From: Candidatus Pacearchaeota archaeon
GTDB lineage: Archaea; Nanobdellota; Nanobdellia; Pacearchaeales; UBA284
DNA: 45,096 bases
Assembly: GCA_026395795.1 (NCBI GenBank)
Contig: JAPLYB010000042.1
Location: forward strand, 1-45,096
Direction: 5' to 3'
The translations under genes and the position numbers were made by a program. Position 1 is the stretch's first letter. Each line of letters opens with the position of its first letter. The notes below the pieces were generated by a model, which saw only the letters and a program-made list of their open reading frames with translations, was not told the origin of the DNA and made no database searches. Shown here piece after piece: positions 1 to 45,096 of this stretch.

Positions 1-85
1 CAAACTTAGTTACTTGCCTTTTTACAAAGCCTTGAATATTTTCTAAAATTAGCTTATTTTTTGGGTTTATGTTAACTTTCTTCAT
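1..85 (-). CDS. DUF2080-like small AbrB-type protein, N-terminus only
   Basis: Reading leftwards from an ATG at 85, 28 codons stay open to the window edge. The peptide is rich in Lys and Asn and ends GFVKRQVTKF followed by a G. This resembles the start of DUF2080 proteins (small AbrB-like proteins often called transposon-encoded), which carry a G-F-x-x-x-V-T-x-F-G-N core. A TATA box lies about 25 bases upstream, so the transcript is probably leaderless, and a perfect dyad separates TATA and ATG. Only the N-terminus is visible, so the family call is tentative. Confidence 0.5.
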   Translation of the reverse strand, partial: MKKVNINPKNKLILENIQGFVKRQVTKF

Positions 86-86
86 A

Positions 87-115
87 GGATATACTTAGTA
101 TATCCCATATATAAA
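87..115 (-). promoter_or_regulatory. TATA box plus palindromic operator of the edge gene
   Basis: On the - strand TTTATATATG (106-115) is a TATA box centred 25 bases before the ATG at 85. Between them, 87-105 is a dyad, GGATATAC-TTA-GTATATCC, with perfect 8-bp arms. Its place over the transcription start suggests a repressor site, perhaps for autoregulation by the AbrB-like product (inference). Confidence 0.6.
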
Positions 116-240
116 CCTATTGTCTATGCTTTATAGTTTCGAAAAATCAATTTATAAATGTTACTACTAAATGATAACACATTTAATCAAGGATAGTTCA
201 TCACAAACTTTTAAAAAACCCTGCCCCTTTTCCAAATCAT

Positions 241-322
241 GCCACGATGGCCCAATGGTAAGGCGCAGGTTTGCTAAACCTGTTTCCTCACGGATATCTG
301 GGTTCGATTCCCAGTCGTGGCG
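241..322 (+). tRNA. tRNA-Ser (anticodon GCU)
   Basis: The acceptor stem GCCACGA pairs with TCGTGGC at 315-321, with G322 as discriminator. The anticodon arm is CAGGT-TTGCTAA-ACCTG, giving anticodon GCU for AGC/AGU serine codons. A long variable arm, typical of class II tRNASer, lies between the anticodon and T arms, and the T arm has the GGTTCGATTCC core. There is no intron and CCA is not encoded. The last 14 bases (310-323) recur at 417-430 beyond a hairpin-rich insert. Confidence 0.95.
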
Positions 323-344
323 TATTTCTGCTTAATTATTCTTT

Positions 345-430
345 ACTGGGAATCGAAGTTCGATTACTCACAATTTTGAAAAAATTGGGAGGGCAAAAAA
401 TCTTCGATTTTTTAGCCCCAGTCGTGGCGT
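345..430. repeat. Paired-hairpin element bracketed by a copy of the tRNA-Ser 3' end
   Basis: Two abutting hairpins occupy 367-391 (CTC...GAG clamp) and 392-417 (GGC...GCC clamp around AAAAAATC-TTC-GATTTTTT). Just before them, 345-357 (ACTGGGAATCGAA) is an exact reverse complement of 303-315 in the tRNA T arm. The 14-mer CCCAGTCGTGGCGT occurs at 310-323 and again at 417-430, so the insert lies between two copies of the tRNA 3' end. It is the first of several related elements in the window. Confidence 0.7.
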
Positions 431-474
431 TCTTATCTTTCGTTTTATTTTCATTTTTTTGATTTCTCAAAACT

Positions 475-484
475 TTTATATATA
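475..484 (+). promoter_or_regulatory. TATA box of the CDGSH gene
   Basis: TTTATATATA is centred 25 bases before the ATG at 504 but only 10 before the ATG at 489. This favours a leaderless transcript starting at 504. Confidence 0.6.
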
Positions 485-503
485 AGATATGCCCCAAATA
501 AAT

Positions 504-1184
504 ATGGAAAAAGAGAAGATTATTATTTCAAAAGATGGCCCATATCTTGTTTCTGGAAAAGTTCGATTGAAAAAAGAAGCGATTGTATGTGATAATCAAG
601 GTTTTCCTATAAGATGGGAGAAAGGAAAAGAATATGATGTAACAAAAGACTATGCTTTGTGCAGATGCGGCCATTCATGCAATAAACCTTTCTGTGATAA
701 AACACACATAAAAACCAATTTTGATGGAAAAGAGACAGCTAAAAAAAGTTACGTGAATGACTTTGAAAAGATAGAAGGTCCAGAACTTGAACTTAATGAC
801 TATTATGATTTATGCGCCAGTGCAAGGTTTTGTAAAAGATTAGGGGGCATATGGGAATTAACAAAAAAATCAGGCAATCCGGAAGCAAAGAAAACAGCGA
901 TTCAGCAAGCCTGCGATTGTCCTTCTGGAAGATTAGTTATGTTAGACAAAAAAACAGACAAAATTATTGAACCAAACTTCGGCCCCTCAATAAGTGCTAC
1001 AGAAGACCCTTATCGTAAAATAATTGGCCCTCTTTGGGTGAAGGGTAAAATTCAGGTAGATTCTGCAGATGGAGGGACATATGAAAAGAGAAATCGAGTT
1101 ACTTTATGCAGGTGTGGAAAATCGAAAAACAAACCTTTTTGTGATGGTGCACATGTTGAAATAAATTTCAATGAAAAGTCATAG
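504..1184 (+). CDS. CDGSH iron-sulfur domain protein (two CDGSH motifs)
   Basis: The product (226 aa; 231 if the ATG at 489 is used) carries two CDGSH-type motifs, CRCGHSCNKPFCDKTH near residue 55 and CRCGKSKNKPFCDGAH near the C-terminus. Each has the three Cys and one His that bind a [2Fe-2S] cluster in this family. The segment between them has spaced cysteines (LCASARFCKRLGGIW, ACDCPSGRL), like the divergent 4Fe-4S mono-cluster (DUF1271) domain often fused to CDGSH domains. A role in electron transfer or redox sensing in the cytoplasm is likely, but the partner is unknown. I chose 504 because the TATA box is 25 bases upstream of it. Confidence 0.88.
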   Translation: MEKEKIIISKDGPYLVSGKVRLKKEAIVCDNQGFPIRWEKGKEYDVTKDYALCRCGHSCNKPFCDKTHIKTNFDGKETAKKSYVNDFEKIEGPELELNDYYDLCASARFCKRLGGIWELTKKSGNPEAKKTAIQQACDCPSGRLVMLDKKTDKIIEPNFGPSISATEDPYRKIIGPLWVKGKIQVDSADGGTYEKRNRVTLCRCGKSKNKPFCDGAHVEINFNEKS

Positions 1185-1242
1185 ATATCAGAAAGCTTAT
1201 TGATTTTCAAAGTGTTTTTTCTTAATTTTTCGTCTTCAGCAA

Positions 1243-1252
1243 CATTTAAAAA
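1243..1252 (+). promoter_or_regulatory. TATA box of the uS2 gene
   Basis: CATTTAAAAAC-type TATA box centred 26 bases before the ATG at 1274, consistent with a leaderless transcript. Confidence 0.55.
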
Positions 1253-1273
1253 CGCCCCATTATAATTATAAAC

Positions 1274-2221
1274 ATGCCAAGAAAGAAAAAAACAGAAGAA
1301 AAGGAAGAGAAGGAAACAAAAGAAGAACTTAAAGAAGAATCTGAAGAAAAACCAGTTAAAAAAACAAAGGAAAAAGAATCAGAAACAGACAAAACAAAAA
1401 CGGCTGCTAAAGAAAAAAAAGAAGATGAGACCTTGCTTGTTCCTTTAGAAGATTATATTAGGGTATCTATTCATATAGGAACTCGAGCTGTCACACCTAC
1501 AATGCGAGAGTATGTTTATAGAAGGAAAGCAGATGGAATCGCAGTTCTTAACACAAAGAAAATTGACGAAAAAATAGGTCAAGCAGCTAGTTTTCTTGCC
1601 AGATATGCTCCAGAAGATATAATCGTTTGTGGAAAAAAAGATGCAGCATCAAAACCTCTAGAAGCATTTAATGATGCAACAGGCATAAGAATTTTCAAAA
1701 AATATCCTGCAGGAATTATAACAAACTCAAAATTGAAAACATTCTTTGAACCAAAACTAATTTTCATCCTAGACCCTTGGGTTGATAAAAATGCATTAAA
1801 TGATGCAGTAAAGATTAGGATTCCTGTTATCTCCTTATGCAGTACAAACAATAACACACATAACATAGACTTTGTAATTCCTTGTAATAACAAAACACAA
1901 AATAGTATCGGTCTTGTTTTATATTTAATAGCAAAATTATATCTTGAGAAAAAAGGCATGAAAGACCAGTTGAGAGAACTAAGATCTTATCCTTTCTATT
2001 CAACAGACACAGATATAAGATTAAAAGCAATTCCAAGAGAAAGAATAGATATGACTGCTGCTCGTGAATTAATCAAGAAAAAGCTTGCTGAAAAAAAAGC
2101 AAAAGAACATCCAGAAGAAAAAGTAGAAGAAAAACCCGCTGCTGAAAAAATTGAAGTTGAAGATGTTAAAGTTGAAGAACCAGAAGAGGAAACAGAAGTT
2201 GATGCAAGAAAAGTTGAGTAA
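1274..2221 (+). CDS. rps2: 30S ribosomal protein uS2 (archaeal type)
   Basis: Residues about 55-260 match archaeal/eukaryotic uS2, including HIGTRAVTPTMREYVYRRK, the GIRIFKKYPAGIITN segment and the DPWVDKNALNDAVKIRIPVI core with ISLCSTNNNT after it. It binds the head-body junction of the small ribosomal subunit. The N-terminal 50 residues are a Lys/Glu-rich low-complexity extension, and the last 45 are acidic with repeated EEKVEEKP-type runs. Such tails are common in DPANN uS2 and make the protein longer (315 aa) than the usual 200-230. Spacing to the TATA box suggests its own leaderless promoter. Confidence 0.95.
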   Translation: MPRKKKTEEKEEKETKEELKEESEEKPVKKTKEKESETDKTKTAAKEKKEDETLLVPLEDYIRVSIHIGTRAVTPTMREYVYRRKADGIAVLNTKKIDEKIGQAASFLARYAPEDIIVCGKKDAASKPLEAFNDATGIRIFKKYPAGIITNSKLKTFFEPKLIFILDPWVDKNALNDAVKIRIPVISLCSTNNNTHNIDFVIPCNNKTQNSIGLVLYLIAKLYLEKKGMKDQLRELRSYPFYSTDTDIRLKAIPRERIDMTAARELIKKKLAEKKAKEHPEEKVEEKPAAEKIEVEDVKVEEPEEETEVDARKVE

Positions 2222-2328
2222 AAAAGTTTTCTAGAATCTTTTTATAATTAATATGACATTCTTATCAAACAACATCATTTACTCAGAACAATTGTTATCA
2301 GCATATCATTCTTTAGGATATAATTAAA

Positions 2329-2400
2329 AGCCTCTGGCAGGGATTGAACCTGCGACCCCAACTTTACGGAAGTCGTGCTCTACCGCTGAGCTACAGAGGC
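2329..2400 (-). tRNA. tRNA-Thr (anticodon CGU) with C33
   Basis: Read on the - strand, the acceptor GCCTCTG pairs with CAGAGGC, the D arm is GCTC-AGCGGTA-GAGC, the anticodon arm is CGACT-TCCGTAA-AGTTG and the T arm is GCAGG-TTCAATC-CCTGC. Standard numbering puts CGT at 34-36, so this is tRNAThr(CGU), and U73 fits archaeal tRNAThr. The base at position 33 is C, not the nearly universal U. CCA is not encoded. The gene lies downstream of thrS on the same strand. Confidence 0.88.
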
Positions 2401-2436
2401 ATGATACATCCAGAATTCTTATAATTAAAAAGTTAT

Positions 2437-2964
2437 CTAGTTCTTTTTCTTTCCCTTTTCGCCTTTCTGTACATTAAGAAAATCCATTAAACTTCCTGTT
2501 TCTGCCTTCAAAACCTTCCCATCCATATCAATATGCATTCTCAACATTCTGAAACCCATAATGCACGTGATGTTCCATACTTGTTTGCCTTCTATTTTTT
2601 GTAAAACAATTATAGCTTTAGAAAGTGCCTCATCTCCTAGAAACTTTTCCACTTCTTTCTTTATGATCTTTTTCAAATCATCAAGATCAACTTTGATTGT
2701 TTTGTTTAATGCAGTAAATCTTTTGTCTGCAGACTCTAATCTGTCGAGTTTATGATGTATCTTATCGCACTCATCAACTATAAACGTTGCAACATCGCTT
2801 GTTCCTAACCAATAATCCGCTTGTTGCGTCTCAATAACCAGATTTCCAGCAGCATCTCTCATTAAAAAGAATGCAGAGTATAGAATTGCTTTTGGATTTT
2901 TCTTTTTAAATTCCTTAAACTGTTCACTGGACTCAACTTTTTTTATTAATTCTTTGAATGTCAT
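2437..2964 (-). CDS. Conserved-looking hypothetical protein, downstream partner of thrS
   Basis: A soluble 175-aa protein that starts 12 bases after the thrS stop on the same strand, so the two are probably co-transcribed. It has no signal peptide or membrane segment. It begins with a Lys-rich helix (MTFKELIKKVESSEQFKEF), continues with an alpha/beta stretch including a long helix near residues 70-110, and ends with a Lys-rich tail (QKGEKGKKKN). The C-terminal part, KQVWNITCIMGFRMLRMHID, looks like beta strands. I do not recognise the family and assign no function; placement beside thrS and tRNA-Thr is the only hint. Confidence 0.7.
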   Translation of the reverse strand: MTFKELIKKVESSEQFKEFKKKNPKAILYSAFFLMRDAAGNLVIETQQADYWLGTSDVATFIVDECDKIHHKLDRLESADKRFTALNKTIKVDLDDLKKIIKKEVEKFLGDEALSKAIIVLQKIEGKQVWNITCIMGFRMLRMHIDMDGKVLKAETGSLMDFLNVQKGEKGKKKN

Positions 2965-2976
2965 CTTTCTCTTTTT

Positions 2977-4719
2977 TTATTTTCTTTCTTTTATCTCTTT
3001 TTTTATTTTCTCCATAAAGTCTTCAGCCTTAACACCAAATTCTGGCTTTTTTCCTCTTGGTCTTATTGCCAACGTCTTTGCTTTTTCTTCTTTATCTCCG
3101 ATAACAACGATATAATTAATGTGCATCATTTCAGCGTTTCTTATCTTGTTATTGACTGTCTCGTTCTTAATATCGATATCAACACGAATATTTTCATCTT
3201 GAAATTGTTCTTTTAATTTCTCAACAGCTTTAATATTCCTGTCTGTGAACGAGATAACTCGGACTTGAATAGGAGATAGCCAACAAGGGAGATTGCCATT
3301 TGTGTGTTCCAGTAAAATTCCAATAAATCTTTCCAAAGCGCCAAGAGCAGTTCTATGCAGCATCACTGGTCTCTTCTCTTTATTATTCTCATCAATATAC
3401 TTTAAATCAAATCTCTCGGGCATTGCAAAATCTAATTGGATTGTTGCACACTGCCACTCTCTTTCTAAAGAATCCTTTAAATGAAAATCAATTTTTGGTC
3501 CGTAAAAAGCACCATCCCCTTTATTTATTTTGTAATCTAACTTATTCTTTTTCAAAACCTTTTCAAGAATCTCTTCAGCCTTATCCCACTGCTTATCTGA
3601 GCCAATTCTTTTTTCAGGTCTAGTTGACAACTCAAGCCTATGAGTCAAACCAAATTTCTTATAAAGTCTTCCAACTAAATTAACAATATTCATAACTTCC
3701 TGTTCAATTTGTTCTTCAGTGCAATAAATATGGGCATCATCTTGGGTAAACTTAACAACTCGGAACAAACCAGCCAGCACCCCCCTTAATTCAAGCCTGT
3801 GGACAACGCCTAATTCGCCAATTCTTAATGGAAGTTCTTTGTAACTCTTTGGTTTATTTTTAAAAACCAAAATTCCCCCAGGACAGTTCATGGGCTTAAC
3901 TGCATATTGCCTGTCTTCATATTGTGTTAAGAAAATATTATTTCTATACTTCTCCCAGTGTCCAGAGATAAGCCATAATTTTTTATCTAAAATCTGCGGT
4001 GTTGAAATCTCTTCATATCCTGCTTTCCTATGCTCTTCTCTCCAATAATTAATCAATTCATTGTAGATAATCAAACCATTATTGTGCCAGAAAACCATTC
4101 CTGGAGCAACTTCTGAAAAACTGAATAAATCTAACTTTTGTCCAAGAATTCTGTGATCATTTTCTTTTAATTTCTCTCTGTCTAATCTTGTTTTTAATAT
4201 CTGATCAAGCATCCTTTTTCTTTCGTCTTCACTCAACTCCTTTGTATCTTTAGACTCCATCACCAATCTGCTTTCCCCTGTTCCTTGTTCATTTGCATAA
4301 ATCTTCCTTGACAACTCTGAAAGAGGATGCCCCTTGCATTTCAATTCAAACTCTTTATACCATCCAAATGGTGCCCGATACACATCAAACTTATCCTTCT
4401 TTAATAACTCAGAAGAAAGATAGAGCACCTTTGTTGCACTGACGGGCATTGAAGGATGACTTGTTAAATGGACATATGGATATAATACAATCTTTTTGCA
4501 TTTTACTTGTTCTGCAATCCCCTTCACATTCTCGACAAGTTTCTTTGAAATTTCCTCTTCAAAACCCTCATCGTTTTTTTCAACAGCAGTAAGTACAACT
4601 AAGCATTCTTTAATTTCATGCCCCTTTTTCTCTTTTTCATCAATTTCTTCTGGTTCTTTCAATGCTTTTTTCAAGGCCTTGAATTTTATGTAGTCACAGT
4701 GCAAACATAATATTTTCAT
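2977..4719 (-). CDS. thrS: Threonyl-tRNA synthetase (archaeal type)
   Basis: Charges tRNAThr with threonine in the cytoplasm. The first ~140 residues (MKILCLHCDYIKFKALKKAL...) match the archaeal editing domain, which is related to D-aminoacyl-tRNA deacylases and removes mischarged serine. The class II core follows, with VKPMNCPGG supplying the zinc-binding Cys, motif 2 around RLELRGVLAGLFRVVKFTQD, the DDAHIYC segment with a zinc His, and motif 3 at GALERFIGILLEH. The C-terminal anticodon-binding domain begins near LPCWLSPIQV. At 580 aa it is slightly shorter than usual for the archaeal form. A TATA box about 24 bases upstream suggests a leaderless transcript; a tRNA-Thr gene lies downstream. 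Confidence 0.95.
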   Translation of the reverse strand: MKILCLHCDYIKFKALKKALKEPEEIDEKEKKGHEIKECLVVLTAVEKNDEGFEEEISKKLVENVKGIAEQVKCKKIVLYPYVHLTSHPSMPVSATKVLYLSSELLKKDKFDVYRAPFGWYKEFELKCKGHPLSELSRKIYANEQGTGESRLVMESKDTKELSEDERKRMLDQILKTRLDREKLKENDHRILGQKLDLFSFSEVAPGMVFWHNNGLIIYNELINYWREEHRKAGYEEISTPQILDKKLWLISGHWEKYRNNIFLTQYEDRQYAVKPMNCPGGILVFKNKPKSYKELPLRIGELGVVHRLELRGVLAGLFRVVKFTQDDAHIYCTEEQIEQEVMNIVNLVGRLYKKFGLTHRLELSTRPEKRIGSDKQWDKAEEILEKVLKKNKLDYKINKGDGAFYGPKIDFHLKDSLEREWQCATIQLDFAMPERFDLKYIDENNKEKRPVMLHRTALGALERFIGILLEHTNGNLPCWLSPIQVRVISFTDRNIKAVEKLKEQFQDENIRVDIDIKNETVNNKIRNAEMMHINYIVVIGDKEEKAKTLAIRPRGKKPEFGVKAEDFMEKIKKEIKERK

Positions 4720-4738
4720 ATTGATATCTAGGTTTCTT

Positions 4739-4749
4739 AATTTATAAAA
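4739..4749 (-). promoter_or_regulatory. TATA box of thrS
   Basis: On the - strand ATTTTATAAAT is centred about 24 bases before the thrS ATG (4719), giving a leaderless start. Confidence 0.6.
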
Positions 4750-4829
4750 TTAACTCGGCACAAAGATTCTGTCGTGAATACAAGGTAGATCCAAAATAAG
4801 AATATTTTCTATAGTTGTGTTTGTTCTTA

Positions 4830-4889
4830 TGCTAAAAAACAGTAAACTGTTTTTGGCATCACAAAAATGCGTGTACGCATTTTTCATGA
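4830..4889. repeat. Paired-hairpin element between thrS and the 4899-6341 gene
   Basis: Hairpin 1 (4830-4858) is TGC-TAAAAAACAG-TAAA-CTGTTTTTG-GCA. Hairpin 2 (4859-4889) abuts it with no spacer: TCA-CAAAAATGCG-TGTA-CGCATTTTTCA-TGA. Same layout as the copies at 11051, 11252, 36712 and 41591: two stems with a 3-bp clamp, an A-run opposite a T-run, and a 3-5 nt loop. Confidence 0.7.
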
Positions 4890-4898
4890 TTTACGAAT

Positions 4899-6341
4899 TC
4901 ATCTTACAACATGCCCTCTTCTCCATTCTAAAGGAAATGCTAATCCTCGTGCTCCACTAAAGTATATTGTTTTATCAATGTAGTTGCTGGATGAAACAAT
5001 CCCCGATTCCAAAGGTTCAAGGCAATAAACAGCAACAAGACTTGCTGCACCAATTTCATTCCATCCAACAGTAATCTTTCTGCTAATTTCTTTTGGCCAA
5101 CCATATGATGTGTCTACTCTCATTCCGGGATTTTGTTGCAAAAATGCAATACACCACTCTTTCATCCCATTAAATGCCTCTACATAACCACAATGTCTAT
5201 TCATATCAACCCTTCTTTCTAGGTTACCAATATCGTCGGTTATTGGAATAAAAAAATCCTTGATGTCAAAGGTTAGCGACCCTCTTTCTTTTGTTGTTCT
5301 TATTTTTAATGGAAATGCAACAAACGGCCTTTCATATGTCACTCCCCCCTGTGGAACATCTAAATAAAAAACATATGGTGGGTTAGTAAACTTAATCACC
5401 CAATCTCTTGGTTGTGGGGGTTCAATCCAAGTATAATACGGCCAGTATTGTCCTTGGTACTGTTGTCCATTATCAGTTTGTACTTCTGATTGGATTTTAG
5501 TTGTTTGTGAACCAACACTTAAACTTGAACTGCCAGATGAACCTGAGGAACTCGATGAACCGCTAGACGAAGAGCTGGATGAGACATTGCTACCAGGCTC
5601 TACTGGGAATGGTGTCCAATACGCGCCAGGCTTGAATTCTAGATTTGACCCTTTGTCAACAATGGTCGTAACAACCCAACCCAGACTTTGGCTTCTGTCC
5701 AAAGGATTCTCTGCAAAATACGTAAGCCAAGCGAAATTCTCCCAATGTGTGTCTGGTCCATCTATTGGTTCGCTATAGAATTGAAGTTCGAGAGAAGAAG
5801 CATTACCAGTTATGAAGAGCCCGTCTCTCTGCTTGGCGATGGGCATCACATTCGCTAGATAACGTCTCCTTGACTCAGAATTAAGGGGGAGGTCTACTCG
5901 TTTACCTCCGGCCACATTATAAACATTAGATAGAACTTGTGACAACATAGCATCACTCTGATCTGGAAAACGGTTTGCTAAATCCAATGCCTCTCTTACA
6001 CGTTGGGCGTATTTTCCAATAGCTTCGAGACAAGCACCAGGTTTTGGTGGTTGAACCTCAACCCCCCATTGTGATGCAAGCATATCAAAATTTTGATTAT
6101 TTGCAGCAATCCCCATTCTCCATAAATCTTTTTGCGGATAATACAATGCAGTTTGATCCAAGTTCTCACATTCTCCCCCATTAACAATCTGATTTAAACT
6201 GCTTTTTTTGGGAGATTGTGCAGATGGTGCAGATGAAACACACTTAGTCGTTTCAATCACAAATGCAGTAAGGACTGTAAATAAGGTTGTAGGAATAATA
6301 CTCGGTTCTATCAGGCATGATATAAGTCTAGATTTAACCAT
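4899..6341 (-). CDS. Exported or membrane-anchored protein of unknown function with a Ser linker
   Basis: A 480-aa protein with a hydrophobic N-terminal segment (about residues 8-30, PSIIPTTLFTVLTAFVIETT) that could be a signal peptide or anchor. Residues about 55-245 form one mixed domain with few cysteines. A Ser/Gly tract around residues 250-275 is a flexible linker. The C-terminal ~190 residues look beta-rich (DWVIKFTNPPYVFYLDVPQG) with a Trp/Gly-rich end. I recognise no family. It lies upstream of thrS on the same strand, separated by a hairpin element, and divergently from the 6535 gene. A surface role is inference from the N-terminus and linker. Confidence 0.7.
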   Translation of the reverse strand: MVKSRLISCLIEPSIIPTTLFTVLTAFVIETTKCVSSAPSAQSPKKSSLNQIVNGGECENLDQTALYYPQKDLWRMGIAANNQNFDMLASQWGVEVQPPKPGACLEAIGKYAQRVREALDLANRFPDQSDAMLSQVLSNVYNVAGGKRVDLPLNSESRRRYLANVMPIAKQRDGLFITGNASSLELQFYSEPIDGPDTHWENFAWLTYFAENPLDRSQSLGWVVTTIVDKGSNLEFKPGAYWTPFPVEPGSNVSSSSSSSGSSSSSGSSGSSSLSVGSQTTKIQSEVQTDNGQQYQGQYWPYYTWIEPPQPRDWVIKFTNPPYVFYLDVPQGGVTYERPFVAFPLKIRTTKERGSLTFDIKDFFIPITDDIGNLERRVDMNRHCGYVEAFNGMKEWCIAFLQQNPGMRVDTSYGWPKEISRKITVGWNEIGAASLVAVYCLEPLESGIVSSSNYIDKTIYFSGARGLAFPLEWRRGHVVR

Positions 6342-6534
6342 CTTATTTTATATTGATATTATTTTTATTTGAATAAAATCTTAAAATCTCTCCTGTTTTA
6401 CCAGCATTTTCAACTTTTTATATTTTTCTTAGATGCGCTAAATGCAGATATCACCGAATAAAAGACTCTTTCGTAAAACAATAAATTTTAAATACGAGAA
6501 AAACTGTTATGTTGAATAAAGAAAGTGTGAAAAA

Positions 6535-8916
6535 ATGAAAAAAGGGAAGAATTTTGTTTTAACAAGCATGGTTATCTTTTTCTTGTTTGTTAGTTTGCTG
6601 TTATGCACACAAAATACTCAAGCAAAAGTCGTTCTTTCAACAATGAATGAACAGTATAATCTTGGGGACGAGATAAATCAAAACATAAAGGTTATTACTT
6701 CTGACGATTTCAAGGGATTTTTGAGAGCAACGCTTGTTTGTACTTCTCAAGATTCTACTTCTGAGTCTGGTTTTTCAGGACAAGAAACATTATTATTTTA
6801 TTCTCCCATTTCTTTGGACCAAAATAAAGAAAAACAATTCTCTTTCTCATTCACAGTGTCGAACCCATCTAAATGTTATATCTCTGCAACATTGGAAAAG
6901 AATAGTAATGTAGCAGAAGAAGGAAAATCAACAACATTCTTGATAACAGACAAGGTTAATCTTGAACTGACAACTGCAAAGCAATATTTTCTCCCAGAAG
7001 ATGAATTAAAAGTTACTGGAAAAGCTACGATGGCCAATGGTAAAAGTTTTAGTGGAGCAGTCACAATCACCTTGGAAAATAAAGATTATACAACTACTGC
7101 GACAGGAGAATCATTTTCATATACAATTACTCTGGAAAAAACAATTGCTCCAGGCATGCACGTGCTTCTTGTTAAAGTTATCGACGATAAAGGCAATACC
7201 GGAGAAGCAAGCACAAACTATGAGATTGGCGTTGTAAAAACGGCGCTTGCAATTCTTGTTAATAATATGACTTTTCTTCCAGGAGACATCCTAGTTATAA
7301 CGCCCTTTCTTTTAGATCAAGCAAACAATTCTATTGAGGAAAATCTTTCTGTTAGCATCATCCAAATTTCAGACATATTGTTAGGCTTTCAACAAAAAAG
7401 GATATTATTAAATGAGATTGTCCTTTCAGGAAAATCAACTCAATATAAATTTGCAAAAGATGCCATTCCTCAAGATTATAAGATCACAGTAACCGGGGCA
7501 GGGTTTACAACAGAAACAATCGTTAGAATCTCTACTGTAGAGAAGATTATTTATCATGTAGAAGAATCTACACTTTTTGTAAAGAATATCGGTAATGTTA
7601 GATATCAAAATCCTCTTGAAATATATTTTACAATAGAGAACATAACTAACAAAAAAATAATAAATTTAGATTTAGCAATCAACGAAGAGAAATCATACCA
7701 ATTGTCTGCGCCGAAAGGGATATATGACTTATTATTCAAATCAAATGATGCAGTAGAAGAAATAAATAAAGTTCCAATTTCCGGATCAGTTATTGGGACA
7801 GTGGATCTTGAAAACAAAGAACAACAAGCAACTTTTACACCAATAATCATTCTGATCGTTCTTGTGTTCTTGGTTTCAATAGTAATACTCTTAAAGATGG
7901 GCATGTTCGGAAACATCTTCAAAAAGAAAAAGAAAAAAAGACTTCCAGAAAAAATCTTCGGCTATGAAGTTTACCATGATGAATTACAGTCCAGCTCATC
8001 AACAATGAATAAACCGACAAGCACAATGATCACAAAAACTCCGGGTTCGTCAAATAAAATTATATCAAAACCATCTAGTTCAGTTAGTTCTTTTATCTCT
8101 TTCAGTGATTCTGGTTCAGCGAGAAGTTCATCACAACAACAAACACCTCAAAAACAAGTAAAAATGTCAGACATAAGAAAGTATGAATCAAGCAAGAAAA
8201 TAGAAAGGGCAGTTAGTACGGATACAATGTTATTCTCTTCAAGTTCAGATGTAATGAGAAATGTTTTTGATAAATATGCTCAAGGTTTAGAAGCCAATAG
8301 AATTACTCCAAAAACAATTATGGGTCAAAAGAAAGAGATAAGCATCCTTATGGTCAGAGTTAGCGGAATGTCCGAATTAATGGATCTAAAAAAGAGAGAT
8401 ACTTATTTATTCGATGAATTGTCAAATTCTTACTTCTCAAAAGTAATCCAGAAGATATCTCAAGGAAGAGGTATTGCAGATTTTGCAGATGGACATTTTA
8501 TAATATTCTTTAATGCAGTAGACCAGCCAAATCACTATTCTTCTGCTCTAAGAGTTGCTCAAGAAATAAAAAAATCAACAGAAGAATTTAACCAAGAGAT
8601 AGCAGCAAAAGGTCAATCCTTCAGAATGGGGGTTGCTGCAAGTTTGCATGCTGGTCCGTTGATGGTGGCATCTATAGGGATGGATAGAACTCTAAAGTAT
8701 GCTCCTTTGGCAGATACGACCGCAATAGCAAAGTCATTAGAGAGAAAAGCATTCAAAGGAGAGATATTGATGTCAGAATCATTTTACAACAAAGTTTCTG
8801 GATCAGTTCAAGTTAAAAAGATCACTCCCTTGTCTCTAGGAAAAACAGCGATGAATGTCTACATGATTCAAGAGACAATCCAAGAAAAGAAAAAACAGCC
8901 AAGTTGGATGAAATGA
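6535..8916 (+). CDS. Membrane receptor-like protein: extracellular Ig-like domains and a degenerate class III cyclase domain
   Basis: The first ~30 residues are a signal peptide, then about 400 residues of beta-rich extracellular Ig/MG2-like domains (NLGDEINQNIKV, FLPEDELKVTGKA, FLPGDILVITP). A membrane segment at about 435-458 is followed by a KKKKKKR stop-transfer and a Ser-rich linker. Residues about 602-770 align by eye with class III nucleotidyl cyclases: ILMVRVSGMSEL for the usual FADIxGFT, FADGHFIIFF for GDAVMAVF, and MGVAASLHAGPLMVASIG for the IGIHTGEVVVGNIG strand. The first metal-binding Asp is replaced (MVRV), so the domain may be inactive or act as a regulatory fold. It may transduce an external signal, but the ligand is unknown. 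Confidence 0.75.
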   Translation: MKKGKNFVLTSMVIFFLFVSLLLCTQNTQAKVVLSTMNEQYNLGDEINQNIKVITSDDFKGFLRATLVCTSQDSTSESGFSGQETLLFYSPISLDQNKEKQFSFSFTVSNPSKCYISATLEKNSNVAEEGKSTTFLITDKVNLELTTAKQYFLPEDELKVTGKATMANGKSFSGAVTITLENKDYTTTATGESFSYTITLEKTIAPGMHVLLVKVIDDKGNTGEASTNYEIGVVKTALAILVNNMTFLPGDILVITPFLLDQANNSIEENLSVSIIQISDILLGFQQKRILLNEIVLSGKSTQYKFAKDAIPQDYKITVTGAGFTTETIVRISTVEKIIYHVEESTLFVKNIGNVRYQNPLEIYFTIENITNKKIINLDLAINEEKSYQLSAPKGIYDLLFKSNDAVEEINKVPISGSVIGTVDLENKEQQATFTPIIILIVLVFLVSIVILLKMGMFGNIFKKKKKKRLPEKIFGYEVYHDELQSSSSTMNKPTSTMITKTPGSSNKIISKPSSSVSSFISFSDSGSARSSSQQQTPQKQVKMSDIRKYESSKKIERAVSTDTMLFSSSSDVMRNVFDKYAQGLEANRITPKTIMGQKKEISILMVRVSGMSELMDLKKRDTYLFDELSNSYFSKVIQKISQGRGIADFADGHFIIFFNAVDQPNHYSSALRVAQEIKKSTEEFNQEIAAKGQSFRMGVAASLHAGPLMVASIGMDRTLKYAPLADTTAIAKSLERKAFKGEILMSESFYNKVSGSVQVKKITPLSLGKTAMNVYMIQETIQEKKKQPSWMK

Positions 8917-8949
8917 TTCTAGAACGAATGCATTGGAACGTCACAGAGT

Positions 8950-9432
8950 TCAGGACTTTTGGTTTTTTGACATATTTTCTAATTCATTAAGTTCAATTGG
9001 AGCATAATCGGTTTTCTCAACACTTACATTTATCCCATTAAAACTTTCTTTATTGTGAATATGCCCATGAACGTTGGTGAGCCCAACTGGAATTTCTTCT
9101 TTTGGCAAGGGGCGATGGCTAAATATGAACTTATCAATTCTCAAACTCCCGTTTATTATCATAAATCCTGCCCTTCGAGTTATTTTGTGATCATGATTGC
9201 CTACAATCAACATTACTGTTCCATTTAATTTGCGTTTAATCTTTTGAACTTGTTGCCCATTCCCTAGGGCGAAATCCCCTAGATGAATCACAAGATCATC
9301 TTTTCCTACTTTGTCATTCCATCTTTTAATCATCTCTTCATTCATTTCTTCAACTGATTTAAACGGTCTGTTAGAATACTGGATTATGTTCTTATGATTA
9401 AAATGACTGTCCGAAGTTATAAAAATTTTCAT
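8950..9432 (-). CDS. Calcineurin-like metallophosphoesterase
   Basis: All core motifs of the calcineurin-like phosphoesterase fold are present in 160 aa: SDSHFNHKN near the N-terminus (the D-x-H metal site), GDFALGN (GDxxxx), VGNHDHK (GNHD) and SHRPLP followed by NVHGHIHNK (GHxH). It probably hydrolyses a phosphomonoester or phosphodiester with two metal ions in the cytoplasm. Its ATG overlaps the stop of the upstream nucleotidyltransferase gene by 4 bases (ATGA), so the two are translationally coupled. This suggests it modifies or reverses the work of the nucleotidyltransferase (inference). Its 3' end faces the 6535 gene with only 33 bases between them. Confidence 0.9.
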   Translation of the reverse strand: MKIFITSDSHFNHKNIIQYSNRPFKSVEEMNEEMIKRWNDKVGKDDLVIHLGDFALGNGQQVQKIKRKLNGTVMLIVGNHDHKITRRAGFMIINGSLRIDKFIFSHRPLPKEEIPVGLTNVHGHIHNKESFNGINVSVEKTDYAPIELNELENMSKNQKS

Positions 9433-10088
9433 TTTTTTGGTTTTTCTTTTTCAAACTTGTTGAAAAAATCTTCTCTCAACTGGTCTATTTTACCCATTAT
9501 CAGAATTTCGATTCCTTTTTCTACCAGCAAATCAAGCCTTTCTCCAATCCATGTCACCCAAACATCTTCGCCATTCTCTTTTATCTGATAGAGTAATTCA
9601 TTGTATATAGAATCCCAATCTAAACCTGGTTTGTTTAATGACATGCAATCTTCTAAATCTCCTTCTCTTTCAGTCATTGTCTTGAAAAGAAAAACATCTT
9701 CATTTGAACATAAAAAGATTGAAAGTTTATCTAAATTAAGAACTTTCTTTGCTCTTTTGATCATGTGTTCAGATAATGAGAATTTAGAACAAACCTTTTT
9801 AACAAACATGTCAACTTTAAATTCTCCCCTTACAAGAAGATAATGAGTGTTAAGGTTTTTGTAATCATCTCCAACTTTATTTTTTACAAATCCAATTTTC
9901 ATTAGAGCATTTTCTATTTCAATTAACTCTTTTTTATCATTCACAACAAGATCGATATCTTTTGTTGCAGATTTTAAGCCTTGATAAAGCAAGACTGCAC
10001 CGCCTATTGTATAGATATCAATCTTATTCTTCATTACTTTGTCAAGTTCATTGAAAAGTTCTTCAATTTGTTTAAAGTTTGATATCAT
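9429..10088 (-). CDS. Nucleotidyltransferase, AbiEii/DUF6036-like
   Basis: A 219-aa protein with the polymerase-beta-type nucleotidyltransferase signature: YTIGGAVLLYQGLKSATKDI has the GG motif, followed by the catalytic D-x-D in DIDLVV. The middle (SNEDVFLFKTMTEREGDLED) and the Trp-rich end resemble DUF6036/AbiEii-like toxins, which transfer a nucleotide to a target such as tRNA. It overlaps the upstream regulator gene by 17 bases and the downstream phosphoesterase gene by 4. The order regulator, nucleotidyltransferase is that of type IV AbiE toxin-antitoxin pairs. The exact subfamily is uncertain; toxicity is inference. Confidence 0.8.
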   Translation of the reverse strand: MISNFKQIEELFNELDKVMKNKIDIYTIGGAVLLYQGLKSATKDIDLVVNDKKELIEIENALMKIGFVKNKVGDDYKNLNTHYLLVRGEFKVDMFVKKVCSKFSLSEHMIKRAKKVLNLDKLSIFLCSNEDVFLFKTMTEREGDLEDCMSLNKPGLDWDSIYNELLYQIKENGEDVWVTWIGERLDLLVEKGIEILIMGKIDQLREDFFNKFEKEKPKK

Positions 10089-10962
10089 AGGTTATTGCCC
10101 TGTCTTTTATCTCATTTAATGATGGGAAACCCTCAATTTTTTCACCTTTTAATACACAATTTATAGTATTAATAATTTTGTGTTTAAAACCCCTTAGCTT
10201 CTTTTTGTTTTTTAAGTAAAATAAGGTTATAAAAATTGCTTGTTTGTAATCTTTCTCATCTTCGTAGATTTTTATAGCATCAATAAAGATTTGTTTTATA
10301 CTAAGTTTTTCTTTAGGAAAGTGATAGTAATCTACAAATCCATAGATTGTTATACCATACTCATTGAAAACTGAAAAAGCAGTTGGAGTAGCATAATTTA
10401 CATCTTTTTTGTTTGTTTCAAACAAAACAACATTATCATATTTTGCCCTTATTAAAATGTCTGGATCTATTTCTGGATCTATCCTAAAGGAATATTCTTT
10501 ATAGTCTTTTATGAATTCAATTATATCTGGCCAAATTGGACTTATAAAATATTTTCCTTCTCTTTTGGCTATAATACTAAACTTTCTAGCACTCTTTATT
10601 TTTCTGTATATTAATGATTTTTTTATTCCCGTTGCAGATTGAACTTCGTTTACAGAACTTTTTTCTAGGAATTGTTCTAAAATTGGTATTCCGGCGTCTG
10701 CTAGCACGGGGATGATATTGGGAAATTTTCTTAGAAGTTGTGAAAGTATAGAAATAAACGCATGTTTTTGTAAAATTATTTTCTTATCTTTATTTTCTGT
10801 GAATCCCTTTTTATTAAGCTTATTTATTATATAATATGTTTCTGCAACACTTTTTTTTATAGCTGGTGCTATTTCAATTACTCTTTTTTTACCAAGAGCA
10901 ATCTCTCTAATTATGCAGAGTTCGTTCTTTGTTAAAGTTCGGTTTATTTGTTTTCTTTCCAT
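10072..10962 (-). CDS. Winged-HTH regulator or antitoxin paired with the nucleotidyltransferase
   Basis: 296 aa from the ATG at 10962. The reading frame extends to 11118, but the extra 52 residues are a translation of a hairpin element and the promoter, so I reject that start. A TATA box 25 bases before 10962 supports it. An N-terminal HTH (residues 8-50, RTLTKNELCIIREIALGKKR, then SVAETYYIINKLNKKGF) is followed by a second HTH-like segment (SSVNEVQSATGIKKSLIYRK). The C-terminal half (FSVFNEYGITIYGFVDYYHF) is alpha/beta. It precedes and overlaps the nucleotidyltransferase gene, as AbiEi antitoxins precede AbiEii. A perfect 9-bp dyad centred on its TATA box suggests autorepression. Confidence 0.75.
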   Translation of the reverse strand: MERKQINRTLTKNELCIIREIALGKKRVIEIAPAIKKSVAETYYIINKLNKKGFTENKDKKIILQKHAFISILSQLLRKFPNIIPVLADAGIPILEQFLEKSSVNEVQSATGIKKSLIYRKIKSARKFSIIAKREGKYFISPIWPDIIEFIKDYKEYSFRIDPEIDPDILIRAKYDNVVLFETNKKDVNYATPTAFSVFNEYGITIYGFVDYYHFPKEKLSIKQIFIDAIKIYEDEKDYKQAIFITLFYLKNKKKLRGFKHKIINTINCVLKGEKIEGFPSLNEIKDRAITYDIKL

Positions 10963-10963
10963 T

Positions 10964-11011
10964 TTCCACCAAGGTAATAAACCTTTATAAATCTTTCTTA
11001 TTTTGGTGGAA
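10964..11011 (-). promoter_or_regulatory. Promoter with a 9-bp dyad centred on the TATA box
   Basis: TTCCACCAA (10964-10972) and TTGGTGGAA (11003-11011) are perfect inverted arms separated by 30 bases. The TATA box (TTTATAAA, 10984-10991) lies exactly at the centre of symmetry and 25 bases before the ATG at 10962. This is the layout expected for repression by a dimeric HTH protein, probably the product of the first gene. Confidence 0.65.
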
Positions 11012-11050
11012 ATATACCTAATGAAAGTATACTGGAACGAGACTTCTTTA

Positions 11051-11104
11051 TGCAAGAAAAAGAAGGCTTTTTCTGCATCACAAAAACCTGCTGGTTTTTT
11101 ATGA
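11051..11104. repeat. Paired-hairpin element upstream of the HTH-nucleotidyltransferase operon
   Basis: Hairpin 1 (11051-11077) has the clamp TGC...GCA around AAGAAAAAG and CTTTTTCT. Hairpin 2 (11078-11104) abuts it: TCA-CAAAAACC-TGCT-GGTTTTTTA-TGA. It lies upstream of the promoter, outside the transcript. Confidence 0.7.
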
Positions 11105-11148
11105 TAAATAATTCTCATTTTAGTACACTAATTAGTCGTATCATAAGG

Positions 11149-11358
11149 TTATATTTTTTGTATCTTTATGATATCAGTTGTTTCTATTGCAAAACAGGAT
11201 TTGTCCTCTCTTTTCCCAAAAACAATAGAATTGGAATAGCTTCTTTGTTTCTGCTCGAAAAACAGGGTTTTTCTGCACGCCAAAAATCTGAAAGATTTTT
11301 TTAGCGTTTCCATTTTCCTTATTGCTTTTTTAAGATCATTATAATCTCTTTTTAGCAA
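11149..11358 (-). pseudogene. Gene fragment interrupted by a hairpin element
   Basis: An open frame of about 69 codons with no ATG; it opens directly after a TGA with a TTG. The N-terminal part (LKRDYNDLKKAIRKMET) is helical and Lys-rich, and the C-terminal part (SNSIVFGKREDKSCFAIETT) looks like ordinary protein. Between them the translation runs through the hairpin element at 11252-11306. I read it as a decayed gene into which the element inserted. The family is not recognised. Confidence 0.4.
11252..11306. repeat. Paired-hairpin element inside a gene fragment
   Basis: Hairpin 1 (11252-11277): TGC-TCGAAAAAC-AGGG-TTTTTCT-GCA. Hairpin 2 (11278-11306): CGC-CAAAAATC-TGAA-AGATTTTTTTA-GCG. No spacer between them. 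The rest of 10963-11511 holds the copy at 11051, and at 11360-11420 a more GC-rich stretch with possible weak stems (CCACTG 11364-11369, CAGTGG 11413-11418) that I cannot name. Confidence 0.7.
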
Positions 11359-11462
11359 TCATGCCACTGGTCACCGCTCGCTCCTAAACTGATCCAGATT
11401 TGCCTATAGAATCAGTGGTTCTTGATATTTATTTTTTCTTTTCGAGAGATACCTCTAAGAAG

Positions 11463-11505
11463 TGAAATAAAAAAGAAAAAGAAAAAAATAAAAAATAAAT
11501 CAACT
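11463..11505 (-). terminator. Oligo-T terminator of the surface protein gene
   Basis: Just past the stop of the 11512-14463 gene the - strand reads several consecutive T runs broken by single A or C bases. Clustered T runs in the coding strand are the usual signal for factor-independent archaeal termination. Their density fits a highly expressed gene. Confidence 0.55.
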
Positions 11506-11511
11506 AAACGC

Positions 11512-14463
11512 TTAGATTTTCTTTACAGTAAGTTTTCTTGCTACTACTATGACCACTGCAGTTAACGCTGCTATCATTGATATCAAGATGCCTCCAACAA
11601 CTGGATTTGCTTTTGATGTGTTTCCAGTTATCAAGTCAGAGTTTCCAACACCAGCGGCTTCATTGCCATTCTGGTTGTTTGTTACTGTTTCGACAGTGCA
11701 AGCTTGTTGTTCTAAAGGCTTGCCAACTGTTGTTCCACAGCTGCTCAAATCAGAGCATACTCTAAACTGTAACTCATTCACACAATTTCCAAAGTTAGTA
11801 CATTGCCATTGAGGTGTACATGATGCAGTTGATGCATGGTAGCTTGAACCACCACTGCCTCCTCCGCCATGTTGTGTTTCCGTATCGACACATTGGTGGT
11901 TTGTATTACATGTTTGGCTACTTCCGCAACTTCCACATTGTAATGTTCCACCGCAACCATCACTAGCGCTTCCACAATTATATCCTAATTGTGAACATGT
12001 TAGTGGTGTACATTGTCCTGGTTGCATCCATCCATTAGGTACACCCAAACATGTCTCTCCATTAGATTGAGTCATCTCAAAATATCCATTATTTACAAAT
12101 AATGGATTAGATTGATAGTTTGTGTATCCCATTCCCAGTCTATAGTTCAATTCATCACAACCTTGGCTTATTGTACCATTTCTTACATTGATTCTTAGTG
12201 TTGTTGTTTTAGCAACAAATTCAGAACCTAAGTTAAGATATGGTGCACCGAATAGTTCATCACTGCCATTTGCCCATAAATGGACAACTGGAACAGTTTG
12301 ACTTTCAAAAGACCAAGTTGAACCGTATAGATCAGTTAAGCTGCATCTGTTTTGTAGAGCAAATGCACTTGCATTTCCGCCATGACAAAGAGTCATTGTA
12401 TACTGGAATGTGCATGTACCGCCATTTGTTGCACTAACGCAACAGCTTGATGGTGCTATCTGCCAGTTGGTGTCATAAACCAAATCAAATTCTTTTGTAG
12501 CATTTACATTGAATCCGAAATCGTTCTTTCCGTTAACAACCACTTCATAGTGTCCATGTTCATGTATGTTGCTAAATGGTGCAAGATATGCACTACCGCC
12601 AATATTACTCATTGCATGATCTTCTACTAATGTCCAAGAATCATCATTAGGATTTTGGTAGTAAAGATATGCGTGACCAGAAACTGAATTGTTGAGAGTA
12701 TCTGTTATCAAAGCTTCAACATCAAATGTTAATTCTTGACAACCGATACTTGTTATTTCTGGTTTTACAATTGTAACCTGTGGTGGTGCTTGCGTCAAAA
12801 CATCGTGTTCTGTATGAACTGGTGTTTCCACATTTCCTAAGCAATCAACAGCATACCAATCAAGATAGACATCTCCATCTGGAATTTGCCATTGCCCAAG
12901 ATAGAAAGTTACATTACTTTCATGAGCAGTTTGCCATCCAGTGTTAAAGCCTCCATTGTTGTAAACTCTGTAGTGAATTGGATCGCACTCTGTTCCAACG
13001 CCATTTCCATCAGATGATGTCAATGTAATTGAGGTAAATCTTGTGATTTTCCATATTCCGGTTTCATCACATGAACCACCGATACATCTCTTTGGATCAC
13101 CTAATATTTTGTGACTTGTTGGAGCAGTGTCATCAACAAAATCTGTTTCAGATTGAGTGGTTTCTTTTAAACCAACATTATCTATGCTGTAATATTCTAC
13201 AGTGTGTTGACCTGGACCATAACTACTCAAATTGAAAGTTATTGGCCATTGGTCGCTTGATTGCCAAGCACCATTATCAACTCTCCAGTATGTTTTGTTA
13301 CAACCACTTCCTTGACCATCATCGCATGTTAATGTAAATTGGGTTGAACTTTTGACATACCAAATGCCATCTTTTTGCCATTTTGGCGCGCCAATTGTTT
13401 TGGTTGTTGTTGGTTTTGTATTATCTATATGCACATTAACAGATACGGGATCATTTTCATTACCCGCATTGTCTCTTGCTTTTTTATAGACTGTACAATT
13501 TCCATCATTCTGACATTGTTGTGTTGTTACAGTGTAAATTTGGTTACAAGTAACTAATGTCCAATCCATAGTCTGTATTCCATTGTTTTCAGTTCTTACA
13601 AAACATTTGCACAATCCACTTGTTGCATCTGTATCATTTTCAACTAAAACAAATGAAATGCTTTGCCATGAATCAGCTACTGGTTCTGTTATTACGACTG
13701 ATGGATCTACTCTATCAATCATAACACTGATAGATGGATTTGACATAGAGCCAAGGTTTCCAGCTAAATCAAAAGGTACTACTTTTATTGCATATGTAGT
13801 TCCTTCTGGATCGCTAGAAGCGTCAATGGTTATCTCATTAGTATTTACTGTTGAATAAAAGATATAAAATCCACTATTCTTTGAAAGGAATACATTATAT
13901 CTTATACTTATATTTGCACAACCAGAATCTCTTGGAGCTGTCCAGTTGAAATAAATACTGTTACTATTTGAGTAACCTTTATCTGTTCCAGAATAACACT
14001 CATTTCCGTAGAATTGGGGTGTTCCTGGCTGACCTGGTGCTTGCGTATCTATACAAACAGTACAACAATTTGTTATATGGGATTGATTTTCTGAACCGCT
14101 TCCGTCTGTTGCCCAACCACAAATTGTGTGTAAACCAACTAAAAAGTCATTCCAGTCAGTAAACCAACGTTCTGTTATTAAACCGCTTAGATTAAGAGCT
14201 GGTTTGAAAGCGTATTGATCCCATCTGTAATTAACCCCCAAAAGAGGTAAATCAGTACTTGATGTTGAAATTCCGTGTCCAATTATATCTGCATAATTTA
14301 CATATGCCATATGAGTTTCTCTATCACATGATACTGGATTGTAGGATTCATTGTGTTGTGTAAACTGAGTTATCACTGTATTTGGTACAGCACTTACACA
14401 AACTGCTGCTAAAGTTACTAGCATCATTGCAGTAGCAAAGAAAATTATTCCTTTGCTTTTCAT
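11512..14463 (-). CDS. Large secreted surface protein, S-layer-like, with C-terminal membrane anchor
   Basis: 983 aa. A signal peptide (about 1-25, IIFFATAMMLVTLAAVCVSA) is followed by repeated Ig/fibronectin-like beta domains with shared openings (DTQAPGQPGTP, DRVDPSVVITEP, DNTKPTTTK, DDTAPTSHK) and many N-x-S/T sequons. Around residues 845-880 a Cys-rich stretch (CGGTLQCGSCGSSQTCNTNH) resembles small disulfide domains. A Gly/Ser linker and a second Cys-rich segment precede a C-terminal helix (GGILISMIAALTAVVIVVAR) with a basic end. A strong Shine-Dalgarno site, a long leader and a T-rich terminator suggest high expression, as for an S-layer or major surface protein. No S-layer family signature was recognised. 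Confidence 0.75.
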   Translation of the reverse strand: MKSKGIIFFATAMMLVTLAAVCVSAVPNTVITQFTQHNESYNPVSCDRETHMAYVNYADIIGHGISTSSTDLPLLGVNYRWDQYAFKPALNLSGLITERWFTDWNDFLVGLHTICGWATDGSGSENQSHITNCCTVCIDTQAPGQPGTPQFYGNECYSGTDKGYSNSNSIYFNWTAPRDSGCANISIRYNVFLSKNSGFYIFYSTVNTNEITIDASSDPEGTTYAIKVVPFDLAGNLGSMSNPSISVMIDRVDPSVVITEPVADSWQSISFVLVENDTDATSGLCKCFVRTENNGIQTMDWTLVTCNQIYTVTTQQCQNDGNCTVYKKARDNAGNENDPVSVNVHIDNTKPTTTKTIGAPKWQKDGIWYVKSSTQFTLTCDDGQGSGCNKTYWRVDNGAWQSSDQWPITFNLSSYGPGQHTVEYYSIDNVGLKETTQSETDFVDDTAPTSHKILGDPKRCIGGSCDETGIWKITRFTSITLTSSDGNGVGTECDPIHYRVYNNGGFNTGWQTAHESNVTFYLGQWQIPDGDVYLDWYAVDCLGNVETPVHTEHDVLTQAPPQVTIVKPEITSIGCQELTFDVEALITDTLNNSVSGHAYLYYQNPNDDSWTLVEDHAMSNIGGSAYLAPFSNIHEHGHYEVVVNGKNDFGFNVNATKEFDLVYDTNWQIAPSSCCVSATNGGTCTFQYTMTLCHGGNASAFALQNRCSLTDLYGSTWSFESQTVPVVHLWANGSDELFGAPYLNLGSEFVAKTTTLRINVRNGTISQGCDELNYRLGMGYTNYQSNPLFVNNGYFEMTQSNGETCLGVPNGWMQPGQCTPLTCSQLGYNCGSASDGCGGTLQCGSCGSSQTCNTNHQCVDTETQHGGGGSGGSSYHASTASCTPQWQCTNFGNCVNELQFRVCSDLSSCGTTVGKPLEQQACTVETVTNNQNGNEAAGVGNSDLITGNTSKANPVVGGILISMIAALTAVVIVVARKLTVKKI

Positions 14464-14480
14464 TTTTAACTTTTTTTTAA

Positions 14481-14489
14481 ACCTCCTTT
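14481..14489 (-). promoter_or_regulatory. Strong Shine-Dalgarno site of the surface protein gene
   Basis: AAAGGAGGT on the - strand, 17 bases before the ATG at 14463. Most genes here appear leaderless, so this strong site is unusual. A TATA-like CTTTATAAATAA near 14600-14611 would give a leader of roughly 110 bases. Confidence 0.6.
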
Positions 14490-14702
14490 CAATCGAGTCG
14501 TTTTCTCGTTTAAGATTTCTGCCTCTTTAATATAAGTCCCGAAATTAAAAATTTCAAGACTTTCATTAAATGTTTTCAGATTGTTACATCAAACTAAAAT
14601 TATTTATAAAGATTGTTGCATCTTAACATATATATCTTTACGTCGATGTTTTGTTGTCCCTTTGAGTAACACTTCTTAAAAAAGTGATAATCAATATTCG
14701 AT

Positions 14703-14826
14703 TTAGTCCTTAAATTCGTTAACTTTTAAAAGAGAATTAACAATAGCGTTCTTTATTTCAAGATGTTTTTTTTCTAAATCAGAAATCCAAATATCAAGTT
14801 TATTGTTGTCTGATCGTTCTTTTTCT
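14703..14826 (-). pseudogene. C-terminal fragment of the TtuA-like gene, duplicate of 15576-16118
   Basis: About 40 codons directly after the PIN toxin stop encode LDIWISDLEKKHLEIKNAIV and end a few residues later, matching the C-terminus of the 15576-16118 product. At DNA level 14726-14795 and 15596-15665 match over 70 bases with about three differences. There is no start codon. The rest of 14464-14826 is the leader and promoter of the surface protein gene. Confidence 0.7.
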
Positions 14827-15243
14827 TCAATTTTTCTCTCGTTTAAAAATCTTGAGAAAATTTTCTGGTAAGATTATTCTAATTCCTCGAAATTCAGAAA
14901 CATTTAATAGATGTTTATCCTGGCTTATAATAAAATCTGCTTTACCCTCTAAAGCCGTCTCTAAAAATTTATTATCTTCTATATCTTCTGTAATAATCTT
15001 TAATTTTTCAGAAGGTTTGACAATAATAGAATTTTCAATAATTAATCTCCCCCATTCTTTTATAATTAATTCATCCATTTGAATTTTGAAGGATTTTAAT
15101 GTTTTTACTAATTCTTCAATAATTTCTAAAGAACTAACTAACTCAAACTTTTTATCTTTCCAAGCTTCAACAATTTTAGAACAAAAATTACCTTCCCAGA
15201 AAATGCCAGAGATGAATACATTTGTATCTAGAACAATTCTCAT
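14827..15243 (-). CDS. PIN-domain toxin (ribonuclease)
   Basis: 138 aa with the PIN fold acidic residues: MRIVLDTNVFISGI at the N-terminus (first Asp), a Glu in LEIIEELVKTL, EDIEDNKFLETALEGKADFI in the middle and SQDKHLL near the end. This pattern fits the subfamily described as putative toxin component, PIN family (TIGR00305-like), which cleaves RNA with Mg2+. Its ATG overlaps the stop of the AbrB-like antitoxin gene by 4 bases. Directly after its stop lies a fragment of the neighbouring TtuA-like gene. Confidence 0.88.
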   Translation of the reverse strand: MRIVLDTNVFISGIFWEGNFCSKIVEAWKDKKFELVSSLEIIEELVKTLKSFKIQMDELIIKEWGRLIIENSIIVKPSEKLKIITEDIEDNKFLETALEGKADFIISQDKHLLNVSEFRGIRIILPENFLKIFKREKN

Positions 15244-15503
15244 TTTTTACGTGCTCTCTTTATAGCTTCTTCAACATCACTCTCTTTTATATTTTTTTCT
15301 TTAGCAAATTCACGAGTTTTTTTCAAAATTTTTTCAAATTCATTAAAAGAAGGCATTTCAAGTTTTTTGAGCAGAATTGTGTTAGCTTCTCCAATAATCA
15401 CAAATTTTTCACCCGAATGAATATTTAATCTTTCTCTAATTTCTTGGGGTATAACCACTTGTCCTCTTGAGCTAATACTTGTAACTTCAATTTTATCTAC
15501 CAT
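15240..15503 (-). CDS. AbrB/MazE-type antitoxin
   Basis: 87 aa. The first ~50 residues are a SpoVT/AbrB swapped-hairpin DNA-binding domain (TSISSRGQVVIPQEIRERLN, then GEKFVIIGEANTILLKKLE). The rest is a charged helical tail (FEKILKKTREFAKEKNIKES) that would wrap the PIN toxin. It is the first gene of the pair and overlaps the toxin gene by 4 bases. Two adjoining 17-bp palindromes between its TATA box and ATG suggest conditional autorepression. Confidence 0.9.
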   Translation of the reverse strand: MVDKIEVTSISSRGQVVIPQEIRERLNIHSGEKFVIIGEANTILLKKLEMPSFNEFEKILKKTREFAKEKNIKESDVEEAIKRARKK

Positions 15504-15512
15504 TTTTAGTTA

Positions 15513-15552
15513 AATAAGTTTATCTTACTAATAAGAATATCTTATTTATAAA
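15513..15552 (-). promoter_or_regulatory. Promoter of the AbrB-PIN operon with two adjoining 17-bp operators
   Basis: On the - strand AATAAG-N5-CTTATT (15530-15546) is directly followed by AGTAAG-N5-CTTATT (15513-15529), two palindromes with the same 5-nt spacer. The upstream one overlaps a TATA box (TTTATAAATAAG, 15541-15552). This is a typical arrangement for antitoxin binding. Confidence 0.65.
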
Positions 15553-15575
15553 CCTTTTGGTTTCTTTTTTCAGAA

Positions 15576-16118
15576 TTAGTTTAGTTTCTCAATTCTTAAA
15601 AGAGAATTAACAATAGCATTTTTTATTTCAAGATGTTTTTTTTCTAAATCAGAAATCCAGATATCGATCTTCTTTATCATTTGATCTGTTTTTTTGTTTT
15701 TATTTTTCTGGCCTTTATCTTTCAGTTTTATCCCTTTAATGCGCGCATAAATTAACATTTCCTCTTTTTTTATTAAGTAAAAGGGCCGAATTATTTCTTT
15801 ATTTTCATAATTGTATTTCGGCAGAAGATCTTTTATTTTTTTGTTCAGTGATTTGTCAGATTCTTTTTCCATAAAAATCAAGAGAAAAGAATATGCAATA
15901 TCATCCATACATTCTTGAGAAATAAAAACATTTTTTATCTTACTTAAAGTTAATAATTTTTCAACTTTTGGCAGAACCACTCTTTCATCCCTCAAATCTT
16001 TTAAACTTTTTAATAAATCGTACTTTCTGATTGTGTAAAGAACTTTTCTTTCAAAATAATCAATAAACTGGTGTTTATTTAACTTTTTTCCATTCTGTAA
16101 GGTAATAATCGTTTTCAT
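15576..16118 (-). CDS. TtuA/Ncs6-like protein lacking the PP-loop and zinc cysteines
   Basis: 180 aa. The N-terminus (LQNGKKLNKHQFIDYFERKV, then LYTIRKYDLL) resembles the region just before the PP-loop in TtuA/Ncs6 tRNA 2-thiolation enzymes. There the corresponding segment has zinc-binding Cys/His (LCxxHF-type), but here it is LNKHQF. The SGGKDS ATP-binding loop expected next is absent. Later pieces again fit the family: QECMDDIAYSFLLIF (for the LDDEAQ helix), IIRPFYLIKKEEMLIYARIK, and the C-terminal WISDLEKKHLEIKNAI. This suggests a catalytically dead paralogue. It may still bind tRNA or a partner (inference). Its ATG overlaps the stop of the upstream N-terminal fragment (ATGA). Confidence 0.6.
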   Translation of the reverse strand: MKTIITLQNGKKLNKHQFIDYFERKVLYTIRKYDLLKSLKDLRDERVVLPKVEKLLTLSKIKNVFISQECMDDIAYSFLLIFMEKESDKSLNKKIKDLLPKYNYENKEIIRPFYLIKKEEMLIYARIKGIKLKDKGQKNKNKKTDQMIKKIDIWISDLEKKHLEIKNAIVNSLLRIEKLN

Positions 16119-16321
16119 CTTATCTTTTGTGTAAAGAACTTTTCTTCAAAACGCTCAAAAATCAAAGATTTTTGGTGTCCTAAAAAAACAGAAGTTTTTT
16201 GGGACGCAGGAAATCTCGGATTTCCTAGCGTGCCCGAAAACATTTTATGTTTTTGAGCATAATTCACAAATTTTCCTTTATCAAGCTTTTTTCCGTTTTG
16301 TAGAATATAAATTGTTTCCAT
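16115..16321 (-). pseudogene. N-terminal fragment of a second TtuA-like copy, interrupted by a 108-nt hairpin element
   Basis: The first ~20 residues (METIYILQNGKKLDKGKFVN) parallel the start of the 15576-16118 product. The next 36 codons are a translation of the element at 16152-16259. After it comes a few residues (ERFEEKFFTQK) whose DNA (16128-16146) repeats that at 16032-16050, corresponding to FERKVLYT in the full gene. So a duplicate 5' end was interrupted by an insertion of exactly 36 codons, keeping the frame. A short functional product is unlikely. Confidence 0.6.
16152..16259. repeat. Double paired-hairpin element (four hairpins) inserted in a gene copy
   Basis: Four abutting hairpins: 16152-16177 (CGC...GTG), 16177-16205 (GTCC...GGAC around TAAAAAAAC and GTTTTTTG), 16205-16230 (CGC-AGGAAATC-TCG-GATTTCCT-AGCG) and 16231-16259 (TGC...GCA). 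The ends GCTCAAAAA and TTTTTGAGC form a terminal inverted repeat. The length, 108 bases, is twice the 54-base unit seen elsewhere. Comparison with the intact gene copy next door shows where the insertion begins and ends. Confidence 0.75.
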
Positions 16322-16382
16322 TGTACTTATTAATCTTATTTAATCTGATTTCATTTAATATAAAAGTTCATTTAACACGAAA

Positions 16383-16619
16383 TTACTTGATATGGATGCA
16401 TTGCACAGGACAAACACTTTCTGCTTCTTTATTGCACGCAAGTTCTTTTTCACTAATTTTTGTTTTAATTGGCTTTGCTTTCCCATCAGTTCCTAGCTCC
16501 CAATTACTTGGACAAGATGCAACACACGCTCCGCATCCTATACACTTTTCATGTTCTTGTGCAATCTTGTATGATTTTTCAGATAACGTCCCCTTCTTCT
16601 CTTTCTTCTCTTTTGCCAT
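16383..16619 (-). CDS. Ferredoxin, [4Fe-4S]
   Basis: A 78-aa acidic/basic small protein with CIGCGACVASCP (Cys 26, 29, 32, 36) and a distal CPVQC (Cys 70, 74), plus Cys 62. The first motif binds one [4Fe-4S] cluster. The distal cysteines could complete it in the mono-cluster manner or bind a second, degenerate site. It would carry electrons in the cytoplasm; the partner enzyme is not in the window. A TTTTTAAATTAA box about 24 bases upstream of the ATG suggests a leaderless transcript. It diverges from the giant surface protein gene. Confidence 0.9.
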   Translation of the reverse strand: MAKEKKEKKGTLSEKSYKIAQEHEKCIGCGACVASCPSNWELGTDGKAKPIKTKISEKELACNKEAESVCPVQCIHIK

Positions 16620-16757
16620 GATTATTTAAACAAAATTAATTTAAAAACCTGCTTATTTGTAAATAAATTTCTGTTAAACGATTATTCAGTAAATCTCTGT
16701 TGTTTTATACACACAGGATAAGTAAAAAATAACATTATTAAGTATCATTTAGCAAAC

Positions 16758-16766
16758 TTTATAAAG
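16758..16766 (+). promoter_or_regulatory. TATA box of the giant surface protein gene
   Basis: TTTATAAAG centred 26 bases before the ATG at 16788; supports that start and a leaderless transcript. Confidence 0.6.
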
Positions 16767-16787
16767 TAATTTACACACATAGTAAGT

Positions 16788-19700
16788 ATGAGATTTTGGG
16801 GTAGGGAGAAAGAGCTCCCATTTAGACCACTAACTAATGTAAGTTTTTCTAGTGAAAACAAACTTTCTGACCCTTCTAATAAGAATAATTTTGACAAAAA
16901 CAGTTCAGGTTTACAGTTCAAAAAACTTCCAGAAATTAAAAATGAATTTGAATTTTTAAATAAACTTAAAAAAGAAATTTTTAATCTAAAAAAACTTCCT
17001 AAAAGACAATTTGGAAAAGAAAAAAAAATTAACAGAAAATTTATCTTTTTCTTCGCCTTAGCATTAATCCTATTGGTCTCATTCTTCTTATTCAAGACAC
17101 AATTAATGAGCTTAACTGGTTTTGTTGTGAAAGACACGCAGTCTAGCATGGACCTTATTGAACAAAACATCAGCGAATCTCAAAACTATGAATGGCACCT
17201 TGAGCATTACGGTCAATTAATCAATGCAAAACTTTCTGGAAAATTGATATTATTAGGGGAGGGTTCTGTAAAAGTTTATCTTGAAGATAAACTTCTTTTA
17301 GATAGTTCTAAACTTGAAAAAAAGAAGACAGTGTTAAACACGATGTTGAATAACAAGTCTTTGATAACTGGTTTCGCTGTTGAAGAACAACAAACATCGG
17401 TTCAAGTTGAGAACGTAAACACTTCTGAAGAATTAAACCCTGAAGAAAATCTCTCTACCCCAAAAATCTCAGGTCTAGAAGAGATCCCACTTGAGGAAAA
17501 TCTAACAGAACCTTCTCCAGAAGAAAATGCAACGAATATAACTCAGGAGAATATGACTCAAGAGAACGCAACTCAGGAAAATGTTAGTGGAGGACAAGAA
17601 AACATAACACTTCCAGAAGGAAACCAAACTGAAAATATCACAGAAGAAAATATCACTGTTTATGAAATAGATTTTTCTAATATTTGCGTTGAAACCTGTG
17701 ATTTAGAAGAATTTAATTTGACAAAGGAAAAATATAATCTAAGAATTGAAATAGAAAATGCTTCTTTACTTCTTAATTCTATGAATTATGAAATAAAAGA
17801 ATTGGGGGAAAACGTAACACATCCAGAAGAAAATATAACAGAAGTGAATATCACTGAAAATTTTACAGAGCAGCTAATTCAGTACAATGCTACAATTGGC
17901 CAGCCAGTAAAATGGTCAAAAACAATTTTCGTTGAAAATGCAACTTTAGAAGAACCAAAAGAAATTAGAATAAAACTCCCCAAAGAATCCAAGAACATAA
18001 CTCTCAATAAAATAGAAAAGAAAAAAATAAAAGAAAAAAAACAAGAGAAATTTGATTTTAATGATACAGGAGAAGAAATTCTTATTAATATCCATGTTAC
18101 AGCTCAAGAATATGAAATTAGTTATGAAACACCTGCCCCCCAGATTAATGAAACTGAAATCAATCAAAAACAAAAAGAAATAAAAATCAAAGGCCCAGAT
18201 TCAGTTCACTATCAAAACGTCTTGGCATATACTAATATTAGTGAAGTTTCTGAATCTGAAAAAGGAAAAATCAAATTATATTGGCTTGTGAATGATTCTG
18301 AAATTTTAGTTGAAAACATTACTTACATTGATTCAAATAATGATTCTTTGATAGAAAGGATAGCTTGGATTGTTCCTCATCTAAGTGAGCAAGACTTCTT
18401 GCTTATAATTGAGATTACAAATGCAGAGCATCTTGATGAGAACTACACTTTTATCTCAAATGTTTATAATGAAACTTACGCTTTAGATGGAATTTGGAGC
18501 GAGCCAATCTATCACAATGAATATGTAAGAGTAACTTTCAAGGAAAATCTAACTTCATCTAATGATATAACTGTCTATGCAAGAAACAATCAAAATTCAA
18601 ATACAAAAATAGAAGTTTATTATTTTAATAGCTCTGAGAAAATAACTGAATTTCCAATTATAACTGATAAAAGATACTATAAAGCCTATCTTGCAAATAT
18701 GTCAGGAAGCCATGCGACTTTTGATTTAAAGATAAAAAATCTTGATAATGTTTCAAATGCATATCTTGAATTTGATCATATTGTTGATCCTGATACTACC
18801 CCCCCAATGGCATCTTTCGGCACAAATCCTATTGACAATTATAATGACAACGATGGCTCTGTTACATTCGACATGAAATGTTCTGATAATGTTGGAGTAA
18901 GTTTCTTGCAATTATGGGGAAATTGGTCAACACCTTGCTCTGGGAATTTGAATTGTGATGGAGTTTCAAATAAACCCGGATGCAATGCTTGTAATAAGTG
19001 TTCATTTATTTATGCAACTTGCAGTGGAACTAAAAATTGTGCAGTTTGGAATGGAAATCAAACAGGATGTCAGGGAGCACCACCAGGTTCATGCACCTGG
19101 GTTCTTCCAAATTGTATGAATCTTGCATTAACATGTGCCCAACAGATTAGTGAAGCAAATTGCGATTATATGAACGCAGCAGGATGCATTACTAATGGTC
19201 TTTGTGCTAATAATGGAGCTTGTTCAGCTATAACTGAACAAACAATGTGCTCTACTGGATGCGGGTCTGGATTTGGTTGTAGTTGGGGAAGCTGGCAAGC
19301 TAATCAAACAAATTCAAGCCCAATAAACGATACTTGGTGGAATATAACTGTTCCAGGAATTCCAAACGGTTTTTTTAAATGGGCCGTCTGGTGCAATGAC
19401 ACATCAAATAATCCTGATTGGACAGACACAAACAGGACATTTAATGTGCTTATTAGCATGAAAAATGTCACAAATTGTGTAGATATTGTTTCTCCTGGAT
19501 TTTATAATATAACACAGAATATTACTAACGGAACAGATGCAATTTGCATTGTTATTAATTCAGATAATGTAACTCTAGAGGGCAATGGTTTTTATGTTGA
19601 TGGTATCAATGGTTCAAACCGTTCTAATTCAATAGGGATTTATCTTCTAGGTACACAGAATAACGTTACTATACAAGATATTAACATAGCTAATTGGGAC

Positions 19701-22700
19701 AAGGGAGTTTATTTAGTGGGGAACTCTAATAGCATAATTCAAAATTTTAATTTCTCGGAAATTTTAAAGTACGGGGTTTATTTGTATAGTAACTCTAATA
19801 ATAATACCGTGTATCGCAACAAAATGAACGGAATAATTGAGATTGGGATTTATATTGATTCCAGCAATCTGAATAACATCTCTTTAAATAACCTCAGTAC
19901 AACAGGAGACATATCTCGTTTCGGCTTCTCTCTCTATGATTCAAACAACAACTTCATCTTCAGAAATAGATTGTCTTCTTTAAATTACTCAATGAAATTT
20001 GAGAGTTCTGTGAATAATACTGTTCAAGAAAATACTGTTGAAGACGCTATTGGGGCTGCAATAGAATTATCAAACACAAATTCATCAAGATTTATCTCAA
20101 ATAATTTAACAAATGCTTCTTCAGCAGGATTTAATTTAACAAATGCTTATTCAAATGATATTACAAGCAATTATATGCGAAATATTCTTAGTGCAGGATT
20201 TATACTAACAGGCTCTTACCTGAATAATTTAACAGGAAACGTTATTGATAATGTTACTGAATCTGGATTTTATTTATATGACTCAGATAATAATTCTGTT
20301 ACACTAAATAACATAACTGAAATGCAATCAAGTGGAATTAATCTTATTTCGGGGGATTATAATAACATAACTGGTAACAAATTTATAAATCCCGGATTAA
20401 CATCTTCTGCTACGGGAATTAACTTATTATCAAGTTTAAGAAATAGAATAGATAACAATGAAATGATTAACTTGACAGCGGGAGGAATAAAATTAAACTC
20501 TTCTGATGAAAACCAGCTCATAAATAATTCTTATAATCTTCCAATAACCGCTAGTCCAAATATCGCAATCTGGTTAATTAGCTCTTCTAATAACAATGTA
20601 ACAGATGGAATATTCTCAGGGGGAATCTATATTGCTTTTTCAGACTTAGCCTTTATTGATTTAGAGAATTCTAATTATAACAGGATAGAGAATGTTACTA
20701 TCCCAGCATCATGGAGGGGGTTATATATGGATTCGTCAAATAATAACACTTTTTCTGGATTAAAGATATGGTCTGTAAGCAAAATTATTGAGTTATTTAA
20801 TTCAACTAATACTACTCTTGTGAATTCTAATTTTAGCAGATATTCTTACTCTTCTTCATATTCTCCTTATTTTTATAAATCTGATTTTAACTCCTTGAAT
20901 AATTCGGGAACAAATCTTATGTTTAATTCCTCTGTTTCCGGGTATCTTAATGAAACTTATGTAGATTTTTATGGAAGTGATTTTGATTTTAGAGAAGATA
21001 ATGATACATACACTACTCAGGATGGAAGTTATGGATGGATTGGAAAAATATTTATGTTAAGGGTCGGTTCGACTGCTATATCTTTTAATGTAAGTTATAC
21101 CAACGAGGACTTAGTTAATTATTCAATACATAATGAATCGACTTTAATAATGCAGTATTACACGGGTGGTATCTTTGGGTGGGATAGTCTGTCTAATTCA
21201 GGTGTCAATGAAACTGAAAATTATGTTTGGAGTAACCCCAACTCAACAACATTTTCTACAGAAAAACCTATTGCCCCTTTCGGAGAAGTTGATTTAACTG
21301 CTCCAATAGCATCTTTCGGCACAAATCCTGTTGATAATTACAATGACACAGATGGATCAATTGTCTTTGATTTAAAATGCTCAGATAACATAAATGTAAG
21401 TTATATCCAACTGTGGACAAACACAACAGGGACCTGGCATGCAAATTACACAAACAGCAGCATGTCTAATTATAATAATACATGGCTGAATATAACAGTG
21501 ACTGGAATTCCCCAAGGACAAAATTACAAATGGGCTGTCTGGTGCAATGATACATCAGATAATTCTGATTGGACAGGTACTAATAGAACATTTAATGTTA
21601 AAAACACAGCACCAACAATAGATGATATTTCAACAATTCCTTTGCAAAACATAACAGAAGGCGGAGTAACAAATGTAACTTTCTTTGTCAATGTCTCAGA
21701 TGCAAATGGATACGAAACTCTTGATGTTGTGAATACAACTTTCACAAAAACAGGAGAAGGAACAAGATACAACTCAAGTTGCAAATTTGTTGCAAATTAT
21801 AATGCTACTCAAGCAAACTATTCTTGTATAATTGGCATATGGTATTGGGATGGTGCAGGAAATTGGAGTATAAACGCAACTGCAAATGATTCTGGCGAAT
21901 TAGTCTCTTCTGGTTACAATGAAACATTTGAATTATCACAAACAACCTCTTTTGCTGTTTCTCCAAATGCAATAAGTTTTTTAACAATAACGCCGGGAAC
22001 AGAAAATGTAACCTCTAATAATGACCCTTCATTATTGAATAATACAGGAAACGCAAATATTCCTCTGAATAATATCAGCATTAGAGCTCTTGATTTATAC
22101 GGAGAAGATAATCAAAGTTATTTCATAAATTCAGCTAATTTCTCTATAGACATAGAAACAGGTTCTGTTGCAGAATGTGCTGGAGATTCCCTGTCAAACA
22201 ATAGTTATGTGAATATTACGGGATCAATCTTGCCAGCTGGAAATAATTCATTAAATTATGGAAATGAAACATCAGGGCAAGAACAATTGTATTATTGCAT
22301 CAAACAAATCAGCACAACTTTAATTGCCCAAAAGTATTCAACCAATTTCCTCGGATCGTGGATAATCCAGATAATCGCGTCAATGGTTTTGATTGTGCCA
22401 GCAAGAAGAAAGAAGAAAAAGCTAGATGAAGAAAAACTATTCACAATCTTGCAATTAAGCATAAATGAGTTAAAAGAAAGATATGCACTCTCAACAGACG
22501 AGATAATCAAGATTGCAGAGAAGAAATCACAAGAAAAGACAATCCCATTGGCAATATTCCAAGAGAACTTAGGAGCTCTTGAAACAATAGTCAAATATTT
22601 AAAAGAAAATCTAAACTTATCTTATCACGAAATTGCAAGATTGTTAAACAGAGATGACCGAACAATCTGGACAACCTACCAGATAGTCATGAAAAAGAAG

Positions 22701-23399
22701 AAAGAAAAGATAGAAATAAAATCAAACAGGTTCTTAATTCCTTTATCCGTATTCTCGAATAGAAAATTGAGTATTCTCGAATCCCTAATCTCATATCTCA
22801 AAGAGAAGAACCTTTCTTTCAAAGAGATCTCTGAATTAATCAACAGAGACCAGAGAAACATATGGACAATAAACTCGAGAGCTAAGAAGAAAATAAAAGA
22901 CAAACCAGATAAGAGCGAAGAAAGACTATTCAAAATGTTAAAATTAAGTATTGGCGAGATAAAAGAAAAATATTCCTTATCCCAAGAAGAAATCATGAAG
23001 ATTGGCGAAGGAAAATCACAAGAAAAGACAGTTCCTTTATCATTATTCAAAGAGAATCTGGGGGTTTTAGAGATTCTAGTAAAATATCTAAAAGAAAATT
23101 TAGGCCTTCCTTATCATGAAATTGCAAAACTATTAAATAGAGATGACAGAACAATCTGGGCTACTTACAAAAATACTTTAAAAAAGAAAAAAGAAAAATT
23201 AGAAGTAAAACAGAGTAAGATTTCAATACCTCTTTCAATATTTGTAAACAGAAAATTAAGCATACTAGAATCTCTAATATTATATCTAAAGGAAAAAGGC
23301 TTTTCCTTCAAGGAAATTTCTAAATTAATCAATAGAGACCAAAGGAACATATGGACTATAAACTCAAGAGCCAAGGGAAAATTTAAATCTGCTCCGTAA
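16788..23399 (+). CDS. Giant membrane surface protein with beta-helix ectodomain and four cytoplasmic HTH motifs
   Basis: 2203 aa. Residues 1-83 are a charged cytoplasmic segment; 84-103 (FIFFFALALILLVSFFLF) is a membrane helix. A long Asn/Glu/Thr-rich stalk full of sequons leads to an Ig-like domain (~668-890) that holds a ~125-residue Cys-rich insertion. A NosD-type right-handed beta-helix follows (~891-1497), then a second Ig-like domain and a domain shared with the 23468 gene product. A short hydrophobic segment at ~1855-1870 followed by RRKKKK would return the chain to the cytoplasm. The last ~330 residues are two ~160-residue repeats, each with two HTH motifs (LLNRDDRTIWTTY, LINRDQRNIWTIN, LLNRDDRTIWATY, LINRDQRNIWTIN) like sigma region 4/LuxR HTHs. 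It may link surface sensing to transcription (inference). Confidence 0.75.
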   Translation: MRFWGREKELPFRPLTNVSFSSENKLSDPSNKNNFDKNSSGLQFKKLPEIKNEFEFLNKLKKEIFNLKKLPKRQFGKEKKINRKFIFFFALALILLVSFFLFKTQLMSLTGFVVKDTQSSMDLIEQNISESQNYEWHLEHYGQLINAKLSGKLILLGEGSVKVYLEDKLLLDSSKLEKKKTVLNTMLNNKSLITGFAVEEQQTSVQVENVNTSEELNPEENLSTPKISGLEEIPLEENLTEPSPEENATNITQENMTQENATQENVSGGQENITLPEGNQTENITEENITVYEIDFSNICVETCDLEEFNLTKEKYNLRIEIENASLLLNSMNYEIKELGENVTHPEENITEVNITENFTEQLIQYNATIGQPVKWSKTIFVENATLEEPKEIRIKLPKESKNITLNKIEKKKIKEKKQEKFDFNDTGEEILINIHVTAQEYEISYETPAPQINETEINQKQKEIKIKGPDSVHYQNVLAYTNISEVSESEKGKIKLYWLVNDSEILVENITYIDSNNDSLIERIAWIVPHLSEQDFLLIIEITNAEHLDENYTFISNVYNETYALDGIWSEPIYHNEYVRVTFKENLTSSNDITVYARNNQNSNTKIEVYYFNSSEKITEFPIITDKRYYKAYLANMSGSHATFDLKIKNLDNVSNAYLEFDHIVDPDTTPPMASFGTNPIDNYNDNDGSVTFDMKCSDNVGVSFLQLWGNWSTPCSGNLNCDGVSNKPGCNACNKCSFIYATCSGTKNCAVWNGNQTGCQGAPPGSCTWVLPNCMNLALTCAQQISEANCDYMNAAGCITNGLCANNGACSAITEQTMCSTGCGSGFGCSWGSWQANQTNSSPINDTWWNITVPGIPNGFFKWAVWCNDTSNNPDWTDTNRTFNVLISMKNVTNCVDIVSPGFYNITQNITNGTDAICIVINSDNVTLEGNGFYVDGINGSNRSNSIGIYLLGTQNNVTIQDINIANWDKGVYLVGNSNSIIQNFNFSEILKYGVYLYSNSNNNTVYRNKMNGIIEIGIYIDSSNLNNISLNNLSTTGDISRFGFSLYDSNNNFIFRNRLSSLNYSMKFESSVNNTVQENTVEDAIGAAIELSNTNSSRFISNNLTNASSAGFNLTNAYSNDITSNYMRNILSAGFILTGSYLNNLTGNVIDNVTESGFYLYDSDNNSVTLNNITEMQSSGINLISGDYNNITGNKFINPGLTSSATGINLLSSLRNRIDNNEMINLTAGGIKLNSSDENQLINNSYNLPITASPNIAIWLISSSNNNVTDGIFSGGIYIAFSDLAFIDLENSNYNRIENVTIPASWRGLYMDSSNNNTFSGLKIWSVSKIIELFNSTNTTLVNSNFSRYSYSSSYSPYFYKSDFNSLNNSGTNLMFNSSVSGYLNETYVDFYGSDFDFREDNDTYTTQDGSYGWIGKIFMLRVGSTAISFNVSYTNEDLVNYSIHNESTLIMQYYTGGIFGWDSLSNSGVNETENYVWSNPNSTTFSTEKPIAPFGEVDLTAPIASFGTNPVDNYNDTDGSIVFDLKCSDNINVSYIQLWTNTTGTWHANYTNSSMSNYNNTWLNITVTGIPQGQNYKWAVWCNDTSDNSDWTGTNRTFNVKNTAPTIDDISTIPLQNITEGGVTNVTFFVNVSDANGYETLDVVNTTFTKTGEGTRYNSSCKFVANYNATQANYSCIIGIWYWDGAGNWSINATANDSGELVSSGYNETFELSQTTSFAVSPNAISFLTITPGTENVTSNNDPSLLNNTGNANIPLNNISIRALDLYGEDNQSYFINSANFSIDIETGSVAECAGDSLSNNSYVNITGSILPAGNNSLNYGNETSGQEQLYYCIKQISTTLIAQKYSTNFLGSWIIQIIASMVLIVPARRKKKKLDEEKLFTILQLSINELKERYALSTDEIIKIAEKKSQEKTIPLAIFQENLGALETIVKYLKENLNLSYHEIARLLNRDDRTIWTTYQIVMKKKKEKIEIKSNRFLIPLSVFSNRKLSILESLISYLKEKNLSFKEISELINRDQRNIWTINSRAKKKIKDKPDKSEERLFKMLKLSIGEIKEKYSLSQEEIMKIGEGKSQEKTVPLSLFKENLGVLEILVKYLKENLGLPYHEIAKLLNRDDRTIWATYKNTLKKKKEKLEVKQSKISIPLSIFVNRKLSILESLILYLKEKGFSFKEISKLINRDQRNIWTINSRAKGKFKSAP
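22415..23395 (+). repeat. Tandem duplication encoding the HTH tail
   Basis: 22415-22910 and 22911-23395 encode two ~160-residue units with the same order of segments: a Leu/Ile-rich helix, SQEKT-[IV]-PL, a first HTH with NRDDRTIW, a linker, then a second HTH with NRDQRNIW. The duplication is clear at protein level and diverged at DNA level. Confidence 0.8.
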
Positions 23400-23467
23400 A
23401 CCCGAAATGTTTAAAAACATGAAGAAACTTAAAGATATAGTAAAAAGAGAAACTAAAAAAAGGAAAA

Positions 23468-24397
23468 ATGAAGCACAAAATAATTTTACTGTCTTCTTCC
23501 ATCTTGATATTACTGGTAATTCTCTCGTTTAATTTAGCAATACCAACGGCATCTGCTGACAGCTTTTTGGATTGGATTACTGGAAAAGCGACAAAACTAA
23601 CAAATGTCAGCATCACAATCGCACAGATAAGAATTGATTGGGTTTCTGCGATTGCAAATCCGCAAAATGTTACAGAAAGCGGCTCAACAACCGTAGTTTT
23701 TTATTTTAATGCTTCAGTTCCTGGGGGAACTGTATCAAATATAAATAAAAGCAGTGCTGCTGGAAATTTTTCTTTAGCAGGAGAAACTACAAGACAAAAT
23801 GATAGCTGCCTAAATGTTTCAGAAGGAACAGATTGGGTTAATTTCAGCTGCAGCATAAAAGTATGGTATTGGGATGGAGCAGGAAATTGGACAGTAACTG
23901 CTTTTGTTAAAGATAACAGCAGCAACTCGGTCACAAACACCTCGACTAATATGACTTTATCACAATCAACATGTTTTGTAACTTCGCCAAATGAATTAAC
24001 TTGGGCAACAGCTATTCCAGGATCAGTAAATCAGGTATCTAATAATGATCCATCATTATTAAACAATACATGTAATGATGATGTAGATACAGATAAGGTT
24101 GACGTTAAAGCCCTAGATTTAGTTGGGGCGACTAATAATAGCTTTTCAATATTTGCAGAAGACTTCAAATCTTCAGTAACATCAGGATCGGAGTGTAGTG
24201 GAGTTGCTTTACAAAATAATACGTTTAAAGCAATAACTGGATCAATTTTACCATCTGGAAATAATTCTCTAAATTATGGAAATGGAACATCAGGGCAAGA
24301 ACAATTGTATTATTGTATACCAGCAGTCAATTCGAGTTTAATTGCACAAGCATACTCAACAACAAAATTAGGATCTTGGACGATCCAGATATCATAA
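23468..24397 (+). CDS. Secreted Ig-like protein homologous to the last ectodomain of the giant protein
   Basis: 309 aa with a signal peptide (about 1-30) and the motif ITGKATKLTNVSITIAQ at the mature N-terminus. The rest matches residues ~1605-1864 of the 16788 product segment by segment: WYWDGAGNW, SNNDPSLLNNT, ITGSILPSGNNSLNYGN, TSGQEQLYYCI and LGSWTIQI, where it stops. It lacks the membrane segment and HTH tail. Many N-x-S/T sites suggest glycosylation. It follows the giant gene by 68 bases and may share its transcript, although a weak TATA-like box (TTTAAAAAC, near 23410) precedes it. Confidence 0.75.
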   Translation: MKHKIILLSSSILILLVILSFNLAIPTASADSFLDWITGKATKLTNVSITIAQIRIDWVSAIANPQNVTESGSTTVVFYFNASVPGGTVSNINKSSAAGNFSLAGETTRQNDSCLNVSEGTDWVNFSCSIKVWYWDGAGNWTVTAFVKDNSSNSVTNTSTNMTLSQSTCFVTSPNELTWATAIPGSVNQVSNNDPSLLNNTCNDDVDTDKVDVKALDLVGATNNSFSIFAEDFKSSVTSGSECSGVALQNNTFKAITGSILPSGNNSLNYGNGTSGQEQLYYCIPAVNSSLIAQAYSTTKLGSWTIQIS

Positions 24398-24439
24398 AAA
24401 TAAATCAATAAGTTTAAAAAACTAAATGAGATATAAACA

Positions 24440-24490
24440 ATGAGGAACTTTAACTCGCTCGAAAAAATTAAAGTTTTTTTGGTGTGCTAA
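24440..24490 (+). pseudogene. Possible truncated ORF running into a hairpin element
   Basis: A TATA-like TTTAAAAA (24413-24420) lies about 24 bases before an ATG whose frame gives MRNFNSLEKIKVFLVC and then stops inside the hairpin element at 24456-24511. It looks like the start of a gene cut off by the element. Alternatively this is only the leader of the 24564 gene. Support is weak. Confidence 0.3.
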
Positions 24491-24511
24491 AAATCTCTTG
24501 ATTTTTGAGTA
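24456..24511. repeat. Paired-hairpin element between two surface protein genes
   Basis: Hairpin 1 (24456-24484) has the clamp CGC...GTG around an A-run/T-run stem; hairpin 2 (24485-24511) is TGC-TAAAAATC-TCTT-GATTTTTGA-GTA. Same abutting layout as the other copies, with a few G-T pairs. Confidence 0.6.
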
Positions 24512-24563
24512 CAAAAATAAAATTAAGTTGTAATTGACATAAAAACAAAAAAGAGGTAAAATA

Positions 24564-25115
24564 ATGAATAAAGAAGTTTGGTTAGTTGCAGGTATACTTT
24601 TAGTCTTGGTGGTACTCTCTTTTCCTGTTGATGCACTTGGGATAACAACTATGTATTACTCGGGAAATTCATTAACATTGAAACCAGGTGAAACAAAAAC
24701 AATCTCTCTTGGATTATCTAATATGGCTGGAGATTCGCAGAATCTTACTGTAATAGCAAATATAACAAAAGGCGCAGAAATTGCCCAGCTTGTGGAAAAA
24801 GATAAACAGTATTCTCTTCCTTTTGGAACAAACAACAACATAGGAGTAAATGTGGTAATTAATGCCCCAATAGGAGACCCAATAGGGAAAGAGTACGAAG
24901 TAGAAGTGACTATAACAACAGTAACTTCTGGAGTAGGCGGCGGCGTTATTCTTGGTTCTAGTATAGGCACAACAATTCCAGTCACTATCGTTTCTCCAAC
25001 AGGGGAGACAATTCCACCAAAAACATTTAATACTTGGTGGGTTATTCTGATTTTGTTGATTGTAATAATTATAATAATTATTATTCTATCCAGGAAGAAG
25101 AAAAAGAAAAGATAG
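24564..25115 (+). CDS. Small membrane-anchored Ig-like surface protein
   Basis: 183 aa: a signal peptide or N-terminal helix (VWLVAGILLVLVVLSFPVDA), one beta-sandwich domain of the CARDB/NEW3 type (LTLKPGETKTISLGLSNMAG, then VVINAPIGDPIGKEYEVEVT), a Gly-rich loop, and a C-terminal helix (WWVILILLIVIIIIIIILS) ending in basic residues. It sits outside the membrane, anchored at the C-terminus. A Shine-Dalgarno-like AGAGGT precedes the ATG by about 9 bases. No specific function is visible. Confidence 0.7.
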   Translation: MNKEVWLVAGILLVLVVLSFPVDALGITTMYYSGNSLTLKPGETKTISLGLSNMAGDSQNLTVIANITKGAEIAQLVEKDKQYSLPFGTNNNIGVNVVINAPIGDPIGKEYEVEVTITTVTSGVGGGVILGSSIGTTIPVTIVSPTGETIPPKTFNTWWVILILLIVIIIIIIILSRKKKKKR

Positions 25116-25228
25116 TTCTTTTAGTTTTTAGCATTTACTATGATTAGTTTATGGTTAAAAATTCTTGAAAAATGGAGGATTTGGGCGAAAAAGAAAAGTA
25201 TTAAAAATAAGAAGAAGCTGATATAAAC

Positions 25229-26794
25229 ATGAAAAAAGGTGTGGTTTTTGCATTTGTAGCTTTAGCAGTTGCGATTCTAGTTTGTTTAACTAGTTTAAAT
25301 GTTCAAGCTGTCACAAACGTGAGCGCGTGCGGGGCGTTGTCAAGCGCTGGCGAATACTATGTTTTGAATCAGAGTTTGTCGTCTGCCGCGACGTGCATTA
25401 CGATTGGCGCGAACAACGTTACGCTTGATTGCGGTTACTACGGCGTGCAGTACAGTATTACGGGTACTAACGTGACAAACACCTACGGGGTTTACTTGAA
25501 CGGGAAGACGAACGTGACAATCAAGAATTGCTTAATACAGTCATTCTATTTCGGGATTTATGCGTATGGTTCTAATTATGCAGTTTATTCAAATAATGTT
25601 TTGTATAACAATCGCTTATTCGGGATTGAAATTGACCAAAGGTCAGATAACAACCTGGTTACAAACAATATCGCGACTTATAATGGCTGGGATATTAGTG
25701 AAGGATGTGGCGGGGGTTTTGGGGTTCACTCAACGTTTTATACAACGTTCATAAACAATACTGCAAACAACAATTATTGCAGGGGATTCTTCTTATCATC
25801 ATCAACAGGCAGGACACATACAAGAGAAGTACTAATCAATAATACCGCGAATAACAATAACTTTGGGATTGAATTATATCGCACAGAAGACGCGTTTCTC
25901 ATAAACAATACTGCAAACAGCAACCTTGGCGTGGGCTTTTTACTCGGTACGTCAGTTAAAAACAATACATTATTAAAAAATACTGCAGACAACAATTCGT
26001 ATGGGTTCCGTATAATTTGTTGGTATGATGAGGACTACATATCAAATAACGGGTTTGTGAACAACAGCGTGAGCGATAACGATTACGGGTTTTACTTGTC
26101 TTGCGAAAACAAACAAAATACGATATTCACCAACACCACGCTTACTGGAAACCAAGTTGTGAGCAGCGAAGCAGATTCAATCGGGGTTTATTTTAATTCC
26201 GTTAATAACTCGGTTTTTTCAGGCAATAGCGTTTTTACTGCGGGAAACGGCGCGAGTTACTCTGTTTACCTCAAGAATTCAACTGGAAATCTTTTTAATG
26301 ACAGTATTTTAAATGCTTCTTATGGGGGCGTTCCTGACGTTTATGTTGAAGGCAGTGGAATCAATGATTTCACTAATTGTTCATTCAATAAGTCGGACAC
26401 CACATTCTACAGTGGCGCGACTGGCTCGATAAATGTTTTCTGGTATGCAGACACTTTGGTAAATGACACAGAAGGGAATAATGTAAGCTCTGCAAACGTC
26501 TCAGTTTATAATGTAACTGGAACTTTAAAGAACTGGTCTTTGACTGATGCAAATGGATTATCCCCTATGTTGATTTTAAAGGAATATATGCAGAATGCAA
26601 CTGCGCAATACTTTGAAACTAATTATTCATTTAATATTTCAGCTCATAGTTACTTGAATAATGGGAGTATCATAAACTTAACAACAAATTATCTTCGCGG
26701 GATTAATCCTGTTTACGTTATCTTAAGTTTTGGAGATAATCCTCCAACATCAACTCTCAACTTTCCAGCAAACGCATATAATTCAAGTTTATAA
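25229..26794 (+). CDS. NosD-like beta-helix surface protein, 5' part of a gene split by an in-frame TAA
   Basis: 521 aa: signal peptide (about 1-28), an opening with paired cysteines (SACGALSSAGEYYVLNQSLS), then right-handed beta-helix repeats of the NosD/pectate-lyase type with many NNT/NNN turns (NNTANNNNFGIELYRTE and similar). A CarboxypepD_reg-like loop follows. The frame ends at NSSL-TAA, but the next codons, still in frame, continue smoothly into the 26834-27640 ORF, so the two were probably one gene of about 800 codons. The first ~1.2 kb uses many GCG, GGG and CGC-containing codons, unlike its neighbours, suggesting recent transfer. The TATA box is about 26 bases before the ATG. Confidence 0.7.
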   Translation: MKKGVVFAFVALAVAILVCLTSLNVQAVTNVSACGALSSAGEYYVLNQSLSSAATCITIGANNVTLDCGYYGVQYSITGTNVTNTYGVYLNGKTNVTIKNCLIQSFYFGIYAYGSNYAVYSNNVLYNNRLFGIEIDQRSDNNLVTNNIATYNGWDISEGCGGGFGVHSTFYTTFINNTANNNYCRGFFLSSSTGRTHTREVLINNTANNNNFGIELYRTEDAFLINNTANSNLGVGFLLGTSVKNNTLLKNTADNNSYGFRIICWYDEDYISNNGFVNNSVSDNDYGFYLSCENKQNTIFTNTTLTGNQVVSSEADSIGVYFNSVNNSVFSGNSVFTAGNGASYSVYLKNSTGNLFNDSILNASYGGVPDVYVEGSGINDFTNCSFNKSDTTFYSGATGSINVFWYADTLVNDTEGNNVSSANVSVYNVTGTLKNWSLTDANGLSPMLILKEYMQNATAQYFETNYSFNISAHSYLNNGSIINLTTNYLRGINPVYVILSFGDNPPTSTLNFPANAYNSSL

Positions 26795-26833
26795 AATATA
26801 ATTTTCAACTGCACAGGTTCAGATGACAGAAAC

Positions 26834-27640
26834 TTGTCAAATGTAACTTTATATGGAAATTGGGCTGGAAGTTGGATTGCAAATCAAACTAATTCAACTC
26901 CGGTAAGTAACACCCCTGTTACATTTACAAAAAAAATTAGTGATGGAACTTATTTATGGAATTGCCTTGCTTGTGATAATTCAAGCCAATGTCGTTTTGC
27001 ATCGAGCAATAATACTTTTACTATAGACAGTACGCCACCAGAACTATTTTTAGTTGATCCTAATAATGACCACGCGTTTTCTTCAGGAACAACAAGCATT
27101 ACTTTTTCATGGAATGTTATAGATAATTTAGATTCAAACATAAGCTGTAATGTTTATACTCAAGATGCATATCAATCAACAATTTATTGTTCTAGTGAAA
27201 CAACATGCGAGCAAGAGATTTCTGGATTTTCAGCTGGAAGCCACGCATGGAGTGTAAACTGCTCTGATGGGATTAATCAGAGTGTAAGAAGCGAGACAAG
27301 GAATTTTAGCATCGTCTCTGGAAGAAATAGTGGAGGCGGGGGCGGAGGCGGTGGTGGAGCTCCAACACAAAATGTGACTAATCAAACAAAGGGAACAAAT
27401 AACACTGGAATCTCTGGTTATAACTCTAGTTCTGATAATTTAAATGAATCAGGATCAGAAGAGGCTGGATCCAAAGGAACTAATTCTCCTGGAAATGGAA
27501 ATATAAGTTTTATAAAAAAATGGTTCTGGTTAATTGCCTTGATTGTTGTAATCGGAATTGTCATAGCTTACTTTGTAGTTTCTGCGAATGTGAGAAAGAG
27601 AAGGGGGATATTAAAAAGGATTCGATATTCTTTGGAATAA
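26834..27640 (+). CDS. 3' part of the split surface gene: Ig-like domains and membrane anchor
   Basis: The frame continues that of the 25229 gene; only a TAA at 26792-26794 separates them. There is no ATG near the start (the first candidate is a TTG), so independent translation is doubtful. The product has two Ig-like domains (NVTLYGNWAGSWIANQTNST, DSTPPELFLVDP), a Gly9 linker, a low-complexity Asn/Ser stretch and a C-terminal helix (FWLIALIVVIGIVIAYFVV) with a basic tail. This is the expected anchor for the beta-helix part upstream. It may be a pseudogene piece or be reached by stop-codon readthrough. Confidence 0.55.
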   Translation: MSNVTLYGNWAGSWIANQTNSTPVSNTPVTFTKKISDGTYLWNCLACDNSSQCRFASSNNTFTIDSTPPELFLVDPNNDHAFSSGTTSITFSWNVIDNLDSNISCNVYTQDAYQSTIYCSSETTCEQEISGFSAGSHAWSVNCSDGINQSVRSETRNFSIVSGRNSGGGGGGGGGAPTQNVTNQTKGTNNTGISGYNSSSDNLNESGSEEAGSKGTNSPGNGNISFIKKWFWLIALIVVIGIVIAYFVVSANVRKRRGILKRIRYSLE

Positions 27641-27755
27641 GATTAAAAAATATCAATGAGATTTGTCTGAAAATGTAACTAAATTCTTCGGTTTGGAGAT
27701 GGCAAAGTCAGGTAATCAAAGATAATTTTAAAAATGTTCTTCTCATGTGTGTATA

Positions 27756-29492
27756 ATGAAAAGGGGCTTGATTAAGTTTGTTTGTTTAGTACTTGGTTTA
27801 ATAGTCCTCTTATTTTCTTTAAATTCAATAGCTCATTCAGAAGATGCAATAACATCTAAAGTTGTTACAGGAGAAGTAACTGCTCTTACTAATGCTTCTA
27901 TAACAATAGGAAACGCAGGTCCAGTAGTTATAATCTATAATCCTAAAGAAGGAAGAACATATAGAAATACTTTTATTTTATTAAATTACTCTGTTTTAGA
28001 TCCAGATGGCGTTTCCTCGGTTTGGTATAATGTTAATGGTGTCAATATCAGTCTAGGAAACTCTAGTAATAATTATACATATTTCAATACAACAGAGGGA
28101 AACAAAACACTTTATTTGTATGCCAATGATTCTACTGGCTTAATCACCAATAGCTCAGTTAATTTTTATGTGAATAATACTAAGTTAATTATAATTTATG
28201 AAACATTTAGAGGGGGTTATAGGGGAAATTCAAATGATTTTGATTCTTACACTGAAAATGAACTGGAAAATTTTTCTAACATGACTCTGGAGAATACAAA
28301 TTATGGAAAAATTATATGGAATGAAAAAATAAATCTAAGTGAGGACATTAATTCTTCAGACAAGATTACAACACTAGATTATAATGTTATAATTGCAAAT
28401 CAATCCATCTTTGTTAATACGACAGAGCTTCCCAACTTGAATAAAAACGCTGCGCTTTGGTTTTATAATCTGACATTCTACAATCCCATTGTTTTAATGG
28501 ATGGGGTTGCCTGTCCTGTGGATATCTGTTTCAATAAAACATATTCTAACGGAATATTGAGCATTGTTGTTGCAAGTTTTTTTAATTTTAGTCTCGAAGA
28601 AAATCCTAATGTTTCAATAAATGCTCCAGAGAATTTAGCAATTTATCTAAGAGGGGATAATGTAACAACAAAAATAAACTGGAGTGTTGTTGCTAGAGCA
28701 GAAGGGTATATGATTTATTACAGCGATAATCTAACTGAAATCTTGCAATTAAACTCATCTTCAACAAGAAGCCCAGAAGTTGTTTTAAATGGTTCTGATA
28801 ATAATACTTACAATGATACGAATGCAAATAATTCTATAAGGAGATTTTATAGAGTTGCGGCATATATCAATGAAGGATTGATAAGAAATATTAGTGTTGT
28901 AAATGAAACTGTTGGAAAATATACTATAACTATTTTAAGCGATGGAATTCAAAATGAAGGAACATTTAGTTACCCCATCAATCAAACAATAAATATCTCA
29001 AATATGATTCCAAGTTCTCCAAATCCAGGTTCTTATATTTACACTTACTCAAATGAATCTGGATGGGTGTATAATATGTGGACAGGAAGTTATTGGGACA
29101 CTGCCTATGGATTTGAAACATTTGAACCAACTTATGGTTATTGGACATGGGGGTTTCAATCTGAGGTTAATATGACTAATATTGGTAAGATACTTTTAGG
29201 AAAAGCAAATAGAACTATTCTGAGTGGTGGAATGAGCAAAGAAGGAACATTTGGTTGGGAATCAATTACTACTGGAGAAGACATATCCAACTTAATTCCA
29301 AGTCCTCCAAATCCAGGTTCTTATATTTACACTTATCTTGGAGGATCTTATGGTGGATGGGTGTATAATATGTGGACAGGAAGTTATTGGGACACTGCCT
29401 ATGGATTTGAAACATTTGAACCAACCTATGGTTATTGGACATGGGGATTTAATGAAGAAACAAACATAAATTATACGAGAAACCCTTACTGA
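27756..29492 (+). CDS. Secreted surface protein with duplicated C-terminal Trp/Tyr-rich repeats
   Basis: 578 aa from the ATG at 27756, chosen because a TATA-like TTTTAAAAATG is about 25 bases upstream (an ATG at 27747 would add three residues). Signal peptide, then the TGEVTALTNASITIG motif also seen in the 23468 product, an Ig-like domain, a fibronectin-like domain near residue 290, and two ~50-residue C-terminal repeats containing GWVYNMWTGSYWDTAYGFET. No C-terminal anchor is visible. Rich in sequons. The repeats are nearly identical at DNA level. Function unknown; probably cell-surface or secreted. Confidence 0.72.
   Translation: MKRGLIKFVCLVLGLIVLLFSLNSIAHSEDAITSKVVTGEVTALTNASITIGNAGPVVIIYNPKEGRTYRNTFILLNYSVLDPDGVSSVWYNVNGVNISLGNSSNNYTYFNTTEGNKTLYLYANDSTGLITNSSVNFYVNNTKLIIIYETFRGGYRGNSNDFDSYTENELENFSNMTLENTNYGKIIWNEKINLSEDINSSDKITTLDYNVIIANQSIFVNTTELPNLNKNAALWFYNLTFYNPIVLMDGVACPVDICFNKTYSNGILSIVVASFFNFSLEENPNVSINAPENLAIYLRGDNVTTKINWSVVARAEGYMIYYSDNLTEILQLNSSSTRSPEVVLNGSDNNTYNDTNANNSIRRFYRVAAYINEGLIRNISVVNETVGKYTITILSDGIQNEGTFSYPINQTINISNMIPSSPNPGSYIYTYSNESGWVYNMWTGSYWDTAYGFETFEPTYGYWTWGFQSEVNMTNIGKILLGKANRTILSGGMSKEGTFGWESITTGEDISNLIPSPPNPGSYIYTYLGGSYGGWVYNMWTGSYWDTAYGFETFEPTYGYWTWGFNEETNINYTRNPY
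29006..29450 (+). repeat. Near-identical direct repeat within a surface protein gene
   Basis: 29006-29157 and 29295-29450 both encode SPNPGSYIYTY or PPNPGSYIYTY followed by GWVYNMWTGSYWDTAYGFET. Stretches of tens of bases are identical, interrupted by a short indel around 29055/29345. This points to a recent duplication or gene conversion. Confidence 0.85.
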
Positions 29493-29544
29493 ATATTTTA
29501 ATAATATCTATAAACATGAACAAATTATATAAAAAATAAGAAAA

Positions 29545-30213
29545 ATGAAAAAAATATTGTTAATTTTACTTGCGAGTATGATCTTTTTAATATTTCTATT
29601 CTCTAGAGTATTGGCGACATGTGTAGTTCAAGGTTATGTAAAGGGAGAAGATAATAATTTTCAAGGAAGCAATATTAAGGCATATTGTGAATTAGATGAT
29701 TCTTGGAAAAATATTACAAGAAATTCAGGGGAGCTGTATTACGTTTCATGGGGGGGTCCAGCAGACACATGCCAATCTTATTGTGATAATGTTTATATAA
29801 ATGGTTCTAATTCCACTTTAGGAATATGGGGTTATCCATACAATGAAACAACTTTACAATATTACTTTCCAATAAATAGTTCTAATACACAAGAGTGGAA
29901 TACTGGGAATACACATAGTATAAATCTCATGATTTATGATGTGGATAAAACAAAACCAAAAACTCAACAGAAAAATGTTTCTGAAGAACAGCAAAAAAAG
30001 AATCAAGATAACTCAATGAAAGAGTTAAATAAGGACATTGCTGAAAAATATCAGTCTAAAAAACTAAATGTTAATAAAGTTAAAAATATTATGAATTATG
30101 ACAAATCTTTGGAGGAAAATATCAATAATACTTCGTTAACTGGGGAACTGTTTTGGATAACTTGGTTGAATACTGCTAAACGATTTTTTGAAAGATTCTC
30201 TGGAATAAAATGA
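29545..30213 (+). CDS. Secreted protein sharing a Cys-containing domain with the next gene
   Basis: 222 aa: signal peptide (1-25), then a ~100-residue domain with six cysteines (ATCVVQGYVKG, AYCELDDSWKNITRN, ADTCQSYCDNVYINGSNST) that recurs almost unchanged in the 30234 product. The rest is a Lys/Asn/Gln-rich, probably helical segment and a mildly hydrophobic end (ELFWITWLNTAKRFF). Upstream bases (ACAAATTATATAAAAAAT) are also nearly the same as those before 30234, so the two genes look like tandem paralogues, one truncated and re-tailed. Function unknown. Confidence 0.65.
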   Translation: MKKILLILLASMIFLIFLFSRVLATCVVQGYVKGEDNNFQGSNIKAYCELDDSWKNITRNSGELYYVSWGGPADTCQSYCDNVYINGSNSTLGIWGYPYNETTLQYYFPINSSNTQEWNTGNTHSINLMIYDVDKTKPKTQQKNVSEEQQKKNQDNSMKELNKDIAEKYQSKKLNVNKVKNIMNYDKSLEENINNTSLTGELFWITWLNTAKRFFERFSGIK

Positions 30214-30557
30214 ATAAACAAATTATATAAAAAATGAAAAAAATGAAAAAAAAGAGGAAAATGAAGAAGAGATGTTTATTTTTAATATGTTTTGCACTTA
30301 TCTTATTTATTTCAACATTTTCTCAAGCAAATGCTGCTTGTGTTATCCAAGGATATGCAAAAGATGGTTCTGGAACATCAGTCAGTTCAGATATCAGAGC
30401 ATATTGTGAATTAGATGATTCTTGGAAAAACATTACAAGAAATGCTGAAGACATGTATGGTGTTTCATGGGGGGGTCCAGCAGACACATGCCAATCTTAT
30501 TGTGATAATGTTTATATAAACGGTTCTAATTCCACTTTGGGAATATGGGGTTATCCA
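29680..30557 (+). repeat. Duplicated 159-bp domain segment in adjacent paralogues
   Basis: 29680-29838 and 30399-30557 are highly similar, with long identical runs covering the codons for WGGPADTCQSYCDNVYINGS and the following GIWGYP. The duplication links the 29545 and 30234 genes. Confidence 0.8.
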
Positions 30558-32618
30558 AGTCCAGGTTATCCTATGGATTCTAGCAATACTCCAAATTGGG
30601 GAAATTCGGGAGCACATAATTATAATATAACTCTGTATGAACATAATGCGCCATTAGCAGAATTCGGGACAAATGTAGTCAACGGATTAGTACCATCAGG
30701 CAATGATTTGACATTTGATTCAAGATGTTCAGATGATAGTGGAGTAGACTTCTTATTAATTTATGGCAATTGGTCTAGCTGGGGGATTAAAGCAACTAAT
30801 TCTTCTCCGACAAATTATACCTGGTGGAACATAACCATAAACAATATTCCAGATGGGACATGGGCATGGGCGGTTTATTGCAACGATACAACAGCAGGAA
30901 CATCTGATTGGACAGACACAAACAGAACATTTACAATAGATACGGGGGCACCAGCAATAACAATAATTTCTCCATCAGCAGTAGAATACAAAACATTAAG
31001 TATTTGGTTCAATGTGACAGCATCTGAAACAGCTGACTGGTGCGGTTATTCTTTAGACAGCAATGCAAATGTCACGATGACCAATTCTACTGGAAACTGG
31101 AACAATTTAAATTCTTCAATGACCAAAGAATCTCATTCAGTAACATTTTATTGTAATGATTCTGTCGGGAACGTAGGCTCAGCTTTAAGGTCTTTTTCAG
31201 TAGATAATACTTCTCCAATAATTACAATTCAATCTCCATTAAATATGTCTTATAGTTATGCTGCGCCACACTGGTTTAATGTGACTTTGGATGAAAACAT
31301 TTCATGGTGTGGCTATTCTTTAGATGGAGCATCAAATCAAACAATGACAAATAATTCTCAAATTCATTATTATTATCAAAAAACTGCGGCTATATCAGAA
31401 GGCCAGCATCATGTCAATTTCTATTGTAATGATACCGCAGGAAATATGGGGGCTGCTGGTTCAAGATATTTTACAATAGACTTGACAAACCCTGCTGCTT
31501 ACACAAACAATCCGACTGATGGTTCTGCTTGGGCATCATCTCAAACAGTAACTTTTGATTTAAAATGCACAGATAATCTGGGGGTGTCAACTTTAGTCTT
31601 ATACGGAAATTGGTCTGGAGCATGGGCAATTGAACAAATAAATTCAAGTCCAATTAATAATACTTGGTGGAATCTGACAGAAACAATATCTAATGGGATT
31701 TACATGTGGGCTGCTTATTGCAATGATACATCTGGAAGAGTGAATATTACTGAAAATGTCACTTTTAGAGTAGCTTATTCTAGTGGCGGAGGTGGTGGTG
31801 GAGGCGGAGGCGGTGGAAATATTAAAATCTCAAAAGAAGAAATAAAATTTTCTTATAACCCAGAATTAATAAAAATCTCTTTAATAAAAGGGGAAAAATC
31901 TGAAGTTGAAATGAATATCCAAAGTTTGGATGAAAGAGATATTTATTTTAATCTTTCTTTAGATATTTCTGGTGTTTCATTATCTGAAAGCAATTTTGTT
32001 CTTAAACCAAATGAAAAGAGAAAAATCCTTGTGTTGTTTAGTTCAGAGCCAGAATCTGGACCTGAACCTGGAATTTATCTTAATTATCTGATAATAGGGG
32101 CTAAAACTCTTGATGATGCAAACAAAACAGAAAAAGTCCCGATAGTTTTTGTTATTAATGCTGAAAACAAATTGTTTAATATATCATTAACAGTCTTGCC
32201 AGAGTATAAGAGGATTTTTTCTGGACACCCCGTTTCTTCTCAAATTGAATTATACAATCTTGGATTAACGCAAAGTCCAATAGATGTAAAATTAGTTTAT
32301 AGAATTCAAGATTATGATGGAAACACAATAATAACTTCTGATGAACCTATTATAGTTCATACAAGAGTCTTTACTGCAAAAAATTTAATTGTTCCGCCAT
32401 CAGCAAAACCTGGAGCGTATCTCTTCACAGTAACTGCGACTTATAACGAAACAAATGTTTTTGCTTTAGATTCTTTTATAGTAAAAAAATCTATTGATCT
32501 AACTTGGCTGTATTTATTATTGGGTCTTTTAATAATAATATTAATTATTCTGTATTTCATAAAAAAAAGAAGACGTAAAAGAAAAGATAAAAGAGGAACT
32601 AAGAGACTTAAAATTTAA
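30234..32618 (+). CDS. Multi-domain Ig-like surface protein with C-terminal membrane anchor
   Basis: 794 aa; start codons at 30234, 30243 and 30261 are all possible before the signal peptide. After the Cys-containing domain shared with the 29545 product come several Ig-like domains with DPANN-typical phrases (FGTNVVNGLVPSGNDLTFDS, DLKCTDNLGVSTLVLYGNW), many sequons, a Gly9-10 linker, and two NEW3/CARDB-like domains (ISLIKGEKSEVEMNIQSLDE). The chain ends with a membrane helix (LYLLLGLLIIILIILYFI) and a strongly basic tail. It probably projects from the cell surface. A T-rich stretch past the stop (near 32657) may be a terminator. Confidence 0.72.
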   Translation: MKKMKKKRKMKKRCLFLICFALILFISTFSQANAACVIQGYAKDGSGTSVSSDIRAYCELDDSWKNITRNAEDMYGVSWGGPADTCQSYCDNVYINGSNSTLGIWGYPSPGYPMDSSNTPNWGNSGAHNYNITLYEHNAPLAEFGTNVVNGLVPSGNDLTFDSRCSDDSGVDFLLIYGNWSSWGIKATNSSPTNYTWWNITINNIPDGTWAWAVYCNDTTAGTSDWTDTNRTFTIDTGAPAITIISPSAVEYKTLSIWFNVTASETADWCGYSLDSNANVTMTNSTGNWNNLNSSMTKESHSVTFYCNDSVGNVGSALRSFSVDNTSPIITIQSPLNMSYSYAAPHWFNVTLDENISWCGYSLDGASNQTMTNNSQIHYYYQKTAAISEGQHHVNFYCNDTAGNMGAAGSRYFTIDLTNPAAYTNNPTDGSAWASSQTVTFDLKCTDNLGVSTLVLYGNWSGAWAIEQINSSPINNTWWNLTETISNGIYMWAAYCNDTSGRVNITENVTFRVAYSSGGGGGGGGGGGNIKISKEEIKFSYNPELIKISLIKGEKSEVEMNIQSLDERDIYFNLSLDISGVSLSESNFVLKPNEKRKILVLFSSEPESGPEPGIYLNYLIIGAKTLDDANKTEKVPIVFVINAENKLFNISLTVLPEYKRIFSGHPVSSQIELYNLGLTQSPIDVKLVYRIQDYDGNTIITSDEPIIVHTRVFTAKNLIVPPSAKPGAYLFTVTATYNETNVFALDSFIVKKSIDLTWLYLLLGLLIIILIILYFIKKRRRKRKDKRGTKRLKI

Positions 32619-32728
32619 AACGTCTCTTAATCAATTCTTACCCCATATCATCATAGATTTTTTCTTAGATAATCTTAATCATCCGGTCAATTATTAATGA
32701 TTGTACCAAGAAAACTATTTATCGCTTC

Positions 32729-35700
32729 TTACTCTTCTTTTGTTAACTTAATCATATCTGTGACAACATCTCCGGGCTGAATTTTAATTATTTTCACGCC
32801 CTGAGTGTTTCTTCCCATCGTTCTTATATCTTTAATGGGGACTCGTATTACCATTCCTTTTGCAGTTGTAGCAATAATGCTGTCTTCGCTTGTTACTGTT
32901 TGAATAGCCATCACATTCCCGTTTCTTTCAGAGCAATTCATATTGATTATTCCTTTGCATGCTCTGGAAGTCTTTCTATAGTCAGTTACAGGCGTTCTCT
33001 TTCCATAACCTTTCTCAGTTATAGTTAAGATTGTTAATTGTTTTCCTTCTGATTTTTCTTTTTCAACTTTTTCTAAGTCTATTTTATTAAAAACTTGTAT
33101 TCCGACAACTTCGTCATCTTTGTCTAATTTAATAGCTGTTACACCATAAGCGGCTTTTCCCATTTCCCGTACTTCTTTTACATCAAATCTCATGGCAATT
33201 CCCTTTTTAGTTGCAATAACTGCTTCTCCATTCACATCAACAAGCAATGCATCAACAATTCCATCGTCTGGTGGAAGTTTAGTTGCCATAACACCTGATT
33301 GGCCAATTCTTATGAACTCTTCAAGATTAACTCTCTTAGCAATCCCCCTTTTAGTAATTATTAAAATCGAGCCTTTTTTCTCTATAATTGGGATAACTGC
33401 CTTTATTTTATCATTTACCTGTAAAAGGTTGATAATTGCCTTGCCTTTGCTGTATCTTGTTGCTTCAGGGATATTGTAAGCCTTTAAGATATACAATCTA
33501 CCTCTTTCAGTTAAGAATAAGATTTGATCGTGTGTACTGCAAGTAAAGACATTTTGTACAAAATCCCCAGTAGTTAACTCTGTTCCTGAAATTCCCTTGC
33601 CCCCCCTGTGCTGTTCATTGTACATTCTTAATGGCATCCTTTTTATGTAGCCTTTAGATGTCATCATAACTGCAACCTCTTCTTTTTTAATTAAATCAAT
33701 CTCATTAATCTCTGGGGTTCTTTCTAATATTTTTGTTCTTCGCTCATCTCCAAATTTTCTTTTTAATTCAGAAACTTCTTTTTTAATAATTTCAAGAATT
33801 TCTTTTTCATCTGAAAGTATTTTTTCAAGTTCTTTAATTTTTTGAACAAGTTCTTTATATTCATCTTTAATTTTATCTTGTTCTAATGCAGTTAACCTTT
33901 GTAATTTCATCTCAAGAATTGCTTGAGTTTGTTTCTGGCTTAATTTATATTTATTCATCAAATTTTCAGTGGCTTCAGTAACATGTTTTGATTTTTTAAT
34001 TAAAGAAATAACCGCGTCTAAATCTTTTAATGCTATTAACAAACCTTCAAGAATATGAACTCGGTCTTTAGCTTGATTTGATTCAAATTCGGTTCTTTTT
34101 CTTACTATTTTCTGTCTATGTTGGACATAAACCCCTATTAGTTGTTTTAAATTTAAAATTCTTGGTTGATTTTTAACTAGGGCAAGTAAAATACAATTAA
34201 ACCTAGTTTCTAAATTAGTTAAACTGAAAAGTCTGTTCATTACAAGTTTCGCATTTGTTCCTCTTTTTAACAAGATTACAACTCTTACTTCTTCTTTTGC
34301 AGACTCATCTCTAATGTCTGAAATATCTGGAATTTTTTTATTTTGAACTAAGTCCGCTATGGCTTTAATAAAATCTGCTTTGTTCGTTTGATATGGAAGC
34401 TCAGTAATCACAATTTTTTCCTTGTCCCCCTTTGTTTCAACATTAGCTTTTCCTCTTAAAACAAAACCCCCTCTCCCTGTTTCATAAATTTCTTTTAAAC
34501 CTTCTTTGTATATCGTTCCATATGTTGGAAAATCAGGCCCTAAAATAAATTCTCTTAACTTGTCTATTGTGACTTCAGGATTCTTAATATAAGCAGATAT
34601 TGCGTCACAGACCTCTGAAAGATTATGTGGAGGCATACTAGTCATCATCCCTACTGCTATTCCAGAAGAACCATTAATTAAAAGATTTGGGAGTTTAGCA
34701 GGAAGAACCTCTGGTTCTTTTAAAGAGTTATCAAAATTTGGCAAGAACTTTACAGTTTCTTTATCCAAATCTTCTAGCAATTCCATAGCTATTTTTGACA
34801 GCTTGGCCTCAGTATAACGGCTTGCAGCTGGAGGATCGTTATCAATTGAGTTATGTACAAAAACTCCAGAAGAAAGGGCGAAATTATGTGTTTTATCCAC
34901 AGTTAAATCATAAACATCAACAAATTTATTTAAAAATTCGGTTTTTACAACTTTGTGGTTCATTTTATTAAGTGCTATTCCTAAAGCATTGCAGAGAGTC
35001 TCTATATTGTCATTAAAAAACTTGGTTAAACCATTTCTAAATTTTATAATTCCTGCTCCCCCCCTTGGATTATAACTTATCCTTACTTTTTCATAACTTT
35101 CTTCATCTATTTTTCCATATAACTCAATTGCCCTTTTGCATACTTTTAAAAACCGATAATAATTTGCCTTTTTACCATTTTCAGAAAGAATAGCCAAAAA
35201 ATAATTTCTAAATTCTTGGTTATCTTTCCATTTGTTTTTATATGCATTTATTATGTTGTTTTTATACTCCTTGTTTTTCCATCTTTCTTTTCCCAAATTG
35301 GAAATATACTCTCGATGTCTATCATCTGACCAAATTTTTTTAGAAATTTCTTTCATATGTTCTGCTCGTTCCTTACGATATGTAATATTATTCCACTTAA
35401 TTTTCAAAGATTCAATTTTATTCTTTCTGTAACTCTCATTCTGCCAAAGTTTTTTTAAAGTTTTAGTAGCTCTTTTACTTAATTCATCTCGTTTTTCAGG
35501 ATGTTTTTGGACGTATTCTTTGTTTACTTTACTTAAAAATTCTCTCATTTTTCTTATATAATCCTTATTTTTCCAATTAGCTAAATTTCTTTCAGTCATT
35601 CTCTTAGAATAAGCTTTTCTATTATTCTCATCTTTCCAGAATTTTCTCCTTCCTTCTTTCAGATTTTTTACATACTCTGGGTCTTTTTTATGCTTCTCAG

Positions 35701-36712
35701 AGGTAAAAGTATAATGTGTTTGCCAGTGTTCTTTCCATTGCATTCTTTTGATATTGTTGGGATTATTATTCAATTTATTAAAATTAATGTGGTGTCGTAT
35801 TCTGCCACTTGGTCTTTGATAAATTCCATTTTCTATATTCAAGTTATCTGCAAGAATGTGCGTGAATTCCCACAATTGAGATTTTGGTTGCAAAATCATC
35901 TCATAACCAACTGCATTGGCATTATCTTCCTTTGTTGAAAATCTAGAATAGCAAGGCATTAAAGACTCTCCAGCTTTCAAATCTTTCGCCTCTTTATATC
36001 CTCCATCTCTTAACATAAACTTATGATTTAGTGTACACTTTATTTCTTCTCCATTATCTAAGGTAATCTTGATTATTTCTGCATTTTCTTTTGTTTTTCT
36101 TGGATTTCTAATTTCTGCGATTTTTATTATTCCATTATCGATACTAAAAGTAAAGTTTTGTTTTCCTTGTTTATGCTCTTTTATTAATTCTTCAAAAGAA
36201 AGATTCCTCCCATCTGTCAATTTAACCTTAGTATCTGCAGTAAAACAACCAAAATTTCCTTGACCATGAACTAAAGGATATCTTAATGAAAAGTTCTGCG
36301 CCATTCTGACCATCGCGTCATAAATAGCCATATCTCCATGAGGGTGATATTTTCCCATACAGTCGCCCACGATTCTAGCTGATTTTTTTGTTGGTTTGTC
36401 TGGCTCAAGATTCAACTCATTCATGGTATGGAGGATTCTTCTATGAACTGGTTTTAATCCATCTTCTGCTGATGGAATTGCTCTAGCAACAATAACAGAC
36501 ATAGCATAGTCTATGTAAGAAGACCTCATTTCATCTTCTATTAACGCTTCTTCTACTTTTTCATCTGCTGGAATTTCAAGAGGAGCTATTTGAGATTCTT
36601 TTCCGTTAGTGCCATCCCCATTACTTTCCTTTCCATTTTCTTCAATGACTTCGTCATCTCTTTCATCGTCTTCCTCTTTAGTTGTTTCCTTTTTCTTTTT
36701 TTCTTCTGTCAT
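32729..36712 (-). CDS. gyrA: DNA gyrase subunit A, interrupted by an intein
   Basis: Breaks and rejoins DNA in the A2B2 gyrase that introduces negative supercoils. After an acidic N-terminal tail, the core [29 protein letters not shown] and [14 protein letters not shown] is typical; the catalytic Tyr is in [10 protein letters not shown]. The C-terminal domain has a GyrA box (QHRGGKG), which separates gyrase from topoisomerase IV. Splicing of 466 residues would leave about 861. I start at 36712 rather than 36736 because the eight extra residues translate a hairpin element. It lies downstream of gyrB, a Mth938-like gene and a small gene on the same strand. Confidence 0.95.
34850..36247 (-). mobile_element. 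GyrA intein with HNH endonuclease and Trp-repeat region
   Basis: 466 residues from Cys1 ([14 protein letters not shown], block A) to SGVFVHN followed by Ser (block G); block B has CTLNHKF and block F is [15 protein letters not shown]. The flanks GQGNFG and [10 protein letters not shown] join into the normal GyrA sequence. The central part is not LAGLIDADG: residues ~150-178 have [15 protein letters not shown] and EHWQTHY, an HNH homing endonuclease. Residues ~200-350 hold seven repeats of W-x-[ND/N]-x-x-[YH/F]-[RK] (W at 204, 225, 268, 285, 306, 323, 340), probably DNA-contacting helices of the NUMOD type. All splicing residues are present, so it should be active. Confidence 0.9.
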
Positions 36713-36762
36713 GCTAAAAACTCCTGTTTTTGGCACACAGAAAATCTTCTGATTTTCTAGTG
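36712..36762. repeat. Paired-hairpin element ending at the gyrA start codon
   Basis: Hairpin 1 (36712-36735): TGC-TAAAAAC-TCCT-GTTTTTG-GCA; hairpin 2 (36736-36762): CAC-AGAAAATC-TTCT-GATTTTCTA-GTG. On the gyrA strand the element ends ...TTTTTAGC directly before ATG, and the A of the ATG is the last paired base. The loop reads AGGA on that strand, a possible ribosome-binding sequence in a hairpin loop. Confidence 0.7.
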
Positions 36763-36778
36763 TGTTTTATTTGTACCT

Positions 36779-37027
36779 CTAATTTTTTTTATCTAATTTA
36801 TATAACTCCTTTAGAGCATGTTTTCCCCAATTTTTTTCTAACTGGGTTTTGATAAATCTAATCGTTTCTTTATCTTTTCGATTTAATTTTTTCTTTTCAA
36901 GTTTTTTTATTTTATCAAATATCTTTTGGTCTATTTTTCCATCAATTAAGTATTTTTTATTTCTTTCTTTTATAATTTTTCTTATTCTTGGGAGTTTAAA
37001 TTTTATTGAATATTTTACATCCTTCAT
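36779..37027 (-). CDS. Small basic hypothetical protein in the gyrase cluster
   Basis: 82 aa, very Lys-rich, with predicted helices (RIRKIIKERNKKYLIDGKID, IFDKIKKLEKKKLNRKDKET) and no signal or membrane segment. It starts one base after the stop codon of the Mth938-like gene and ends 66 bases before the gyrA start, so it is likely co-transcribed with both. The charge suggests nucleic-acid binding, but I recognise no family. Confidence 0.6.
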   Translation of the reverse strand: MKDVKYSIKFKLPRIRKIIKERNKKYLIDGKIDQKIFDKIKKLEKKKLNRKDKETIRFIKTQLEKNWGKHALKELYKLDKKN

Positions 37028-37028
37028 T

Positions 37029-37379
37029 TTAACAAGTTATATGAAACAATCCTAATTTTTTTCCAGGTAGATTCATGAAATCTTTTACAGCTTCCGGAGT
37101 TTTTTTTAATATTAATCGAATTTTATTTCTTTCACAGATTTTTGGAATACTTTCTTCTAATCTACAAGCTCCGAATTGGCCAGTCCCTATAATAAGATAA
37201 TCGGGTTTTTGTTCTTCTATTAATTCCTTGACTTCTTCTCTGCACACTGTATGGTGATTTCCGTAATATTGCATGCTGATGTTTGTCCTTGTAATCAATT
37301 TCCCATTAACATCAATCAAAATATCTTGATTGTATGTTTTTCCATCAATCATTATTTTTCCGAATTCTGTTGTTATCAT
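37029..37379 (-). CDS. Mth938-like domain protein
   Basis: 116 aa. The C-terminal half, DYLIIGTGQFGACRL followed by IPKICERNKIRLILKKTPEA, fits the Mth938/NDUFAF3-like (DUF498) fold, a small alpha/beta domain of unknown biochemical role in archaea. The N-terminal FGKIMIDGKTYNQDILID is also typical. The last residues (GLFHITC) form a short tail. It lies between gyrB and a small basic gene in a run of four same-strand genes. Confidence 0.82.
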   Translation of the reverse strand: MITTEFGKIMIDGKTYNQDILIDVNGKLITRTNISMQYYGNHHTVCREEVKELIEEQKPDYLIIGTGQFGACRLEESIPKICERNKIRLILKKTPEAVKDFMNLPGKKLGLFHITC

Positions 37380-37428
37380 GTTTTATTTGTATGCTTGGGG
37401 GATGTTTGACGTATGTTTTTAGCTAATT

Positions 37429-37471
37429 GGATTTTGCAACGTTGCGCATGAGTTTTGATGCGCCAAAATCC
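37429..37471. repeat. Nested palindrome between gyrB and the Mth938-like gene
   Basis: GGATTTTG (37429-37436) and CAAAATCC (37464-37471) enclose a second stem GCGCAT (37444-37449) / ATGCGC (37458-37463) and the self-complementary GCAACGTTGC (37436-37445). The layout differs from the paired-hairpin family, although the A/T runs are similar; it could be a rearranged copy. Confidence 0.5.
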
Positions 37472-37510
37472 TTTGTTTAAATCAATTTTTATTTATGATA
37501 CCTCTCAATT

Positions 37511-39412
37511 TTATATATCTAAGTTTGCCTTCTTTGCATATTCTAGGATAAATAGTTTTCTTGGTTCAACAGCTTCTCCCATTAAAGTTGAAAAAACCTC
37601 ATCTGCTTCAACAGCATCTTCAATTGTAATCAACTTTAGCATCCTTGCTTTAGGGTCCATGGTTGTATCCCATAATTGCTGCGGATTCATCTCTCCTAAT
37701 CCTTTAAATCTTTGAACATTTAGATTTCCGCCAAGTTTTGCAATTGTTTTTTTTAATTCTTCATCTGAATAAACATAATAATCCTGAGATCCTTTTCTAA
37801 TTTTATATAAAGGAGGAACAGCTGCGAAAATTCTTCTGCTTTCAATTAATTTTGGCATGAATCTAAAAAAGAAAGTTAATAACAATGTTTTGATATGGCT
37901 TCCATCAACATCTGCATCACACATCATTATAATTTTTCCGTATCTTAATCTTTCAAAATTAAATGTTTCTCCTAGCCCCGTTCCAATAGCCGAGGTTAAT
38001 AAAGAGATTTCTTCATTTTCAAAAATTTTATGGGGATTTGCTTTTTCAACATTTAATATTTTTCCTTTTAATGGTAAGATAGCTTGAAATTCTTTATTTC
38101 TCGCCATTTTTGAGCTACCGGCTGCACTTTCTCCTTCACAAATGAATAATTCTGTCTTCTCGAGTTTTTTTGAAGAACAATCTGCTAGTTTTCCTGGTAA
38201 AGATCCCGAACTTAAAGCTCCTTTTCTTCTAACTAAATCCCGTGCTTTTTTGGCTGCACTTCTAGCTTTAGCTGCGTTAATAACTTTATTGACTATGGCT
38301 TTTGCAATAGAAGGGTTTTCCTCAAAAAATTGGGCTAGGCTTTCTGTAACAACTGAATCAACAACCCCCTTGACTTCAGAATTTCCTAGCTTTGTTTTTG
38401 TTTGGCCCTCAAACTGAGGTTCTTTTAATTTCAGGCTAATAACCGCAGTTATGCCCTCTCTAGCATCATCTCCTTCAAGTTTAACATCAGATTTAATGGA
38501 TTTCTCAGCATAATCGTTTATAACTCGAGTTAAAGCTGTTTTAAAGCCAGTAACATGGGTTCCGCCCTCAACAGTATTAATTGTGTTCACAAAACCAAAA
38601 ATTCTGTCTTGATAGCCTTCTGTATACTGAATAGCCACACTTATTACAGTAGAGGCAACTTTCTTTTCAAAGAAAATTGGTTTAGAGTGGATAGCAGTTT
38701 TTGTTTTGTTTAACCACTTAACAAACTCCACTAGACCTCCTGCAAAATTAAATTTCTCTTTTTTCTTTGTGATTTTATTTTCATAATTAATAGTTAAGCC
38801 AGCATTTAGAAAAGCAATCTCCCTCAATCTGGATATTAAGATTTCATCCTCTATCTTAAGTGTTGAAAAAATAGTATCATCTGGGTAAAAGGTTACAGTT
38901 GTTCCTGTTTTTTCTTTATCTGTTTTTCCAATAACCTTAACATCATTTGTTGGTTTTCCAATATGATAACTTTGAGTGTAAATTTTTCCATCTCTTTTTA
39001 CTTCTACAATCATCTTTTTAGAAAGTGCTGCGACAACACTAATTCCGACCCCATGCAGTCCTCCCGAAACAGCATATGCCTTATTATCAAACTTTCCTCC
39101 AGCATGTAGCTTTGTTACAATAATCTCCATGGCTGGTTTTTTATAAATTGGATGCATATCAACGGGAATTCCTCTTCCGTTATCCTCGACTGTAACTGAG
39201 CTATCTTCATTCACAAGAATATTAATCTCGGTACATGCTCCGGCAAGGTGTTCATCTACTGCATTATCAACAATCTCATAAACAAGATGATGCAGTCCTT
39301 CTTTGCCTGTTGATCCGATGTACATACTCGGCCTGGTTCTTATACCCTCCAAGCCCTCTAATACTTTAATACTACCTGCGTTATATTCTTCTTTTTTCTT
39401 TTCTTCTGCCAT
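37511..39412 (-). CDS. gyrB: DNA gyrase subunit B
   Basis: 633 aa ATPase subunit of DNA gyrase. GHKL ATPase motifs are present: EIVDNAVDEHLAG, the VEDNGRGIPVDMH box and GGLHGVGISVVAALS. The TOPRIM part has EGESAAGS and the metal-binding DADVDGSHIKTLLLTFFFR, and the C-terminal RFKGLGEMNPQQLWDTTMDP is the gyrase/topo IV signature. The length matches short GyrB forms without the proteobacterial insertion. It is the first of four same-strand genes ending with gyrA. Archaeal gyrases are considered bacterial in origin. Confidence 0.96.
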   Translation of the reverse strand: MAEEKKKEEYNAGSIKVLEGLEGIRTRPSMYIGSTGKEGLHHLVYEIVDNAVDEHLAGACTEINILVNEDSSVTVEDNGRGIPVDMHPIYKKPAMEIIVTKLHAGGKFDNKAYAVSGGLHGVGISVVAALSKKMIVEVKRDGKIYTQSYHIGKPTNDVKVIGKTDKEKTGTTVTFYPDDTIFSTLKIEDEILISRLREIAFLNAGLTINYENKITKKKEKFNFAGGLVEFVKWLNKTKTAIHSKPIFFEKKVASTVISVAIQYTEGYQDRIFGFVNTINTVEGGTHVTGFKTALTRVINDYAEKSIKSDVKLEGDDAREGITAVISLKLKEPQFEGQTKTKLGNSEVKGVVDSVVTESLAQFFEENPSIAKAIVNKVINAAKARSAAKKARDLVRRKGALSSGSLPGKLADCSSKKLEKTELFICEGESAAGSSKMARNKEFQAILPLKGKILNVEKANPHKIFENEEISLLTSAIGTGLGETFNFERLRYGKIIMMCDADVDGSHIKTLLLTFFFRFMPKLIESRRIFAAVPPLYKIRKGSQDYYVYSDEELKKTIAKLGGNLNVQRFKGLGEMNPQQLWDTTMDPKARMLKLITIEDAVEADEVFSTLMGEAVEPRKLFILEYAKKANLDI

Positions 39413-39596
39413 TTTAAAATTTGCAATCTATTTATTTTAATTTATCTGACAAAACACCGTCGATGAAACCTTTTTTATCGTCGGTAAATATAGACAAATA
39501 GATAAAGTTAATTTAGTTTAAAAAGCTTTCGACTGAATTAAGGCCCAATTAGCCATTATAATCAAGAAATAATAAAATGAGCAAAAATAAAAATAA

Positions 39597-41591
39597 TTAC
39601 TTCATTTCTCCAGAACCCCTTACTCTAACCGTAACAGATGATCTTATCTGTCTCATAGTATCAGACAAGCCAGAGACTTGTTTCTTCAATTCCGCGTATT
39701 TAGGAATCTCTTCTAAAAATAAGACATCTTTTATATCTTCTTCAAACGCAAGTCTTTCTTTTCTAATAATCTTTTTGTAATCTTCAAAACCTAGAATTGT
39801 TTCGTGCAAAATCTGTTTCTTTTTTTCAACAAGGTCTTTGACAGCAGAAATCTCTTCTTTTTCAATAGTTTGTTTTAAAACCTTTTTGCAGATTTTCAAA
39901 CCATCGTTAATATACTCTTCAATTTTTTTGTTTTGTTTTTCAAAATCTATTTTTCTTCCTTTAGATTTATTCTTCTGGATTTCATTATATTTCTTTTTGT
40001 CAATTTCTGTTCCAATGTTAATTATAATTCTCATCAAGCTTGTTTTGTTGAGTCTATTTCTTCTTACTATTAGATAAACAACAACAAGAATTAAGATTAT
40101 AATTAATATCCACCAAATAAAATTAATTTTAATGCATTTATTATTTACACAGCTTCGTCCTTTTGAACATCCACAGTCAATACAGCAATTGTTTTGATTT
40201 TCACCATTTCCGCAGATTTTATCTCCACAGGAAGCCACAATTTGATCTCCCCCATTTACACTGCCGCCTCCAGAACTATTCTTTTTAGTACAATCTTCTG
40301 GACAATTAATTATATTTTCTGTTCTTATGTCGCAATAACCATCGTTACAGGTTGGGGGTTCTTCCTCTGAAATACAACCCTCTGTTGAACAAGTATAATT
40401 TGCAGGACATCCGCAGTCAAAACAACAGTTGCTTTGATTTTCTCCAGGATCACAAGTCCCATAACCATCATCACAAGTATGAATTTGTTCACAAGTATTA
40501 TTTCCACAATTAGCCCCATCTAAACATCCACAATCAGTACAGCAATTAACCCAGCTTTCACTTCCTATTATCTCTGCATTTAAGGTATAATTGCTTTTAC
40601 TAACAAAAAAGCATTCACTTGCAGTACAAGCATAACAATCCCACACATAAATACCTGCATATAACATTTCTGTAAATTTTACAGAAATATTCTCATTAGG
40701 CATGCCCAAAATCATTCTTCTTATTTGACTCTCATGCCATCCTCCAAGCCAATTTCCATATAATGTCATATTTAGAATGCTCTCAGTTTCATGCCAAGCA
40801 TAACAAGTAAAGTTAAATTGTCCGATTGTTCTGTTGCACACACTATCTCCACAAGAATTAATTATATTCCCACTACTAGAGCCACCTCCTCCCCCACCAG
40901 GAGTTATTGTGTTATTATTCACAGTAAATGTAATGTTCTCTGACCAATCTCCATTTCCTTCTGAGTTATTACACCAAGCAGCCCAGGTATAAATTCCATT
41001 AGATATTGTTTCTGTTAGATTCCACAAAGTATCATTTATTGGACTTGAATTCATCGCATTTAATGCCCAGGACCCGCTAAAGTCTCCATATAATCGTAGT
41101 GTGGAAACACTCACGGCGTCTGAACATTTCAGTTGAAATGTTACAGAATTAGAGGTTTTTGTTGATCCTTCTGAAGGTTCATATGCTGTTGCTGTTGGAA
41201 CTGGTAAAGAACTTAAGATAGTATCAGGCGCTTGGTCGCTCCCATTTTCCGTTAAATTAACAGATGTACTTGCATTATGATAAATGTCTTTAACAATATT
41301 AACATAAACAACATCACCAGCCTGCCATTCTGTACCACAATTCCCTATATCTTGAGCATACCAATTAGGCTGTCCAGAATTGCCGCTTATCCCAATAGTA
41401 TCAGTTAAATTGCAAATATTATTCCCGCCCCTAAAAATACTAAAATTAACATCAGCTCCATTTGCATCTGTTCCATCACTAGCATTTTGAACATAACCGA
41501 TGACTCCATGTGGTGTTCTTGCATTAATAATTATAGAAGCACTTATTAAAAAAGTTAGAACTAAAAAAATAAAGATTAATGTCTTTTTCAT
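39597..41591 (-). CDS. Cys-rich membrane surface protein with cytoplasmic coiled coil
   Basis: 664 aa: signal peptide (1-24), a carboxypeptidase-regulatory-like or Ig-like domain, an Ig-like domain (SVSTLRLYGDFSGSWALNAM), a Gly6 linker, then three to four Cys-rich repeats (NCCTDCGCLDGANCGNN; NCCFDCGCPANYTC; CGDKICGNGENQNNCCIDCG) that may form disulfide knots. A membrane helix near 487-507 (WWILIIILILVVVYLIV) is followed by ~155 residues of charged helices, probably a coiled coil (IEEYINDGLKICKKVLKQ and others). The tail suggests attachment to a cytoplasmic partner. The ATG coincides with the end of a hairpin element. Confidence 0.72.
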   Translation of the reverse strand: MKKTLIFIFLVLTFLISASIIINARTPHGVIGYVQNASDGTDANGADVNFSIFRGGNNICNLTDTIGISGNSGQPNWYAQDIGNCGTEWQAGDVVYVNIVKDIYHNASTSVNLTENGSDQAPDTILSSLPVPTATAYEPSEGSTKTSNSVTFQLKCSDAVSVSTLRLYGDFSGSWALNAMNSSPINDTLWNLTETISNGIYTWAAWCNNSEGNGDWSENITFTVNNNTITPGGGGGGSSSGNIINSCGDSVCNRTIGQFNFTCYAWHETESILNMTLYGNWLGGWHESQIRRMILGMPNENISVKFTEMLYAGIYVWDCYACTASECFFVSKSNYTLNAEIIGSESWVNCCTDCGCLDGANCGNNTCEQIHTCDDGYGTCDPGENQSNCCFDCGCPANYTCSTEGCISEEEPPTCNDGYCDIRTENIINCPEDCTKKNSSGGGSVNGGDQIVASCGDKICGNGENQNNCCIDCGCSKGRSCVNNKCIKINFIWWILIIILILVVVYLIVRRNRLNKTSLMRIIINIGTEIDKKKYNEIQKNKSKGRKIDFEKQNKKIEEYINDGLKICKKVLKQTIEKEEISAVKDLVEKKKQILHETILGFEDYKKIIRKERLAFEEDIKDVLFLEEIPKYAELKKQVSGLSDTMRQIRSSVTVRVRGSGEMK

Positions 41592-41643
41592 GCTTAAAAA
41601 TTTCCTATTTTTGGCACGCAGAAAAACTTCTGTTTTTCTAGCG
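41591..41643. repeat. Paired-hairpin element ending at the start codon of the Cys-rich protein gene
   Basis: Hairpin 1 (41591-41616): TGC-TTAAAAAT-TTCC-TATTTTTG-GCA; hairpin 2 (41617-41643): CGC-AGAAAAAC-TTCT-GTTTTTCTA-GCG. A TATA-like ATAATATAAAAG lies just beyond (about 41650-41661), so the element would form the 5' leader of the mRNA. Confidence 0.72.
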
Positions 41644-41747
41644 TTTTCCTCTCTTTTATATTATTAATTAAGAGGGATATCCTATTTAAATTATTTCTTT
41701 TTAAGTCGAGGGAATCAGAAAATCTTAACTTTTATTCTTAATTTTTT

Positions 41748-42101
41748 TCATTCACAAACAACAAATTTTCTTCCGCCAACATAATAAACTCCTCTGGAGA
41801 AATTATTTGTTATTCTTCCTGCCGAATTATAGGCTATTGCTTTCTTTTCTCCAACAAAATGTCTAAACGCGGGAACATTCATCACAGTTGGAGTTGCGTT
41901 TTCATAAGGTTTTAAAGGATTAACAAGAGATTTATCTTCCTTTACATCTGGGCTATCGTCGTATACTACAAAAGAACTAGTCATACTTCCTTCTATTGGT
42001 GGGAACAAATCTAATTTAAAATCTAAATTAGAGCCTCTTGAAGCTGTTCCGATAGTAGTTAAAACAGTTAATAATAGTAAAGTTTTTTTCAATCTTGCCA
42101 T
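41748..42101 (-). CDS. Short exported protein with a T9SS-like C-terminal tail
   Basis: 117 aa: a basic start and hydrophobic segment (LKKTLLLLTVLTTIGTA) act as signal peptide. A segment FPPIEGSMTSSFVVYDDS parallels FSPIEKGMKSTFSIVDDS in the next gene, and the end, GRITNNFSRGVYYVGGRKFV, has the SGR-x-L-x-x-GVYF pattern of bacterial type IX sorting domains. It looks like an internally shortened relative of the 42168 product. A TATA box (TTTAAAAAGAA) about 25 bases upstream suggests its own leaderless promoter. Confidence 0.6.
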   Translation of the reverse strand: MARLKKTLLLLTVLTTIGTASRGSNLDFKLDLFPPIEGSMTSSFVVYDDSPDVKEDKSLVNPLKPYENATPTVMNVPAFRHFVGEKKAIAYNSAGRITNNFSRGVYYVGGRKFVVCE

Positions 42102-42167
42102 ATTACAAATAGTGATGTATTCTTTTTAAACTTTTTGGTTGTTACCACTCCACAATAAAACAAATAA

Positions 42168-43466
42168 TCAATTTGTAACTACCAGTCTCTCTATCTTTCT
42201 ATCTCCTTTATCATTAAAAATAAAATATACACCGGCTGGGAGATTTCCTTTTTTCCATTCCTTTTCGCTTATTACTCTTCCTGATGTGTTTACTCTTGCC
42301 CTTATTTGCTCTCTTACACCATAAAATATTGCTTCTTGTTTTGTCATTACTGTTTGATTTGAAGTTGTTGGTCCTAAACTTTTTGCTTCTGACTGAACTT
42401 GTTGATCTCTTCTTACAACCTCTTCCAAAGTGAGCGCTCTGCCGTATCCCCACATTTCTAATGTTTTATTCCCCTTTAAAGCATATAAAATACCATTACA
42501 AGAAACAAGATCTCCTCCTTTATTCACTCTTCTTCTTTTTCCAGAAGATCCAGTAGATGGTATAGTATCTAACTCGGTCCATTCATTTGATAATGGACTA
42601 TATCCAAAAGATTGTTGAGTATTTCCTCCTTTTAATGCCAAAAGTTTTCCATCAACCCAGGCCCCACTACCGCCATCTTTTAATCTCTTACTTTTTATTG
42701 AACCATTATGTCTCCCCATTAATGGCATTCCAGGCAATAATTTGCTATACCAAGTGTCTCCACTAACATCAAATTCAGCCATCTCATGATTAGATCCCGA
42801 ACTATACTTTGCTTTATGAGCATAAATTCTATTATTCCCATCATAAACTAAAAATGACCCCTCATTATATTTACCCATTCTTCCTGTTGGTGCATTAGGT
42901 AATTGAAACCAGGCATCTTTATTGACATCAAATTTCCAAAATTCTGTTTTATAGCCCCTTAAAACATAAACAAAATTTCCCTGTTCATTTTGAACAAAAA
43001 CCATATCATTTCCACCCTTAATTCTTTTTCCAGAAGGCCCATCAGGAATATCCGTTGTTCTTTCCCATGAACCACGCTTATACTTCCAAAAAGCATTTGT
43101 ATTATTTCCAACACTTAACAATACTTCTCCGTTGCCAATATAAACTCCCCTTGTTCCTTTAGAAGGGAATTTTCCATCCATATTTGGTATTTGGGCTAAT
43201 GATGTCCAAGTATTTTTTGAAGGATTATAAGCATAAAAATCTCCGGATTTGTTTCCTTTTCCAGCATAAATCTCTTGTTCCCCCGTAGATAACCAACCGC
43301 CTTGTTTAACACCATATTTTCCTGTTCCAATTGGCATTGGAGCAACTTCTGTCCATCTTTTTGGAGGTATCAAAGAATCATCAACAATACTAAAAGTACT
43401 TTTCATGCCCTTTTCTATTGGTGAAAATGCTAGTATTATTGATAACAAAGATGTGGCTATTGTCAT
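42168..43466 (-). CDS. Kelch-repeat exported protein with a T9SS-like C-terminal domain
   Basis: 432 aa with a short hydrophobic N-terminus, then about five to six Kelch-type beta-propeller blades (FYAYNPSKNTWTSLAQIPNM; FWKYKRGSWERTTDIPDG; FWKFDVNKDAWFQLPNAPTG; FGYSPLSNEWTELDTIPSTG). Residues ~385-432 (ARVNTSGRVISEKEWKKGNL, then AGVYFIFNDKGDRKIERLVV) resemble the C-terminal sorting domain of type IX secretion (TIGR04183-like), a system of Bacteroidota and related bacteria. It starts 27 bases after the 43493 gene, so both may share a transcript. Bacterial origin by transfer is inferred. Confidence 0.7.
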   Translation of the reverse strand: MTIATSLLSIILAFSPIEKGMKSTFSIVDDSLIPPKRWTEVAPMPIGTGKYGVKQGGWLSTGEQEIYAGKGNKSGDFYAYNPSKNTWTSLAQIPNMDGKFPSKGTRGVYIGNGEVLLSVGNNTNAFWKYKRGSWERTTDIPDGPSGKRIKGGNDMVFVQNEQGNFVYVLRGYKTEFWKFDVNKDAWFQLPNAPTGRMGKYNEGSFLVYDGNNRIYAHKAKYSSGSNHEMAEFDVSGDTWYSKLLPGMPLMGRHNGSIKSKRLKDGGSGAWVDGKLLALKGGNTQQSFGYSPLSNEWTELDTIPSTGSSGKRRRVNKGGDLVSCNGILYALKGNKTLEMWGYGRALTLEEVVRRDQQVQSEAKSLGPTTSNQTVMTKQEAIFYGVREQIRARVNTSGRVISEKEWKKGNLPAGVYFIFNDKGDRKIERLVVTN

Positions 43467-43492
43467 TTTTCTTATTCTTTTTTCTCACTCTT

Positions 43493-44905
43493 TTATCTTC
43501 TGGATTTTTTTCTTTCCAGATAACCTTGGTTAGGCTCTGGATTTAAAATATCTTTTCCTTTTTTAAGTAAAAAATTATCTGGAATTTCGACTTTAGTCTG
43601 TCTTGGCCCGTTAATCAGGTATTCATCTTTGGCACTTCCCCCTTTGTAAGCAGTCATATGTAAACTGCAAGAATGTGGTCCAAGAGTATCTGGTTTCCAT
43701 GGACTAAAGCTTAATTGTAGTTTTTGATTTGGAGAAAGATTCTCAACCATCGCTCTTGCACTATAAACTAAAGAATCTGGATTATTTCGGAATATAAAGA
43801 ATTTTCCAACTATAGAATCTATTGAAACATTTCCAGTATTTTCCAATGTTGCTTTGGGATTTACTGGTTGAGATTTTGGAATTGCTCCTACTGGAGAGTC
43901 TATTGAAACTGGTCTTGCATCAAATACGTTTACAAAGGTGTTACTGGTTTTGTAATCATTTTGATGAGAAGTATCTCCTGAGACCATCGTAGAACATTTT
44001 ACAGCATTATTTCCTCTTATTAATGGAATCCAATCTGAAAAACTTACCGAAGTAGATTCTCCTGGTTGAATCAAGTTGAATAAAGTGTCTCTTGAATAAT
44101 TAGAGCCGATTTTCATCCTAGCATTTCCTCCAGAAGCCTGGTTTCCATAATTCTTTATCCATGCTCCAGGCGTTATGACTTCTCCACTATCTGCAGAACC
44201 TGTTGGTGCAATGATTCGTGAAGCTCCAAAATCCCATATCGGAGTTTGGTTTACAACAAAACTATCTCTTGTGAAATAAGCAGTATCTTTAACTAATTGT
44301 GCATCAGTTCTTGTTGTATCAACTGTAAAATCAAGGTTTCTGAAAAAAGTAGTGTCTCCTTTCATTTTTTCTAATCTGATATGTGCCGGGCTCCCATGAG
44401 TAGCTTGTAATGTATCAAATTTAGAATGAACATCATAATACCAATAAAGAGACAAACCCGTGTCAACAGCAGTTGTTTCAGGGGCGTAATTGCCAATCCA
44501 ACTAATTGAATTTAAATTACCACTAAAATTAGTTTGGTCATAAACATTTTTGATGCATGCTGTGTGTTTATTAAGATGCAAATCTAAATATGGTGGGGGA
44601 CTTGATACAAGAACATCAAAAGTTTTTGCTTTTCCATTCAAATTCCAACCACCTAAAACATGAAGTGTTTCGCCTGGTTGTGGGTCAGGCTCCATATTTT
44701 CAGTACCCACCACCCATCTTCCACGAGAATTTGTTTTTGTTCTTAAAGTATCTATACTTCCTTTTGGCGTTCTATAGACTTTTAAACTACAATCAGGAGA
44801 ACTAACAAAACTTCCACCAATACCTATGCCTATAGCACTTCCAAATAATAAACAAGCTCCTGCTAGAAGAGATAATAATGTGAGTTTTGATTTTTTCTGA
44901 TTCAT
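43493..44905 (-). CDS. Exported CARDB-like protein, possibly bacterial in origin
   Basis: 470 aa: signal peptide (LTLLSLLAGACLLFGSAIGI), an N-terminal beta domain (CSLKVYRTPKGSIDTLRT), then two CARDB/Ig-like domains (ASRIIAPTGSADSGEVITPG, DARPVSIDSPVGAIPKSQPV) of the sort frequent in extracellular proteins of WOR-3-like and Bacteroidota-group bacteria. There is no C-terminal membrane helix, unlike the other surface proteins here; it ends in a basic tail (ERKKSRR). A TATA box (GTTTAAATATC) about 25 bases before the ATG gives an archaeal leaderless promoter. Function unknown. Confidence 0.65.
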   Translation of the reverse strand: MNQKKSKLTLLSLLAGACLLFGSAIGIGIGGSFVSSPDCSLKVYRTPKGSIDTLRTKTNSRGRWVVGTENMEPDPQPGETLHVLGGWNLNGKAKTFDVLVSSPPPYLDLHLNKHTACIKNVYDQTNFSGNLNSISWIGNYAPETTAVDTGLSLYWYYDVHSKFDTLQATHGSPAHIRLEKMKGDTTFFRNLDFTVDTTRTDAQLVKDTAYFTRDSFVVNQTPIWDFGASRIIAPTGSADSGEVITPGAWIKNYGNQASGGNARMKIGSNYSRDTLFNLIQPGESTSVSFSDWIPLIRGNNAVKCSTMVSGDTSHQNDYKTSNTFVNVFDARPVSIDSPVGAIPKSQPVNPKATLENTGNVSIDSIVGKFFIFRNNPDSLVYSARAMVENLSPNQKLQLSFSPWKPDTLGPHSCSLHMTAYKGGSAKDEYLINGPRQTKVEIPDNFLLKKGKDILNPEPNQGYLERKKSRR

Positions 44906-44973
44906 AAATTATAATAAGAAAAAGAGATATTTAAACTTTGTGTTTATGTTAAGCCATGTATTATCCCGAAACT

Positions 44974-45008
44974 ATTTCATAAGGCTGTTCTAGTTAGCCC
45001 TATGAAAT
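44974..45008. repeat. 13-bp inverted repeat over the start of the edge transposase gene
   Basis: ATTTCATAAGGCT (44974-44986) and AGCCCTATGAAAT (44996-45008) pair with one mismatch around a 9-nt loop. The right arm contains the ATG at 45002. It may be an insertion-sequence end or a control hairpin. Confidence 0.55.
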
Positions 45009-45096
45009 TGAACAAATCTAAGATAACGGAGACACTTAGAAAGCTAGCTGATGGAAAAACAGTTTATCAAGCAAGAAAGGTTGCTGGCATAAGCGT
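45002..45096 (+). CDS. Probable transposase (HTH start), cut by the window edge
   Basis: The 31 visible residues begin MKLNKSKITETLRKL and include TVYQARKVAGIS, an HTH segment like that at the N-terminus of IS481-type archaeal transposases (TYQARKIAGIS pattern). The catalytic core lies outside the window, so the family is tentative. Confidence 0.5.
   Translation, partial: MKLNKSKITETLRKLADGKTVYQARKVAGIS

Follow-up and report, generated by a model that had tools for sequence, protein, structure and literature searches.

A giant surface protein of a pacearchaeal archaeon carries a predicted DNA-binding tail that probably regulates its own gene

Introduction

Transmembrane transcription regulators (TTRs) are one-component systems of the ToxR/CadC type, defined in a published census by a DNA-binding domain, a transmembrane (TM) region and a response to an extracellular signal (PMC10269533). 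In archaea, ArnR and ArnR1 control surface-structure genes, and ArnR combines an N-terminal HTH with two C-terminal TMs (PMC6396743). A related division of labor is seen where an ECF/SigI sigma factor is paired with the transmembrane anti-sigma factor RsgI (PMC12203970). Among DPANN archaea, the nanohaloarchaeal SPEARE giants are membrane-anchored proteins with Ig-like domains that are thought to contact hosts (PMC10266531). Our literature search found no described regulation of DPANN host-contact proteins, and no paper describing the double HTH (dHTH) family reported here.

We analyzed a 45,096-nucleotide stretch of DNA (the window) from a tiny uncultured Candidatus Pacearchaeota archaeon, in which one gene encodes both a surface protein and an array of HTHs. 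Judging by the sequences of the locus and its relatives, this adhesin-like protein probably regulates its own transcription, and the sole predicted target of its DNA-binding module is the switch before its own gene; this single-target reading follows from the distribution of the operator in the organism's genome and in dozens of relatives.

Results

The giant protein is encoded by a single unbroken frame with an ATG start (Table 1). The N-terminal membrane helix proposed in a sequence-only reading is present as TM1 (mean hydropathy 2.67), oriented N-in because eight K/R fall within the 20 residues ahead of it; the region preceding it has a coiled-coil-like counterpart in relatives. The ectodomain is glycoprotein-like and unevenly conserved: its N-proximal part is covered in 10-18 of 27 fused relatives, the middle (residues 700-1550) in about one of the 27, and the JM domain pair is found in all 27. 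Both ectodomain folds named in that reading were recovered, the beta-helix by Pfam (Beta_helix 7.8e-15, NosD 2e-12) and the Ig-like domains as the JM pair, in the relatives and by AlphaFold2; a fold search with the JM model returned generic Ig-like matches only (e.g. integrin, CfaB pilin, RbmA). Pfam searches of the giant protein found no VirB4/TraG-like ATPase domain, and Pfam and NCBIfam gave no match to the RsgI cytoplasmic domain or its self-cleaving extracytoplasmic domain.

Table 1. Features of the giant-protein locus, in window coordinates
Feature	Position	Strand	Basis
Operator 1 (distal), TACACACAGGATAAGTA	16708..16724	+	genome pattern search, PWM 10.3
Possible extra half-site between operators, ATTAAGTA (weak candidate)	16737..16744	+	sequence only
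TATA box, TTTATAAAG, starts 30 nt before ATG	16758..16766	+	position
Operator 2 (proximal), TACACACATAGTAAGTA, ends on the A of the start codon	16772..16788	+	genome pattern search, PWM
Giant surface protein with dHTH tail, 2203 aa	16788..23399	+	ORF, family of relatives
N-terminal cytoplasmic region, residues 1-83	16788..17036	+	basic region before TM1
TM1, residues 84-102, N-in	17037..17093	+	hydropathy, K/R bias
Conserved N-proximal ectodomain, residues about 301-700	17688..18887	+	coverage in fused relatives
Beta-helix in variable middle, residues 1042-1176 (best stretch)	19911..20315	+	Pfam
Juxtamembrane (JM) pair, Ig-like beta domains, residues about 1600-1863	21585..22376	+	relatives, AlphaFold2
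Putative short second membrane pass: hydrophobic segment WIIQIIASMVLIVPA, residues 1858-1872	22359..22403	+	hydropathy
Polybasic stop RRKKKK, residues 1873-1878	22404..22421	+	sequence
dHTH module 1: HTH-A (specificity residue T1959), HTH-B (N2024)	22425..22901	+	AlphaFold2, code
dHTH module 2: HTH-A (T2122), HTH-B (N2187)	22914..23396	+	copy of module 1
Secreted 309-aa protein, JM domain without tail; conserved next gene	23468..24397	+	JM profile E 4e-69
Small membrane protein, 183 aa	24564..25115	+	counterpart in split operon of L014

The tail does contain four HTHs in two repeats, as had been claimed, with NRDDRTIW at residues 1954 and 2117, NRDQRNIW at 2019 and 2182, and Pfam matches above the curated cut-offs (Sigma70_r4_2 4.4e-11, HTH_38 8e-9). 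Each repeat holds two sigma4-like HTHs whose leaders fit IP-x-x-(I/V)F, as seen in alignments and in the model, a trait of the dHTH family. HTH-A and HTH-B arose by internal duplication (hhalign 99.9%); module 1 is modeled with a pLDDT of 95.7, and the two modules are 72% identical. This doubling of the dHTH is special to this copy and is also seen in L120, most fused relatives having a single dHTH; no further tail genes were found elsewhere in the genome. The Sigma70_r4_2 match represents sigma-70 region 4, and no model of sigma region 2 (-10 recognition, core RNAP binding) was found, the NCBIfam sigma models lying far below cut-off. Single HTHs superpose on 5vxn, 8jzt, 3vep and 5fgm at 0.7-1.8 A over about 45 residues. 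For the dHTH as a whole there is no match among solved structures: the top TM-score by query was about 0.34, and E never fell below 0.05.

The union of surface protein and HTHs, which had been flagged as an unusual arrangement, is real and is no one-off: of 200 genomes from the window's order, 48 contain a dHTH-surface protein fusion, in frames of up to 8071 aa and with the same domain order in many independent genomes. This recurrence disposes of the concern that a frameshift or misassembly had joined two genes. Elsewhere in the class the dHTH is a stand-alone protein of ∼180 aa, whose gene, in 38 of 41 cases, overlaps the following gene for a secreted or membrane protein; the regulator family as a whole is present in 156 of the 371 genomes sampled across the phylum. 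A split counterpart in Woesearchaeota (JACPNG010000009) has a dHTH gene overlapping that of a tail-less surface protein with a JM domain, and a search of genome contigs with two tail rows returned one locus only, the informative split operon. From their sequences, such split homologs look like cytoplasmic regulators of surface-protein operons. The genes that follow the giant are also shared, a co-directional JM-domain protein lying downstream of 23 of 26 fused giants, and the 183-aa membrane protein matching a 203-aa protein of L014 (2e-21).

Stand-alone and fused dHTH forms have in common the operator TAC(T/A)YACATAATAAGTA, found in 49 of 69 stand-alone dHTH promoters versus 3 of 351 control genes; a model trained on half of the stand-alone promoters found it in 21 of 35 in the held-out half. 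With a PWM trained without any fused gene, 15 of 19 giant-gene promoters carried the operator, compared with 4 of 166 other genes of the same loci; the PWM score of operator 1 (Table 1) likewise comes from training on stand-alone dHTH promoters only. In 12 relatives with fused tails, all 22 matches fell at starts of tail-bearing genes, and the control pattern had no match. The whole 957-kb genome contains exactly two matches to TACANACANNNTAAGTA, both in the giant gene's own promoter, and with up to three mismatches the window site still matches only those two. A point against autoregulation is that four giants (L018, L020, L131 and L132) lack the standard operator; L018, L130 and L131 have other repeats.

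Position adds to this picture. The distance from the ATG to the TATA box fits a predicted leaderless mRNA, and most fused relatives place the TATA box at -28 to -32 and the proximal operator at -14 to -17. Here the two operators are 64 bp apart, and in general copies around the TATA box keep distances of whole helical turns, with R=0.71 for the stand-alone form (n=59) and R=0.61 for the fused form (n=18).

The operator halves covary with the protein. One residue per half-site follows a simple code, Thr with a pyrimidine and Asn with a purine: residue 145 of HTH-B agrees with the left base in 71 of 74 cases and residue 80 of HTH-A with the right base in 64 of 65, and fresh loci gave 33 of 35 and 31 of 31, respectively. 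Crossed residue-base pairings gave no signal (p=1). The code links HTH-B with the left half-site and HTH-A with the right one. The independent evolutionary changes behind it are few, five and two on the best tree in the first data set, to which this count is confined, with one pair each on well-supported branches.

The proposal of a second hydrophobic segment with a basic stop held only in part. The stretch is real (residues 1854-1872, mean hydropathy 2.04), with RRKKKK directly after it. Yet it is short, with 11-16 residues between the conserved Trp and the basic run in most relatives, and AlphaFold2 renders its W-IIQI as a beta-strand and the remainder at pLDDT below 50, without helix; the segment is thus probably not a textbook membrane helix. 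Its shortness and the lack of a modeled helix make entry of the tail into the cell hard to explain for most members, a point against a cytoplasmic tail. Sequons per 100 aa number 5.74 in the ectodomain, 0.56 in fused tails and 0.82 in stand-alone dHTHs, and the stand-alone homologs have no predicted TM segment. Together with the polybasic stop, these features argue strongly for a tail on the cytoplasmic side; we reject an extracellular DNA binder on the grounds of sequon and K/R composition and the cytoplasmic homologs.

Discussion

We consider it probable that the giant protein is membrane-anchored and that its tail lies in the cytoplasm, where it binds DNA site-specifically and autoregulates the gene that encodes it. 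Each dHTH, an internal duplication, would act as a pseudo-dimer on one 17-bp pseudo-palindrome, HTH-B using Asn to read the upstream half (TAC-A) and HTH-A using Thr to read the downstream half (TAAGTA). The tail would target the operator pair of its own leaderless promoter, in which one operator spans the start codon and start site and the second lies upstream of TATA on the same helical face. Negative feedback is the most likely outcome: the tails of proteins that have arrived at the membrane would occupy the operators and so keep expression of the surface protein, along with that of its downstream partners, at a fixed level.

The one-step sensor-regulator first envisaged for this protein is borne out in its regulator half, by the own-promoter operator, the code and the split homologs; the sensing half is conjectural. 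By TTR standards, the protein has a DNA-binding domain (Pfam above cut-off, operator code) and at least one predicted TM region, TM1; its coupling to an extracellular signal is weakly suggested. Tentatively, action of the ectodomain (contacting a host, folding, or assembling with the neighboring JM-domain subunits) might gate the tail of this single-target regulator.

A less favored variant has an ectodomain signal triggering cleavage near the short hydrophobic segment, in Notch or RIP style, so that the tail is tethered only until cleavage and the freed dHTH diffuses to its operators. Soluble stand-alone dHTH proteins do have the same kind of operator, the segment is marginal, and an M50 site-2 protease and a rhomboid, one of each, are encoded in the genome; however, both proteases are near-universal (14 of 14 control genomes), so their presence says little, and a search for a cleavage motif or protease linkage found none. 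We would give about the same limited credence to the tail activating, rather than repressing, its own promoter. The distal operator, upstream of TATA, is in a possible activator position, whereas in most fused members the proximal operator extends over the start codon and the predicted start site, and such placement over the start of a leaderless gene, typical of repressors, speaks against activation. Operator position thus makes a repressor the moderately supported prediction.

That another factor binds the operator, with mere linkage to a dHTH of different role, is very unlikely: dHTH-operator binding is predicted from sequence, but the paired residue-base code covers both half-sites, persists in fresh loci and vanishes in crossed pairings, and the operator travels with both split and fused forms. 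A nucleoid-tethering device anchoring the chromosome to the envelope, suggested earlier because a membrane protein bears four HTHs, is still harder to credit, since the genome's only two target sites share one promoter and most fused relatives have a single dHTH. An extracellular tail, or a fusion created by assembly or frameshift, is the least probable reading of all, the weakness of the second membrane pass being outweighed by sequon depletion, cytoplasmic homologs, operator logic and recurrence across the order.

The preferred reading, autoregulation by the tail, offers a concrete, testable regulatory circuit for DPANN host-contact proteins. The analysis further delineates a regulator family, widespread in archaea, whose DNA code can be read and whose regulator is in most lineages a separate gene overlapping the surface-protein gene and in one order is built into the surface protein. 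A transcription factor whose sole genomic target is its carrier's own promoter would strikingly exemplify a protein that "counts itself". If, in addition, the ectodomain gates the tail, a single DPANN polypeptide would combine the roles of sensor, effector and regulator for a host-contact organelle.

Like TTRs and archaeal ArnR/ArnR1, the giant protein unites a DNA-binding domain and a membrane segment in one polypeptide. In contrast to those of ArnR, its HTHs are C-terminal, duplicated and sigma-region-4-like and follow a giant ectodomain that has an anchor at each end, and, in contrast to TTRs and ArnR, the only genomic target found is its own promoter. The stand-alone dHTH operons resemble ECF/SigI-RsgI pairs, with a sigma-region-4-like HTH protein beside a membrane protein whose extracellular part is large and variable; the dHTH differs in lacking sigma region 2, in serving archaeal transcription and in using tandem HTHs as a pseudo-dimer, and in the window the HTHs are fused to the surface protein, in which RsgI-type domains were not detected. 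Single HTHs are similar to those of sigma-70 region 4 and RcsB/LuxR (PDB 2h27, 5vxn) and of a multi-HTH CRISPR repeat-binding protein (2lvs); the whole dHTH is not. SPEARE proteins are likewise very large, membrane-anchored DPANN surface proteins with Ig-like domains, but where they are reported with a VirB4/TraG-like ATPase (PMC10266531), the window protein, which lacks one by Pfam, carries a DNA-binding tail. Both this tail and the promoter, with its TAC-N-YACATAATAAGTA-type operator, place the protein in the proposed dHTH autoregulator family.

Architecture and distribution of the giant protein

The reading frame runs uninterrupted from its ATG to the stop codon, for a product of 2203 residues. 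Because basic residues precede its strong amino-terminal membrane segment (TM1), residues 1-83 should lie inside the cell; the ectodomain contains many N-glycosylation sequons, a Pfam beta-helix and Ig-like domains. At the C-terminal end follow, in order, two Ig-like domains, a short hydrophobic run, the sequence RRKKKK, and two modules of two helix-turn-helix motifs each (double-HTH or dHTH modules, HTH-A preceding HTH-B). The two modules are 72% identical, and both sequence and structure comparison place every HTH in this tail in the sigma-region-4 type.

Features of the window and of the giant protein
Feature	Position	Remarks
Second surface protein with a signalling-type tail	6535-8916 (+)	TM and, on the cytoplasmic side, an adenylate/guanylate-cyclase-like domain (Pfam 6.5e-5, slightly over the cut-off)
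TACANACANNNTAAGTA matches	16708-16724, 16772-16788	
Giant protein	16788-23399	
TM1	residues 84-102	
TG motif	residues 109-114, 193-198	
Two Ig-like domains near the C-terminal end	residues about 1600-1863	
Secreted JM-domain protein	23468-24397	gene next to giant
DNA gyrase subunit A	32729-36736 (-)	intein interruption (Pfam Intein_splicing 5e-21)

A profile search of 200 genomes from the window's order detected the tail in 48; nine other genomes from the window's family lack it. In these 48 genomes, tail-bearing frames range from about 900 to 8071 amino acids, with the tail nearly always at their end. Full sequences share a constant design. A cytoplasmic N-terminal region and TM1 lead into an N-proximal ectodomain that is conserved; the middle part differs freely between proteins (beta-helix in the window's protein, Ig repeats in that of related locus L015). 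After it come two conserved juxtamembrane Ig-like domains (JM domain) and the tail, which has one dHTH in most relatives and two in the window's protein and that of L120. The gene after the fused giant encodes a secreted protein made of the JM domain in 23 of 26 cases. The fused giant is a family, not an accident, and the surface protein with an HTH tail proposed by the sequence-only reading is confirmed by its open frame and by a domain order that recurs across the order. In many fused giants, including those of L015, L017, L018 and L020, a short (I/L/F/T)TG(F/L)(A/V)(V/I)-like motif (TG motif) directly follows TM1; it reappears within linkers as ITGNVV and ITGAVV.

Stand-alone dHTH proteins

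The tail occurs in 156 of 371 genomes of a phylum sample; beyond the window's order, almost all copies are free-standing proteins some 150-240 amino acids long. In 38 of 41 cases such a stand-alone gene overlaps the gene downstream of it on the same strand, and that gene encodes a protein with a predicted TM or signal segment; among other genes at these loci the figure is 26 of 301 (Fisher p 1e-29). In Woesearchaeota JACPNG010000009, the dHTH gene overlaps that of a 994-aa surface protein that has the giant-type cytoplasmic N-terminus and JM domain but lacks the tail. The two partner genes that come next are those of the window. The locus is a split version of the giant-protein unit. At L084, L087, L088 and L090, stand-alone genes head arrays of secreted proteins, about 250 aa each, that end in YYF(Y/W)(V/I/A)EL and may be filament subunits.

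A dedicated operator

Repeated copies of TACTTACATAATAAGTA, a 17-bp pseudo-palindrome spotted by eye and scored afterwards, lie upstream of stand-alone dHTH genes. At a PWM score of at least 10, this operator was found in 49 of 69 stand-alone promoters versus 3 of 351 control genes; a matrix from one half of these promoters recovered 21 of 35 in the other. The stand-alone-trained matrix, with no fused gene in training, detected the operator in 15 of 19 giant promoters versus 4 of 166 neighbours. At a score of 11, 83 copies run forward and 10 reverse. The spacings of neighbouring copies (21, 31, 42, 52-53, 63 and 74 bp) correspond to whole turns of the helix, with R 0.71 (n=59) for stand-alone genes and R 0.61 (n=18) for fused ones. 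The layout of most fused genes puts the proximal operator directly against the ATG (-14 to -17), with a TATA box starting near -31 and the distal operator near -68.

Promoters of two giants, at L130 (upstream of 5107-8403 (-)) and L131, contain arrays of TAACACATATTAAGT, a lineage variant of the operator, with six copies at an exact 20-bp spacing in L130. In genus g15 (L018, L020), ACACACACCCTAG repeats replace the usual operator upstream of giant genes; L018 also carries a standard operator farther upstream, ahead of a small ORF at 1831.

Within the 957-kb genome, TACANACANNNTAAGTA has exactly two matches, both in the giant's promoter region, and a search with the site from the window that allowed up to three mismatches returns only these two; the assembly is 87.5% complete, so the count covers the assembled part and further targets are possible in the rest. 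By coordinate comparison, all 22 operator matches in twelve other fused-tail genomes lie at starts of tail-bearing genes, and a control pattern gave zero matches; for one further tail gene, in genome G146, the start was inferred from open-frame length.

A residue-base code

HTH-A and HTH-B are homologous (hhalign 99.9%) and the operator is pseudo-palindromic, which suggests that each half-site is read by one HTH. In a scan with a template that ignored the positions under test, base 4 of the left half-site is predicted by residue 145 (HTH-B) and the symmetric base of the right half-site by residue 80 (HTH-A), Thr pairing with pyrimidine and Asn with purine. Freshly fetched or previously unused loci follow this code in 33 of 35 and 31 of 31 cases, and crossed pairings there show no association (p=1). 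Pooled counts are 71/74 and 64/65. Relatedness among the loci qualifies these figures: on the first-set tree the residues change about 5 and 2 times, with one well-supported independent pair for each. The window fits, with T1959 alongside TAAGTA and N2024 alongside TACA.

Topology and mechanism

Stand-alone dHTH proteins have no predicted TM segment. Fused tails have retained the composition of these proteins, with 0.56 sequons per 100 aa versus 5.74 in the ectodomain next to them. On these grounds the tail is expected in the cytoplasm, a location we regard as strongly supported. The second membrane pass is odd: Trp to basic run spans 11-16 residues in most members (hydrophobic stretches are longer in L130 and L131), and the segment is modelled as beta-strand plus disorder. 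The Trp strand doubles as the final strand of tail-less paralogues (the window's neighbour ends in GSWTIQIS-stop). Membrane insertion and folding of the ectodomain may therefore vie for the same residues; speculatively, this rivalry could act as a switch.

We conclude that the tail would bind its own promoter and act there as an autoregulator; since the start region lies under the proximal operator, it probably works as a repressor. The earlier interpretation is half right: the regulator part of the sensor-regulator proposal stands, dedicated to its own gene through operators in its own promoter, and sensing is unproven. Proteolytic release of the tail is possible, as the genome encodes one site-2 protease and one rhomboid, although both occur in all control genomes too. 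The suggested nucleoid-tethering device is unsupported.

Comparison with known systems

Our literature search found no paper on the dHTH family. By definition the giant belongs with the transmembrane transcription regulators (PMC10269533), a class that also takes in archaeal ArnR (PMC6396743), but it carries C-terminal tandem HTHs behind a giant ectodomain, and its own gene is the sole genomic target found. The giant proteins of nanohaloarchaea are a different case, being reported to contain a VirB4-like ATPase (PMC10266531). The window's giant works somewhat like a sigma/anti-sigma pair such as SigI-RsgI (PMC12203970), but is not itself a member of such a pair.
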